Shown here one piece after another: positions 1 to 50,931 of a DNA stretch of 50,931 bases. The position numbers and the translations under genes were made by a program. The notes beneath the pieces are model-generated. The model saw only the letters and a program-made list of their open reading frames with translations. It had not been told where the DNA came from and ran no database searches. Every line of letters begins with the position of its first letter. Position 1 is the stretch's first letter. The stretch spans positions 1 through 50,931 of the forward strand of contig JAMCZI010000032.1 of assembly GCA_023485545.1 (NCBI GenBank), in the 5' to 3' direction. The stretch comes from Candidatus Martarchaeota archaeon. GTDB taxonomy: Archaea > Micrarchaeota > Micrarchaeia > Micrarchaeales > Micrarchaeaceae.

Positions 1-19
1 CATACTGTATTTTTGCTTT

Positions 20-30
20 GTTTAAAAAGG
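20..30 (+). promoter_or_regulatory. TATA-like element of the proteasome/exosome operon
   Basis: An AT-rich stretch (tttaaaaagg) about 45-55 nt before the psmA ATG resembles an archaeal TATA box. A short leader would then carry the GGTGA at 64-68. Nothing else is recognised in bases 1-74. Position is inferred from spacing only. Confidence 0.4.
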
Positions 31-74
31 CTAGTGCTTTGGCTTTTTCATTACGATTGAAATGGTGAATATAT

Positions 75-779
75 ATGTACCCAAATAGCATACAGGCTTA
101 TGACAGAGGGGTTATGTTCAGCCCCGACGGGAGACTTTTTCAGGTTGAATACGCTAAAGAGGCAGTAAGGAAGGGCGCCACATCTATCGGTATAGTTGCA
201 AAGGAGGGCGTCGCGCTAATAGCCCACAAAAACGTGAACGAGCCACTTGCGATAGCTGACACAGTGCAAAAGATATTCAGGGTTGATTCTTACATAGGAG
301 CGACCTATAGCGGCCTTGTCTCTGACGGCCTCAGGGTTACAAGCATGATGAGGTCTAAGACACAGACGCACAGGATGATATACGATGAAACAGAGTCTGT
401 TGAGAGCGTTGCCAGGGAAATATCTGAGGAGATGCAGCAGGCTACGCAGTACGGAGGCATAAGGCCATACGCCATATCGCTTCTGATAGGAGGGATAGAC
501 ACAGTTCCGAGGCTTTACGAGGTCGAGCCAGGAGCCTCTTTCCTTGGATACAAGGCTGACGCGATAGGCAGCGGAAGGAAGATTGCGCAGGAGGTCCTTC
601 TCAAGGAGTACAAAGACGAGATGGACATAGACGACGCGATCTCTCTTGGCGTGAAGATAATAAAGAAGGTGGCTGAGAACGGGCTGGCGTGCGGCGCGGA
701 ATGCCTTGACGTTGCAACCATAGAGAAGAAGAAGGGATACGTCGCCCTAACGCAGGACAAGATAAAGAAATACCTTTGA
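75..779 (+). CDS. psmA: Proteasome alpha subunit
   Basis: Alpha-ring subunit of the archaeal 20S proteasome, which gates substrate entry into the cytosolic protease core. The 234-residue length is normal. The N-terminus has the alpha signature (YDRGVMFSPDGRLFQVEYAKEA, residues about 9-30), which forms the gating H0 helix and the alpha family motif; a Ntn-hydrolase sandwich follows (SIGIVAKEGVALIAHK). ATG 75 is preceded by GGTGA 6 nt upstream. It heads the conserved archaeal proteasome-exosome-ribosome superoperon; SBDS follows 12 nt after its stop. Function is established for the family. Confidence 0.97.
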   Translation: MYPNSIQAYDRGVMFSPDGRLFQVEYAKEAVRKGATSIGIVAKEGVALIAHKNVNEPLAIADTVQKIFRVDSYIGATYSGLVSDGLRVTSMMRSKTQTHRMIYDETESVESVAREISEEMQQATQYGGIRPYAISLLIGGIDTVPRLYEVEPGASFLGYKADAIGSGRKIAQEVLLKEYKDEMDIDDAISLGVKIIKKVAENGLACGAECLDVATIEKKKGYVALTQDKIKKYL

Positions 780-791
780 ACGGTAGTTTTG

Positions 792-1478
792 ATGGGAAAG
801 ACAGTAGTTATCAGGTACAAGCACAACGGCGAAAATTTCGAGCTTCTTGCTGACGCAGACATGGCTTACGAATACGTTATCGGAAAGAGGGCTGACGCGC
901 TCTCCGTCCTCCAGACAGAGGAAGTTTTCAAAGACGCGAAGAAGGGAGAGAGGCAGAGCGAGGAGAAGATAAAGAAGTCGTTCGGCACAACAGACCTGAA
1001 AGAAGTTGTAGAGCACATACTGAAAAACGGCGAAGTGCCGATAACCACCGAACAAAAAAACAAGATGATAGAGGAGAAGAGGAAGCAGATAATAAGCCTC
1101 ATAGCTAGCAACTCGATAGACCCGAGGACCAATGCGCCAAACCCGCCGCTCAGGATAGAGAACGCGATGAACGAGGCAAAGATAGGGATAGATCCGTTCA
1201 AGAGCGCAAACGACCAGCTCAACGTCATAGTGGCGAAGCTGAGCGCATACCTGCCGCTCAAGTTCTCCCTGGCAAAGATACAGGTGACGATCCCTGCTGA
1301 CGCGGCCAACAGGTCGTACGGCACACTTAAGCACTACGGCATAAAGAAGGAGGAGTGGCTCGCTGATGGGAGTCTTAGGGTGCTTGTTGAGATACCTGCA
1401 GGAATGCAGACCGAGCTTTTCGACAAGGTGAACAAGCTGACGCAGGGCAGGGCAGAAACGAAGATAGTGGAGCAGTGA
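792..1478 (+). CDS. SBDS/Sdo1 ribosome maturation protein
   Basis: Archaeal member of the SBDS family, whose eukaryotic homologue acts in the final maturation of the large ribosomal subunit. About 228 residues, the usual length, with the N-terminal FYSH domain, a central helical domain (around [21 protein letters not shown]) and a C-terminal ferredoxin-like domain. The ORF track starts one codon earlier at TTG 789; ATG 792 is preferred, although the upstream context (cggtag) is a weak ribosome site. SBDS between psmA and rrp4 is the canonical archaeal order. Confidence 0.95.
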
Positions 1479-1482
1479 ATTC

Positions 1483-2094
1483 ATGAGAGAGATACTTTTT
1501 CCAGGGGATGTGATTTCCGATAGGCCGATAAGGATGCCTAACGCGACAATAGCCAACGGCGTGACTGTCGCAACGACTCTTGCGATGAAGGAGAGCGGCA
1601 AGGACCACATCGTGCCACTGACAGGCCCGTGGGTGCCCAAGGCTGGCGACCCGGTGATAGGCATTGTGAGCGCAACGCGAGGCAACATGAGCGAGGTAGA
1701 CCTTTCCTTCTTCGGAAGGGGGCTCATACTCTACAGCAAGGACTCGAGGGACAGCAAGTTCGCTCCAGGAGCGGCAGTGGAAGCAACCGTCAAGAATGTT
1801 GAGAACAGGAAGGACGTCATACTCGCCTTTCCGACCCCTCTCGAGGGAGGAATAATAGTTAACGTAAAACCAACAAAAGTTCCAAGGATCATAGGCAAGG
1901 CTAACACGATGATAGACCAGATAGCGAAGCTCACCAGGTGCAAGATAGCAGTAGGAAGGAACGGAATGATATGGATTGACGGAGGGAACGTCGCACTGGC
2001 AATCGCAGCAATAACCAAGGTTGAGAGGGAGGCACATACGCACGGCCTCACGGACAGGATAAGGGAAATGCTTGAAAAAGGTTTTATAGAGTGA
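1483..2094 (+). CDS. rrp4: Exosome RNA-binding cap subunit Rrp4
   Basis: RNA-binding cap protein of the archaeal exosome, which feeds RNA into the Rrp41-Rrp42 hexamer. The 203 residues show the N-terminal REILFPGD region, an S1-like middle (about 60-130) and a KH domain with the PRIIGKANTMIDQIAKLT core at about 130-160. The start ATG lies exactly 4 nt after the SBDS stop, and that TGA forms part of the ribosome site (cagtga-attc-ATG), which implies translational coupling. It is followed by its catalytic partners. Confidence 0.95.
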   Translation: MREILFPGDVISDRPIRMPNATIANGVTVATTLAMKESGKDHIVPLTGPWVPKAGDPVIGIVSATRGNMSEVDLSFFGRGLILYSKDSRDSKFAPGAAVEATVKNVENRKDVILAFPTPLEGGIIVNVKPTKVPRIIGKANTMIDQIAKLTRCKIAVGRNGMIWIDGGNVALAIAAITKVEREAHTHGLTDRIREMLEKGFIE

Positions 2095-2106
2095 ATTGGT
2101 GAAAAC

Positions 2107-2835
2107 ATGGCATCATTGACCAACAGGCCCGAGCTGCTGAAAGACGGCAAAAGGCTGGACGGGAGGGCTTTCAACGAACTGAGGCCCATAAAAATAGAGG
2201 CTGGGATACTGAAGAACGCGGACGGATCTGCGTACCTTGAGTGGGGCAACAACAAAGTGCTTGCCGCGATATACGGCCCGAAGGAGGCAGTGCCAAAGCA
2301 CTTTGCCGACCCTGCGAAGGCGATTATAAAGTGCAGGTACTCGATGGCGCCTTTCTCCGGTCTTTCAGACCACGGAAGAAGCGGCCCGAACAGGCGTGCG
2401 ACAGAAATCTCGAAGGTCACTAAGGAAGTTTTCGAGAACGTTGTGCTGCTTAACGAATTTCCGGGAGGGGAGATAGACATATTCATAGAGATACTGCAAA
2501 GCGATGGAGGCACAAGGGCAGCGGGGATAACCGCTGCGTCTGTAGCTCTTGCCAATGCTGGAATACACATGCGCGACATCGTTTACGCTGTTTCTGCAGG
2601 AAGGATAGGCGAGCACGTGGTCCTCGACGTCAACATGATAGAGGACAACTATTCTGATGCGGATATGCCTATGGCGATATCGCCGAGAAACGGGGATGTG
2701 CTTCTCCTGCAGATGGACGGCGGCTTCACAAGGGAGCAGCTCAATGAGGCTATGGGCATGGTGCTTGAGGCAGGAAAGACGATAAGTAAGGTACAGCGCG
2801 AGGCGCTCCAGAAGCTTTACGAAGTAGGTGAATGA
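2107..2835 (+). CDS. rrp41: Exosome catalytic subunit Rrp41
   Basis: RNase PH-fold phosphorolytic 3'-5' exoribonuclease subunit. It carries RLDGRAFNELRPIKIEAG near the N-terminus, GGTRAAGITAASVALANAG in the middle, and the acidic active-site segment EDNYSDADMP (about residue 180), as expected for the active paralogue. Length 242 matches the family. The start context is ideal for this genome (GGTGA-aaac-ATG). The gene overlaps the beginning of the rrp42 ribosome site. Confidence 0.96.
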   Translation: MASLTNRPELLKDGKRLDGRAFNELRPIKIEAGILKNADGSAYLEWGNNKVLAAIYGPKEAVPKHFADPAKAIIKCRYSMAPFSGLSDHGRSGPNRRATEISKVTKEVFENVVLLNEFPGGEIDIFIEILQSDGGTRAAGITAASVALANAGIHMRDIVYAVSAGRIGEHVVLDVNMIEDNYSDADMPMAISPRNGDVLLLQMDGGFTREQLNEAMGMVLEAGKTISKVQREALQKLYEVGE

Positions 2836-2836
2836 A

Positions 2837-3622
2837 ATGGGAGTATTGGAAACATTGAGGGGAAATTACGCTAAGGAGCTGCTTGACAAGGGCATAAGGG
2901 AAGACATGCGAGGAATGCACGACTTCAGGAAGATAGACGTGAAGAGGGGCGTGATAGAGCATGCTGAAGGATCGGCGCAGGTTGACATAGGCAACACGCG
3001 CGTTCTCGCAGGAATAAAGCTCATGGTCGACGAGCCAATGCCGGATACGCCGGACCAGGGGAACCTTGTAATGAACGCCGAGCTTCTTCCGATGGCGTCG
3101 GCAGACTATGAGACAGGACCGCCAAGCCCCGAATCTATAGAGCTTGCAAGAGTTGTAGACAGGGGGATACGCGCAGGGCCTTCCATAGACCTGCCCTCGC
3201 TGCTCATAGAGGAGGGCAAGTGCTGGACAGTCTTCGTGGACGTGTACGTGTTAAACTACGCTGGCAACCTGTTCGATGCAAGCCAGATGGCGGCCATGGC
3301 AGCGCTGCTCGACACGAAAATACCAAAATATGAAGACGGCAATGCCATCAGGGAGGAGAGCTCGGGCAAACTCAAGGTGGACAAGATAGTTGCTTCGACG
3401 ACGTTTGGCAAGATAGGAAGCGCGTTGCTGCTCGACATGAACAAGTATGAGGAGAGCGTTGCCGAATGCAGGCTCACGATAGCCACTGACGGGAGCTCCG
3501 TCAGGGCGATGCAGAAGGGCCTGAGCGGAAGTTTCTCTGTCAGGGAAGTGGATGAGATGGCAGGGATCTCATTGGAAAAGTATAAAGAACTGAAGGACAT
3601 AATAGAAAGCACTGGGGAATGA
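2837..3622 (+). CDS. rrp42: Exosome structural subunit Rrp42
   Basis: RNase PH-fold partner of Rrp41; in archaea it is catalytically inactive but completes the hexameric ring and helps bind RNA. The family N-terminus (RKIDVKRGVIEHAEGSAQVD) and the MASADYETGPPSPESIELARVVDRG region are present. The ORF track begins at GTG 2828; ATG 2837 is preferred because GGTGA lies 5 nt before it. The rrp41 stop is 1 nt upstream, so the two subunits are tightly coupled, consistent with fixed stoichiometry. Confidence 0.95.
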   Translation: MGVLETLRGNYAKELLDKGIREDMRGMHDFRKIDVKRGVIEHAEGSAQVDIGNTRVLAGIKLMVDEPMPDTPDQGNLVMNAELLPMASADYETGPPSPESIELARVVDRGIRAGPSIDLPSLLIEEGKCWTVFVDVYVLNYAGNLFDASQMAAMAALLDTKIPKYEDGNAIREESSGKLKVDKIVASTTFGKIGSALLLDMNKYEESVAECRLTIATDGSSVRAMQKGLSGSFSVREVDEMAGISLEKYKELKDIIESTGE

Positions 3623-3626
3623 TAGT

Positions 3627-3866
3627 ATGGTAAATTTCAGCGTTAAGTACGGCGCAAGGATAAGGAAGAGATATTACGCAGTGAGAAAGGAGAAGAGCTC
3701 CGTCTACAGGTGCCCATCCTGCGGAACCGATTCAGTGAGGAGGAAAGGCACTGGCATATGGGAGTGCAGGCACTGCAACAACGTTTATGCAGGAGGCGCG
3801 TACCAATTCAGCACGCCGGCAGGAGAGGCGGCAAGGAGGCTCATAGAAGGGGCCAAGAACAAGTGA
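3627..3866 (+). CDS. rpl37ae: 50S ribosomal protein L37Ae
   Basis: Small zinc-binding protein of the large ribosomal subunit (79 aa). It has the basic N-terminus (KYGARIRKRYYAVRKEK) and a C4 zinc finger, CPSCGTD followed by CRHCNNVYAGGAY, exactly as in the L37Ae/eL43 family. ATG lies 4 nt after the rrp42 stop. Linkage of this gene to the exosome operon is typical of archaea. Confidence 0.96.
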   Translation: MVNFSVKYGARIRKRYYAVRKEKSSVYRCPSCGTDSVRRKGTGIWECRHCNNVYAGGAYQFSTPAGEAARRLIEGAKNK

Positions 3867-3870
3867 TTGC

Positions 3871-4230
3871 ATGGTAAACGTAGTTTTCTCGCCGATAACA
3901 GACCTTATAGTGCACGAGGTTGTCAAGATAGACCTTGAAGACCTCATAAGGGAGAGGGTCACGCCCTCTGGGAACATGCCGCTCTACTGGTGCGATGGAA
4001 TGCTTTTCAGCTTCTCGTCGATGCCGATGTCTAAGGATACAATAAAGGAGTATCTAGAGGGGAGGGTGCACTGGGCTGAGGTGCACTACACAGAGATAGG
4101 AGGCTACAAGCCGGTAGTTACCCTTGAAGACTCGCAGTATCAAGGCTCGCTGAACGTCAGGGTTATAGATACCAGCAGGTCGGAGCTGCACAAGGATTTT
4201 GTCAAATGGCTCGCCAAGAACAAGAGGTAG
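3871..4230 (+). CDS. Hypothetical protein between L37Ae and Rpb12
   Basis: A 119-residue protein I do not recognise. It has no transmembrane segment or metal motif, and looks like an alpha/beta fold with a basic C-terminus (HKDFVKWLAKNKR). It starts 4 nt after the L37Ae stop (aagtga-ttgc-ATG) and sits 13 nt before rpoP, so it is a full member of the exosome-ribosome operon. Other archaea often have KEOPS Pcc1 or prefoldin genes near this position, but I see no clear sequence match to either. A role in translation, RNA processing or transcription is a guess from position only. Confidence 0.8.
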   Translation: MVNVVFSPITDLIVHEVVKIDLEDLIRERVTPSGNMPLYWCDGMLFSFSSMPMSKDTIKEYLEGRVHWAEVHYTEIGGYKPVVTLEDSQYQGSLNVRVIDTSRSELHKDFVKWLAKNKR

Positions 4231-4243
4231 TGGTGTTATACTT

Positions 4244-4375
4244 ATGTCTTACAAATGCACGCAATGCGGGAGGAAGATACCTAAGATAGAGGGCTTTGTC
4301 AGGTGCCCCTACTGCGGCAGCAGGATACTGGTCAAGGACAGGCCGAACATTTCGAAGGAGGTATCAACGGACTGA
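4244..4375 (+). CDS. rpoP: RNA polymerase subunit P (Rpb12-like), 43 aa
   Basis: Too short for the ORF track. ATG 4244 opens a 43-codon frame beginning MSYKCTQCGRKI, with a second pair of cysteines in CPYCGSRIL, which is the zinc ribbon of archaeal RpoP/Rpb12. The length is typical. RpoP beside L37Ae is the normal archaeal arrangement, which supports the call. GGTG lies 8 nt before the ATG. The last 12 bases overlap, on the opposite strand, the end of the PRC-barrel gene. Confidence 0.92.
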   Translation: MSYKCTQCGRKIPKIEGFVRCPYCGSRILVKDRPNISKEVSTD

Positions 4376-4618
4376 GTGCTGCTCAGCCTGCGAACCGACT
4401 ATTATTGTCTGCGAGACGTTCTTGACGGCCTTGTAGCTGACGCTGTTTTTCGACAGGTAGGAAGCGCTTGGCTTAGCCTTTGCCAGGTCGTCTATCTTGA
4501 CGAGAAGGAGATCAGAAACTTCCCAGTCCTCGACGTTGAGCACTATCTCTTCGACAAAGCCGAGCTTGCGGCCGTCGTTCGTTATTATTTGCTTGCCATA
4601 AAGTTCTGAAAGCATCAT
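4364..4618 (-). CDS. PRC-barrel domain protein
   Basis: An 84-residue protein starting MLSELYGKQIITNDGRKLG, the signature of the PRC-barrel fold (small beta barrel of RimM, photosynthetic reaction centre H subunit and several archaeal proteins). One barrel fills residues about 2-60; the C-terminus is polar. Two consecutive ATGs (4618, 4615) are both possible starts. It follows the Zn-ribbon gene by 8 nt, probably in one unit with the histone, and its tail overlaps rpoP by 12 bases. The exact role is unknown. Confidence 0.85.
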   Translation of the reverse strand: MMLSELYGKQIITNDGRKLGFVEEIVLNVEDWEVSDLLLVKIDDLAKAKPSASYLSKNSVSYKAVKNVSQTIIVGSQAEQHSVR

Positions 4619-4626
4619 GAATATCC

Positions 4627-5160
4627 CTATTTTATACCAATTATCCTTTTTGATGCAAATATTCTTATTATGTACTCTCTGAGCTCATTGGAGAACTTGC
4701 CTGGATCGGTTTCAAGCTCCTTCCGTTCAGCATCGCTGAATGCCCTTAGATTCTCGCGCACCAGCTGCGACAGGTATTCGTCAGTGAGCATAAAAGCCTT
4801 GGCACCGCATGACGTGCATACGTATATCGGCATTATAGGCACGCTAGAATCGCGGTGCTCGATAAGTGTGCTCGCTGCGCACGTGGGGCATGGCTTGGAC
4901 AGCTTCACCGGAGAATATTCGCCGCCCTTTACCGGAGTGCCAAGAAGCCTTGCAGTTTCCATGGCAATTTCCTCTATGCCTTTTTTAGGATCAACCGGCT
5001 CCCTGTGCAGTATCGCGCCCTCCTTGTCAAAATATGTCCTGAGCGTGCCGCCCCCATACCTCTCTATTGTGCAGCTAGAGCTTCCGGATATGCCTGAATA
5101 GTCCAGGCGCGCAGCGTCCTTGGACAGCGATACATATACAGAATCAGATTTACTTCCCAT
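4627..5160 (-). CDS. Hypothetical zinc-ribbon protein
   Basis: 177 residues with no family I can name. A treble-clef or zinc-ribbon-like module is visible at about residues 90-120 (KPCPTCAAST ... YVCTSCGAKA, two CxxC pairs about 25 residues apart), followed by a charged helical C-terminus. The start overlaps the histone 3' end by 11 bases, and the PRC-barrel gene follows by 8 nt, so these three are probably co-transcribed. The zinc ribbon suggests nucleic-acid or protein binding; that is inference. Confidence 0.8.
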   Translation of the reverse strand: MGSKSDSVYVSLSKDAARLDYSGISGSSSCTIERYGGGTLRTYFDKEGAILHREPVDPKKGIEEIAMETARLLGTPVKGGEYSPVKLSKPCPTCAASTLIEHRDSSVPIMPIYVCTSCGAKAFMLTDEYLSQLVRENLRAFSDAERKELETDPGKFSNELREYIIRIFASKRIIGIK

Positions 5161-5389
5161 TCCCGCTCAGCCTGTATGCGTCGACGTCCTCCTCCATAAC
5201 GGTGGACCTTTTCCTCTTCTTCGCATTCTCCACCGCAAAGGTAGCTATTTCCTTTGCTTTCTCTTCAAGCAGCTTAGCTATGGCCGCAGCGGCGTCGCTG
5301 CTTACATTTACCCCTGCAGCCTTAGCGAGCTCCTTTATAACCGCGTTAGGTATCTTTGTCATCCAATCAGCACTCAAGATCTTCCTCAT
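5150..5389 (-). CDS. Archaeal histone-fold protein
   Basis: Short histone-fold protein expected to dimerise and wrap DNA. IPNAVIKELAKAAGV is alpha1, SDAAAAIAKLLEEKAKEIATFAVENAKKR the long central helix, and RSTVMEEDVDAYRL the third helix with the conserved loop. The ORF gives 79 aa; an internal ATG at residue 10 (position 5362, MTKIPNA) would give 70 aa, closer to normal archaeal histones, so the start is uncertain. A TATA-like tttaaatatatg near 5440 lies upstream on this strand. Confidence 0.88.
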   Translation of the reverse strand: MRKILSADWMTKIPNAVIKELAKAAGVNVSSDAAAAIAKLLEEKAKEIATFAVENAKKRKRSTVMEEDVDAYRLSGNGK

Positions 5390-5537
5390 AGCAATATGCA
5401 GCTCGGCAAATGCGGATCATCACAACATGCTTTCAGTTTTCATATATTTAAACGTAACTGCAGCATCGCATAAAACAGCCTACAATGAGAGACGCGGGCA
5501 AAATATTTACCTGCCGCCTATCGGTCGCAGAGAATAC

Positions 5538-5549
5538 TTTTATATATTA
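5538..5549 (+). promoter_or_regulatory. TATA element of the thioredoxin-hisS operon
   Basis: The sequence tttatatatta lies about 55 nt before the inferred thioredoxin start. Transcription beginning about 25 nt downstream would leave a short leader containing AGGTGAT. The rest of 5390-5600 is AT-rich with no gene seen; it also contains the histone promoter on the other strand. Confidence 0.5.
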
Positions 5550-5600
5550 TTACAGCATAAATTAATTGCTTGCTTTTTATTTTTGTAAATAGGTGATAAA

Positions 5601-5924
5601 ATAGCAGTTGTAGACGTAAACGAAGACAAATTCGAGGAAGAAGTGCTGAAGTCGAAGACGCCTGTTGTTGTAGACATCTGGGCAACGTGGTGCGGACCGT
5701 GCAGAATGTATTCGCCAATAATAGAAGAGGCGTCCAAGGACTACGAAGGGAAGATAAAGTTCGTAAAGATCGATGCGGACGCCAACCAGAAGATAGACGA
5801 GAAATACGGAATAATGAGCATACCGACTACACTTCTTATAAAAGATGGGAAGCTTAAGGCGATGCAGGTAGGCGCGGTGCCAAAAGCGGTCCTGAAGAAA
5901 TGGATAGACAGCAACATAGGGTGA
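5601..5924 (+). CDS. Thioredoxin, apparent ATA start
   Basis: Cytosolic protein-disulfide reductase. WCGPC is followed by the thioredoxin fold, including the cis-proline segment SIPTTLLIKDGK. The ORF track starts at GTG 5643, which would place WCGPC at residue 16 and delete the first beta strand. Reading the frame upstream adds AVVDVNEDKFEEEVLK, the normal first strand and helix, and puts the motif at residue 30, but there is no ATG, GTG or TTG before the stop at 5586. An AGGTGA at 5591-5596 is followed by taaa and then ATA at 5601, matching this genome's usual spacing, so ATA is my chosen start. hisS follows 6 nt later. Confidence 0.88.
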   Translation: MAVVDVNEDKFEEEVLKSKTPVVVDIWATWCGPCRMYSPIIEEASKDYEGKIKFVKIDADANQKIDEKYGIMSIPTTLLIKDGKLKAMQVGAVPKAVLKKWIDSNIG

Positions 5925-5930
5925 AATTCG

Positions 5931-7193
5931 ATGGACCTTAACCCCCCGAAGGGCTTCAGGGATCTTATGCCCAATGAAGCCCTGATGGTGGAGGAGGTGT
6001 CCGGCAAGATCGCCGAGGTCTTCAGGCTGTTTGGCTTCTGCACGATAGACACCCCTATGCTTGAGCGCTTGGAGATACTCAGAGCCAAAGACGCGATAGG
6101 GGAAGAAGGCAAGCTAATCTATGAGATAGACGGCGGAGAGCTTGGGCTAAGGTACGACAAGACTGTTTCTCTGGCACGTTTTTTTGCAAACAACCGCAAT
6201 CTTCCGCTTCCTTTCAAAAGGTATTCAATAGGGAAGAGCTGGAGGCGTGAGGAGCCGCAGAAGCTCAGGTACAGGGAGATAATGCAGGCCGACATAGACA
6301 TACTCGGAGGCGAGAATGTGTATGCTGATGCAGAAGTGATTGCAGCCGCATCAAAAGCTCTGGAGGCGCTTGGGCTGAAGTACATAGTCAAGATAAATGA
6401 CAGGAGGATACTCGACGCTTCTATGGAAAAATCAGGAGTTCCAAAGGAAAATAGGGGCGCGGTGCTACATGCGATAGACAAGCTCGACAAGATAGGGCTT
6501 GATGAAGTGAGCAACACCATAATAGGCATAGCTGGAAGGGAAAAGGCTGAAACGCTCCTAAGCATGCTTTCGCTTGGCGGCAGCAACGAAGAGAAATTAG
6601 GCTATGTTACAGATTCGGTTGACAAAGGAGTCGGAAAAGAATTCGGCGAACTGCTCGACCTTATATCCAACTACGGGCTGAAAGGCAAGGTTATCATGGA
6701 TTTCTCAACAGTGAGAGGCATAGACTATTACACTTCAACGGCTTTCGAATTCTGGGTTGAGCGGGAGGATATCAAAAGCACGATAGGAGGAGGGGGAAGG
6801 TACGACAGGCTCATAGGCATGTACGGCGGCAGGGAAATAAATGCAACAGGAACTGCACTCGGGATCGACAGGATACTAGACGTCCTTGAATTCTCAAAGT
6901 CAGCAAAGCACACATATGCGAGGTGCGTCGTGTGCACTATAAAACCGGCAAACTTCGCATACGCATTGAAAGTGGCGAAATCTTTTAGGGATGCAGGGAT
7001 AAAAACAGAACTGAACGTTTCAAACAGGAACATAGCAAACCAGCTCGACTACGCCAACTCGTTAAACATAAGGTTTGCGGCGATAGTGGGTGACGCAGAG
7101 CAGAAGGAGGGGATGGTGAAGGTTAGGGACATGGTAAGCGGAAGCGAATCTGTCCTTGGTATAGAAGATGCGATAGCTCTCATGAATGGGTGA
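5931..7193 (+). CDS. hisS: Histidyl-tRNA synthetase
   Basis: Class II aminoacyl-tRNA synthetase charging tRNA-His. At 420 aa it is of normal length, with the N-terminal PKGFRDLMP, motif 2 (FKRYSIGKSWRREEPQKLRYRE), the histidine-binding HisA motif (RGIDYYTSTAFEF), motif 3 (GTALGIDRIL) and a C-terminal anticodon-binding domain. GGGTGA is placed 6 nt before ATG 5931, formed by the thioredoxin stop. Its own TGA serves as the ribosome site of the next gene. Confidence 0.97.
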   Translation: MDLNPPKGFRDLMPNEALMVEEVSGKIAEVFRLFGFCTIDTPMLERLEILRAKDAIGEEGKLIYEIDGGELGLRYDKTVSLARFFANNRNLPLPFKRYSIGKSWRREEPQKLRYREIMQADIDILGGENVYADAEVIAAASKALEALGLKYIVKINDRRILDASMEKSGVPKENRGAVLHAIDKLDKIGLDEVSNTIIGIAGREKAETLLSMLSLGGSNEEKLGYVTDSVDKGVGKEFGELLDLISNYGLKGKVIMDFSTVRGIDYYTSTAFEFWVEREDIKSTIGGGGRYDRLIGMYGGREINATGTALGIDRILDVLEFSKSAKHTYARCVVCTIKPANFAYALKVAKSFRDAGIKTELNVSNRNIANQLDYANSLNIRFAAIVGDAEQKEGMVKVRDMVSGSESVLGIEDAIALMNG

Positions 7194-7197
7194 ATGC

Positions 7198-7701
7198 TTG
7201 AAAAAATCAGAAGTAGACGTGGTTACTGAGGAAAGCGTGAGGAATGGGGGCTTGCTCGTCAAGATGTATTTCGACATGCAGCACAAGGAGAAAGAGAAGC
7301 TGAAGCCGCTGATGGTTGACCTGGTAAACAACAGGCTCATGAAGGAAAAAGGCGTTGTATACTGCTACGGCGCTGTCGCGGAGCCTATAGAGAACAAGGA
7401 TACTTTCATAACAAACGCGAGAGTGACTGTGCTGGTGCAGAATTTCACCGCACTGGTAAACATCGTGTTCAATTACGCCCCGGCAGGAATAGAGATAATA
7501 AAGCCAGAGAAGAGCGTGGAGTTCAAGGTCGCAGAGCTGCAGGGCATACTGATAGACCTTTCGCAGATATCTGTAGGGTACTCAAAGTACATACTTGAGA
7601 AGGTCCTAACCCCGGAGGAAAAGGAGGACATAGCAAAAAGCCTTGAGAGCAGGGCTGAGCTTGGAAAGAAAATGCTTGAGAAGAAGGGCGACGAGGAGTA
7701 G
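7198..7701 (+). CDS. Conserved-looking hypothetical protein
   Basis: 167 residues from TTG 7198; the ORF track starts at ATG 7186 inside hisS. TTG is preferred because GGGTGA, containing the hisS stop, lies exactly 4 nt before it. The protein is soluble, mixed alpha/beta with hydrophobic strands (ARVTVLVQNFTALVNIVFNY) and ends in a highly charged helix (EEKEDIAKSLESRAELGKKMLEKKGDEE). I do not recognise the family. Position between hisS and a glycosyltransferase does not point to a clear pathway. Confidence 0.8.
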   Translation: MKKSEVDVVTEESVRNGGLLVKMYFDMQHKEKEKLKPLMVDLVNNRLMKEKGVVYCYGAVAEPIENKDTFITNARVTVLVQNFTALVNIVFNYAPAGIEIIKPEKSVEFKVAELQGILIDLSQISVGYSKYILEKVLTPEEKEDIAKSLESRAELGKKMLEKKGDEE

Positions 7702-7707
7702 GTCGGC

Positions 7708-8400
7708 ATGCACAAGGGCAGGAGCGTAGAGGTGATAATGCCGGCATACAACGAAGGCAAGACGATTTTCAGAGTGATACGGAGGGTACTGCGACAGAAA
7801 CCCGTGGACAGGCTTATCATCGTATATGACAAATCTGATGACGCAACGCTTGATGAGATAAAGAAGGCGATGTCTGGCGCAGGAAAACGGTGCAGGCTCG
7901 TATACAGCAGGGAGAAGAGGGGAAAGGGCCATGCGGTGAGGCAGGGGCTTGAGCTTGTTGGAGAAAGTAGCATAGTCATAATACAGGACGCAGATGAGGA
8001 ATATTATCCTGAGGATTATCCAAAGCTTCTCAGAGCTTTCGGCAGCGGCTCTCCAGTATTCGGAGTAAGAGTAGGCAATTCAGGGCACAGGTACGTGCTC
8101 GGCGACCTTGCCACAAAAGTGCATACAGGAACGTTCAATCTGCTTTATCGCCAGAAGCTGAAGGACATAAATGGGGCGTATAAGGTATTTTCGCCGGAAA
8201 TGCTCAAAGGTTACCGACTTAAGCAGGACGGGTGGCCATTTGACCAAGAGCTTGCCACAAGGCTGGCGAAGAACGGGTATACTATAAAACAGGTAGGGGT
8301 CAGGTACAAAGGCAGGACTTTCGATGAGGGCAAGAAGATAGGGCCGCGTGGGGCGATAGAGGATTTCTTTTTCATTTTGGCTGATAGGTTCAGAAGATAG
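7708..8400 (+). CDS. Family 2 glycosyltransferase
   Basis: Single-domain, soluble GT-A glycosyltransferase of 230 aa, related to dolichyl-phosphate mannose/glucose synthases. It shows the nucleotide-binding start VIMPAYNEGKTI, the metal-binding QDADEEYYPEDY (DxD-like), and GAYKVFSPEML and FDQELATRLAKNGY in the acceptor half. There are no membrane helices, so it probably acts at the inner face of the membrane on a lipid-linked acceptor. The next gene is a predicted N-glycosylated surface protein, consistent with but not proving a glycoprotein role. Donor and acceptor are unknown. Confidence 0.88.
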   Translation: MHKGRSVEVIMPAYNEGKTIFRVIRRVLRQKPVDRLIIVYDKSDDATLDEIKKAMSGAGKRCRLVYSREKRGKGHAVRQGLELVGESSIVIIQDADEEYYPEDYPKLLRAFGSGSPVFGVRVGNSGHRYVLGDLATKVHTGTFNLLYRQKLKDINGAYKVFSPEMLKGYRLKQDGWPFDQELATRLAKNGYTIKQVGVRYKGRTFDEGKKIGPRGAIEDFFFILADRFRR

Positions 8401-8430
8401 TTATTTTAAAGTTTACGCATATAGGTATGC

Positions 8431-9072
8431 ATGGACAGCAGGGCACTTGCAATTTTTTCTGCAATTTTGGTGTCGTTTGCACTGCTTGGCACTGCGGCAG
8501 CCGCATCTACAGGAGTTGCCAGCATAAGGCTCAACAATACGCATGCCACATTTTATCTAAACACGTCAGAGGTATTCACTTACAATGTCACGCTCTACAA
8601 CGGCACTGCAGGCAAGACATATCTTGGCATAGGGCCATCAAGCGCTCTTATTGCAAACGGAATATACACAGGCCTTGCCCCTGACACAGGCACGCCACCC
8701 TGGGGCGGAACTCTCCTTGTCAGGGTGTTGGGCAATGCGACTGCAGGCAATTATACGGTGCCGATTGGTGCGGTTGGGGCTGATCCATCGACGCATGGGA
8801 TAGCTGTACTTTACATGTCAATTCTGCCGTATACTAAACCGTCTACTACCACAACAACAGTAAAAACCACGACAACGATACCGTCTAATTCGGTTACGAC
8901 GTCAGTTCTGCCCACAACTACCGTCCTGACAACCGCAACTACAAGCATTGCTGCGGTGGCAACGCAGCCAGTGGTACTTAGCGCAACAGAACTTTACATC
9001 ATAGTTTCGATCATAGCGATAATAGTCGTCGTGATAGTGGCAGTTTACCTGTGGAACAGAAAGCGCTGGTGA
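8431..9072 (+). CDS. Secreted membrane-anchored surface protein
   Basis: 213 aa. The N-terminus has a cleavable-type signal sequence (LAIFSAILVSFALLGTAAAA). Then comes an extracellular beta-rich part with about six N-x-S/T sequons, a Thr-rich stalk (residues about 130-165, KPSTTTTTVKTTTTIP), and a C-terminal transmembrane helix (ELYIIVSIIAIIVVVIVAVYLW) with a short basic tail. This is the layout of a stalked archaeal cell-surface glycoprotein. No named domain is recognised. It is convergent with cysS, 26 nt apart. Confidence 0.85.
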   Translation: MDSRALAIFSAILVSFALLGTAAAASTGVASIRLNNTHATFYLNTSEVFTYNVTLYNGTAGKTYLGIGPSSALIANGIYTGLAPDTGTPPWGGTLLVRVLGNATAGNYTVPIGAVGADPSTHGIAVLYMSILPYTKPSTTTTTVKTTTTIPSNSVTTSVLPTTTVLTTATTSIAAVATQPVVLSATELYIIVSIIAIIVVVIVAVYLWNRKRW

Positions 9073-9098
9073 AGAACCTGTAGGTGTTTGGGTTAGGA

Positions 9099-10532
9099 TT
9101 AGATAAGTTTTTTGCGGTACCACACGGTGCCGTACTGCGTGTCTTCTATTGATATCCCATACTTGTTCTCCAGTTCGCCGCGCATTCTGTCAGACTGGAT
9201 ATAGTCGCCTATCGACCTGAGTTTTTCACGTGCTGCGATCAAGTCTTTCGGCTCCTTTGACAGGCCTTCCTTGTAGGACTCCTTGAAGAATATTCCAATG
9301 ATTGCACCAAGACCGAGGATTGAAGAAAGTGCAGCTTGCTTTTCCGCGGATGTTATTGCCGTACCTTCCTTTATCGCCTTCTTTATGCGGTTCAAGCCCG
9401 ATATTAGGTGGGACATGGCTTCAGGAGTATTGAAGTCGTAATCCATCGCCTCGCCGAACCCTGCTGACATTTCCTGCGCTATCTTTTCTATTGCGCCGTT
9501 CGATTCTTCCGACTCTGCAGCATGGAAGAGCACTGAAAGCGATGAATACATGTCATTGAGCTGTTTTCTTGAAGATTCGAGCAGATCAGAGGTGAAATCC
9601 ACCTCCTTCCTGTAGTGTGACATTGAAAATAGGAGTCGCAGGACTTCGGAGTCATAATCCTTCAGAACATCCCTTATCCTTATGAAGTTCTTCAAGCTCT
9701 TGCTCATCTTTACTCCATTGACTGTCAGGACGCCAACATGCATCCAGTATTTGACGAAAGGTTTCTTGCCAAAGGCAGCCTCAGCCTGTGCAATCTCGTT
9801 GGAATGGTGGGGGAATAGAAGTTCCAGCGCACCGCCATGTACGTCGTACTGTGGGCCAAATGCAGAGTATGTCATTGCGGTGTCCTCTATATGCCAGCCT
9901 GGCCTGCCCGAAAATTTCTTTTCCTCGCCGTCAACTGTCAGCCTTATGTCCCAGGAAGGCTCGCCGGGCTTAGAGGCCTTCCAAAGCGCAAAATCATATT
10001 GATTTCTCTTTCCTTCCCTCGGCTCTATTCTGTGCTTTACGAGCTCGTCGAGTTTCATCCCGGAGAGCTTGGTGTAATCAGCAAACTTAGCCACGTCGTA
10101 GTAGATATCTCCGTCGAGGACATAGGCGTAGCCGTTGTCAATAAGAAGCTGTATCTGCTGCCTTACCGGATCTATATAATCGCTGGAACGCATGTATGTG
10201 TCGATATTGCGCCGGACATTGAGAGCTGACATGTCCTCCATGAATCTTTCCTCGAAGTGCCTGGCGAGCTTTTCTGGAGTTGTGCCGGACTCAGCAGCCC
10301 TGGCGATTATCTTGTCCTCGACGTCGGTTATGTTCTGGACGTATTTGAGGTTGAAGCCAGACTTCCTGAGCCATGAGGCTATAACGTCAAAATTTATGTA
10401 CACCTTTGCGTGGCCTATGTGTGCGTCGTCGTATACAGTCTGGCCGCACACGAACATCTTTACATCGTTGCCATTCATCGGTACGAAATCCTCGATCTGC
10501 CTTGAAAGCGTGTTGTACACTTTGATTGCCAC
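9099..10532 (-). CDS. cysS: Cysteinyl-tRNA synthetase
   Basis: Class I synthetase, 477 aa, attaching cysteine to tRNA-Cys. HIGH appears in DDAHIGHAKVY, KMSKS in VKMSKSLKNF, and zinc ligands in MFVCGQTVYD and FPHHSNEIAQ. The bacterial zinc motif GWHIEC reads GWHIEDTAM here, so Asp stands where bacteria have Cys; as far as I remember this also occurs in some other archaeal enzymes. The start is GTG, 2 nt after the DUF763 stop, with GGTG 7 nt upstream. Confidence 0.96.
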   Translation of the reverse strand: MAIKVYNTLSRQIEDFVPMNGNDVKMFVCGQTVYDDAHIGHAKVYINFDVIASWLRKSGFNLKYVQNITDVEDKIIARAAESGTTPEKLARHFEERFMEDMSALNVRRNIDTYMRSSDYIDPVRQQIQLLIDNGYAYVLDGDIYYDVAKFADYTKLSGMKLDELVKHRIEPREGKRNQYDFALWKASKPGEPSWDIRLTVDGEEKKFSGRPGWHIEDTAMTYSAFGPQYDVHGGALELLFPHHSNEIAQAEAAFGKKPFVKYWMHVGVLTVNGVKMSKSLKNFIRIRDVLKDYDSEVLRLLFSMSHYRKEVDFTSDLLESSRKQLNDMYSSLSVLFHAAESEESNGAIEKIAQEMSAGFGEAMDYDFNTPEAMSHLISGLNRIKKAIKEGTAITSAEKQAALSSILGLGAIIGIFFKESYKEGLSKEPKDLIAAREKLRSIGDYIQSDRMRGELENKYGISIEDTQYGTVWYRKKLI

Positions 10533-10534
10533 TC

Positions 10535-11614
10535 CTATACACCGTAGTACGATTTTGAGACAATATTTGACAGCGCGTGGAGAACCCTGCGCTTTTCAGT
10601 CTGTTCTATGCCTGAACCACTTATTATTCCTTTCATTTCATCCACAACCGAATCGTAGTCGTGAAGGTTGATCCTGTATGGTATCCCATCTTTGCCGCCG
10701 AGATTGTAGGAGTACACAACTGGATCGCGCTCTGCTATCTGCTTGTCGTATATCAAGGAGGATATCAGCGCGAGCGACCTAATCGTCTTCCTGCCCATTC
10801 CCTTTTGCGAGAGCAGCTCTGCGTAGCTGTGCATGTGCGTCCCTTCGAGATCTGACAGCAGCTTCCTCCCGTTCTTCGTGAGGTCGGTCGGCAGTATCTC
10901 GTGCCTTTGCGGAAGAACATATGGCCTGCCTGCAGTGCGCAATATCTCTGGAACGCTCTCCTCTACCGCTTTTAGCGATGCGCCCTTTACCTGCGAATTC
11001 GCTGCAAACGTCATATCCATGGTCGTACCCATACCCCTAGCAACGACCGCGCCGTTCGTCTCATTTGTTATGTCTGACATGTCGACATTTTTGGAGCAGG
11101 CCTGGAATCTTATTGCATTCCTGGAATTGGAGTGCATTGCCTGCTGGACAACAGCCCAATCCATGCTCTTCGAGAATGCGATCGTATGGTGGTATATACC
11201 TACATCGTCGTATATGAGCGCAGAGTCTATCTTTGCAAGCATTTTGCTATAGTACTTGAGCTTTTCCGCTTGGGCGCTTATCGAAAGGTAATCTGCACCG
11301 GATTCTATCTGCTCCGGAGTGAGCAGCCCCTGCTTGCCCTTCCCTCCTGCTATGAATATTCCGCAATTGAAATTCAGGGCTTCCTTGAGTGCACCCATTG
11401 TCACCGTGGTAGTGCCGCTGCTATGCCAGTCGTAGCCTATCGCGCATGAAAGCGCCTGAAACCAGTGCGGATCTGATAGCCTCGCTATGAGCTCGGACTC
11501 GCCATAAGATTCAATTACCTCCCCCGCTATCAGCCCTGCTAGTTTTACCATCCTAGGAAACAGCCATCTTGGTGCTCTTCCGCCGTGAAGCGGGAGAACT
11601 GAAACGTTCTGCAA
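10535..11614 (-). CDS. DUF763 family protein
   Basis: 359 aa. The opening SVLPLHGGRAPRWLFPRMVKLA matches the DUF763 (COG1415) family, found in many archaea and some bacteria and without an assigned biochemical function. Other visible features are the HWFQALSCAIGYDWHSSGTTT region and a Gly-rich IAGGKGKQG. TTG is the start, at ideal spacing (GGTGA-gttc-TTG). It is followed by cysS 2 nt later, so the pair is probably co-transcribed. Function unknown. Confidence 0.9.
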   Translation of the reverse strand: MQNVSVLPLHGGRAPRWLFPRMVKLAGLIAGEVIESYGESELIARLSDPHWFQALSCAIGYDWHSSGTTTVTMGALKEALNFNCGIFIAGGKGKQGLLTPEQIESGADYLSISAQAEKLKYYSKMLAKIDSALIYDDVGIYHHTIAFSKSMDWAVVQQAMHSNSRNAIRFQACSKNVDMSDITNETNGAVVARGMGTTMDMTFAANSQVKGASLKAVEESVPEILRTAGRPYVLPQRHEILPTDLTKNGRKLLSDLEGTHMHSYAELLSQKGMGRKTIRSLALISSLIYDKQIAERDPVVYSYNLGGKDGIPYRINLHDYDSVVDEMKGIISGSGIEQTEKRRVLHALSNIVSKSYYGV

Positions 11615-11632
11615 GAACTCACCATCTCCATT

Positions 11633-11642
11633 AATGATTTAT
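11633..11642 (-). promoter_or_regulatory. TATA element for DUF763-cysS
   Basis: On the minus strand catataaatc lies about 20-30 nt before the TTG start at 11614, a typical TATA distance for a very short leader. Inferred from position. Confidence 0.4.
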
Positions 11643-11676
11643 ATGCGCAAAGTTAAATGTTTACCATGCAATGTAC

Positions 11677-11694
11677 GCGCTTGGAAGCAAGCGC
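11677..11694. repeat. Perfect inverted repeat between divergent promoters
   Basis: GCGCTTG and CAAGCGC form a 7-bp perfect stem around GAAG, and flanking TAC...GTA extends the symmetry. It lies between the DUF763 (-) and L41e (+) promoters, so it could be an operator for either or a hairpin; no function is shown. Confidence 0.6.
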
Positions 11695-11710
11695 TGCGTA
11701 GTTATGTTTT

Positions 11711-11720
11711 TATTTATATA
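11711..11720 (+). promoter_or_regulatory. TATA element of the L41e gene
   Basis: The sequence tatttatata lies about 58-67 nt before the TTG start of the L41e-like gene and is the clearest TATA candidate in the DUF763-secY gap. Confidence 0.45.
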
Positions 11721-11777
11721 GGCTCATAATATATTGCTTTTTGGCGATTCAGAATAATCGCTGTTTAGGTGTTATTT

Positions 11778-11891
11778 TTGGGAAGCATACCTAGGAAATG
11801 GAAGAAAAAGGGCCGGATGCGCTGGAAGTGGCTGAAGAAAAGGAGGAAACGCATCAAGAGAGCGCAGAAGAGAAGAGTCGGCAAGCTCTAG
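11778..11891 (+). CDS. rpl41e: Ribosomal protein L41e-like peptide, 37 aa
   Basis: Absent from the ORF track because of its length. The frame from TTG 11778 encodes 37 residues, almost all Arg, Lys and Trp ([19 protein letters not shown]), ending in a tag stop. This composition and size are characteristic of L41e/eL41, a bare basic helix at the ribosomal subunit interface. AGGTG lies 6-7 nt before the TTG. It has its own TATA element and stands alone between cysS-DUF763 and secY. Assignment is by composition, so somewhat uncertain. Confidence 0.75.
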
Positions 11892-11917
11892 CTGTGCTTT
11901 TTTAGACATATACGGGC

Positions 11918-11938
11918 GCCATGCAGTTTTGGCATGGC
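11918..11938. terminator. Hairpin between L41e and secY
   Basis: GCCATGC and GCATGGC form a perfect 7-bp stem with a 7-nt loop, downstream of the L41e stop and before the convergent secY end. Just upstream there is also a short T run (gctttttta). Together they may end the L41e transcript. Confidence 0.5.
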
Positions 11939-11990
11939 CGCTCCGCTGCTTCTTTTAATATGGTCTTTCACTTGCGGCTGCATTGCTGCT

Positions 11991-13451
11991 TCACTTGAGA
12001 AGCCTGTCCAGCACAGGATACGAATCGAACAGGCTCTCCTGCTCCAGCTGCTGGTAAAGCATGTAGATTATACCTACTGTAAGCAGTATGCCCATTCCGG
12101 TGCCAACTGCCCCTGAAAGCGTAGCTATCGCAGCCAGGAATCCTACGAAAAGGCTGCCGAGCACTGTCACAGTCGGTATATACTTATTGAGAACGTTTTC
12201 TATGACCCTTGGATCCCTCCTGAATCCGGGTATCTGCCAACCCATCTCGCCCAGCTGCTCTGAAAGGTTCTTTGGGCTCTGCCCGGTCATCTCTATCCAG
12301 AACTTGCCGAACACTATGCAGAGCAGCATTAAAACTACAGTGTATATTATGGCATGCACCCATTCAGGCACTAGCACAAAACCGCCCCACGGCATGAAAA
12401 GCTGCGTGGTGTGTGTAAGGAGATAGTTTACGTAAGGACCGTAGCCGCCTATGCCGCCCTGGTAGGGAAGCGGGAATGATGGGGAAATTAGATAGGCAAT
12501 GCCTCCGTTGAGCTGGAGCGTTGTGCCGCCGCCAGTGGTGCCGACGGGCTGGTACAGCGCTATGAATTTGGCGAGGTTTGCGAGGCTGCCCTTGACCCCA
12601 GAGAGGAAGCGGAGCCAGACGGTAAGGCTGAGCTCGAGCGATGAGGCGAGTATGACTGGCAGCACGCTCACATATAGGAATGGTATAGGGAGCCTGCCGC
12701 CAACCCCCCTAAGCTGCTCAAACGCGAGGGGCAGCTCAACCTTCATCTCGTAAGCGTATATGCTTATCAGGAATACTATCACGGCGAAGAGGAGCGGCGC
12801 GAATGCGAGTATTGCATTGGATATGGCTGCTGCGCCTCCTGCAGTTATTGCGGCTGCAGCTTCCGGTATGAGTATGCCTACAGTGCCCGCTACTATCGCG
12901 AAGGAAACGCCGCTTGCTATGAACAGGTTTATGCCGGAGGTTATCCCGTATTTTGACATCATCTCGTCCATGAACACTATGGCTATGGCGCCGAGAGCAA
13001 GCTGCAGTATCACAGTGCCGACGACCGCAGCTGAATTCACTGGTACATATCCTGTAATTACGAAAATTGCCGCTTCGACCACTGCAAGGGACATTGCTGA
13101 TATCTTCTGCAGTGCCTGGAACCTTGCTTTCTGCGCAGTGTCGTTCATGTCCATCTTCAGTATGCCCGATCCGGACAGCAGCTGCAGGACTATGCTCGCG
13201 AGCACTATGGGACCTATTCCTACAGTTATCAGGCTTCCTATCCTAGCTGCAAACACGATGCTTATCAGCTGCAGAATCGGCTGGCTCACGTCCACTGTGT
13301 TTACCCCAACGGCATACGTGTTGTAGAGGACGAAATATACGGATAGTATTATGCCTGTCCACATCATCTTCTCCTTGAGAGACAGTGGCTTCGCTGGCGG
13401 TTTTATTGTGGGAATGTATTTAGCAATCTTATCCATGAATTCCAGTGCCAT
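11991..13451 (-). CDS. secY: Preprotein translocase SecY (Sec61 alpha)
   Basis: Channel subunit of the Sec translocon, 486 aa, with about ten hydrophobic segments. The N-terminal cytosolic helix (DKIAKYIPTIKPPAKPLSLKEKMMWTG), a large loop between the first two helices, and the cytosolic loop with ELPLAFEQLRGVGGRLPIPFLYVS are family features. It exports the surface proteins seen in this window. Here secY stands apart from the ribosomal spc cluster, beside a V4R-like gene. Confidence 0.95.
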   Translation of the reverse strand: MALEFMDKIAKYIPTIKPPAKPLSLKEKMMWTGIILSVYFVLYNTYAVGVNTVDVSQPILQLISIVFAARIGSLITVGIGPIVLASIVLQLLSGSGILKMDMNDTAQKARFQALQKISAMSLAVVEAAIFVITGYVPVNSAAVVGTVILQLALGAIAIVFMDEMMSKYGITSGINLFIASGVSFAIVAGTVGILIPEAAAAITAGGAAAISNAILAFAPLLFAVIVFLISIYAYEMKVELPLAFEQLRGVGGRLPIPFLYVSVLPVILASSLELSLTVWLRFLSGVKGSLANLAKFIALYQPVGTTGGGTTLQLNGGIAYLISPSFPLPYQGGIGGYGPYVNYLLTHTTQLFMPWGGFVLVPEWVHAIIYTVVLMLLCIVFGKFWIEMTGQSPKNLSEQLGEMGWQIPGFRRDPRVIENVLNKYIPTVTVLGSLFVGFLAAIATLSGAVGTGMGILLTVGIIYMLYQQLEQESLFDSYPVLDRLLK

Positions 13452-13464
13452 AAATCCCGCCAGG

Positions 13465-14598
13465 TCAACCTTTGCTCGGAGAATTAAGCCTTAATACATA
13501 ATGGCCGCCGTCTGCAGAAGCTTTGGCTTCAGGCCCAGCGGGTTTGTGGTACCCCACAAGGCCTTTTATGAACGTTTCGGCAAAATCGTTGAATTCCTGC
13601 CTGGACTTCAACAGGCTTACGGACAGCTCCAGCTTTAAAGGTTCTAGACTTTTAACATTTATCCTCCCAATGTTTAATAAACTTATAGTACGCTCCATCG
13701 CAGCCTTTGCGGCAGCGGCGCGTTTTCCTTCTATCGTGTTGCTGCGTATGGTGCGCCCCATTTCAAATGCCATAGACATGCCCCCGTGCCCAGCGGCATA
13801 TGACAGGGACTGCTTGCCCCTAAGGACCGCATACGCTTCGCTGAACTGCGCTTGCGAAGAGCCGGACATCACTTTTGCCGAAACACTTTCGGACAGCGCT
13901 GCGACGGCTGACTTGGAAAGAGGGGTGCCATGGCCTTCCTGCCTGGAAAACATGCCAGAAGAGGAGAAACTGCAGTAGGGATTGCCTTCCATCATGCACT
14001 TGACTTCGCGTATGTGGAAACCCTGGTATCCCAAGGCGTTGAGGAACCCCTCTATCATCCCCGCTTCGAATGCGTGGCCTTTTATCCCAACGGCATTTGC
14101 CCCGTATTCGAACCTTAGCATGAACTTGTCTGTGAATATCGAATAGGATACGTTCTTGTAGCCCGCATTGCTGAAGAACAGCTGCATGTCTGGAATTCTT
14201 TCCGATTCTGGCTTCCCGGGCCGCGAAAGCCTTGAAAATTCGTGCAGTATTCGGCCAGCATTGACTCCTGCTGCGAAACTGGAGGCTTTGGATTCATCGG
14301 TTGCGCCTGAAAGTATTGAAAGCATGTCGAGAGACTCAGGGCTTGACGCTTTTTCGCTGTTTCCGGTGAGAATGTCGTACACCATTGCATGTTCATAAGT
14401 CTGCATGGCGTATACTGGCACCTTGATCTGCATTGCTGGCGTAACCGGCTTGCTTGTTGGCTTGCCGATCTTCGGAGCTTTTTTTCTTGTAGCGGTACGT
14501 CTATAACTTGAAACCACCTTGCGTGGCTTCGCCTTTGTGGCTGGCCGCTTGGCGCTTGGATTATCTCCTCTTTTCAGTGGCTTCTTCCTTGTGGCCAT
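13465..14598 (-). CDS. V4R-domain protein with basic N-terminal tail
   Basis: 377 aa. Residues 1-55 are extremely Lys/Arg-rich (MATRKKPLKRGD, then ATRKKAPKIGK) and look disordered and nucleic-acid binding. A V4R-like (vinyl-4-reductase) domain lies at about 145-220, with the typical ending REVKCMMEGNPYCSFS. A second, weaker repeat may follow near the C-terminus (SLLKSRQEFNDFAETFIKGLVGYH). V4R domains often bind small hydrophobic ligands and act as sensors. The start overlaps the upstream membrane gene by 38 bases. Whether the basic tail is translated depends on this start. Confidence 0.7.
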   Translation of the reverse strand: MATRKKPLKRGDNPSAKRPATKAKPRKVVSSYRRTATRKKAPKIGKPTSKPVTPAMQIKVPVYAMQTYEHAMVYDILTGNSEKASSPESLDMLSILSGATDESKASSFAAGVNAGRILHEFSRLSRPGKPESERIPDMQLFFSNAGYKNVSYSIFTDKFMLRFEYGANAVGIKGHAFEAGMIEGFLNALGYQGFHIREVKCMMEGNPYCSFSSSGMFSRQEGHGTPLSKSAVAALSESVSAKVMSGSSQAQFSEAYAVLRGKQSLSYAAGHGGMSMAFEMGRTIRSNTIEGKRAAAAKAAMERTISLLNIGRINVKSLEPLKLELSVSLLKSRQEFNDFAETFIKGLVGYHKPAGPEAKASADGGHYVLRLNSPSKG

Positions 14599-15100
14599 CA
14601 GATCGCCCTATTCTACATGATGGTTTGGCAAATTTATTAAGATAATACCCTATTATGACAAGGTTGACAGCTATCAGCGCGATTATTAGTGGTATCCCAT
14701 TGTTGCTTACGAATGTGTCTATGGATATTGCCTCTGCGCTCCCAAATGCTATGGAGAACAGGCTGAACATTATGGGAGCGCTGCAGCCACAGCCGTTTAC
14801 CAGACCTCCGAAAACCGTCGCAAATGCACTGAATCCGGAAGATGAGACCTTTGCCGCATTGGCTCTGGTATTGCGTATTGAGTATATTGATATCGTAAGC
14901 ATGACAGATGAGGTGGCTATTAGAACGTACAGGTATGAGTACGGCACGCTTATGAGAAGCAAAACGCCGTGGTTCTGCGCCTTCACTATGTATTCAAATA
15001 GGTAGTAGTATAGTATTGCGATTGCCACATTTGCTGCCAGATATAGCGGTTTTAAATATATGCGCTTTATCGAGCTAACCACATTATTTGTGAATTGCAT
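14561..15100 (-). CDS. Four-helix membrane protein with CGC motif
   Basis: 179 aa with four predicted transmembrane helices (about 18-38, 46-72, 90-115, 134-156) and a polar basic C-terminus. Helix 3 contains GGLVNGCGCSAPI, with Cys104 and Cys106 in the membrane. The family is not recognised. It starts 6 nt after the stop of the DUF929 thioredoxin-fold gene, so the pair is co-transcribed. The dithiol may exchange electrons with the CxxC of its neighbour, as VKOR and CcdA do with thioredoxin-like partners. This is inference from the motif and context. Confidence 0.78.
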   Translation of the reverse strand: MQFTNNVVSSIKRIYLKPLYLAANVAIAILYYYLFEYIVKAQNHGVLLLISVPYSYLYVLIATSSVMLTISIYSIRNTRANAAKVSSSGFSAFATVFGGLVNGCGCSAPIMFSLFSIAFGSAEAISIDTFVSNNGIPLIIALIAVNLVIIGYYLNKFAKPSCRIGRSDGHKEEATEKRR

Positions 15101-15106
15101 CGAAAC

Positions 15107-16099
15107 TCATCCTATGAAAGAGATCAACTGCTTCATCGCAGGAAGCTGGCATATTGGTGCAGTGTCATTGATTTGTTGGCAGGTATATGCTATGTACACG
15201 TCGGCTGCTGCGTATTCGCCCCATGAGAACTGATCGTTGAAGTTCTTGAGCTGGCTGAACACTTGTGCATGCGTTTCGTAGGTAAGCGGCAGAGTCGTGG
15301 ATGTCGGAGTTGAGTTGCCGAACACTATTCCGTCTGCCCCTGTCACCAGCGTATTGCCCCACAGGGTAAACGGCGTCCCTTGGAACTGTTTTGTGGAGTT
15401 CATGAATGACATCGCCTTTAGGTATGTTTCATTTGACGCCTGCGACACGAAATATGATAGTGGCTGAATTTCAAACCCCTGGGTTATCGGCGAAAGATAG
15501 TCTGCCGAAAGGAAATTTATGTACTTGCTGGAGTAGGAATTCCCGAATCCTACGCCCGCAGGTATCGTATAATTGTCATCTGCCCAGTACAGAGTGGGAA
15601 GGTTGTGGTCACCGAAGCTGCTGTAGCCCTCGTAGAGATTGCTGAAGTTTCCGAACCTTGACAAAGCCAGAGCCATGGCCCACCTGTTTTCACCGCAAAA
15701 GACGCAGGATGTTGCTCCGATGTATATGACCGTTGGCTTGCCATTGTAGATGTAAGGTCCTGCGTGCAGAGACTGATTTGCGGGAACTACAAGTATTTGA
15801 TCAGTAAGTGAGCCGTTCATGAGCCTTTGTGCAGCGCTTTCAAAATACGCGTTTGGTGCGTCGTTTATTACTGAGAGGTCAGAAGCATTGAGTGGCTTGT
15901 CTATGTTTGTCAGCCTTGCACCGAAAGACTCGTTGGTAGAGTTGTGCACAACGGTCTTTGCAGAGCTGAGCGCCGAAACTTCAGAATTGAGATGGCTTAT
16001 CTGGTATGTTTGAAACACAGCCACTATTGCCAGCAGGACGATTATCGTAATCACTGCATAGTCGAATATTCGGAACCCTATCACCTTATCTTCCTGCAT
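15107..16099 (-). CDS. Membrane-anchored DUF929 thioredoxin-fold protein
   Basis: 330 aa. An N-terminal signal anchor (residues 12-30, YAVITIIVLLAIVAVFQTY) is followed by an exported domain with about ten N-x-S/T sequons. The core KPTVIYIGATSCVFCGENRW carries a CVFC dithiol at 132-135, as in the archaeal DUF929 family; two further cysteines lie near the C-terminus (YTCQQ, PICQL). Probably an extracytoplasmic disulfide exchange protein. The ATG lies about 27 nt from an AT-rich TATA candidate at 16120-16130, consistent with a leaderless message. Confidence 0.85.
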   Translation of the reverse strand: MQEDKVIGFRIFDYAVITIIVLLAIVAVFQTYQISHLNSEVSALSSAKTVVHNSTNESFGARLTNIDKPLNASDLSVINDAPNAYFESAAQRLMNGSLTDQILVVPANQSLHAGPYIYNGKPTVIYIGATSCVFCGENRWAMALALSRFGNFSNLYEGYSSFGDHNLPTLYWADDNYTIPAGVGFGNSYSSKYINFLSADYLSPITQGFEIQPLSYFVSQASNETYLKAMSFMNSTKQFQGTPFTLWGNTLVTGADGIVFGNSTPTSTTLPLTYETHAQVFSQLKNFNDQFSWGEYAAADVYIAYTCQQINDTAPICQLPAMKQLISFIG

Positions 16100-16119
16100 C
16101 TATTTATTTTATCACAGCA

Positions 16120-16130
16120 CATATTTATTT
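16120..16130. promoter_or_regulatory. Shared AT element between DUF929 and TatD genes
   Basis: The sequence catatttattt is placed about 27 nt from the DUF929 ATG on one strand and about 25 nt before the possible TatD transcript start on the other. It could serve both directions. Confidence 0.4.
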
Positions 16131-16162
16131 GTGATGCGATATCTCGAATGTTTGGTGATTCT

Positions 16163-16984
16163 TTGCACACTGTACAAAAAAGCGGGCAGGCGGTCGTTGG
16201 AAAACTGCGCACCGAGCAGCTTCCAGAGTTTGCCGATGCGCATACGCACCTTGACCTTCTCAAGGACGACGTTCTTCTGAAAGAATCGATTAGCAGAGGG
16301 GTTGGCACGATAATAACATGCGGAGTGGATTACCAAACCAGTATTAAGGCCATGGCACTTTCTGATTATTCGGTAATATTTCCGGAAGTCGGCTTGGATC
16401 CAGAGAACGCATTGCTAAGTGGCAATGACATTGACGCTGTATGTGAGTTGGCGAGGAAAAATTCAGCCAGGATAGTTGGCATAGGTGAAATAGGGCTAGA
16501 TTTCAAGAAAGCCGTATCTGAGGAGGACAGGGAAAAGCAGCGTGAAGCATTCAAGAGCATGATAGAACTCGGCAGGGAGCTTGACAAACCATTAACGGTG
16601 CATTCCCGTAACTCTATGAAGGAGGTGCTTAGGATTCTTGAGAGCTCTGGAGCAAAAAGGGTGCAGCTGCATTATTTCGAGGGAGATAAGGACGATGCTA
16701 GAACGGCTGCGGAGCTTGGCTACTACATATCAGTGCCTCCACTGGAGTCCGGAAGGCGTGCGGCAGCGATAAAAGATTTCCCTCTCGGTCTGCTCATGGC
16801 TGAAACTGACACTCCGGTTGTCGGGAAGGCGCCTTATTATGTAGAGGTATCCGTCCAGATGGTTGCGAATGTAAAGGGCATTGATTATTACAAGGCTGCG
16901 GAGGTACTGACTGCGAACACAAAGCGTTTTTTCAGAATACATGCTGGAGGCATGGCAAGCAGCGAAAGTAATATAAGGGTGTAA
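16163..16984 (+). CDS. TatD family metal-dependent hydrolase
   Basis: TIM-barrel metallohydrolase related to TatD DNases; probable deoxyribonuclease, substrate not certain. It has ADAHTHLDLL (HxH), GIGEIGLDF (metal-bridging Glu), TVHSRNSMKE and LMAETDTPV (final Asp), all in family order. The ORF track starts far upstream. TTG 16163 is preferred, with GGTGA exactly 4 nt before it; ATG 16148 remains possible if the message is leaderless. About 273 aa, slightly long for the family because of an N-terminal extension. Confidence 0.9.
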   Translation: MHTVQKSGQAVVGKLRTEQLPEFADAHTHLDLLKDDVLLKESISRGVGTIITCGVDYQTSIKAMALSDYSVIFPEVGLDPENALLSGNDIDAVCELARKNSARIVGIGEIGLDFKKAVSEEDREKQREAFKSMIELGRELDKPLTVHSRNSMKEVLRILESSGAKRVQLHYFEGDKDDARTAAELGYYISVPPLESGRRAAAIKDFPLGLLMAETDTPVVGKAPYYVEVSVQMVANVKGIDYYKAAEVLTANTKRFFRIHAGGMASSESNIRV

Positions 16985-17019
16985 AAGCGAATCAGAATGC
17001 TGGCGCTTGCGCGGCTAAC

Positions 17020-17118
17020 GGGCCCATAGCTCAGCTTGGACAGAGCGGCAGCCTTCTAAGCTGATGGTCGCGGGTTCAAAATGGTCCATACAGGATCATG
17101 AAAATCCCGCTGGGCCCG
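17020..17118 (+). tRNA. tRNA-Arg(TCT) with a T-loop intron
   Basis: GGGCCCA pairs with TGGGCCC, followed by G as discriminator. The D arm is GCTC/GAGC, the anticodon loop CTTCTAA (anticodon TCT), the T stem GCGGG/CCCGC. The T loop should be TTCAAAT, but 24 extra bases lie inside it. The insert folds into a 7-bp hairpin (ATGGTCC/GGATCAT with one G-T pair), and TTC/GAA can pair to leave two 3-nt bulges, a relaxed bulge-helix-bulge. Removing 24 nt gives a normal 75-nt tRNA. Exact cut sites are ambiguous by 2-3 bases because of A runs. Confidence 0.92.
17078..17104 (+). other. Noncanonical tRNA intron (about 24 nt)
   Basis: The intron interrupts the T loop around position 59/60 rather than the common 37/38 site. 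The interval given covers the ambiguous ends; the intron itself is 24 nt within it. It would need the tRNA splicing endonuclease to accept a relaxed motif with a central helix of only 3 bp. Confidence 0.82.
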
Positions 17119-17135
17119 TAATATCGCTTAATCGC

Positions 17136-17549
17136 TTACTGCTGCTGCACCTTGCCCCCGCGCTTCTGCTGGGGTTCCTTGCGCGCTGATGGGAATATGA
17201 TATCCATGTCCTCATCCTGATTGGTCTCCATCCATGTCTTTATGTACACTGAAAGGTTCTTCAGCGGCTTTGAAAACCTGTCCGTCATCGTATACGCGGA
17301 GCCTTCATGCTTTAACAAACCGGCCTGAACTGCAAAATCAAGATATCTTTTTGATGTAGCTATCGGAAATATTGCCTTTGCCTCATTCAGGCGCAGGCTG
17401 CCCCGCTTCTTTACTTCATACAATAGCCTTGCAAATCGGTATGCTTCTGTTTCGTTTTCATAGTAAATCTTCGCTATGTCCCTTATGCTTACGTTTTTCA
17501 GCTTCTCCTTCATTGGAGCATCTTCGAACTCCCAGTATTTCAGGTTCAT
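17136..17549 (-). CDS. Hypothetical winged-helix-like protein
   Basis: 137 aa, soluble. Residues about 20-100 look like a winged-helix unit: helices (SIRDIAKIYYENETEAYRFARLLYE; SKRYLDFAVQAGLLKHEG) followed by a short hairpin (SAYTMTDRFSK). The C-terminus is basic and Gln-rich (KEPQQKRGGKVQQQ). It could be a DNA-binding protein, but no family is recognised. It is convergent with tRNA-Arg and is followed upstream by the DRG gene on the same strand. Confidence 0.78.
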   Translation of the reverse strand: MNLKYWEFEDAPMKEKLKNVSIRDIAKIYYENETEAYRFARLLYEVKKRGSLRLNEAKAIFPIATSKRYLDFAVQAGLLKHEGSAYTMTDRFSKPLKNLSVYIKTWMETNQDEDMDIIFPSARKEPQQKRGGKVQQQ

Positions 17550-17592
17550 CCAATCGCCTAAACAATATCCTAATGCAGTATTTATATCCGAA

Positions 17593-18699
17593 TCATATCT
17601 TTATGAAAGTTACGACGTCGCGATCCATGAGGACGTGGTCTACGCCAACCCGCTGGTTTCTGAATTTTGAGCTTGGACCATCTATATATGCACATTTCAG
17701 CTGGTTTCGGAGTTCAGTGTGTATTTTTTGCGCCGCTGCGCCAACGGTCGATCCTTTCGCGAGGATTAATGGTTCTCTTGAATGGGAATCGAGCCTGTTC
17801 CTCAGGTATACTGTTATTATGTTCAAGTTATCATAAATCTTCCTTTTCAGTTCGTTTAGGTTGGTATTCGAAGATGCGCTTATGGGTACGGTTTCAAGCC
17901 CGTATTTGGACTTTATGGCTGCGACGGTCTTTGCGTAGTCGGCTGCTATGTCTATTTTGTTCAGCGCGGCTATGGCGCCCACATAATGGCAGTTGCCCGA
18001 GACCAAAGCCATGAACTCCTCGACGGGCAGGTCTTCATTAATCTTCACATTGGCCCCGAATATTCCGAAACCGTTGAGTACTGATTCTATTTCCTTCTGC
18101 GTCAACTTTGAACGATTTACCTCGATATTTATGCCCTGGCGCTTTTCATCTTCGGCTATGCGTATGTCAGGTTTCCTCCTATTGAGGAATATGTTGAGCG
18201 CCTTGAACTCGCCGAGTATAGTGTCAAGCTTTTGCCAGTCCGTCGCGTCAATGACAATGAGTATAAGATCTGCAGCCTTTGCCGCAGATATCACCTGCAG
18301 CCCGCCGCCGACGCCGGTGTGCGCCCGCTCTATTATCCCTGGCATGTCCAGTATCTGTATGTGTGCGTCATTGTATAGCATCATTCCAGGTATAATCTCG
18401 TTCGTGGTGAATGCGTAACTTGCCGTCTTAGAGCGGGTATTTGATATCGCATTTATCAGCGTTGATTTGCCCGCGCTCGGAAATCCGACCAGAGCTACTG
18501 TTGCATCTCCAAGTTTCTTTACGAAAAATCCCTTCCCCTTTTTCGTCTTCTTTGCTGCCTCAACTTCCTTCCGTAGCCTCGACATTTTGGCGCGAAGGGT
18601 TAGCAGGTACTTGTCGGTTTTCTTGTTGTATTTGGTCTTGGAATACTGTTCTTTAAGCTCTTCAAGCTTCTCGTTCAGCGCTCCGGCCTTTGATTCCAT
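17593..18699 (-). CDS. DRG/OBG-type GTPase with TGS domain
   Basis: Translation-associated GTPase of the DRG subfamily. A basic coiled-coil N-terminus (KTDKYLLTLRAKMSRLRKEVEAAKK) is followed by P-loop GFPSAGKSTLINAIS, switch II DMPGIIERAH, G4 NKID, and a C-terminal TGS domain (residues about 290-368). The ORF track starts at TTG 18705; ATG 18699 is preferred because a TATA-like atatataaaag lies about 25 nt upstream, suggesting a leaderless message. Length 368 matches archaeal DRG proteins. Confidence 0.94.
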   Translation of the reverse strand: MESKAGALNEKLEELKEQYSKTKYNKKTDKYLLTLRAKMSRLRKEVEAAKKTKKGKGFFVKKLGDATVALVGFPSAGKSTLINAISNTRSKTASYAFTTNEIIPGMMLYNDAHIQILDMPGIIERAHTGVGGGLQVISAAKAADLILIVIDATDWQKLDTILGEFKALNIFLNRRKPDIRIAEDEKRQGINIEVNRSKLTQKEIESVLNGFGIFGANVKINEDLPVEEFMALVSGNCHYVGAIAALNKIDIAADYAKTVAAIKSKYGLETVPISASSNTNLNELKRKIYDNLNIITVYLRNRLDSHSREPLILAKGSTVGAAAQKIHTELRNQLKCAYIDGPSSKFRNQRVGVDHVLMDRDVVTFIKI

Positions 18700-18790
18700 C
18701 GTCAATTCCCTTTACTTTTATATATGAATATATAGAATGGTAAACTAATATTTACCTTGCAAGTTCGCAGTATTATTAGCCATTTAAATA

Positions 18791-18803
18791 TATTAATATA
18801 TAA
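18791..18803 (+). promoter_or_regulatory. TATA element of the Lys-rich peptide gene
   Basis: The run tattaatatataa lies 32-44 nt before the ATG of the 28-residue gene, with a second AT box (tttaaata) just upstream. Confidence 0.4.
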
Positions 18804-18831
18804 GTGAAACCGTTGTGAAACAAAAGTGAAA
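18804..18831 (+). repeat. Three GTGAAA repeats at an 11-nt period
   Basis: GTGAAA occurs at 18804, 18815 and 18826, exactly 11 nt apart, between the TATA region and the ATG at 18835. The last copy is a plausible ribosome site. The others may be extra binding sites or a regulatory leader. Confidence 0.7.
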
Positions 18832-18834
18832 ACT

Positions 18835-18921
18835 ATGGCATCGAAGAAAAAGTCAACTAAGAAAAAGGCCACAACAAAGAAGAAGGCAACAAACAAGAAA
18901 GGAAAGAGCAAGAAAAGGTAA
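18835..18921 (+). CDS. 28-residue lysine-rich protein
   Basis: An ORF below the track threshold, encoding MASKKKSTKKKATTKKKATN and then KKGKSKKR: about half lysine, otherwise Ser, Thr, Ala and a few polar residues. It has its own TATA element, a ribosome site 5 nt before the ATG, and a perfect terminator-like hairpin right after the stop, so it looks like a real, separately expressed gene. The composition recalls histone H1-type tails and would suit DNA or RNA neutralisation. No homologue is recognised. Confidence 0.68.
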   Translation: MASKKKSTKKKATTKKKATNKKGKSKKR

Positions 18922-18922
18922 T

Positions 18923-18955
18923 GGAAAGGTTTTTACCTTTCCTATTTTCTTTTTT
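18923..18955 (+). terminator. Hairpin plus T-run terminator
   Basis: GGAAAGGT and ACCTTTCC form a perfect 8-bp stem with a TTTT loop, followed by a T-rich tract. It lies 1 nt after the Lys-rich peptide stop and before the convergent SRP54 end, so it may serve both strands. Confidence 0.75.
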
Positions 18956-18968
18956 TATTTAATTTGAA

Positions 18969-20267
18969 TCAGAACGACATGCCGCCGAATTTTCTTTTGA
19001 GCGAGCGGTCGTTCTTCATCGAATTGAAGAGCTTCTTCATCTTGTTGAAGTCTGAAATCAACTGGTGGACGTCTTTTTCTTCCATGCCGCTGCCTTTTGC
19101 TATCCTTGCAACCCTTCCAGGCTGGTGGAGGAGGCGCTCGTTGCGCCTCTCTTCAGGAGTCATCGAGGATATTATTACCTTGTCCTTTTTGAGTTTCTCC
19201 TCGCCGCTGTCTATTACGTCCTTTGGCACATCTGAAGCGCCAAGCATGCCGAATATGTTTTTGAGCGGCCCCATCTTTGACATTGCCTTCAGTTGCGAAT
19301 AGAACGTTTCAAAATTCAACTCATTAACATCTACTTCTTCAGGATTTACATTGGCTTCGCTTATCGCCTCCTGCACCTTTTCGACGAGAGAGCCTATGTC
19401 AGGTATGCCGAGCAGGTTGCCGATGAACTTTTCGGAGTCGTACGGGGATATGTCCGACAGTTTCTCCCCGGTGGTTATGAACTTGACCTTGGCGCCAGAG
19501 GCATGCGCTGCGCTAAGCGCACCTCCACCCTTTCCAGAGCCGTCCATCTTCGTGACTATTATACCGTCTACACCCACTGCTTCCCTGAATCTTGCAGCCT
19601 GGTCTCCGGCTGTCTGGCCCATATCCGCGCTTATCACCAGCATTTTTGAATCGGGCTTGAACTCTGAGGTTATGCGCTTCGCCTCCTCTATGAGCTCCGA
19701 GTCGAGCGCATTTCTTCCAGCAGTATCGCACACTATAACTTGCTTTTCTGGGTACTTTGCCAACGCGTTGCGCACTATTTTAGCAGGATCTGCCTCTCCT
19801 TTCTCCCCGTAGAATGCAACGTTGGACGACTTTGCAAGACTTTCAAGCTGCTCGTAGGCAGCCGGACGCTGCGTGTCGCAGCATATGATCAGCGCGCCGA
19901 GGCCCCTATTCTGGTAGTACCGGGCTATTTTGGCAGCAGTAGTTGTTTTTCCGGCGCCGTAGAGCCCCAGAAGCATTATGCGCTGTTTTTCGAAAGTTGG
20001 AGAGTAAGACTCGCCCATCAGCTCAACTAGCCCTTCGTATACCATATTGGTGATGTAGTCGCGCGGCGCCACCCCTGCGGGGAGCTTGCTCTCCAGCACC
20101 TGGCGCTCGAGCTTTTTTGTGAATTCGAGGACGAGCTTTACGTTTACGTCAGATGAAAGGAGCGCCTTCTGGAGATCCTTGTTGAATTCGCGTATTGTCT
20201 TTGCGTCTATTATTGTGGCTCTTTTGAGCTTCGCAAGCGCCTGACGCAATCCTTCGCCCAGATCCAG
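18969..20267 (-). CDS. srp54: Signal recognition particle protein SRP54, apparent CTG start
   Basis: GTPase of the signal recognition particle that targets ribosomes to SecY. N domain, then G domain with LLGLYGAGKTTTAAKIA, DTQRPAAYEQL, DTAGRNALD and TKMDGSGKGG, then a helical M domain (about 295-432) that binds SRP RNA and signal peptides. The ORF track begins at TTG 20249, which removes the start of the first N-domain helix (LDLGEG). The frame stays open upstream without ATG, GTG or TTG. TAGGTGA followed by tgtt leads to CTG at 20267, giving DLGEGLRQALAKLK, as in the family, so CTG is my choice. Confidence 0.93.
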   Translation of the reverse strand: MDLGEGLRQALAKLKRATIIDAKTIREFNKDLQKALLSSDVNVKLVLEFTKKLERQVLESKLPAGVAPRDYITNMVYEGLVELMGESYSPTFEKQRIMLLGLYGAGKTTTAAKIARYYQNRGLGALIICCDTQRPAAYEQLESLAKSSNVAFYGEKGEADPAKIVRNALAKYPEKQVIVCDTAGRNALDSELIEEAKRITSEFKPDSKMLVISADMGQTAGDQAARFREAVGVDGIIVTKMDGSGKGGGALSAAHASGAKVKFITTGEKLSDISPYDSEKFIGNLLGIPDIGSLVEKVQEAISEANVNPEEVDVNELNFETFYSQLKAMSKMGPLKNIFGMLGASDVPKDVIDSGEEKLKKDKVIISSMTPEERRNERLLHQPGRVARIAKGSGMEEKDVHQLISDFNKMKKLFNSMKNDRSLKRKFGGMSF

Positions 20268-20422
20268 AACATCACCTACAAGGCAGAAATCGAAAACGCA
20301 TCCTGCTGTGAGAGCCGATTCGTTTTCAGCTTAATCCGTGTATGCATTTTTATTTTGTGCGCTTATATTTATATGCTTAGTGCGGGCCGTGTTACGGCGG
20401 CGCTCAGCAACGGTGGTGGTTG

Positions 20423-21541
20423 GTGAAGTTGGTAATTACACAGGCGAACCTTATACTCAAGGGTGGGGCGGAGGCTGTGGTGCTTGAGATTGCGAAGCAC
20501 TACGATGCTAAGATATACACAGCAGAATACGACAGGCATGGCACGTTCGATGAATACCGCGACGTCGACATCGAAGTTATAGGTAAGGGAGGAAGCAGCG
20601 GGAGTAGCAGGATGAAACAGGGAATTTCGTATGCTTCCGCGTTCTACAATTTCAAGGTAAAGGAGGACTATGACGTACTGAACGCGCATATAGCGCCGAG
20701 CCATTGGGCTAGCAATAGGAACGAAAGGGTGCTTTGGTACTGCCACACTCCGCTTAGGGAGATATACGACCTCTACAGTTACAGGATGGCGCTGAGGAAG
20801 CGCTACCAGAGGCCAGTGTACGCTGCGGGCGCCAGGATACTCAGGTCGATAGACAGGAGAATGGTGAAGAAGATTGACAGGATAGTTGCAAACAGCATGA
20901 ACACCGCCTCGAGGGTAGAAAAGTATTACGGGAGAAATGCTAACGCAGTGATAGGCGGCGGCGTGGACTACAAAGGATACAGGAACGACGGTTTCGGAAG
21001 GTATTTTTTCTACCCTTCCAGAATATCGCCAAACAAGAGGCAGGATTATGCCATCAGAGCGTTTGAGATATTCAGGAAGAAGCACAAGGGTTACCGCCTT
21101 ATAATTGCCGGGCAGGTATCAAAAGAAGAAGGGCACCAGAGGTATTACAAAAAGATAGTTGATGAAGCAAAGAGAGTCGGCGGAGTAGAGATACTGTCAA
21201 ATGTGGGGAGCCGAAAGATGCTGGAGCTGTATGCAGAGGCAAGATGCATCCTGTACACACCGATAAACGAGGATTATGGGCTCGTGCCGCTGGAGGGAAT
21301 GGCCAGTGGAAAGCCGGTCATAGCGGTTAACGAGGGAGGGCCGAAGGAAACAGTCGTTGATGGAAAAACTGGCTACCTTGTGAACAGCGAAGCAGAGATG
21401 GCTAACAGGATGGGCAGGATAGCGGACGACGAACGCTTGGCTGAAACGCTTGGAAAGCACGGAAGGAAAAGGGTAGTGTCAGAGTACTCATGGGCAAGGT
21501 TCTTTGAGAGATTTGACATCGAACTTTCAAAGGTGCGCTAG
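20423..21541 (+). CDS. Family 4 glycosyltransferase
   Basis: GT-B fold glycosyltransferase of about 372 aa. The N-terminal domain opens LVITQANLILKGGAEAVVLE, and the C-terminal nucleotide-sugar domain has FYPSRISPNKRQDYAIRAF and the EDYGLVPLEGMASGKPVI motif (E-x7-E) typical of GT4. It probably builds glycolipid or glycoprotein glycans. The start is unclear: TTG 20420, GTG 20423 or TTG 20429 sit in a GGTGGTGG-rich stretch. Its stop overlaps the convergent TBP-repeat gene by 4 bases. Confidence 0.9.
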   Translation: MKLVITQANLILKGGAEAVVLEIAKHYDAKIYTAEYDRHGTFDEYRDVDIEVIGKGGSSGSSRMKQGISYASAFYNFKVKEDYDVLNAHIAPSHWASNRNERVLWYCHTPLREIYDLYSYRMALRKRYQRPVYAAGARILRSIDRRMVKKIDRIVANSMNTASRVEKYYGRNANAVIGGGVDYKGYRNDGFGRYFFYPSRISPNKRQDYAIRAFEIFRKKHKGYRLIIAGQVSKEEGHQRYYKKIVDEAKRVGGVEILSNVGSRKMLELYAEARCILYTPINEDYGLVPLEGMASGKPVIAVNEGGPKETVVDGKTGYLVNSEAEMANRMGRIADDERLAETLGKHGRKRVVSEYSWARFFERFDIELSKVR

Positions 21542-21873
21542 CCCGTAAGCTCTATGACGTACTTTGATATTATGCCAGCGGCGTATTCGAGCACTTTTTT
21601 TATGTCGGCTTCCGTTTTGGCGCCGGTGCATATCATCTTGCCGTTCTTGAAAAGTATTATTGCAACGTGTGGGTTCTCTATCTTGAATATTGCTCCGGGA
21701 AACTGCTCCGGCTCGTAGTCAACGGCCTTTACGCCGCGGGACAGAGCATAGAGATCTATTACGGCGTGGACTTCTGCGCTGACAACTATGTTCTCTATGT
21801 GTATGTTTGGCTTTAGTATTGCTGCCGCTGCGCCCTTCTGCGGCTGTGCGGGTTGCTGCTTTTTGGATGCCGT
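21538..21873 (-). CDS. Single-repeat TBP-domain protein, apparent ACG start
   Basis: Absent from the ORF track because the frame has no ATG, GTG or TTG start. It encodes about 111 aa containing one complete TATA-binding-protein repeat: IHIENIVVSAEV, then VDYEPEQFPGAIFKIENPHV, then AIILFKNGKMICTGAKTEAD and two helices. The two Phe positions that intercalate in DNA (EQF, ILF) are kept. Normal archaeal TBP has two repeats in about 180 aa; only one is present here, so DNA binding would need a dimer. Start: AGTGA, then ttat, then ACG 21873, giving (M)ASKKQQPAQPQKG. It could be the general TBP of this lineage or an extra regulator. Confidence 0.85.
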   Translation of the reverse strand, partial: TASKKQQPAQPQKGAAAAILKPNIHIENIVVSAEVHAVIDLYALSRGVKAVDYEPEQFPGAIFKIENPHVAIILFKNGKMICTGAKTEADIKKVLEYAAGIISKYVIELTG

Positions 21874-21903
21874 ATAATCACTATAGAGTTTTAGAAAAGA
21901 AAA

Positions 21904-21915
21904 GCTTAAATAGGG
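21904..21915 (-). promoter_or_regulatory. TATA candidate for the TBP-repeat gene
   Basis: On the minus strand, tatttaagc lies about 35 nt before the inferred ACG start, leaving a short leader with the GTGA element. On the plus strand, gctatatattt near 21931-21942 is a candidate for the reductase gene. Confidence 0.4.
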
Positions 21916-21983
21916 CTATCTGCCCACCAACGCTATATATTTGTTTTATGCGATTAATGAAAACGTCGCGATGAGTGGTCATT

Positions 21984-23090
21984 TTGGTCAAGGAGGTTGT
22001 CATAGTTGGTGGAGGCACGTCAGGTCTCATACTCGCAAGGGAGTTGGGCAGGCGCGGCGTTGTGGCAACGGTGTTCGAATCCGAAAAAAAGGTAGGCATT
22101 AAGGCTGACAGGGCTTCGGGAATACTGTCAGCATCGGGGCTATCGAAGTTAGGGATAGATTTCTCGGATGCAATAGTAAACTCGTTATACGGGGCGTCGC
22201 TGCACGCAGGCAGGCGGTCGTTGCATGTCAGAGCAGAAAAGGTGCAGGCATATGTGCTTGACAGGATAAAGCTCGCAGAAATATGCTCGCGCGAAGCAGT
22301 CGATGCTGGTGCCAAGGTAGTCACTGGAAAGAGAATTGGCCCTAAGGAGCTCGAGCAGTTCTCTTCAGAGGGTAAAATAATAGTTGGGGCTGACGGCGGG
22401 CTTTCAGCAGTTGCAAGATGGGCAAAATTTCCTCCAATAGAGGACCATGTGCTCACTTTCAAGGCTTTATTTGAGAAGTCAGAGCGACTAATTGAGGATG
22501 AGGTCGATCTTTTTTTCTCTGAGCGCTTCGCCAGCGGGTTCTTCGGATGGGCAGTCCCATATGGCAAGGGCACAGTGGAACTCGGAATAGGGACGAGAAG
22601 CGGCTCGTGGAACAGCGCGGAGGCGTTCAGAAGAATGCTCAAAGAGGCTTCCGTTAGGGAAGCGGTAGGCGAAGGGAAGATGGCCGATTCAAAGGCCAGC
22701 ATTATACCAATAGGCACACGCAGCGTCACCGCAAAAGGGAATGTGTTGCTTGTCGGCGATGCAGCAGGGCAGGTGAAGGCGACGACTGGCGGCGGCATAA
22801 TATTCGGCGGTGCTTGCGCGATGGTCGCTGCAAAATCCATATCAAGGTACATTGACAACGGCGAGCCGCTGGAGCGCTACGACAGAATGTGGAGGAAGCT
22901 TTATGGGAACGACCTTTCAATGCACAGAATTATACATGCTTATTATTCCAGGGCTGGAGAAGCGGGTGTTGAAAAGCTGTTATGGCTGCTCAATATATTA
23001 GGAATGGAAAACTTCCTCTCAAAATATGGCGATATGGACAGGCCAAGCGTGATGGTAAAAAGGTTTTTCCTAAGGAATCTGGCGGACTAG
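21984..23090 (+). CDS. Geranylgeranyl reductase family flavoprotein
   Basis: FAD-dependent reductase of about 368 aa. In archaea this family saturates the geranylgeranyl chains of ether lipids. The Rossmann motif VVIVGGGTSGLILARELGRRG is at the N-terminus, the second FAD motif NVLLVGDAAGQVKATTGGGI near residue 260, and FGWAVPYGKGTVELGIG in between. The ORF track starts at GTG 21975; TTG 21984 is preferred, putting the Rossmann fold at the extreme N-terminus. Substrate (lipid or other prenyl compound) is inferred from the family. Confidence 0.88.
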   Translation: MVKEVVIVGGGTSGLILARELGRRGVVATVFESEKKVGIKADRASGILSASGLSKLGIDFSDAIVNSLYGASLHAGRRSLHVRAEKVQAYVLDRIKLAEICSREAVDAGAKVVTGKRIGPKELEQFSSEGKIIVGADGGLSAVARWAKFPPIEDHVLTFKALFEKSERLIEDEVDLFFSERFASGFFGWAVPYGKGTVELGIGTRSGSWNSAEAFRRMLKEASVREAVGEGKMADSKASIIPIGTRSVTAKGNVLLVGDAAGQVKATTGGGIIFGGACAMVAAKSISRYIDNGEPLERYDRMWRKLYGNDLSMHRIIHAYYSRAGEAGVEKLLWLLNILGMENFLSKYGDMDRPSVMVKRFFLRNLAD

Positions 23091-23133
23091 TAGTTTCGCA
23101 TGGTATTTTAAGTTTTATTGTAATACACATTAG

Positions 23134-23598
23134 ATGGTAGCTGGGAAGAAAAGGGCAAGTAAGTCAAAGCTGCGCACTGCCAAGAAACGTGACAGGCCAG
23201 TTCATACGTATAAGGTAGTGTGGGCAGGTGCCCTCTTTGGATTCTTGCTGATGCTTTTCGTTGGATGGATGCCGTTCATAGGGCCGTTGATGATAGGGCT
23301 TGCCATAGGCTTTCTTGTAAAGAAAGCTGGGTGGAGTTTCTTCGCAGGCTTTTCCGCCGGAGTAATAGGTACGATAGTACTAGCATTGTGGTCGCTTCTT
23401 ATCGGAATGTCTTTTGCGCCAATGTTTCTTTCGGCGTCGGCGCTGGTCGGGCTTGTGTTTGGACTTCCGATAATATACGGATTCCTAATAATGAGCTTCA
23501 TCAGTGCGCTTATAGGAGGGACCGCAGGAGCCCTCGGTGCGTTTTTCTCTGCGGCAAGCGTCTGGAATTACAGGAATGACGACGCAAGCGCCGCGTAA
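23134..23598 (+). CDS. Small membrane protein with basic N-terminus
   Basis: 154 aa. About 22 basic cytosolic residues (MVAGKKRASKSKLRTAKKRD) precede four hydrophobic helices rich in Gly and Ala (for example VWAGALFGFLLMLFVGWMPF and GLPIIYGFLIMSFISALIGG). The pattern resembles DUF5518-like archaeal membrane proteins, which have no known function; this is a loose resemblance. The ATG follows an AT-rich stretch with no ribosome site, so the message may be leaderless. Its tail overlaps the convergent nuoN gene by 31 bases. Confidence 0.78.
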   Translation: MVAGKKRASKSKLRTAKKRDRPVHTYKVVWAGALFGFLLMLFVGWMPFIGPLMIGLAIGFLVKKAGWSFFAGFSAGVIGTIVLALWSLLIGMSFAPMFLSASALVGLVFGLPIIYGFLIMSFISALIGGTAGALGAFFSAASVWNYRNDDASAA

Positions 23599-24947
23599 TG
23601 GAGCACCGGCGTTGGATATATGCCAAGCGCCACCACAGAAAATAAGGATATGATGACAACCGCAAGCGTTGTGCGGCTCATGTTGAGCTTTCTGGCCTCC
23701 TTCTCTGTAAACATGAAGCCCATTAGACGTATGTAGTAGTATATCGATATCAGGCTGTTTATTATGCCAATAACTGCGAGATATACCATCCCGCTGCTCA
23801 CCGCAGATGAAAACAGGAAAAGCTTCCCATCGAATCCGATCAGCGGCGGTATGCCTGCCATTGAAAGCATTATTAGGGAAAGTGAGACCGCGGCAAACTT
23901 GTTCCTGTAGAACAATCCTGAATACTCCCTGTATGTCTTTATGTTATCCGATTCAAGCATTGCAACTATCGCGAATGCCCCTATTATCATGAATGTGTGC
24001 GCAAATATCTGGAACATGCTAGACTCGAGACCGAACGCAGTGCCAACCGCCAGCCCTATAGTTATGTAGCCAGCCTGCGATATTGCTGAATAGGCAAACA
24101 TGCGCTTTACATTATCCTGAACAAGGGCTATTATGTTCCCGAAGAACATTGTTATTATTGAAAGCAGCGCGAATATGCCGGAGAACTCCGAGCGGTATGC
24201 GGAGAGCATGACGAAGAAAACCTCGAATATTACAACGAACGCCACTTTTTTGTTAACTCCCGCAAGCAGCGCTGTGACATCCGTAGATGAACCTTCATAG
24301 ACATCTGGCACCCATAAATTAAATGGGAACAGCGACGCTTCAAACGAGAGGGCGACAGCGAAAAGTATTGATACCAGGAGCGCTATCCCCGTCAGCAAGC
24401 CGGGCTGCATGGGAGCTATGGAGAGAGAGGGGTTGCCCTGCAGGATAAGGGCCATGGCGAAAGTGAAGATAGAAACAGAAAGCCCTCCGAGTATGAAGAA
24501 CTTTGTCGCCGCTTCCACCCTCTTTTTGCCCCCTGAGAGTATTAGGAAGGACGTTGAGATTGATATTAGCTCCAGCGCCAGGATTAGTTCGATCAGTGAC
24601 GTGCCGGATATTATCAATATTATGCCGGCAGATATAAACCCGGAGAGCATGGCGAAACGTCCAAACTTGTCGGGATGCGATGAGGAAAGCAAGGTAACCA
24701 TCAACAGCGCGGCTCCGAAAAGCATCATGAAGAACGACGTGAATGGAGTTATGTACATGAGGCCCAGGCGGAGAGGGGACGTTGCAAACTCGAGGAAGAT
24801 CACGCCTTCTGCGGAAAGAGCTGCGAACAGAGCGCCGACAGCATATGCGGCGGCCTTGTCATTCCTGTAGAATATGTCCGCCAACCCCACCAAAACGACT
24901 GCGGCGGCTGTGGCGAGTGGAAGCAATCCATATATCTGCGGCAGCAT
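23568..24947 (-). CDS. nuoN: Complex I subunit N (NuoN-like)
   Basis: Antiporter-like, proton-pumping membrane subunit of NADH-quinone/Fpo-like complex I, 459 aa with about 14 transmembrane helices. Family landmarks are the ELILALELISISTSFL segment with the conserved Glu, the broken helix around SLFPFNLWVPDVYEGSST, and VKRMFAYSAISQAGYITIG. It is the last gene of nuoHIJKLMN and starts directly at the nuoM stop. Confidence 0.94.
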   Translation of the reverse strand: MLPQIYGLLPLATAAAVVLVGLADIFYRNDKAAAYAVGALFAALSAEGVIFLEFATSPLRLGLMYITPFTSFFMMLFGAALLMVTLLSSSHPDKFGRFAMLSGFISAGIILIISGTSLIELILALELISISTSFLILSGGKKRVEAATKFFILGGLSVSIFTFAMALILQGNPSLSIAPMQPGLLTGIALLVSILFAVALSFEASLFPFNLWVPDVYEGSSTDVTALLAGVNKKVAFVVIFEVFFVMLSAYRSEFSGIFALLSIITMFFGNIIALVQDNVKRMFAYSAISQAGYITIGLAVGTAFGLESSMFQIFAHTFMIIGAFAIVAMLESDNIKTYREYSGLFYRNKFAAVSLSLIMLSMAGIPPLIGFDGKLFLFSSAVSSGMVYLAVIGIINSLISIYYYIRLMGFMFTEKEARKLNMSRTTLAVVIISLFSVVALGIYPTPVLHYAALASSFL

Positions 24948-26390
24948 TTACAAGACCTTTAGAAGATTTATTGCATTTAATATTAAGAAAGGCAGGGAAC
25001 CTATTATGAATATCGAACCCGCAAGGACCACATACGAGAATTTCTGTGATGCACCTATATTGAATTCGTGTGGGGAGCCAGTGCCGTGCGAAAAGAAAGA
25101 TTTTTCGACGAAGAAATATAGGTATGCGCCAATCAGTATTATTGCAGCCAAGGGTATTAGGCCATAAAGCCCGAAGGCTCCAAATGCCCCTATGAATATC
25201 AGGAGGTCGGCTATGAATCCTGCTGTCAACGGCATGCCGGTTATCCCGAGTATTATGATTAGGAACATGTATGCCGGCACCTGTGCGCTGCGCCCTATGC
25301 CATTAAGAAGAGCAAGATTGCGCTCGCCGAACATCATTTCAATTGAACCGACTACAAGGAAGGCGAGGGCTATTGTTATGCCGTGCGCAAGCATGCCGAA
25401 TACTGCGCCGTATATCCCTATCTGGTCAAGTGAGGCTATGCCAACCAGTATTATCCCCATTTCAGCCATGCTCGTATATGCAAGCACCTTCTTCAGATCG
25501 GTCTGCCGCATTGCGACGAAAGCTGCATAAAACGTTGATATCGAGGCTAGGACGAAAACGTAAATGGAGTAATTTTTCGCTATTGGCAGCATCAGGAAAA
25601 GCAGCAGCATTCCGTATGCTCCGAATTTTGACAGGACTCCAGATATCAGCATGGATCCCTCTGTTGAAGCGTCCGCATATGCGTCCGCCATCCACGAATG
25701 CAGCGGAAAGATGGGCATCTTTATCATGAAGGCGACCAAGAGCAGGGCGAATATCGCAGTTTGAATCCCATCAGGTATGGATGAGGCGTTTGCTATCAGA
25801 TAAGGTATGCTGAAGCTGTGCAGCCCTGAAACTGCAGGAGAGTAGTAGTACAGCATTATTATACCGAGCAGCAGCAGGACGCTTGCTGCGAAAGAGTATA
25901 CGAGGAACTTCATCCCTGACCTTCTGCGGCCGCCTGTGCCGAGTGCGGATATCATGAAGTATGTGGCGATGACCCCTATGTCCCAAAAGATGAAGAACAT
26001 GAGAAGGTTGCCCGAAAGGAATAGCCCAGTCGCGGCTACTTGGAATAGGAGAAGAAGCGAAACGGAACCCTTGTATTTGAGCCCCTTGACATTCCCGCCA
26101 ACTGCAGCCGCGAAGAACACTATAGCGGACATGAGCAACAGGACTACTGATATTGGGTATGCGTACAGGCTGAAACCTATGTTTAGCTGGGGTATGTAAG
26201 TTACGCCCTCGGCGGCCGGCCTGCCAGACGATAGAAAAGATGAGAGGATTAGAATTGATATCAGGAGTGACACGGACGTAGACGCTATGCCTGCGCTTTT
26301 TGAGCGGCGCTGGCCAAGCACCAGCGTCGCCATGAGCCCCGCTACTGGAACCGCAAAGGCGAGTATGAGCAATGCCTGTATCACTTCCAT
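24948..26390 (-). CDS. nuoM: Complex I subunit M (NuoM-like)
   Basis: Second antiporter-like subunit, about 480 aa and 14 helices. PIFPLHSWMADAYADASTEGSM and LKKVLAYTSMAEMGIILVG are the conserved proton-channel regions. The ORF track starts at TTG 26405; ATG 26390 (MEVIQALLILAF) is preferred, with GGGTGA 7 nt before it formed partly by the nuoL stop. Confidence 0.95.
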   Translation of the reverse strand: MEVIQALLILAFAVPVAGLMATLVLGQRRSKSAGIASTSVSLLISILILSSFLSSGRPAAEGVTYIPQLNIGFSLYAYPISVVLLLMSAIVFFAAAVGGNVKGLKYKGSVSLLLLFQVAATGLFLSGNLLMFFIFWDIGVIATYFMISALGTGGRRRSGMKFLVYSFAASVLLLLGIIMLYYYSPAVSGLHSFSIPYLIANASSIPDGIQTAIFALLLVAFMIKMPIFPLHSWMADAYADASTEGSMLISGVLSKFGAYGMLLLFLMLPIAKNYSIYVFVLASISTFYAAFVAMRQTDLKKVLAYTSMAEMGIILVGIASLDQIGIYGAVFGMLAHGITIALAFLVVGSIEMMFGERNLALLNGIGRSAQVPAYMFLIIILGITGMPLTAGFIADLLIFIGAFGAFGLYGLIPLAAIILIGAYLYFFVEKSFFSHGTGSPHEFNIGASQKFSYVVLAGSIFIIGSLPFLILNAINLLKVL

Positions 26391-26397
26391 GCAAGTT

Positions 26398-28140
26398 TCA
26401 CCCAAATATTATGAACAAAGCGATTATGCCGAGCACAAACACCAGCGCGTAAAGCCTCAGCTGCCCATTCTCTATGCGCCTTCCAGCAGAGCCGAAATAC
26501 TTGAATGCGTCTCCTGCGTCTTCGAATATGTCATCTATCGCAGTGTTCAGCCCTGAGATTGCGTAGCCTGCCGCGTAGAATGACTTTGCTATAACCGAAT
26601 ACGCCGAATTTGTGTATGGATTGTTGAACGCCAGCTTGTGCAAGCGCGTGTATGGTATCCGCTCCGGATTCTTCCTATATATCACGTATGCGGCAGCAAA
26701 TCCTGCTATCACCATCACTGATTCCAGCATTGCGCCGATAGCGCTTACGCCAAGCGGGTGCAGACTTAGGTATCCGGGAAGTGCTATAAAGGCATAGCCC
26801 CCAGCCACCACTGCAACTGCCAGTATCGCTTCTGGAACTAGCATTGAGAGCGGTATGTGAGAGTATCTTGCCTTTGATAGCGACGCGTGCTCAGGAGCCC
26901 TCATTGGTATGAAGAGCCACCTGAATATGTAGGCGCTGCTTGCAATGTCTATTACCAGAAGGAGTATGTAGACAGGTATGCTCACCGCCGATTCAACTGC
27001 GAACTTTCCGAAGAATCCGCTAAGCGGGAATATGCCTGCCAGTGAGACCGCTGCTATCGCGTTTGACACGAAAAGCATCCTGTTGGCTCCAGATCCGTAA
27101 CTGTTGAAAATTTCAGTGTCCTCATCGTTGGCGCGCATTATCGAGCCAGCGCCCATGAATATTGCGGCCTTGTAGAACGCTTGCACAAGGAAGAGCAGCA
27201 TGGCGGCAGCGAGCGCGTTGAAGCCAAGTGCTATGAACATCAGTCCGAGGTCCTCAATTGTCGAATATGCAAGCACCCTCTTTATGTGATGCTCTGTAAG
27301 CGCGTTAGACGCCCCCAGCACCACTGTCACTATGCCTACGGCTACAAGAACAGGTCCAAGACCCGCCTTTATGAACAGGGGAAGCAGTACGGCAACAAGG
27401 AATACTCCAGCCTTTACCATCGTAGATGAATGCAAGAACGCCGAGACGGGGGTTGGACCCTCCATCGCGTCGGCGAGCCATTCATGGAACGGAAACTGTG
27501 CGGACTTTGTGAACACGCCTATCAGCACCAGGGACATCGAAACCGTGATTGCGGAAGAATATGGCGCAGAGAGTATTGAGGAGAAATTAAAAGTATGGTA
27601 TGATGACCATAGGATTATCATGGCCATCAGTATCGCTATGTCCCCGATTATTATGGTGGTTATGGATTTCCTTGCGGCGCGTGGCACCTTTTCCTTCCAG
27701 TGCCAGAACCCTATCAGTAAGTAACTCGTAACCCCGAGCAATTCCCACCCTATGAACATCGTGACGAAATTCGCGGATATGGCAAAGAGCATCATAGCAG
27801 CCATAAACACCAGAAGCTCGAAAAAGAACCTTCCGCGCTGGCTTGGAACCTCTATGTAGCCTACAGAATACCAGCATATGAGCGTTCCGATGCCCGACAC
27901 GATTAGTAGGAGCAGCATATTCAGCGGCGCAGTGGTAAACGACAGGTGCACCGTGTATGAGCCGATGCTGAACCATGCTACTTCGCTGTGCAATGAATGA
28001 TTGTAGAGCAGAAGAATTGACAGGGCAAATGAGATTGCCGCCGCAAAAGTTGCAACGTAGCCGGTAAGCCTACGGCTGCCCGTCACCAACGCCAGAAAAG
28101 CGGCGATTATTACTGGAATCAGAGCCATTACCGGAAGCAA
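26398..28140 (-). CDS. nuoL: Complex I subunit L (NuoL-like)
   Basis: Largest antiporter-like subunit, 580 aa. It contains FVTMFIGWELLGVTSYLLIGFW, the channel segment SAQFPFHEWLADAMEGPTPVSA and HIKRVLAYSTIEDLGLMF, followed by a C-terminal extension with a lateral amphipathic helix. TTG 28140 lies exactly 4 nt after the nuoK stop and is favoured over ATG 28128. Confidence 0.95.
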   Translation of the reverse strand: MLPVMALIPVIIAAFLALVTGSRRLTGYVATFAAAISFALSILLLYNHSLHSEVAWFSIGSYTVHLSFTTAPLNMLLLLIVSGIGTLICWYSVGYIEVPSQRGRFFFELLVFMAAMMLFAISANFVTMFIGWELLGVTSYLLIGFWHWKEKVPRAARKSITTIIIGDIAILMAMIILWSSYHTFNFSSILSAPYSSAITVSMSLVLIGVFTKSAQFPFHEWLADAMEGPTPVSAFLHSSTMVKAGVFLVAVLLPLFIKAGLGPVLVAVGIVTVVLGASNALTEHHIKRVLAYSTIEDLGLMFIALGFNALAAAMLLFLVQAFYKAAIFMGAGSIMRANDEDTEIFNSYGSGANRMLFVSNAIAAVSLAGIFPLSGFFGKFAVESAVSIPVYILLLVIDIASSAYIFRWLFIPMRAPEHASLSKARYSHIPLSMLVPEAILAVAVVAGGYAFIALPGYLSLHPLGVSAIGAMLESVMVIAGFAAAYVIYRKNPERIPYTRLHKLAFNNPYTNSAYSVIAKSFYAAGYAISGLNTAIDDIFEDAGDAFKYFGSAGRRIENGQLRLYALVFVLGIIALFIIFG

Positions 28141-28144
28141 ACAC

Positions 28145-28441
28145 TCAACCCTTGAATTTTGACATCTTTGTAACGTCCATGCTCTCCTCCGCCCTCTGCA
28201 GATACCTGTAGATCGCGACTAATGCTATTATTTCCGACGAGGCTATGCCCCATATGGAAAGAAGCAGCAGGATTATGTTGCCGCTGCCTGAAACCGAGAA
28301 CATCGATACGCCAACAAGCGACGATGCTACCAGGACCACCTCTATTGAGAGCACCATTATTATGAAGTTTCTGCTAGCGGCGACGCCACTGATTCCCATA
28401 GCGAAGAGGGCAAACCCCAGCACCATGAATATTTCTATCAA
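28145..28441 (-). CDS. nuoK: Complex I subunit K (NuoK-like)
   Basis: 98 aa, three transmembrane helices. RNFIIMVLSIEVVLVASSL has the conserved membrane glutamate of the NuoK/MrpC family. The start is TTG, preceded by the strong site AGGAGGGTG, 5 nt away; the nuoJ stop lies 2 nt upstream. Confidence 0.93.
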   Translation of the reverse strand: MIEIFMVLGFALFAMGISGVAASRNFIIMVLSIEVVLVASSLVGVSMFSVSGSGNIILLLLSIWGIASSEIIALVAIYRYLQRAEESMDVTKMSKFKG

Positions 28442-28443
28442 TT

Positions 28444-28932
28444 TTACACCCTCCTCTTTTCACCTGCGCTTTTGAGAAGCAGTATGGAGCCCAGGGCAGA
28501 GCCGAAGAGCAGGATTACCAGAACGTAAAGCAGCTGATATCCGGAGGAGAACTCCGCAGATATCGAAGAAGCAGTTAGCTGCGCGCTTGGAGAGCCTGTG
28601 AAGTATCCGATGTATGGGTATGCAACAAAGGCGAATACCAGTATTGAGAGTATCGAGAATGCGGCAAAGTTGGTGTGCCTCCTTTCGCTCTGGTGATCTG
28701 ATGCAACCCCTACAAACAGGTAGGTTGCGACCCCTCCGACCAGTATGAATAGCTGTATTATTGCGAGAAGCGGCTCCCCAAGAGCCATAAATGCGGCTGA
28801 ATTGACAAGGAACATGATGGCAAGCGCAAGAGCGGAATGCATCACGTCCCTAAACAGGAATATGCCAGTCGCAGAAGCAATCTCTACCACAGCGATTATG
28901 CCGAATATGTATTCGTACATCATAACACTCAT
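28444..28932 (-). CDS. nuoJ: Complex I subunit J (NuoJ-like)
   Basis: 162 aa, five transmembrane helices, opening YEYIFGIIAVVEIASATGIF with the small-residue helix (ALAIMFLVNSAAFMAL) typical of NuoJ. Three ATGs (28932, 28923, 28920) are possible starts; the first overlaps the nuoI stop. Confidence 0.9.
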   Translation of the reverse strand: MSVMMYEYIFGIIAVVEIASATGIFLFRDVMHSALALAIMFLVNSAAFMALGEPLLAIIQLFILVGGVATYLFVGVASDHQSERRHTNFAAFSILSILVFAFVAYPYIGYFTGSPSAQLTASSISAEFSSGYQLLYVLVILLFGSALGSILLLKSAGEKRRV

Positions 28933-29291
28933 TCAAGGTCCTCAGGGCGCAGTATGTATTCGCGCCTATCATATCTCTCCGTGTCGTAATTCTTGGTAAG
29001 CACAAGGCACTTTGGGGGGCATACCTCTTCGCACAGCATGCAGAATAGGCACCTCTCGACGTTCACCTCTGGCATCTTTTTGACGCCCTTGTCCGTATCC
29101 ACGTCCACCATGGTTATCGTCTGGTTAGGACATATCCTGAAGCATGCGGCGCAGCTTATGCAGGTGTTCATGTCCAGCTTGTGTATGCCGCGGTAGTTGT
29201 CAGTGAGAGGATCGCGCTCTTCCGGATACTGCAGCGTAGATGGCTTCTCCGCAAGAGCTTTCGTAACCTCTTTTAACGATTTCAGTGGCAT
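28929..29291 (-). CDS. nuoI: Complex I subunit I, 2x[4Fe-4S] ferredoxin
   Basis: 120 aa, connecting arm of complex I. Two ferredoxin motifs are visible: CISCAACFRICP at about 43-54 and CLFCMLCEEVCPPKC at about 82-96, each supplying three cysteines plus the remote fourth. It starts 4 nt after the nuoH stop (ggatga-tctg-ATG). Confidence 0.95.
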   Translation of the reverse strand: MPLKSLKEVTKALAEKPSTLQYPEERDPLTDNYRGIHKLDMNTCISCAACFRICPNQTITMVDVDTDKGVKKMPEVNVERCLFCMLCEEVCPPKCLVLTKNYDTERYDRREYILRPEDLE

Positions 29292-29295
29292 CAGA

Positions 29296-30339
29296 TCATC
29301 CTATGAATAATACAAATGTAACCAGCATATTTATTACGGCGAGTGGCATCAGGTATACCCAGCCTGCGCGCAGTATCCTGCCTATTTTCATCCTTACCAT
29401 CGACACCCTTATCAGTATTATGAATACAGTCAGTATCACTACCTTTGCCAGAAGCCAGAATGTCGGCGGCAGGAATGCCGGACCGGACCAGCCTCCAAGG
29501 AAAAGCAGGGAAATTATCATGGTGCCGAAGAACATGCGCGTATAGTCCAGGAATAGCGCTATCGTATAGTATGGCGCGCTGACATCAGTCAGCCACCCTG
29601 CTATCAGTTCGTTGTCCGCCTCGCTCATGTCAAACGGCGGCCTTTCCACTTCTGCAAGCATCACGACGAAGAATACGAATAGGCCTATCGGCATCAGTAT
29701 GCCGTACCACATGCCGCTCTGCGAATTGACTATCGAGAGGAGGCTGTAGCTTCCGGAGAGCATGGCCACTGATGCGACTACGAGTAGCATTGGTATCTCG
29801 TATGCGAGCATCACCATTACAGATCTCTGGGCGCTTATTGAGCCGAATTTGTTGCCGCTCGTCCATCCTATCAGGAACATGAGCATCGGCGCCAGTGACA
29901 GTATCGCAAAAACAGCTATGAGGCCGAAGCTGCCCCCGATTCCAAACGTGGTGGAATTGAACGGCAGAAACGCAAATATCAGGAAGAAAAGCGCGTAGGT
30001 TATCGGCAGCAAGAGGAAGAAAAGTGGCTTGTCCGCATTGTCGGGGCTTATGTGCTCCTTTGACAGGAGCTTGAGAACATCAGCCATGTTCTGCAGCATT
30101 CCAAACTTCCCCACATATGTGGGGCCGTGGCGGGAGTGTATGCGCCCCATTATCTTCCTTTCGCCCCATCCAAAAAGATACACGTACAAAGTTATGGATA
30201 TTGCTAACGCTATTGAGAATACTATCAGTGCAAGTATTACAGAAAGCACTGACACCTGCGAAGAGGAGCCTATAGCTGAAGCGATTGGCGAAAATATGTG
30301 CGAGTACAGGTAGCCAACTGCTGCAGAGGGGATCTCCAT
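29296..30339 (-). CDS. nuoH: Complex I subunit H (NuoH-like)
   Basis: Quinone-pocket membrane subunit, 347 aa, eight helices. GWGERKIMGRIHSRHGPTYVGKFGMLQNMADVLKLLSKE and ERPPFDMSEADNELIAGW are the conserved quinone-site loops. It is the first gene of nuoHIJKLMN; the ABCD (hydrogenase-like) subunits are not in this window. The ATG lies about 27 nt from a strong TATA element, so the message is probably leaderless. Confidence 0.96.
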   Translation of the reverse strand: MEIPSAAVGYLYSHIFSPIASAIGSSSQVSVLSVILALIVFSIALAISITLYVYLFGWGERKIMGRIHSRHGPTYVGKFGMLQNMADVLKLLSKEHISPDNADKPLFFLLLPITYALFFLIFAFLPFNSTTFGIGGSFGLIAVFAILSLAPMLMFLIGWTSGNKFGSISAQRSVMVMLAYEIPMLLVVASVAMLSGSYSLLSIVNSQSGMWYGILMPIGLFVFFVVMLAEVERPPFDMSEADNELIAGWLTDVSAPYYTIALFLDYTRMFFGTMIISLLFLGGWSGPAFLPPTFWLLAKVVILTVFIILIRVSMVRMKIGRILRAGWVYLMPLAVINMLVTFVLFIG

Positions 30340-30361
30340 CTAATCGCTTTCTTATTGTATG

Positions 30362-30373
30362 TTTATATATTTT
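30362..30373. promoter_or_regulatory. Bidirectional TATA element, nuo operon and 86-aa gene
   Basis: tttatatatttt lies about 27 nt before the nuoH ATG on the minus strand and about 35 nt before ATG 30403 on the plus strand. It is the only AT box in the 63-nt gap, so both genes probably share it. Confidence 0.6.
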
Positions 30374-30402
30374 GCTTCGAAAATGTCGTATGCGATGATG
30401 AC

Positions 30403-30663
30403 ATGCCGGTTCAGTCAGTGGAGGAAATACTGAAATCAGGCAGGGTCAAGATCAGGGTGCTTAGAACTGGGATGTTCCAGATGCAGACGTTCGTAGTCAA
30501 GGACGTAAAGTTCGGAAGCGGCGCTTTTTATGAGCTTTTTTTGGACAAGGTTGTCGAACTCCCGGAGCTTGAGCGCGTGGCGAATGAGATTGGCATGCCG
30601 GTGGAGGCGAGCAATGGAAGGGTATTCCCTAAAGGCAAGGCTGCGAAGGACTTCCTTAGGTGA
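30403..30663 (+). CDS. Hypothetical 86-aa protein
   Basis: The ORF track begins upstream at 30298, inside nuoH; ATG 30403 (MPVQSVEEILK) is chosen because a GATGA lies 4 nt before it and the TATA element about 35 nt before. The protein is small, soluble and mixed alpha/beta (RVKIRVLRTGMFQMQTFVVKD ... ELPELERVANEIGM). No family is recognised. It is divergent from the complex I operon over a shared promoter and convergent with the glycoprotein gene (5 nt gap). Confidence 0.75.
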   Translation: MPVQSVEEILKSGRVKIRVLRTGMFQMQTFVVKDVKFGSGAFYELFLDKVVELPELERVANEIGMPVEASNGRVFPKGKAAKDFLR

Positions 30664-30668
30664 AACGC

Positions 30669-32327
30669 TCAGCCTAGTTCCGAAAGCTTCAGGTATCCTG
30701 TAGCGATGTGCACCTTGCCGTTTATGCTGTAGTTTAGGGCAATTGTGTAATTTGACACTATTGCAAAGCTGCTCACTGCGCCGTATGTGCACGTAACGTT
30801 GTATACTCCTGATTCACCTGGCTTTAGCGATGAGTTTATCTGCTGGGGCGGTGACTCAGACTGCAGGTAGCAGGCCGCCGAATTCAGGTGTATCGTGCTG
30901 TTCATTTTATTTGTTAGATTGAGCTCTGCCGAAGATGCAGTAGCGTTTTTTACGCTGCATGAAATGCTCGTATTGTAAAAGCCGCATGAGTCGGAGAATG
31001 CACTAGTCCATGTATACTTCGGGCCAGATATGTTCAGGTGCTCCAGTAGCGAAACACCGTTGCTATAAGCCCCTGAGGTTTCCTTAACTGGGACTATTGA
31101 GTATATGGATGCGGTGTAGTTTGGCGTTGAGAGCCTTGAATCAACAAGGCTGAAGTTTGAGAATGACGAATTGAATGATATGCCGTATATCGTGCATATT
31201 GTATTGTTGTTGTCAAGAAGGCCGGAGCAAACGTAGCTGCCGTTTGCGTAGTTGTGGGTCTTTGATAGCATGCTCAGGAAAAGGCCGTAGTTGTTTATGA
31301 ATATGTTGCCTATGCCGAGTGTGGTTGCATTGCGGAAGATTATGCCGCCTATATCAGAATGGTCCTGATAGACGAATTCTGAAGAGGCATTTGACAGGTA
31401 TCTGCTTGAGTTTATCGCCGATATTATTGATTCTGATGAGTTCAGGCTTGGCTTTGTCGAGACGAATGAGGTGCACTGCTCAGAGCCGTTTGAGATTGCG
31501 TACACGAGCTTTGTCCAACCGCCGCTGAAAAAGATGCATGCTGACACATCACCCTTGGTCAGGTAATCGAATTTAGGCGAGATGTTAATGGGCTCGGGCT
31601 GGGGAGCATAGCCGAGGCCCTCCATCACGCTCGATATGTATGCGGGGCCTATGCCACGAATCCATGCCTGCCCTACCGTGAGGCTCTTGTTTGAGGAATA
31701 TGCTCCATCAAATGATTCTATGCCGCCCAGCTTTGAAAGCACTTGCTCTATGGCTCCTGTCTTGTTCTGGAGGACTGTCTGCTCCTGTCCTATGTCGTAT
31801 TGCGACAGCAGCGTCGGAACCACGCTGACTCCGTAAGAGCTGAGAGCTATGGATTTAGTATAGCCATTTGTGAGACTTGGAATGTAATCCATCACCAGCG
31901 GCGCTTCTGGTGGCAAAACGGTCACCTTCTTTGTGACAGTTGTCACGCTTGAGCTGGATAGGTTCAGTATCCTTCCAGGATTCGCTATGACCGAAAATGA
32001 ATAATTGCCAGGGCCAGGATAGACATAAGTAAAGTTAAGCTCTGCTACCTTGTGCGTAGGTATCGTTATGCGGTACAGCTTCTTCGACGTACCGTTCACA
32101 TACACGTTGAGTACCATGTCCTTTATCAGCTTCTCGCCAGTGTTGTTGATTGCCAGGCGTATATAGGATACGTTGTATGGGTATATGCCTGTGGAATTGG
32201 TCACATTCATGTGCACCACCACAGCAGCATACGCGTTGAGAAGCGTGAAATATATTGCGGTGTACACCGCCACTACTACGAAAATCGCTATTATGCCATA
32301 CGCTATCGTGTTCTTCCCTACGATTAT
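30669..32327 (-). CDS. Membrane-anchored glycoprotein, apparent ATA start
   Basis: About 552 aa. The ORF track starts at GTG 32273, in the middle of the only transmembrane helix. The frame continues upstream through IVGKNTIAYGIIAIFVVVAVYTAIYF, giving a normal basic N-terminus plus helix, but without ATG/GTG/TTG. The upstream wHTH gene ends AGGTGA, then ttct, then ATA 32327: the usual spacing, so ATA is chosen. The exported part has roughly thirty N-x-S/T sequons and several cysteines (CIFFSGGW, YVCSGLLDN, SCGFYNTSISC), but no domain I can name. It is co-transcribed with the regulator. Confidence 0.83.
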   Translation of the reverse strand: MIVGKNTIAYGIIAIFVVVAVYTAIYFTLLNAYAAVVVHMNVTNSTGIYPYNVSYIRLAINNTGEKLIKDMVLNVYVNGTSKKLYRITIPTHKVAELNFTYVYPGPGNYSFSVIANPGRILNLSSSSVTTVTKKVTVLPPEAPLVMDYIPSLTNGYTKSIALSSYGVSVVPTLLSQYDIGQEQTVLQNKTGAIEQVLSKLGGIESFDGAYSSNKSLTVGQAWIRGIGPAYISSVMEGLGYAPQPEPINISPKFDYLTKGDVSACIFFSGGWTKLVYAISNGSEQCTSFVSTKPSLNSSESIISAINSSRYLSNASSEFVYQDHSDIGGIIFRNATTLGIGNIFINNYGLFLSMLSKTHNYANGSYVCSGLLDNNNTICTIYGISFNSSFSNFSLVDSRLSTPNYTASIYSIVPVKETSGAYSNGVSLLEHLNISGPKYTWTSAFSDSCGFYNTSISCSVKNATASSAELNLTNKMNSTIHLNSAACYLQSESPPQQINSSLKPGESGVYNVTCTYGAVSSFAIVSNYTIALNYSINGKVHIATGYLKLSELG

Positions 32328-32331
32328 AGAA

Positions 32332-32793
32332 TCACCTTGTCTTGAATTCCTTGAGGACTGTCTTGAGCTTGTCCTTTATAGGGGATACTTCAGAATCGAA
32401 GTAAAAATCCACCCATGCTGCTTCGTCGTACTTCTCGCCGTTTTCTGGTACCATCATGAAATACTTGCCCTTCAAATTCCCCAATATGCCGGCATTCTTC
32501 AACCTCAGTAGGTGGTACCTCAAGGTCTTCTCATTTATGTGGCCCCAGTTTGTATTTATGTATTCCGAAAGTTCCTGCACAGACGGATCCTGCTTCTTCT
32601 TGAACTGAAAATTGAATATGCCATCAAGAACGTATAGCGCCTGGATTCTGGATTCCCCCGGATTTATTATGCCAAGGGACAGGGCGAGCCATCTTACCAT
32701 TGACCTCCTTGTCTCCAGCACTTCCCTTGATAGCCTTAGCTTCCTGAGCGTGAGTTCCTTTTCTATGAACTTGGATTCGTTGATTTCTGCCAT
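32332..32793 (-). CDS. Winged-helix transcriptional regulator
   Basis: 153 aa from ATG 32793 (MAEINESKFIEKE); the ORF track begins at TTG 32820, but AGGAGTG lies 5 nt before the ATG. N-terminal helices with RRSMVRWLALSLGIINPGESR precede a helix-turn-helix with wing (about 85-135: SVQELSEYINTNWGHINEKTLRYHLLRLKNAGIL). The C-terminus is charged. The palindrome immediately upstream is a likely operator, so autoregulation is plausible. Its target probably includes the downstream glycoprotein gene. Confidence 0.82.
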   Translation of the reverse strand: MAEINESKFIEKELTLRKLRLSREVLETRRSMVRWLALSLGIINPGESRIQALYVLDGIFNFQFKKKQDPSVQELSEYINTNWGHINEKTLRYHLLRLKNAGILGNLKGKYFMMVPENGEKYDEAAWVDFYFDSEVSPIKDKLKTVLKEFKTR

Positions 32794-32844
32794 ATGCGCA
32801 CTCCTATTTGCCTGCAGCAACTCTTGCGCGACCGTGTTCTGCGA

Positions 32845-32869
32845 AGATACGCTTGTGCAAGACGTATCT
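32845..32869. promoter_or_regulatory. Operator-like palindrome upstream of the regulator
   Basis: AGATACG-CTTG and CAAG-CGTATCT form two 11-base arms around TG, with one extra A in the right arm. It lies about 50 nt before the wHTH start. The same half-site recurs at 32952-32960 (gcgtatctt), next to the divergent 119-aa gene. Confidence 0.68.
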
Positions 32870-32951
32870 ATTGTTGTATTTCATATTTTTATGCATTATT
32901 GATTGCATGGCGGATTTCAGTGCGAGTCAAAAGCTTGAAACATTTTAATAT

Positions 32952-32960
32952 GCGTATCTT
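32952..32960. promoter_or_regulatory. Second copy of the operator half-site
   Basis: gcgtatctt is the exact reverse complement of aagatacgc at 32844-32852. It sits about 50 nt before the ATG at 33011, so the same regulator could act on both divergent genes. Confidence 0.45.
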
Positions 32961-33010
32961 GATAGTATTAGGCTTGATAGAAGCAGGGTTTCATACAATA
33001 GGGGAGGATT

Positions 33011-33370
33011 ATGGGCGACGTGAAAGTTAACATAAACTTTAATCCGGAGAGGATAGATGCGGGAAAGCGCGGGGAGGGCGAGGTGTTGATTGGACTTTCG
33101 AATGCTAGCAAGGACAAACTGTTCTGGTGCGAATGCGATGTACGCATAGACTCGCAATTTTCGCTGGCTATGGACAGGGACCTTAACGAGGGGAGAACGC
33201 GCATAGGGATAATAAAACCAGGGGGCTCCGCAAGCAAGCGCGTAAGGTTTTATACCAAACAGGGAAGCTACCCCGGAAAGTACAAAGTATCGGTCACCAT
33301 GTACGCCTATGATGAGGACGGTGCGATAGCGGAGCGCAGCGACATAGATACCGAGCTGGAGTGCAGGTAG
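33011..33370 (+). CDS. Hypothetical beta-sandwich protein
   Basis: 119 aa, start ATG with GGGGAGG 3 nt before it. The sequence alternates like an immunoglobulin/CARDB-type beta sandwich (VNINFNPERIDAGKRGEGEVLIGLSN; GKYKVSVTMYAYDEDG). There is no signal peptide, so it is probably cytosolic. Family not recognised. It is divergent from the regulator across the palindromic region and ends exactly where the convergent GH15 gene ends (0 nt). Confidence 0.75.
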   Translation: MGDVKVNINFNPERIDAGKRGEGEVLIGLSNASKDKLFWCECDVRIDSQFSLAMDRDLNEGRTRIGIIKPGGSASKRVRFYTKQGSYPGKYKVSVTMYAYDEDGAIAERSDIDTELECR

Positions 33371-34693
33371 CTACTCCTTTTGAAGCCTTATAATGCTGGT
33401 GCTCCAAATTCCGGGAGCAATAAGGCTAAGTACTGCCTCTATATATTCAGCATAGGACCATTCGAGCTCTTTTATAGTTTCGCCGTTGTTCCGCTCTAGA
33501 TCGCGAAGGCCAGCTTCATGGTTAGGGCTTTCTGGCTCCACCAGGACCTGCTCGGGCATGGAGTCGAAGTGATGCTCTAGCACGTGGGCTATCTTCCTCT
33601 CTGCGGCTGCTGAATTCCCGTTCCTTGCAAGATAGCTTGCACATTCCAATCCGAGAAGCAACCATCTTCCTCCTGTGAAATAAATGTCTCCAGGATATCT
33701 TGTTGGGAGTTCGTTGTTCCCAAAACGCCGCGAAATTATCTCTTCTATAGTTCTGCGCTCTATTTCGGGCCCGAGTTCGCCTTCAAGGAAGCGGCTGAAT
33801 ATGAAAAGCTCCGAAGAATCGACACCCGCAGCTGCAGATGCGCGCTGCTCATGTCCATGGGCGTATCTCATAAGCACGTTGTCTACGACGAAAGTATCCT
33901 TAAGTATCTGTATCGGGTCCTTGTCATGATACTGGTAGAATGTCTTCATTACGTCTTCGGGCTTTATGTTGGCGATGCCCTGCGATGCAAAGTACTCCAA
34001 GGCCTTCAGACCGGAATATATGCATGCGTAATCGTACGAGTGACGCTTGTCAAGATCCATTTCCCATGCGTTCGAGCTTTTCAAATCGTAAATTTTCGAC
34101 AGGTATTTTACAAGCTCGTTTGAATACCTGTTCAGCAGCAAGTTTGCGCTACGCGGCAGTTTCCCGAACATCTGGTATTCCTGCTTCAGCGCGAGTATTG
34201 TCAGGGGTATGGAATCGAACTGGCGTAGCCAACTGTCGCCGTAAGTTGTCTCGTTGGTATCTACCACTGGGAAGTCCCTTCCGTTAGAGGTAAAACGCTT
34301 GTCGCACAGCATCCCGTTCTCGTCCAGCCTGGCAGGAATATGGAAGCGGAGGTTGTAGAAATCAGGATCGCTGGAGAGCTTGTGGTTTGATTCGCCTATG
34401 GCTCCGATCCTAACCAGTATATTGCGGGAATTGAAGCCGTTGATTCTGTCAGCCGCCTCAAATGCCTCTTCCCCTTTTGAGAACATCTGCGTGCGGCGCG
34501 AGACGGAAGAATACCGCAGCAGCGCCATCGAAACAAAACTAGAATCCCTGAACCAGTGAGGGTAATACCAAGGATACCTCCTTGATGCAGACATAAATCC
34601 GTTCTCTTTTACTCCGGAGATTAGGTGCTCGACCGAGCGCTCTACACTTTCTGTAAGACTATTCGTGTAGTCTTTGGTGTAGGATAGGACCAT
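33371..34693 (-). CDS. GH15 glucoamylase/trehalase-like enzyme
   Basis: (alpha/alpha)6-barrel glycoside hydrolase, about 440 aa. RRYPWYYPHWFRDSSFVSMALLR is the substrate-pocket start of GH15. Further regions are TTYGDSWLRQFDSIPLTILALK, AWEMDLDKRHSYDYACIYSGL and the C-terminal PEQVLVEP...LEWSYAEYIEAVL, which holds the second catalytic acid. Expected to release glucose from alpha-glucans or trehalose. The ORF-track N-terminus (NINLFFIICF) mimics a signal peptide, but ATG 34693 lies about 23 nt from a TATA element, so I start there and expect a cytosolic enzyme. Confidence 0.88.
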   Translation of the reverse strand: MVLSYTKDYTNSLTESVERSVEHLISGVKENGFMSASRRYPWYYPHWFRDSSFVSMALLRYSSVSRRTQMFSKGEEAFEAADRINGFNSRNILVRIGAIGESNHKLSSDPDFYNLRFHIPARLDENGMLCDKRFTSNGRDFPVVDTNETTYGDSWLRQFDSIPLTILALKQEYQMFGKLPRSANLLLNRYSNELVKYLSKIYDLKSSNAWEMDLDKRHSYDYACIYSGLKALEYFASQGIANIKPEDVMKTFYQYHDKDPIQILKDTFVVDNVLMRYAHGHEQRASAAAGVDSSELFIFSRFLEGELGPEIERRTIEEIISRRFGNNELPTRYPGDIYFTGGRWLLLGLECASYLARNGNSAAAERKIAHVLEHHFDSMPEQVLVEPESPNHEAGLRDLERNNGETIKELEWSYAEYIEAVLSLIAPGIWSTSIIRLQKE

Positions 34694-34709
34694 CGTGACT
34701 GACCCGAAA

Positions 34710-34720
34710 CATATAATAAA
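34710..34720 (-). promoter_or_regulatory. TATA element of the GH15 gene
   Basis: catataataaa (plus strand) lies about 20-27 nt before ATG 34693 on the minus strand, fitting a leaderless transcript. The neighbouring AT run may also serve the divergent 174-aa gene. Confidence 0.45.
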
Positions 34721-34768
34721 AAAAAGATTTATATTCATTTGTCTGTTTTCAGATTGTAAGGTTTTGTA

Positions 34769-35293
34769 ATGGGAGGCACAACCTGGCTTGAAGCGCAGGC
34801 TTTTTTGATAAAGATTAAGGACGAGATGCTAGCACGGGCGCTTGACACGCTTGACATGGAAGTTAAGGCAGGCAGGGCTGCAATAAACGGCAGGCTGGTT
34901 ACTGCGGTGGAGCAGAACGATTCTGAGACGAAGATGTTCGTACTGGATAACATAGTTGGCAACGCTGACGCGATAATACACAGGCATTCACAGAGCATAG
35001 AGGAGCTTGAGAGCTCAGGCAGCCTTGACAGTAAAACGGTTGAGAGGATTGAGGAGTTGAAGAGATTTCTTCTTGCTGTAGGAAAGATGAAGATGCTGTA
35101 CGACTATTCTGTAGAACTCGGTAGTTGGGCGTCCGAATTGCAGGCGGATACACCAGGGAACAACGTCGATAGCATGCTACTGCACGGGATTACCGATTAC
35201 AGGAAGGAGATACTTGAATTCGTAAGAAAAAATCCAGGGGACGCATTTGACGATATTGAGATAGGAATAATGGTGTCTATTCTCGGAGGATGA
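34769..35293 (+). CDS. Hypothetical helical protein
   Basis: 174 aa, almost entirely alpha-helical by pattern (AFLIKIKDEMLARALDTLDMEVK; SKTVERIEELKRFLLAVGKMKMLYDYS), soluble and acidic. I do not recognise the family. Divergent from GH15 and followed 51 nt later by the pyrophosphatase, which has its own ribosome site. ATG 34769 has AAGGT 8 nt upstream. Confidence 0.75.
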   Translation: MGGTTWLEAQAFLIKIKDEMLARALDTLDMEVKAGRAAINGRLVTAVEQNDSETKMFVLDNIVGNADAIIHRHSQSIEELESSGSLDSKTVERIEELKRFLLAVGKMKMLYDYSVELGSWASELQADTPGNNVDSMLLHGITDYRKEILEFVRKNPGDAFDDIEIGIMVSILGG

Positions 35294-35344
35294 ATGCAAA
35301 CAAATATTATATGTTTATGTTGAATTTGTAGGTAGCGTGATTTC

Positions 35345-35869
35345 ATGAAACTTGGAGCCGGAAAGGATGCACCAGAGAAGGTGAACTCTTTCATAGAGAT
35401 ACCTATGGGCAGCAACATAAAATATGAGCTTGATGAGGAGTCGGAAGTGCTGAAGGTTGACAGGGTGCTCTTCACATCAATGGTCTATCCGTTCAACTAC
35501 GGATTCATACCTGGAAGCTGGGGAGAGGACAATGACCCGCTTGACATACTAGTCATATCAAACCAGCCATTCGCACCAGGAACATATATCGTTTCGAGGC
35601 CGATAGGCGTGGCCCACATGGAAGACGAAAACGGCAAGGACGAGAAGGTGATTTCTGTACCTGTTGAGAAGGTGGACCCGTATTTCTCGAAGATAAGGGA
35701 CATCTCTGACCTAGACGAAAGCGTGAGGAAGAAGATAATACATTTCTTTGAGCATTACAAGGAGCTAGAATCTGGAAAATGGGTCAAGATAACGGATTTT
35801 GGCAATGCTGAAGAAGCCAAAGACAAGATAAGGAAGGCAATACAGCGCGAAAAAGATAGAGAGCAATAG
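35345..35869 (+). CDS. ppa: Inorganic pyrophosphatase, family I
   Basis: Cytosolic Mg-dependent enzyme hydrolysing pyrophosphate, 174 aa, the usual length. [43 protein letters not shown] (with the metal-binding DxxDPLD) and [21 protein letters not shown] are diagnostic. Start context gtga-tttc-ATG. It is followed 8 nt later by a membrane protein gene. Confidence 0.97.
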
Positions 35870-35877
35870 GTGTCCTA

Positions 35878-36540
35878 ATGGGATTCATGAAAAACATAAA
35901 TCTTGGGTGGAAGGTGTATTTCCATCCTTCATTCTTGGCTAAGTCGAAGATGAGCGTTGGTGACGCCCTCAAATTCTATTACCAGAATACAATCGTACCC
36001 GCAATAATATTCATCATAATAGGGGCAGCTATGATTTCGTTGGGGATATCGTCATACGGCAGCACGATATTCGGAGGCAACGCCGCTTTCCTGGCTGGGA
36101 TAGGGGCCGTAGCTATTGTGCTTGGACTTGTATATTTTTGGGTTCTTGTGCCTATAAGCATATTCATAAACGCATTCATATACCAGTTGGTGGGGTACAA
36201 CCTGCTCAAGATATTCGACAAGAATTATGATAGAAGTTTTGCTGCGGTAATGTTTGCAGAGCTTCCAATGATGCTGCTGTACTGGGTTGTTGCCATACCT
36301 ATAGTTGGAATAGCAGCGCTTGTTGTTCTTTCGGTTTGGAGTATGGTTGTACTAATAGTTTCGCTTGCTGCGCAGCACAAAGTGAAGAGGACTGACGCAG
36401 TAGTGGCAATACTTGCAGCAATGCTGCTTGTGTTTGCACTGACAGCAGTAATTTTTGCATTTACGTACATTTTCGCTTCTGCGGCTTTGCTTTCAAGGGC
36501 CGGAGTAGGTGCAGGAAGCTTTACTATGCCGTACCAGTGA
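35878..36540 (+). CDS. Yip1-like multispanning membrane protein
   Basis: 220 aa with about five transmembrane helices. The N-terminal KNINLGWKVYFHPSFLAKSKM and the AVMFAELPMMLLYWVVAIPIVGI repeat-like segment resemble the Yip1 family of archaeal and bacterial membrane proteins. No catalytic motif. AGGTG is 5 nt before the ATG. Between ppa and a CDP-alcohol transferase, so a membrane or lipid role is possible but unproven. Confidence 0.75.
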   Translation: MGFMKNINLGWKVYFHPSFLAKSKMSVGDALKFYYQNTIVPAIIFIIIGAAMISLGISSYGSTIFGGNAAFLAGIGAVAIVLGLVYFWVLVPISIFINAFIYQLVGYNLLKIFDKNYDRSFAAVMFAELPMMLLYWVVAIPIVGIAALVVLSVWSMVVLIVSLAAQHKVKRTDAVVAILAAMLLVFALTAVIFAFTYIFASAALLSRAGVGAGSFTMPYQ

Positions 36541-36570
36541 TTGATCAGTACACAACAAATAGGTAAGCAG

Positions 36571-37218
36571 ATGAGACTTGCAGATGCGACAACGCTTTTC
36601 AGGACCGCGCTGATATTCCTTGTCGCATATCTAGTGCTGATAAAGTTCCCCGGATACGTCACAGTGGCGATAATAGCGATAGCTATGCTTCTTGACGCAG
36701 TAGACGGCTATTTTGCAGTTTGGGAAGTCAGCAAAGGCAAGGTTGGCTTCGTGAGGTACATAAATGGTGCTGCCCTTGGGAACAAGGAAGCAAGGGAGGA
36801 GATACACAGGTACAAGCTTGAGGTTTCAAAGGTCTCGAAGTTCGGTGCTAGGATAGACATAGCGGGGGACAGGGTAGCAGAGTACGTGCTGTGGATACTT
36901 TTCACATACCTGCACCTGATACCGCTGATAATATTGCTGCTTGTTGTCGTTAGGCATTCATTCGCAGATGCGTTCATGGGGGCGAAGGGCACATCTTCGA
37001 AGATGAAATCAAAGTTTGCAAACGTAGTCTACAAATCGAACGCGAGCCGTGGTGCAATAAACATAGTTAAGTTCCTGACGTTCAGCTATCTTGTGCTTGA
37101 GTTCGTCTACAGCTATCCTGTGGTCATAGGCTACGCTTTGGTAGGCATATTGTTCGCGTTCATAATGTTGCGCGGTGCGGCGGAGATATACGAAAGTGTG
37201 CTGAACGATAAGGATTGA
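36571..37218 (+). CDS. Divergent CDP-alcohol phosphatidyltransferase
   Basis: Integral membrane phospholipid synthesis enzyme, about 215 aa. The family motif is recognisable but split: DAVDGYFAV at 42-50 and GARIDIAGD at 92-100 supply all four aspartates. Between them lie about 33 extra residues, and the usual Arg of the A-R pair is Val50. ATG 36571 (AGGTA upstream) is preferred over TTG 36541, which would abut the previous stop. The four Asp make activity possible; substrate cannot be read from sequence. Confidence 0.82.
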   Translation: MRLADATTLFRTALIFLVAYLVLIKFPGYVTVAIIAIAMLLDAVDGYFAVWEVSKGKVGFVRYINGAALGNKEAREEIHRYKLEVSKVSKFGARIDIAGDRVAEYVLWILFTYLHLIPLIILLLVVVRHSFADAFMGAKGTSSKMKSKFANVVYKSNASRGAINIVKFLTFSYLVLEFVYSYPVVIGYALVGILFAFIMLRGAAEIYESVLNDKD

Positions 37219-37223
37219 GATTA

Positions 37224-38132
37224 TCACTTTTCAAGATAAGGCCTGCATACTTCAGCGAGAATACCTGAGAGTTCAGGAGAATCGTTTGGCATCTCCGGCC
37301 GCAGATAGCCCTTGCCAAGCTTTGAGCAGTATTCCTTGGTCTCGATGTCAAGATCGTACAGCACTTCAAGATTGTCGGACACGTATCCTATTGGAGCGAA
37401 TGCAAAGGAGTCACATTCGGACTTGTGCTCCTCCAGCTTGGATGCAATATCTGGGCCAAGCCACCCGTCTCTTCCGGCGCCGCTCTGGAACGCGAAATCG
37501 TACTTCTTTATTCCGCAAGCACGGACTATTGACTCTACAGTCTCCGTCAGCTGGGCCTGGTATGGATCACCAGGTGACATGGCAGCTTTCGGTAGGCTGT
37601 GAGCAGTGAAAATTACAAACGTGTCATCACTTTCGCCAGCAGTGCATTTTGATATCCTAGAAGCCCACATCTCCGCAAATCCAGGGGCATCATACCACTT
37701 TCCCACCATCTCAACTTTGGCATGGCCTTCCAGCGCAGAGACAAGCGGATCCATGTATCCGGGTATGCTAACAGAAGAGTACTGAGGGGAGAGAGCTATC
37801 CCTATGACCTCTGTTATGTTGCCGAAAGAACGTATCCTTTTCGCAGATTCGGCGATCTTTGGATATGCATGCTTCATCCCTACGAAGACACGTATGTCCT
37901 CGCCGTATTCCATGAATAGTGCGTGTTCAAATGACAGGGCCTGTTTCTCCGTAACGGCCTTTATTGGCGAAATTCCTCCTATGGCTGCGTACCTTTTCTT
38001 TAGTGCAAGAATCTCATCATCCGATGGCTTGGAGCCGTGCTTTATGTCGGCCAAGTATGCCCCTGCGTCATCCAGGCTGCTTGGCGATCCGTAAGCCATC
38101 AGCATCACCGCGGTGTCTTTGAGCATGCGCAT
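37224..38132 (-). CDS. hemH: Ferrochelatase
   Basis: Inserts Fe2+ into protoporphyrin IX or coproporphyrin III. 302 aa, the short soluble form, with MLMAYGSPSSLDDAGAYLADI at the N-terminus, the catalytic His in VIFTAHSLPKAAM, and the conserved Glu in GYVSDNLEVLYDLDIE. SPQYSSVSIPGY is another family block. No [2Fe-2S] cysteines at the C-terminus. Many archaea make haem by the sirohaem route and lack this enzyme, so bacterial origin is possible. It is divergent from an ABM-domain gene. Confidence 0.94.
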   Translation of the reverse strand: MRMLKDTAVMLMAYGSPSSLDDAGAYLADIKHGSKPSDDEILALKKRYAAIGGISPIKAVTEKQALSFEHALFMEYGEDIRVFVGMKHAYPKIAESAKRIRSFGNITEVIGIALSPQYSSVSIPGYMDPLVSALEGHAKVEMVGKWYDAPGFAEMWASRISKCTAGESDDTFVIFTAHSLPKAAMSPGDPYQAQLTETVESIVRACGIKKYDFAFQSGAGRDGWLGPDIASKLEEHKSECDSFAFAPIGYVSDNLEVLYDLDIETKEYCSKLGKGYLRPEMPNDSPELSGILAEVCRPYLEK

Positions 38133-38247
38133 GATTTATACTTGGCTGAAACACCCTAAATATTTATCCGTTAACATGAAGGCATTTCAAGGTAAAAGTT
38201 TTCTGCACATATGCTTTATATCTTCTATGAGTAATTTCACTGATATT

Positions 38248-38541
38248 ATGATAAACGTTGGTCTGTATTATAGGGTGAAGCAGGGGCATGAGGCGGAATT
38301 CGAGAGCATGTTTGGCGATGTTATCGAGCATCTTAAGGGGGCTGCATCAGGCATCAGGGACGCAAAGCTCTACAAGCAAATAGGAGGGGAATCCGAATAC
38401 ATGATATATACGGAGTGGGAGAGCATGGAGTCCTTCAAGAAATTTGTACAAAGCAGTGAATTTCACAGCACAACACAGAAGGGAAGAGAGATAATAGATG
38501 GAATGCCGAAGCACAGGGTATTCAAGGAGGAGACTGCCTAA
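38248..38541 (+). CDS. ABM-domain (dimeric ferredoxin-like) protein
   Basis: 97 aa from ATG 38248 (MINVGLYYRVKQGHEAEFE); the ORF track begins 45 codons earlier. The pattern of the antibiotic-biosynthesis-monooxygenase fold is clear: first strand, GHEAEFESMF helix, IYTEWESMESFKKFVQSSEF. Members include haem-degrading IsdG and many enzymes of unknown role. By hand alignment the IsdG Trp and His fall on Phe66 and Thr76, so haem cleavage of the IsdG type is doubtful despite the neighbouring ferrochelatase. A TATA-like ctttatatc lies about 30 nt upstream. Confidence 0.85.
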   Translation: MINVGLYYRVKQGHEAEFESMFGDVIEHLKGAASGIRDAKLYKQIGGESEYMIYTEWESMESFKKFVQSSEFHSTTQKGREIIDGMPKHRVFKEETA

Positions 38542-38857
38542 GGATCCCCAATGCCTTCCTGTACAGCTCGGCCGTTTTTTTGTAAACCGGTATGTAGACT
38601 TTGTCGAGAAGCTTATACTCGATAGCGTATATCAATGGTGCAGCAATCAGTACTGACGCCGAGAGCACTATTTCTATGCCAGTCCCGGAGATGCTTGCAA
38701 TTGCTGGCAATTTGATTAGGGAATGCCCGGCGAAGGTTATGCTCCCACTTCGCGCAGACTCGTAAAGATAATAGCGCGATGTCACGGAGCCCAGTGCCAA
38801 ATCTGCGAGGGCCAAGTCCGCTGCAGCCAGGCGCTTCAATGTTTTGCTTTGTGGCAT
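38522..38857 (-). CDS. Hypothetical small membrane protein
   Basis: 111 aa. N-terminal half is Ala/Leu-rich (RLAAADLALADLALGSVTS), followed by a hydrophobic segment about 52-78 (ISGTGIEIVLSASVLIAAPLIYAI) and a basic C-terminus. Possibly one or two membrane passes. No family recognised. Its 3' end overlaps the ABM gene by 20 bases in convergent orientation. Confidence 0.65.
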   Translation of the reverse strand: MPQSKTLKRLAAADLALADLALGSVTSRYYLYESARSGSITFAGHSLIKLPAIASISGTGIEIVLSASVLIAAPLIYAIEYKLLDKVYIPVYKKTAELYRKALGILRQSPP

Positions 38858-38904
38858 AGGTATAATCCGTGCTACGAGATATTTACATCTTTTGCGAGGG
38901 AGTC

Positions 38905-39966
38905 TTACACGTTTCCTCCGCTTATTATTGCTACGCTTTTCCCCCTCAGATGCGGCTTGAGCAAATCATAGGCGGCTATAGTTGCGGCAGAAGCGAGCTC
39001 TATAGTTATTCCATAATCCTCATTCATGCGTCTCTGCGCTTTGGCCATCGAAGCCTCGCTTACTGATACAGCTGTTCCTCCATTCAGCCTGAGCTGCTCT
39101 GCTGCCATGTCCCCGAATGTCGGGTACCCGACAGCTATAGCGTCTGCTGATGTCGCTGGAGCGATATAGCTGACTTTTCCGTTTAAATTGAATGACTTTG
39201 CGAACGGATTACACCGCTCTGACTGCACGGCTATGACTTTTGGCTGGCGCTTTATAGATCCTGCTGCCTCCATCTCATTGAGCGCCTTTAGAGTGCCGCT
39301 CAGCAGAGTCGCGTTCCCTACTGGAACTATTATGTTTGATACGTCCTTTGCGCTGCTTATTATTTCGTATGCGATTGTCTTCTGCCCTTCTTTCCTGTAG
39401 CAGTAATCTCCGGTTATGAAGGCGCCAGTCTTTGCGGAATATTTCAGCGCCTCTTTCTGCGCTCCGGTAAAGTCCCATTTGCCCCTGGTTATTACGGCGT
39501 CGTGCGTTGACCTTATCTCTTCTATCTTGTCCCTGTTCGCCTCCCTGCTCACAAAAATCCTTGATTTTATCCCGTAGAGCTTGGAGTAGTATGCGACAGA
39601 GTACGCCATGTTGCCTGTCGAGGCGCAGGCGACCTCGTCGAAACCATACTCCTTTGCCTTAGCAACCTCTATAATCGAGCCCCTGTCCTTGAATGAGTGC
39701 GTGGGATTCTCGGTTTCGAGCTTGTACAGGAGCTTTTTGTCCTCTGCATCTGTAAACATTTTCGTCATTCCGACTTCGTACCTCCTGTATTTTCCGTCAG
39801 GAAGCACACCAGAAAAATCCCAGAACGAACCTCTCATCTGAGATAGAACTTTCGGGGCAGATTTGTAGACTACTTCGAGGAAAGATCCGCAAGCGGTACA
39901 CACCTGGCTCTTGTGCGATGGCCCATACCTGTGGCCGCAGTTTGTGCAAACAAGATTGTACTTCAA
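38905..39966 (-). CDS. thrC: Threonine synthase-like PLP enzyme
   Basis: Fold-type II PLP enzyme of about 353 aa, converting O-phosphohomoserine to threonine. An N-terminal zinc-ribbon-like CTNCGHRYG...CTACGSF precedes the PLP lysine motif NPTHSFKDRGS, the ACASTGNMAYSVAYYSKLYGI phosphate site and VPVGNATLLSGTLKAL. The ORF track starts at 40026 inside citrate synthase; TTG 39966 is chosen because AGGTAA, including the upstream stop, lies exactly 4 nt before it, and it begins KYNLVCTNCG, typical of archaeal ThrC. Confidence 0.92.
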   Translation of the reverse strand: MKYNLVCTNCGHRYGPSHKSQVCTACGSFLEVVYKSAPKVLSQMRGSFWDFSGVLPDGKYRRYEVGMTKMFTDAEDKKLLYKLETENPTHSFKDRGSIIEVAKAKEYGFDEVACASTGNMAYSVAYYSKLYGIKSRIFVSREANRDKIEEIRSTHDAVITRGKWDFTGAQKEALKYSAKTGAFITGDYCYRKEGQKTIAYEIISSAKDVSNIIVPVGNATLLSGTLKALNEMEAAGSIKRQPKVIAVQSERCNPFAKSFNLNGKVSYIAPATSADAIAVGYPTFGDMAAEQLRLNGGTAVSVSEASMAKAQRRMNEDYGITIELASAATIAAYDLLKPHLRGKSVAIISGGNV

Positions 39967-39970
39967 TGCA

Positions 39971-41119
39971 TTACCTTTGCTCAATGGGCACATATTTGAG
40001 GTCCAGCGGCCCTTTATAGTAATCAAGCGGGCGTATCAGCCTGTTGTTGTTCCAGTATTCCAGCATGTGGGCACACCATCCAGGCATCCTGCTCACCGCG
40101 AACAGCGGCGTGAATATCTCTATCGGTATGCCTATGTGCCTGTACACTGGACCGCTGAAGAAATCTACGTTCGGCCATATATTATGCGATTTGCCAAGCC
40201 GCTCGACCATAATCTTTTCTGCAGCAAGAGCTATGCCGGAGAGGTTCTGGACTTCTTCGGTAGAATCGGACTGGAGCTTCATCAGGTATTTCTTTATTAT
40301 CCTTGCCCTTGGGTCGTATGTCTTGTACACCCTGTGGCCGAAGCCCATCACGCGCTCCTTGCTTGACAGTATGCCGTTTATGTAGCTCTCGGTATTCTCT
40401 GGCTTGCCTATGTCGTACAGCATCTTCAGGGCACGCTCGTCCGCGCCTCCGTGGAGAGGCCCCTTGAGCGTGCCTATACCGGATACCACTGCGGAATACA
40501 AGTCGGATAGGGTTGCCCCAGTGACTATAGTAGAGAACGTGGAGGCGTTAGAGCTATGCTCCGCATGCAGCACCATCATCAGATCCAGCATCTTCGCCTT
40601 TTCGGGCTCGGGCTTCTCTCCCTGAAGCATGTAAAGGAAGTTTTCTGCATGACCAAGCGCCTTGTCAGGTTCGACGTATTTCGCGCCTATAGAAAACCTT
40701 CCTATCGCCGCCACTATGCTTCCTGTCTTCGCAATTAGCCTTGCCGATTTGCGAAAATTTGCTTCAGGCGCCGCATCATCCGCCTCCTTGTCGAGCGACG
40801 CTTCCATCGACACGGCAGTGCGCAGGATATGCATTGCATGGCTTTTCCCAGCTACAGATTTAATGTATTCTAGAACCTGGGGCTCGATGTTCCTGTTTGA
40901 GGCAAGCAACGAGGAAAACGACTCAAACTCTGGTTTTGTGGGGAGCTTTCCGTAAAGGAGCAGGTAGGAAACCTCCTCGAAACTGGAATGCTCGGCAAGA
41001 GTTTCTATTGGGTAGCCCCTATAGTAGAGCTTGCCTTCGGTCCCGTCGACCTTGCATATCATGCTCTCGGCAAAATAGACCCCTTCAAGACCTAGGTTTA
41101 TGCTTTCTTGCTCAGCCAT
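39971..41119 (-). CDS. gltA: Citrate synthase
   Basis: First enzyme of the TCA cycle (oxaloacetate + acetyl-CoA to citrate), 382 aa, as in archaeal and Gram-positive forms. Conserved blocks: LHAEHSSNASTFS (His), GPLHGGADERALKML (His), MGFGHRVYKTYDPRA (His/Arg) and PNVDFFSGPVYRHIGIP (Asp). A TATA-like ctataagta about 30 nt upstream drives it. It diverges from Mqo, which makes its substrate oxaloacetate. Confidence 0.96.
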   Translation of the reverse strand: MAEQESINLGLEGVYFAESMICKVDGTEGKLYYRGYPIETLAEHSSFEEVSYLLLYGKLPTKPEFESFSSLLASNRNIEPQVLEYIKSVAGKSHAMHILRTAVSMEASLDKEADDAAPEANFRKSARLIAKTGSIVAAIGRFSIGAKYVEPDKALGHAENFLYMLQGEKPEPEKAKMLDLMMVLHAEHSSNASTFSTIVTGATLSDLYSAVVSGIGTLKGPLHGGADERALKMLYDIGKPENTESYINGILSSKERVMGFGHRVYKTYDPRARIIKKYLMKLQSDSTEEVQNLSGIALAAEKIMVERLGKSHNIWPNVDFFSGPVYRHIGIPIEIFTPLFAVSRMPGWCAHMLEYWNNNRLIRPLDYYKGPLDLKYVPIEQR

Positions 41120-41224
41120 TCTACCACTGGATTAACTTTGATTGAAAATACTTATAGCTTATCGTGATATGCTTTGCGCGCTTACGGTTAATTATATCTT
41201 TTTAACGCTAAATTTAATGATGCG

Positions 41225-42550
41225 ATGGAGAAAGTTTATGACTTGATTATTGTTGGAGGGGGAATAACAGGATCAGCACTGCTATTTGCCGCAAGCAGGT
41301 ACACAGGCATAAAAAACATATTGCTGCTTGAGAAATACGACAAGCTCGCAACTCTGAACTCGAGCGCAAGAAGCAACTCCCAAACCCTTCATGTAGGGGA
41401 CGTAGAAACTAATTATACACCAGAAAAGGCGCTGAAAGTCAAGCAGGAGGCAACCTTCCTCCTCAACTACACAAGGAAGTTCGTGGAAGACTACGAAAAG
41501 GAGAAGGTCATACAGCAATGTCAGAAGATGGTGCTTGGGGTCGGCGACGAGGAGGCTGAGTCGCTCGAGAAGACGTATGAGAGCATAAGTTCCAGCTACC
41601 CCGGGCTTAAGGTTATAGGCAGGAAGGAGCTTGAGGCACTTGAACCAAGGACCATTAAGGGAAGGCCGAAGGATGAGAAGGTGAGCGCCCTGCTATCCGA
41701 CATGGGGTACATGCTCAACTTCGGCAACGTTGCTGAAACATTCCTGAAGAATGCACTAACCTCAAAGGGAAAGAGAATAGAGGTAAAGTTCAACAGCCCA
41801 GTTACAAAGGTTGAGAGGGGCGACGACTATTACAGGGTGTACACACGCGGCGGTGTCTTCAAGGCTTCGTTCGTGGCGTTTGAAGCCGGAACGTACAGCC
41901 TTTACTTCGCAAAAAAGCTTGGCTACGACAAGGGCCTTTCCATACTAGCGATAGGGGGTGGATATTATTTTTCGAAGAGGCTGCTCAATGGTAAGGTTTA
42001 TAGGGTGCAGCACGGAGGCATACCATTCGCCGCAATACACGCTGACCCGGACATAACCAACCCTGATGTGATAAGATATGGACCGACAGTAACGCTTGAG
42101 GTTGAGCTGGAAAAGGGCCATCCGGAGACCATACCTGATTACATAAAGACCTTCAATACTGACGCGAAGAATATTGCAGCAATAAACAGGATACTGATGA
42201 ATGAGGACATAAAGCGCATAATAGACAGCAACATGGCGTACTCTCTTCCAGTAGTGGGGAAGCACAGGTTCGTGGACAATGAGGCTAAAAAAATAATACC
42301 AAACATAAAATATGATGACATATGGATAGACAGGGCAACAGGAGGCATAAGGCCGCAGATAGTTGATGAGAACAAAGGAGCGCTTGTACTTGGGGAGGCA
42401 AAGCTTCAGAAAGAAGGAATGATATTCAACATAACGCCTTCGCCTGGCGCCAGTTCATGCTTAGGAAGCGCGCTTGACGACATCGCTTACATAAGCAAGT
42501 ACATAGACGCCAAATTCGACAGGGAAGCGTTCATGGCAGAGCTTGGGTGA
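41225..42550 (+). CDS. mqo: Malate:quinone oxidoreductase-like flavoprotein
   Basis: Membrane-peripheral FAD enzyme of 441 aa, oxidising malate to oxaloacetate with electrons to quinone. Rossmann motif DLIIVGGGITGSALLFAASRY, then the family signature SARSNSQTLHVGDVETNYT and DRATGGIRPQIVDENKGALVLG near the C-terminus. The related 2-hydroxyglutarate oxidases are an alternative. Divergent from citrate synthase over about 105 bp; its GGGTGA stop doubles as the ribosome site of the next gene. Confidence 0.9.
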   Translation: MEKVYDLIIVGGGITGSALLFAASRYTGIKNILLLEKYDKLATLNSSARSNSQTLHVGDVETNYTPEKALKVKQEATFLLNYTRKFVEDYEKEKVIQQCQKMVLGVGDEEAESLEKTYESISSSYPGLKVIGRKELEALEPRTIKGRPKDEKVSALLSDMGYMLNFGNVAETFLKNALTSKGKRIEVKFNSPVTKVERGDDYYRVYTRGGVFKASFVAFEAGTYSLYFAKKLGYDKGLSILAIGGGYYFSKRLLNGKVYRVQHGGIPFAAIHADPDITNPDVIRYGPTVTLEVELEKGHPETIPDYIKTFNTDAKNIAAINRILMNEDIKRIIDSNMAYSLPVVGKHRFVDNEAKKIIPNIKYDDIWIDRATGGIRPQIVDENKGALVLGEAKLQKEGMIFNITPSPGASSCLGSALDDIAYISKYIDAKFDREAFMAELG

Positions 42551-42554
42551 TGGA

Positions 42555-43277
42555 TTGTACACCGTAGTATTGAAGGTCGGAGGCGCTGCGGTGAGCAACA
42601 AGGTCACTGGCGAGTACTTTGGAGAGGAAGTAGCGAGAAGGCTAGTTCGTGAATTAAGGAGGGACATAAGATTTGTAATAGTGCAGGGCGCTGGGTACAT
42701 AGGTCATCAGATAGCTATAGAGAGGAGGATAAGCAGGCTGAACGGCAACCAGGAGGCCTGGGCTTACCTCAGGTACAAGATAGCAGAATCAGCAATGGTA
42801 ACGCTGCGCGAACTTGTCTCAAACCAATTTCCAGCAATATACCTGCCAGTGAACACGATGGTACGAACGCGCGATGGAAAGATATACAAGTCGGATTACA
42901 GCGCGATTGTTGAATATCTTGATAGGGGTTTCATCCCTTTCACGCACTCCGACGGACCGATAGACACAGAAAGAGGGTTGTCAGTGCTTTCTGGCGATGC
43001 GATAGTGTCTGACATTGCGCGCAGCATAGGGGCAAGGATGGCTGTATACTGCAGCGACATAGACGGGATCGAAATGGAAGATGGAAGTGTTGTGAGCAGG
43101 ATAGACAATTTAGATCCTACTGGAATCAGGTTCCGTAAATCCGGAGCAGATGTGTCTGGAGGAATTGCGAACAAGATTGCCGAGGCTCATGCGTCAGGGG
43201 TAGAATCCTACATAGCGAATCTCAGGCGGGACGGAGCGCTTTCTGAAATTTTGAGCAGGATAAGCGCAAACGAATAG
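42555..43277 (+). CDS. Isopentenyl phosphate kinase-like kinase
   Basis: Amino-acid-kinase fold protein, about 240 aa. VVLKVGGAAVSNKVTG is the ATP-binding start, VIVQGAGYIGHQIA corresponds to the glycine-rich GHP block with the substrate His of isopentenyl phosphate kinase, and VLSGDAIVSDIARSIGARMAVYCSDIDG is the C-terminal nucleotide site. The archaeal mevalonate pathway uses IPK to make IPP, so this may supply lipid precursors. TTG 42555 sits exactly 4 nt after the Mqo stop; the ORF track starts 12 nt earlier. Confidence 0.82.
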   Translation: MYTVVLKVGGAAVSNKVTGEYFGEEVARRLVRELRRDIRFVIVQGAGYIGHQIAIERRISRLNGNQEAWAYLRYKIAESAMVTLRELVSNQFPAIYLPVNTMVRTRDGKIYKSDYSAIVEYLDRGFIPFTHSDGPIDTERGLSVLSGDAIVSDIARSIGARMAVYCSDIDGIEMEDGSVVSRIDNLDPTGIRFRKSGADVSGGIANKIAEAHASGVESYIANLRRDGALSEILSRISANE

Positions 43278-43315
43278 GATATATATCTGGATTCGCGCAT
43301 TATATTCTGATCTTG

Positions 43316-44365
43316 ATGCCGTTTAAAGCAGTAGATGGGGAGAGCGTCGACAGGGACAAGACAGAGCTGTTGAGGCAAAATGAGGGCATGGGAGAGATAG
43401 CCGAAGCATTTGACATAATAGGTCCTCCAAGAATGCTCATGATAAAGCACTTCGATTCGATATTGTCTGACAACCCATCGGATTCAAGAACAAAGGGATT
43501 CATACGGGTTTTATCGGAAGGCGACTTCACGAATGAAGAGTACATAGCCGCAAAGAAGGCTTTTATGATACTTAAGGACATGAAGCACGGGAACGTCCAT
43601 TACAGGCATGATGACTTCTTATCGGTCTCGAGCTCGTACGCTGACATGGAGGAGGATTACATAGTGTGCAAGGGCGACATTGAGGCGGAGTTCGGAGAGG
43701 AAATAGAGAGATACATAAGAGACGGGGTGTACTGCGAAGGAAAAGTCTACATGTTCGATGGGTTCAAAGATATTGAGGTGAGGGGGCTTGAACGCGACAT
43801 GCAGGGTGCCGGATCCTATTATGGTAATGTCAAAGACACGGTCTTTTACGTCTACGACTCTTCCAAAATGCGTGTGCGAGAGGTTCACGGATCGCTCTTC
43901 GGGGAGTATTATGACGAATCGGGGAACAGGGCATTTGTAGTCGAGGACGGCGAAAAAGTTGTTGCGATAGTAAATTTCAACGTGTCGAGAAGGCTGGGGA
44001 AGATGGAACTGGAGAGGATTGCGGACATTACGAAGTCGAAGGCCGAAAAGATTTATGAAATGTTCGACAGCAGCTATGAAGGTGATGCTGATAGCCAGAA
44101 CAGGGGTTATGTGAAGATTGCGATGGGCAAAAACAATGTTGACGACTATCAGGGAAGACCATTGGTGGTGATAGGGACGCTGAGGGAAGGCAGCAGGTTC
44201 ATGCTTATAACTTCAAACAGCAGGACATGGGAAGCCTACCTTGACGATTATCCAGTGTCTTTTTCGATAGAAAACTATCCCGGATTTACGGAACCTGATG
44301 ACGGGGTTTATGAAATCAAAAGCTCTTCCTTCCAAAAAATTACGGACAACAGCTCGCTCGAATGA
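43316..44365 (+). CDS. Hypothetical acidic protein, 349 aa
   Basis: Large soluble protein I do not recognise, rich in Asp, Glu and Tyr, with no membrane helix or nucleotide motif. Two parts can be guessed: a helical first third (DFTNEEYIAAKKAFMILKDM) and a beta-rich remainder (GVYCEGKVYMFDGFKDIEVRG; GEYYDESGNRAFVVEDGEKVVAIVNF). ATG 43316 is preceded by a TATA-like gatatatatc about 30 nt upstream, suggesting leaderless expression. A hairpin terminator follows about 70 nt after the stop. Confidence 0.78.
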   Translation: MPFKAVDGESVDRDKTELLRQNEGMGEIAEAFDIIGPPRMLMIKHFDSILSDNPSDSRTKGFIRVLSEGDFTNEEYIAAKKAFMILKDMKHGNVHYRHDDFLSVSSSYADMEEDYIVCKGDIEAEFGEEIERYIRDGVYCEGKVYMFDGFKDIEVRGLERDMQGAGSYYGNVKDTVFYVYDSSKMRVREVHGSLFGEYYDESGNRAFVVEDGEKVVAIVNFNVSRRLGKMELERIADITKSKAEKIYEMFDSSYEGDADSQNRGYVKIAMGKNNVDDYQGRPLVVIGTLREGSRFMLITSNSRTWEAYLDDYPVSFSIENYPGFTEPDDGVYEIKSSSFQKITDNSSLE

Positions 44366-44433
44366 ACGACGGTGCGATATTTTACGTGCCGGGCTGTAAA
44401 GAGCGCACAGTCATTTGCTTGCCAAAAGCATAA

Positions 44434-44457
44434 AAGGCGGCAAAGCCGCCTTGTTTT
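44434..44457 (+). terminator. Perfect 8-bp hairpin with T tract
   Basis: AAGGCGGC and GCCGCCTT pair perfectly around AAA, followed by gtttt. It lies about 70 nt past the 349-aa gene and looks like an intrinsic terminator. Confidence 0.7.
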
Positions 44458-44464
44458 CCAGGTG
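44445..44464 (+). repeat. 20-bp repeat, copy 1 (19/20 identical to 44614-44633)
   Basis: gccgccttgttttccaggtg here and gccgacttgttttccaggtg at 44614-44633 differ at one base; 15 bases in a row (CTTGTTTTCCAGGTG) are identical. The second copy contains the HerA ribosome site. Confidence 0.85.
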
Positions 44465-44470
44465 TGCCGG

Positions 44471-44500
44471 ATTTCTCCGGCAATTATATTTCTCCGGCAA
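44471..44500 (+). repeat. 13-bp direct repeat next to the HerA promoter
   Basis: ATTTCTCCGGCAA occurs at 44471-44483 and 44488-44500, a 17-bp period. The first copy also forms a GCCGG/CCGGC hairpin with upstream bases. The second abuts the TATA-like aaaatatttaaatc at 44499-44512, so a repressor or activator site is plausible. Confidence 0.75.
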
Positions 44501-44512
44501 AATATTTAAATC
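44499..44512 (+). promoter_or_regulatory. TATA element of the HerA-like gene
   Basis: aaaatatttaaatc is the strongest AT box in the 273-nt gap before the gene; it would give a leader of about 100 nt, longer than elsewhere in the window. Other candidates are 44541-44552 (agtataaataat) and 44591-44602 (ctctataaaacg). Confidence 0.4.
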
Positions 44513-44613
44513 TTTTCTTTAGTTACATATTTGTGTAGTAAAGTATAAATAATTTCTTAGAGTAAAATACATGGAAAATGCGTGCCGACGCTCTATAAAA
44601 CGGATGTGGCTTG

Positions 44614-44633
44614 GCCGACTTGTTTTCCAGGTG
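44614..44633 (+). repeat. 20-bp repeat, copy 2, containing a ribosome site
   Basis: Second copy of the repeat at 44445-44464, 169 bp downstream; its AGGTG is the ribosome-binding site of the HerA-like ATG at 44639. Confidence 0.85.
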
Positions 44634-44638
44634 GTACA

Positions 44639-46663
44639 ATGGGAGAAAGAAAAGAAAGAGAGTTAGCGGAAGCAGGGCTTGACAAAGCTCTAAGAAGCAT
44701 TGTAAAAGAGGAATGCACGAAGGCATATCTCAATGACGAAATCGCTAATGGGGTTGTTTCGCAAGTTGCGGGGCACATCAAAAGCGTATTGCGTGCATTT
44801 GAGGTCGCCAGGCAATATGCAAATAAGGGGCTCGGAAAGAGATACACATTTGAGGTAAAGGTTGACGCCTCAGGGGTGCACGAGTCCAGCCTGGCGCACG
44901 ACGAAGCAGGGATGGGTCCTCTCCCACCCCACCGGATTAATATTTTTGCCCTTTTAAGGGCCCTGAAGGAAATTGCCTCTAGGCCTCTCAGAAAAATATT
45001 GGCGAGGCGCAATCTAATTGTACTTGGACGCCGGCTTTACAGGTTGACACCTTCTCATTCGTCTACCGTAAGAATAAGCAGGGCTTCTCTTCAGTATTCG
45101 GGGGAAAACGGATGGAAATGGACAAAGGCAAGGGGGCGACTGGCACTTGACGCGGCGCAGTCTGCAAACAGGCACATTGTGATCGTTGGCTCGTCAGGCT
45201 ACGGAAAAAGCACAATGCTCGAGACAATAGCCGGCGGGATATGTGGTTTAGGCGTTCCTATAGTGATGTTCGACGCACATGGTGAACATCGTAGCATGAT
45301 ATCCTCGCTTGGGGGCAGGGCGCACGACTCTTCGATTTCAGGCATAAACATCTTATCGCTTGATGGGACTTCGGAGAAGACTAGGGCGAGGGAGGTTTCC
45401 TATGCGATAGCCAGGACGTACTCCCTCGGATATCTGCAAAGACTTAAGCTGAACCAGTGCATATTGTATACATACAGGAAGTTCAGAGGAGCGGGAAGAG
45501 AGCCAGCAATCAGAGACCTGATCGCAGAGATAAACATATTCATAAGAAGGTCGAGATCAGCAGCCGAGAAGAACAGGCTCTACCAGATAAAGGACAGGGT
45601 AGAGGAACTTGATTATGGCACATTTTCAGAGGATGTATTCTCCATAAAGGAAGTTTTCAGCAGCGTGAATTCCTTCGATCTGTCGCGCATATATGGAGCC
45701 GACGCTAAAATGCTCTACATTGAGGAGCTGCTCAAGAGGCTCTATTCAAGGATGCCTGAGGCTAAAGCCGGAAGCATGCCGCGAATGTACATAATGATAG
45801 ACGAGGGCAGATCGATGATAGAGAACTCAGGGGCTTCGGCGGAAATAGTCAACAGCATCATGGAGGAGGGAAGGAAATTTGGGTATGCAGTGGTGCTGGT
45901 GGCACACAACGCTTCGGAGCTCAGCAAGCAAATCATAAGCAATGCAGGCACTCTGATAGCTTTCAGGTCAAAGGAGCCGTCGGACCTGAATTACATAGCC
46001 AACATAGTTTCAGGTGGGATGCAGAATATGCAGGAGGTTAAGAGCATGATGGCAAGGCTTGACGTGGGCCAGGCTATTGTGGCTGGCGGCTCGATTGGAA
46101 CACCTACTGTGATAGGGGTGCACAGGCGCCGTTACACGCAAGAACATGGAAAGGGCTGGCAGGATTCTTTATATGAAAAGCTTGCCGTGCCTGTGCTTCT
46201 GAAGGACGTAGTTGTGGAGGACGACATGCAGCTTAGCCGCGCTCTATATTCATTGCTGAATTCAGGAAAGGCAGAAATGTTCGATTTCAAGCTTAACGGG
46301 GCGAATGAGAGGTGGGTGATGCGGAAGAGCAATCAGAGTGCAGAACACGCAGTGATGGTGAAAAAGATAGCTGAGAGCGCATCGTCGTCAGGACTCTGGT
46401 GCCGTATATACAACAACTCTAAAGGACCAGACCTGGTAGTCTATCTGGGAGGCAAAAAGATAGCTATAGAGTATGAAACTGGGAGGAAGGCCATAGAAGA
46501 TAGTGTGAGGATGATAGCGTCTCGAAATCGAAGTTTTTCCAGGACGATAGTAGTTGTGAACGATTCACACGTAAATGAATACAAGAACGCTTTGCTTGAT
46601 GGTACGCTGGTTGTCGGTGCATCTGAAGCAATGCGTACCGGAATTAAGGAGTTGCTGGCTTAA
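44639..46663 (+). CDS. HerA-like ATPase fused to PD-(D/E)XK-like domain
   Basis: 674 aa from ATG 44639 (GGTGG-taca-ATG); the ORF-track start at 44582 has no support. Helical N-terminus (1-150), then a HerA/VirB4-type motor: Walker A GSSGYGKST at 184-192, Walker B IMIDEG at 385-390, and FGYAVVLVAHNASELSKQIISNAG with the later sensor region. The last 80 residues look like a restriction-endonuclease fold: PDLVV (Asp598), then KKIAIEYETGRK with Glu611 and Glu613. HerA proteins pump DNA and act with nucleases in repair, conjugation or phage defence. Nuclease activity is inferred; the usual catalytic Lys is replaced by Glu. Confidence 0.82.
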   Translation: MGERKERELAEAGLDKALRSIVKEECTKAYLNDEIANGVVSQVAGHIKSVLRAFEVARQYANKGLGKRYTFEVKVDASGVHESSLAHDEAGMGPLPPHRINIFALLRALKEIASRPLRKILARRNLIVLGRRLYRLTPSHSSTVRISRASLQYSGENGWKWTKARGRLALDAAQSANRHIVIVGSSGYGKSTMLETIAGGICGLGVPIVMFDAHGEHRSMISSLGGRAHDSSISGINILSLDGTSEKTRAREVSYAIARTYSLGYLQRLKLNQCILYTYRKFRGAGREPAIRDLIAEINIFIRRSRSAAEKNRLYQIKDRVEELDYGTFSEDVFSIKEVFSSVNSFDLSRIYGADAKMLYIEELLKRLYSRMPEAKAGSMPRMYIMIDEGRSMIENSGASAEIVNSIMEEGRKFGYAVVLVAHNASELSKQIISNAGTLIAFRSKEPSDLNYIANIVSGGMQNMQEVKSMMARLDVGQAIVAGGSIGTPTVIGVHRRRYTQEHGKGWQDSLYEKLAVPVLLKDVVVEDDMQLSRALYSLLNSGKAEMFDFKLNGANERWVMRKSNQSAEHAVMVKKIAESASSSGLWCRIYNNSKGPDLVVYLGGKKIAIEYETGRKAIEDSVRMIASRNRSFSRTIVVVNDSHVNEYKNALLDGTLVVGASEAMRTGIKELLA

Positions 46664-47515
46664 TCACCTGTTTTCCAGAAAATCAGCAAATTCCGTCATC
46701 TTCAAATAATTCCATACAGTAATTGAGGCGAACCGCTGGTAATACTCTTCCATGTGCGGCAGAAGCCGTTCCGAAATTGCAGCCCTGCCTGGATAGGCAG
46801 TTGCGCTTTCCTTCATATAATCAGAGATCGGCTTCCTGCCTGAAAGGTGCATACCCTCGGAAAGCATCCCATTCGGAGCAAAATAATCGAGAAGCGCATC
46901 GGCGAAGGCAGAGGCCTCCACAGATTTCTGCTTGAGGAAGCCGCCCTGTAATATGCGGTTGCGTATAAGGGTGCGTAGGACCACACCTATGGCAAGCGCG
47001 GGCTCCTCCTTTATCCTGTGATTTATCGTAAGGGATATTGCAGTCTCGCCAGCATTGTAGTAAAGCATGTTGCACGAAAGCCTCCCGTGTATGTTCTCGG
47101 TCAGTACGATGACAAGGGTCTTGGGCAGGTCTATGTCGAAAATCTTGTGCACCACAGGCTCAAACAGCGCTGCGGACTTGTAGGTGCGGATAAATGATTT
47201 CTTAAATGAGCGAAAAGTGCCGCTATGCCTGCTCATCATTGGTATGGATGCCCTATCAACAAGTTTTTTTGCTTCTTTTGACTTGAGAGATTCTATCTGC
47301 TTCTGGTTGTCGTGCACGACTGCGCTGTAGAATGCTTCCCTATCCTTCCCCAACCGGTGTATCGCATGTGCGGCGAGCGTAGACCTGTAGAAATCCTTGC
47401 CGTAGAGCATTGGATATAGCTTCATTATTTCAGGCATCGAGCTAGAGACGAAGAAAGACTCGTTTATGTATGCGAGCTTGCGTATCGTATTGCCTGTAGA
47501 AAATTTTATTCTCAC
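46664..47515 (-). CDS. Hypothetical protein, 283 aa
   Basis: Soluble protein of unknown family. The N-terminal half is helical and basic (KKLVDRASIPMM; FRSFKKSFIRTYKSA), the second half includes strands (KTLVIVLTENIHGRLSCNMLYY) and helices. No nucleotide motif. It starts at GTG immediately after the acylphosphatase stop, so the two form an operon, and ends exactly at the HerA-like stop in convergent orientation. Confidence 0.75.
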   Translation of the reverse strand: MRIKFSTGNTIRKLAYINESFFVSSSMPEIMKLYPMLYGKDFYRSTLAAHAIHRLGKDREAFYSAVVHDNQKQIESLKSKEAKKLVDRASIPMMSRHSGTFRSFKKSFIRTYKSAALFEPVVHKIFDIDLPKTLVIVLTENIHGRLSCNMLYYNAGETAISLTINHRIKEEPALAIGVVLRTLIRNRILQGGFLKQKSVEASAFADALLDYFAPNGMLSEGMHLSGRKPISDYMKESATAYPGRAAISERLLPHMEEYYQRFASITVWNYLKMTEFADFLENR

Positions 47516-47818
47516 TTACCACACCGTTTCAAACTTAGATGGAGAGCTGTTGTCGATAGGCGCGAGGGTTTTTTCTATGCTAAAAACTGAGGGCCCGCCG
47601 TCATATGAGACGTTTATCTCTTCCATGAAAAGCTCAAGATCTGCAGCCGTGCCAAAGGCCTTTACCTCTACGCTTCCGTCTTCGAGATTCTTCACATAGC
47701 CGAGTATACCGTGCTTCTTCGCTATAGAGGCTACGAGTGCCCTGTACCCCACCCCCTGAACTACGCCGTGCACTCTAAGCAGGAAGCAGGACTTGGGCCT
47801 AGAATCGTTGTTGGCCAT
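47516..47818 (-). CDS. acyP: Acylphosphatase
   Basis: Small alpha/beta enzyme hydrolysing carboxyl-phosphate bonds, 100 aa. The phosphate-binding signature LRVHGVVQGVGYRALV with its Arg, and GILGYVKNLEDGSVEV with the catalytic Asn, are both intact. Slightly long at the N-terminus (MANNDSRPKSC). Operon with the 283-aa gene. Metabolic role is not predictable from context. Confidence 0.94.
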   Translation of the reverse strand: MANNDSRPKSCFLLRVHGVVQGVGYRALVASIAKKHGILGYVKNLEDGSVEVKAFGTAADLELFMEEINVSYDGGPSVFSIEKTLAPIDNSSPSKFETVW

Positions 47819-47910
47819 GCAATTGTACCCAGTTTGTATTTTAGTTGTAGAACTTTGGTATGCACAACGATGGCATATTCTCTCCTGAGATATTTATTAC
47901 TGATTGTTTG

Positions 47911-47938
47911 CCTTTTCTTGCTGCAAAACAGGAAAAGG
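47911..47938. repeat. Inverted repeat upstream of the aconitase promoter
   Basis: CCTTTTC and GAAAAGG (7 bp) flank CTG-caaaa-CAG, giving a nested inverted repeat about 30 nt upstream of the aconitase TATA element. It may be an operator or the end of an unseen transcript. Confidence 0.5.
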
Positions 47939-47966
47939 ACAGGAATACAAACAAAAAATGGGAAAA

Positions 47967-47976
47967 GTTATAAATA
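47967..47976 (+). promoter_or_regulatory. TATA element of the aconitase gene
   Basis: gttataaata lies 29-38 nt before ATG 48005, leaving a very short leader with ttggtg as the ribosome site. Confidence 0.55.
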
Positions 47977-48004
47977 CGGAAACAGAAATTAACTTGGTGT
48001 ATAC

Positions 48005-50779
48005 ATGGCAATCAGGAATTCTGATTATTTGGACTCTTTTGACACTACAAGCGGAAAGAAGGTATGGTTTTACTCCCTTCCAAAGCTTGAACAGGCAGGC
48101 ATCGCAAATGTTTCAAGGCTCCCATTCTCTATGCGGATAATGCTGGAGTCAATGCTCAGGAATATTGACGGTGTGGAAATCACTGAGAAGGACTTCAGTG
48201 CAGTTGCAAAATGGGATCCGAAGAACCCGGAGGACGTGGACCTGCCGTTCAAGGTTTCAAGGATACTGATGCAGGACTTCACAGGTGTGCCTGCAGTAGT
48301 GGACATTGCCGCGCTCAGGGAGTACGCAAAGCAGAAGGGGATGGATCCGAGGATTGTGAAGCCGCTGCTGCCTGTTGACCTTATAATAGACCATTCTGTG
48401 CAGGTGGACATGTACAACAATCCTGATGCGCTACGCGTAAACCAGGAAAGGGAGATGCAAAGGAATTCGGAACGCTACATGCTTATAAAATGGGCAGGAA
48501 AGGCTTTTGAAAGGTTTGGGGTGGTGCCGCCTTCCGGAGGCATATGCCACCAGGTCAATCTGGAGAAGCTTGCAACTTGCGTAACTGTGTCGGATAAGGA
48601 TGGGAGGCTTATTGCATATCCGGACACGCTTGTCGGAACAGACTCGCACACAACCATGATAAACGGCCTCGGAGTAGTTGGCTTCGGGGTCGGGGGAATA
48701 GAGGCAGAGGCTGCGCTTCTCAACCAGCCTGTCGTGATACCGAACCCAAAGGTTGTTGGCATGAAGCTTACAGGAAGGCTTTCTGAGGGCGTAACTGCAA
48801 CCGACTTGGCACTAACAGTGACAAGGATGCTCAGAGAGCATGGTGTTGTGGGCAAATTCGTAGAGTTCTTCGGCGAAGGTGTCAAGACGCTCACCCTCCC
48901 TGACAGGGCAACCACTTCCAACATGTGCCCAGAATATGGAGCCACAATATCGCTTTTTGCAGTGGATGATGAGACCGTGAAGTACATGGAAGCCACTGGA
49001 AGGAGCCCCGAGCAGACAGAGATCGTTAGAAAATACTACGAGAAGCAGGGCATGCACAACTTAGACTACAGCAGGGTTGAGTATTCATCAGTTGTTGAGC
49101 TTGACCTTGGAAGCGTAAAACCGAGTGTCTCTGGCCCAAGCCAGCCTAAGCAGCAGGTTGAGCTGGCGGATATAGGGAAAACTTTCAGCGATGCTTTCCT
49201 GGACGGGGAGAAAGGGAAACCAAATGAGAAGGATGAAGCGCGCTGGAAGAACGAGAGCGATGCGTCTACTGAAAGGAGAATAGAAGTAGCATCACACCAG
49301 AGCAGGAAATCTGCAAAGATAGCTTATGAGGACGGAAGCGAAGGCATGCTTTCTGACGGAGATGTGGTGATATCAGCCATAACGAGTTGCACCAATACGA
49401 GCAATCCGTTCGTCATGGTTGGCGCCGGGCTTCTCGCGAGGAATGCAATTAATATGGGTTTGAAGGTCGATACCAAGAAGGTCAAGACGAGCCTTGCACC
49501 AGGATCAAGGGTCGTAATAGACTACCTTGAGAAGGCGAACCTCATTGAGCCTCTCGCAAAATTGGGCTACTCGCTGGTCGGATTTGGATGCACCACCTGC
49601 ATAGGAAACAGTGGGCCGCTTAGCAAGCCAATTGCGTCAGCAATAGAAAGCGCGAAGATAGCCACCGCAAGTGTTCTGTCTGGAAACAGGAACTACGAGG
49701 CAAGGATACATTCAGAGGTAAGCGCGAACTACCTTATGTCCCCGCCGCTCGTGATCGCTTTCGGAATAGCAGGGACTGTGATGAAGGACCTCACAAAGGA
49801 ACCACTTGGCATAGGGAAAAACGGAAAGGAGGTATTCCTAAAGGACATATGGCCGAAAAATGAGGAGATAAACGAAATAGTGTCGAAAGTTGTTGGCACC
49901 GACATGTACAGGAAGGAATACGAGCGCATATTCGGCGTCAACGATTACTGGAACAACCTTTCTACTCCGGAGGGTAACACATACGCATGGGATGAGAGTA
50001 GCACTTACATAAGGCTCCCGCCTTTCTTCGAGAATTTTGACCCTGCTGTTGAGAGGGAATTGAAGCCGATAAAGGATGCAATGATACTTGGTGTTTTCGG
50101 CGATTCTACATCGACGGACCATATAAGCCCTGCGGGAGAGATCAAGGCAGACAGCCCGGCAGGAAAGTATCTCATAGAACATGGAGTTAACACGAACGAC
50201 TTCAACACTTACGGGGCGAGAAGGGGCAACCATGAAGTTATGATGCGAGGCACATTTGCCAACGTCAAGATAAAGAACCTGATGCTGGAGGGAACACAAG
50301 GAGGCATAACGCTGCACTATCCTGATGCAAAGCAGATGAGCATATACGACGCAGCGATGCAGTACAGGAAGGAGGGCAGGAACCTTATAGTTTTTGGCAG
50401 CAAAGAGTACGGATCTGGAAGCTCAAGGGACTGGGCTGCAAAGGGCCCCATGCTCCTTGGTGTCAAAGCGGTGGTGGCGAAGAGCTTTGAAAGGATACAC
50501 AGGAGCAACCTCGTAGGCATGGGCGTGGTGCCATTCCAGTTCGCCGAAGGGGAAGGCTTCATCGAGCTCGGGATAGACCAGTCAAAGCCGGTAACCATAG
50601 AGATGGACAAGGATGTCAAGCCGAAAGGAACGGTAAGGATGTCGTATACTGGAAAGGATGGCAAGGCAAAGAGCGCAAACCTGACGCTAAGGCTTGATTC
50701 GGACCTCGAGATGAAGTACTTCAAAGAGGGAGGGGTGCTGAACTATGTCTTGGCTAAAGTGCTCAGGGAGGCGCAGTGA
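48005..50779 (+). CDS. acnA: Aconitate hydratase (AcnA type)
   Basis: [4Fe-4S] TCA-cycle enzyme isomerising citrate to isocitrate, 924 aa, the length of the AcnA/IRP1 group. The N-terminal part has VPAVVDIAALREYAK and VDLIIDHSVQVD; the three cluster cysteines are in SAITSCTNTSNP and GFGCTTCIGNSGPL; the C-terminal swivel domain has GDSTSTDHISPAG and GSKEYGSGSSRDWAAKGP. With citrate synthase and Mqo nearby, it completes a stretch of the oxidative TCA cycle. Strong TATA element and ribosome site. Confidence 0.98.
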   Translation: MAIRNSDYLDSFDTTSGKKVWFYSLPKLEQAGIANVSRLPFSMRIMLESMLRNIDGVEITEKDFSAVAKWDPKNPEDVDLPFKVSRILMQDFTGVPAVVDIAALREYAKQKGMDPRIVKPLLPVDLIIDHSVQVDMYNNPDALRVNQEREMQRNSERYMLIKWAGKAFERFGVVPPSGGICHQVNLEKLATCVTVSDKDGRLIAYPDTLVGTDSHTTMINGLGVVGFGVGGIEAEAALLNQPVVIPNPKVVGMKLTGRLSEGVTATDLALTVTRMLREHGVVGKFVEFFGEGVKTLTLPDRATTSNMCPEYGATISLFAVDDETVKYMEATGRSPEQTEIVRKYYEKQGMHNLDYSRVEYSSVVELDLGSVKPSVSGPSQPKQQVELADIGKTFSDAFLDGEKGKPNEKDEARWKNESDASTERRIEVASHQSRKSAKIAYEDGSEGMLSDGDVVISAITSCTNTSNPFVMVGAGLLARNAINMGLKVDTKKVKTSLAPGSRVVIDYLEKANLIEPLAKLGYSLVGFGCTTCIGNSGPLSKPIASAIESAKIATASVLSGNRNYEARIHSEVSANYLMSPPLVIAFGIAGTVMKDLTKEPLGIGKNGKEVFLKDIWPKNEEINEIVSKVVGTDMYRKEYERIFGVNDYWNNLSTPEGNTYAWDESSTYIRLPPFFENFDPAVERELKPIKDAMILGVFGDSTSTDHISPAGEIKADSPAGKYLIEHGVNTNDFNTYGARRGNHEVMMRGTFANVKIKNLMLEGTQGGITLHYPDAKQMSIYDAAMQYRKEGRNLIVFGSKEYGSGSSRDWAAKGPMLLGVKAVVAKSFERIHRSNLVGMGVVPFQFAEGEGFIELGIDQSKPVTIEMDKDVKPKGTVRMSYTGKDGKAKSANLTLRLDSDLEMKYFKEGGVLNYVLAKVLREAQ

Positions 50780-50796
50780 TGAATGCTGCCTCCCTG
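50764..50796 (+). terminator. 9-bp hairpin spanning the aconitase stop
   Basis: CAGGGAGGC and GCCTCCCTG form a perfect 9-bp stem with a 15-nt loop that includes the aconitase TGA (50777-50779). It may protect the 3' end or aid termination before the tRNA gene. Confidence 0.6.
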
Positions 50797-50812
50797 TGAA
50801 GCAAGGCTTGGT

Positions 50813-50821
50813 TTTTATATA
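50813..50821 (+). promoter_or_regulatory. TATA element of the tRNA-Ser gene
   Basis: ttttatata is centred about 30 nt before the first tRNA base at 50847, the normal distance for a tRNA promoter. A second AT box (ttatatata, 50831-50839) is too close. Confidence 0.5.
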
Positions 50822-50846
50822 GCTTTTTCATTATATATAGAGCCGT

Positions 50847-50931
50847 GCCAGGGTGGCGGAATCCGGTATCGCGCCGGTCTTGAGTTTACAAAACATCAAG
50901 AGCTGATTTGGTGATGCAACAGGCCAACCGG
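50847..50931 (+). tRNA. tRNA-Ser(TGA), 5' part with 37/38 intron, cut by window end
   Basis: Acceptor 5' strand GCCAGGG, then TG, D stem GCG/CGC, anticodon stem CCGGT paired with ACCGG at 50927-50931, and loop CTTGAG plus A, giving anticodon TGA (Ser). A 41-nt intron (50885-50925) separates G37 from A38. A standard bulge-helix-bulge is visible: CTTG pairs with CAGG, with bulges AG^T and CC^A. The rest of the tRNA lies outside the window. The D arm (GGCGGAA) looks somewhat Leu-like, but the stem and splice geometry support TGA. Confidence 0.85.

Follow-up and report, generated by a model that had tools for sequence, protein, structure and literature searches.

The window analysed here, the 50,931 nt of contig JAMCZI010000032.1 from a Candidatus Martarchaeota archaeon, contains a tRNA-Arg(UCU) gene at 17020-17118 (plus strand) that reads as complete, its T loop holding an additional 24 bases. 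We consider it very probable (about 0.95) that this gene is functional and that the extra bases form an archaeal bulge-helix-bulge (BHB) intron at T-loop position 59/60, which is spliced by the endonuclease EndA and the ligase RtcB. The same insertion site is found across Micrarchaeota, for the most part in one set of four tRNA genes, and this lineage-wide, isoacceptor-restricted pattern is more interesting than the single gene.

The interrupted tRNA-Arg(UCU) gene

The insert is located between T-loop positions 59 and 60, and when its 24 nt were excised in silico a standard cloverleaf of 75 nt was obtained, which ARAGORN called as tRNA-Arg(tct). With the interrupted gene or the window as input no tRNA was called by ARAGORN, the Rfam tRNA model scored the interrupted gene at 25.2 bits (under its cut-off of 29), and an Rfam scan of the window found no family reaching its cut-off. 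The gene, its 24-nt T-loop intron and its 75-nt mature form had been described in an earlier note made from the sequence of the window, and ARAGORN, in calling the spliced sequence only, agrees with that description. The site named there as unusual was reproduced as well; 59/60 is among the known noncanonical archaeal tRNA intron positions (Sugahara et al. 2008 data; reviewed in PMC4090602).

The features of the gene are listed in the table below. The 3' CCA is not encoded. A TatD-family gene (Pfam TatD_DNase, stop at 16984) ends 35 nt upstream of the tRNA gene, and a small ORF in convergent orientation on the minus strand (17136-17549) lies 17 nt downstream. The closest named relatives are the Candidatus Micrarchaeota MAGs TL1-2.bin19 and TL1-5.bin78.

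Table. Features of the tRNA-Arg(UCU) gene and its predicted BHB motif (positions in the window)
Feature	Position	Strand	Basis
5' exon, tRNA positions 1-59 (acceptor 5' strand, D arm, anticodon arm, variable loop, T-stem 5' strand, T-loop 54-59)	17020..17080	+	ARAGORN on spliced sequence
Anticodon TCT	17055-17057	+	
Exon-exon helix of BHB: T stem GCGGG, pairs with CCCGC at 17106-17110	17070..17074	+	
Central helix, 5' strand TTCA (T54 T55 C56 A57)	17075..17078	+	intron comparison in relatives
5' bulge AAA; predicted cut after 17080	17079..17081	+	cut by canonical BHB rule
24-nt intron ATGGTCCATACAGGATCATGAAAA at 59/60	17081..17104	+	same site in relatives
Intron-internal hairpin, 6 bp	17082..17098	+	
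Central helix, 3' strand TGAA, intronic	17099..17102	+	intron comparison in relatives
3' bulge AAT; predicted cut after 17104	17103..17105	+	cut by canonical BHB rule
3' exon: T60, T-stem 3' strand CCCGC, acceptor 3' strand, discriminator G73	17105..17118	+	

Splicing motif and splicing enzymes

The elements of the motif are arranged in the order GCGGG / TTCA / AAA / TGGTCC-ATACA-GGATCA / TGAA / AAT / CCCGC, with helices of 5 bp (exon), 4 bp (central) and 6 bp (inner) and two bulges of 3 nt each. In a canonical BHB each bulge is cut after its second base. Cutting both bulges by this rule takes out exactly 24 nt and leaves a 7-nt T loop (TTCAAA|T), and only the 4-bp reading with cuts after the second bulge base yields this combination of intron and loop.

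A central helix of only 3 bp had been proposed in the earlier note. In that reading the T of TGAA is paired with the first intron base, where the RNAfold minimum-energy structure also puts it, and the reading is refuted by the introns of relatives. Among 79 distinct GCGGG-stem introns from 60 genomes, the T of TGAA is kept in 78 and the first intron base is variable (A 50, T 20, C 5, G 4); in the 25 introns that begin with T or C no pairing with T is possible. All four central pairs form in 77/79 introns, and in 0/79 when the 3' strand is slid by 1-3 bases. A57 is present in 79/79 but was demanded by the search pattern, which likewise prescribed a purine as third base in the 3' strand of the central helix and set the first and last bases of the 3' bulge, leaving the T and G of TGNN unconstrained. 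The inner helix has a mean of 3.6 contiguous pairs from its base, compared to 0.6 in shuffled introns (N=40). The motif is thus a canonical BHB with a 4-bp helix, in which both bulges and both flanking helices are present, as distinct from the relaxed forms (hBH, HBh'). Since it is canonical, the broad-specificity endonuclease that had been deduced from a short helix is not implied by the motif itself.

One clear EndA is encoded in the genome. Its 361-aa reading matches the ARMAN-2 EndA (structure 4FZ2) over residues 2-361 (E=7e-145); Y210, H225 and K256 align with the catalytic Y236, H251 and K282 of 4FZ2, and K135 aligns with the ASL lysine K161 (residues named in PMC6379350). By this alignment the protein is of the three-unit epsilon2 type (alphaN-alpha-betaC in a single chain), the form to which the earlier note had pointed as known from ARMAN. 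An RtcB ligase gene (E=5e-167) is also present in the genome.

In the proposed pathway, the T stem GCGGG/CCCGC, the TTCA:TGAA pairing and the intron hairpin of the transcript would fold into the BHB, EndA, presumably as a dimer, would cut after the second base of each bulge, and RtcB would join the exons to give the 75-nt tRNA; the mature tRNA-Arg(UCU) would read AGA and probably AGG. Judged from motif and enzyme genes, the 24-nt insert is almost certainly removed by the standard RNA-splicing enzyme, and the intron probably has no function beyond being spliceable.

A match to EndA was obtained in 95 of the 97 genomes sampled from the phylum. In family f6 the enzyme is absent or divergent in all three genomes sampled, and only one doubtful T-loop match was found among ten genomes of the family, a pairing that is suggestive only. 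The distribution of EndA was considered as an explanation of the T-loop introns and is not sufficient, because the full-length enzyme is also found in genomes with no T-loop match (e.g., G188, G191, G192).

Distribution, origin and functional status

The same kind of intron is found in the tRNA-Arg(CCU), tRNA-Arg(UCG) and tRNA-Ala(GGC) genes of this genome (loci L064, L024 and L025). Three further loci of the genome were noted in passing. A tRNA-Leu(CAA) gene (L021, G000:C27:42435-42532) has a 13-nt T-loop insert with no canonical BHB and is a candidate for a truly relaxed motif. A tRNA-Trp(CCA)-like gene (L020, G000:C14:11763-11896) has a long anticodon-loop intron with a box C/D-like sequence (GATGATGA ... 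CTGA), as is known for archaeal tRNA-Trp introns. A weak tRNA-like match of 28.2 bits near a contig end (L023, G000:C32:67017-67090), which has no matching acceptor stem, is possibly a tRNA remnant.

Across the phylum, the pattern GGTTCAAA-N8-38-TGRNANTCC, which is loose and gives some chance matches, was found in 210 of 301 genomes, compared to roughly 17 of 301 (an approximate count) for the reversed-pattern control; some single matches outside the order will be due to chance. A T-loop insert in tRNA-Arg(UCU) was matched in 70 genomes; a few of these matches outside the order, and one inside it (G061), appear to be due to chance. The agreement of gene, site and motif in the relatives is not a matter of chance. 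Of 30 loci with GCGGG-stem introns, 29 were parsed, and these are tRNA-Ala(GGC) (10), tRNA-Arg(UCU) (9), tRNA-Arg(UCG) (7) and tRNA-Arg(CCU) (3). When the stem in the pattern was replaced by CCGGG, 60 genomes yielded a single match, which lacks the motif; intron-free CCGGG T arms are common in these genomes. A GCGGG stem is not sufficient for an intron, since intron-free examples exist. In 15 of 197 genomes the T loop of tRNA-Arg(UCU) is uninterrupted, with the extra bases in the anticodon loop instead. Genus g31 is among the groups with an intact T loop and a short anticodon-loop insert in this gene, so that the intron position switches within the order.

In genome G041 the T-loop introns of tRNA-Arg(UCU) and tRNA-Arg(CCU) (L044, L070) are identical and the exons are 96% identical, which is attributable to gene duplication, gene conversion or intron transfer. 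In genome G119 the T-loop inserts of three separate loci (contigs 1, 6 and 9) are almost identical, which suggests recent spread.

Compatible with the splicing explanation, but unlikely, is that the intron persists because it splits the 3' region of the tRNA gene, where archaeal mobile elements preferentially integrate, or that it was carried in by such an element. Models of this kind have been published by Randau and Soll (as cited in PMC3293823) and by Sugahara et al. (PMC3293823), and SSV1 integrates in a tRNA-Arg gene (PMC3293823). The confinement of T-loop introns to a few tRNAs with a GCGGG T stem and the identical introns of two isoacceptors in G041 fit this idea; the Arg/Ala restriction can be due to simple inheritance, and the GCGGG association may be plain isoacceptor ancestry. 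The T arm with its intron was searched for in viral contigs and gave no match, and intron-bearing tRNA genes also serve as integration sites (PMC8371274). We offer only tentatively, and with more doubt than belief, the proposal that in Micrarchaeota the T loop of a few tRNAs that share a GCGGG T stem, namely tRNA-Arg(UCU, CCU, UCG) and tRNA-Ala(GGC), is a preferred landing site of BHB introns, which would move or be exchanged between genes, possibly via elements integrating at the tRNA 3' end.

That the insertion knocked out the gene and left a pseudogene, as the failure of standard tRNA finders on the interrupted gene might suggest, is hardly credible. After intron removal three species of the genus share one and the same 75-nt exon sequence, and their introns are 92-96% identical, a difference that argues against decay; in addition, the insert folds into a BHB. 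The earlier note had proposed that another intact tRNA-Arg(TCT) would mark this copy as a pseudogene, and the assembly, about 78% complete, yielded none; across 28 ORFs of the window, 387 of the 547 Arg codons are AGA or AGG. The G27-A43 mismatch in the anticodon stem is no sign of decay, because it is the commonest state in relatives (34 of 43 Arg(UCU/CCU) genes). It is most improbable that the mature tRNA retains the insert as an enlarged T loop, for although the insert has a hairpin of its own, inserts vary freely in length (12-38 nt) and sequence with the splice motif kept, some relatives carry the insert in the anticodon loop, and a large insert in the T loop would disrupt the elbow that this loop forms with the D loop in the established tRNA structure. 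Splicing of a functional tRNA-Arg(UCU) is therefore the preferred reading.

Comparison with known systems

As a result of the T-loop introns, standard finders can overlook four essential Micrarchaeota tRNAs or give them low scores, which distorts anticodon inventories and marker-based views of genomes; the BHB models of tRNAscan-SE 2.0 were trained on introns of Crenarchaeota/Euryarchaeota and Thaumarchaeota (PMC8450103). The 79 introns also constitute a large natural BHB series for the co-evolution of epsilon2 EndA and tRNA introns. No description of the phylum-wide four-tRNA pattern was found in a literature search whose coverage excluded the ARMAN tRNA list of Fujishima 2011. The kind of intron itself is already known, since both the 59/60 site and the intron-rich tRNAs of ARMAN have been published.

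The intron resembles the archaeal BHB introns at 59/60 (PMC4090602) in site, 3-4-3 BHB and tRNA host, and its length is inside the 11-129 nt reported for archaeal BHB tRNA introns. It differs from those earlier 59/60 introns in its lineage and in its recurrence at one site, with every sampled GCGGG-stem case (29 parsed) in tRNA-Arg(UCU, CCU, UCG) or tRNA-Ala(GGC). The earlier note had held T-loop introns to be reported mainly from Thermoproteales; noncanonical T-arm sites are indeed known there, but the statement is incomplete in view of their frequency across Micrarchaeota. According to Fujishima 2010 (cited in PMC4033280), introns of Thermoproteales tRNAs spread by transposition, and as far as that citation describes them they share with the introns studied here noncanonical sites including the T arm and the occurrence of similar introns in more than one tRNA of a genome; they belong to a different phylum and occupy many sites, unlike the mostly single site and few tRNAs seen here. 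ARMAN-1 and ARMAN-2 (Micrarchaeum; Fujishima 2011 and Hirata 2012 as cited in PMC4033280 and PMC6379350, and PMC12397907) are of the same phylum, and they are listed as having multiple-intron tRNAs and an epsilon2 EndA (PMC4033280). The EndA encoded here aligns with that of ARMAN-2 (4FZ2) along its whole length, the catalytic and ASL residues are conserved, and the motif it would cut is canonical, unlike the relaxed motifs for which the ASL of the ARMAN epsilon2 enzyme is known.
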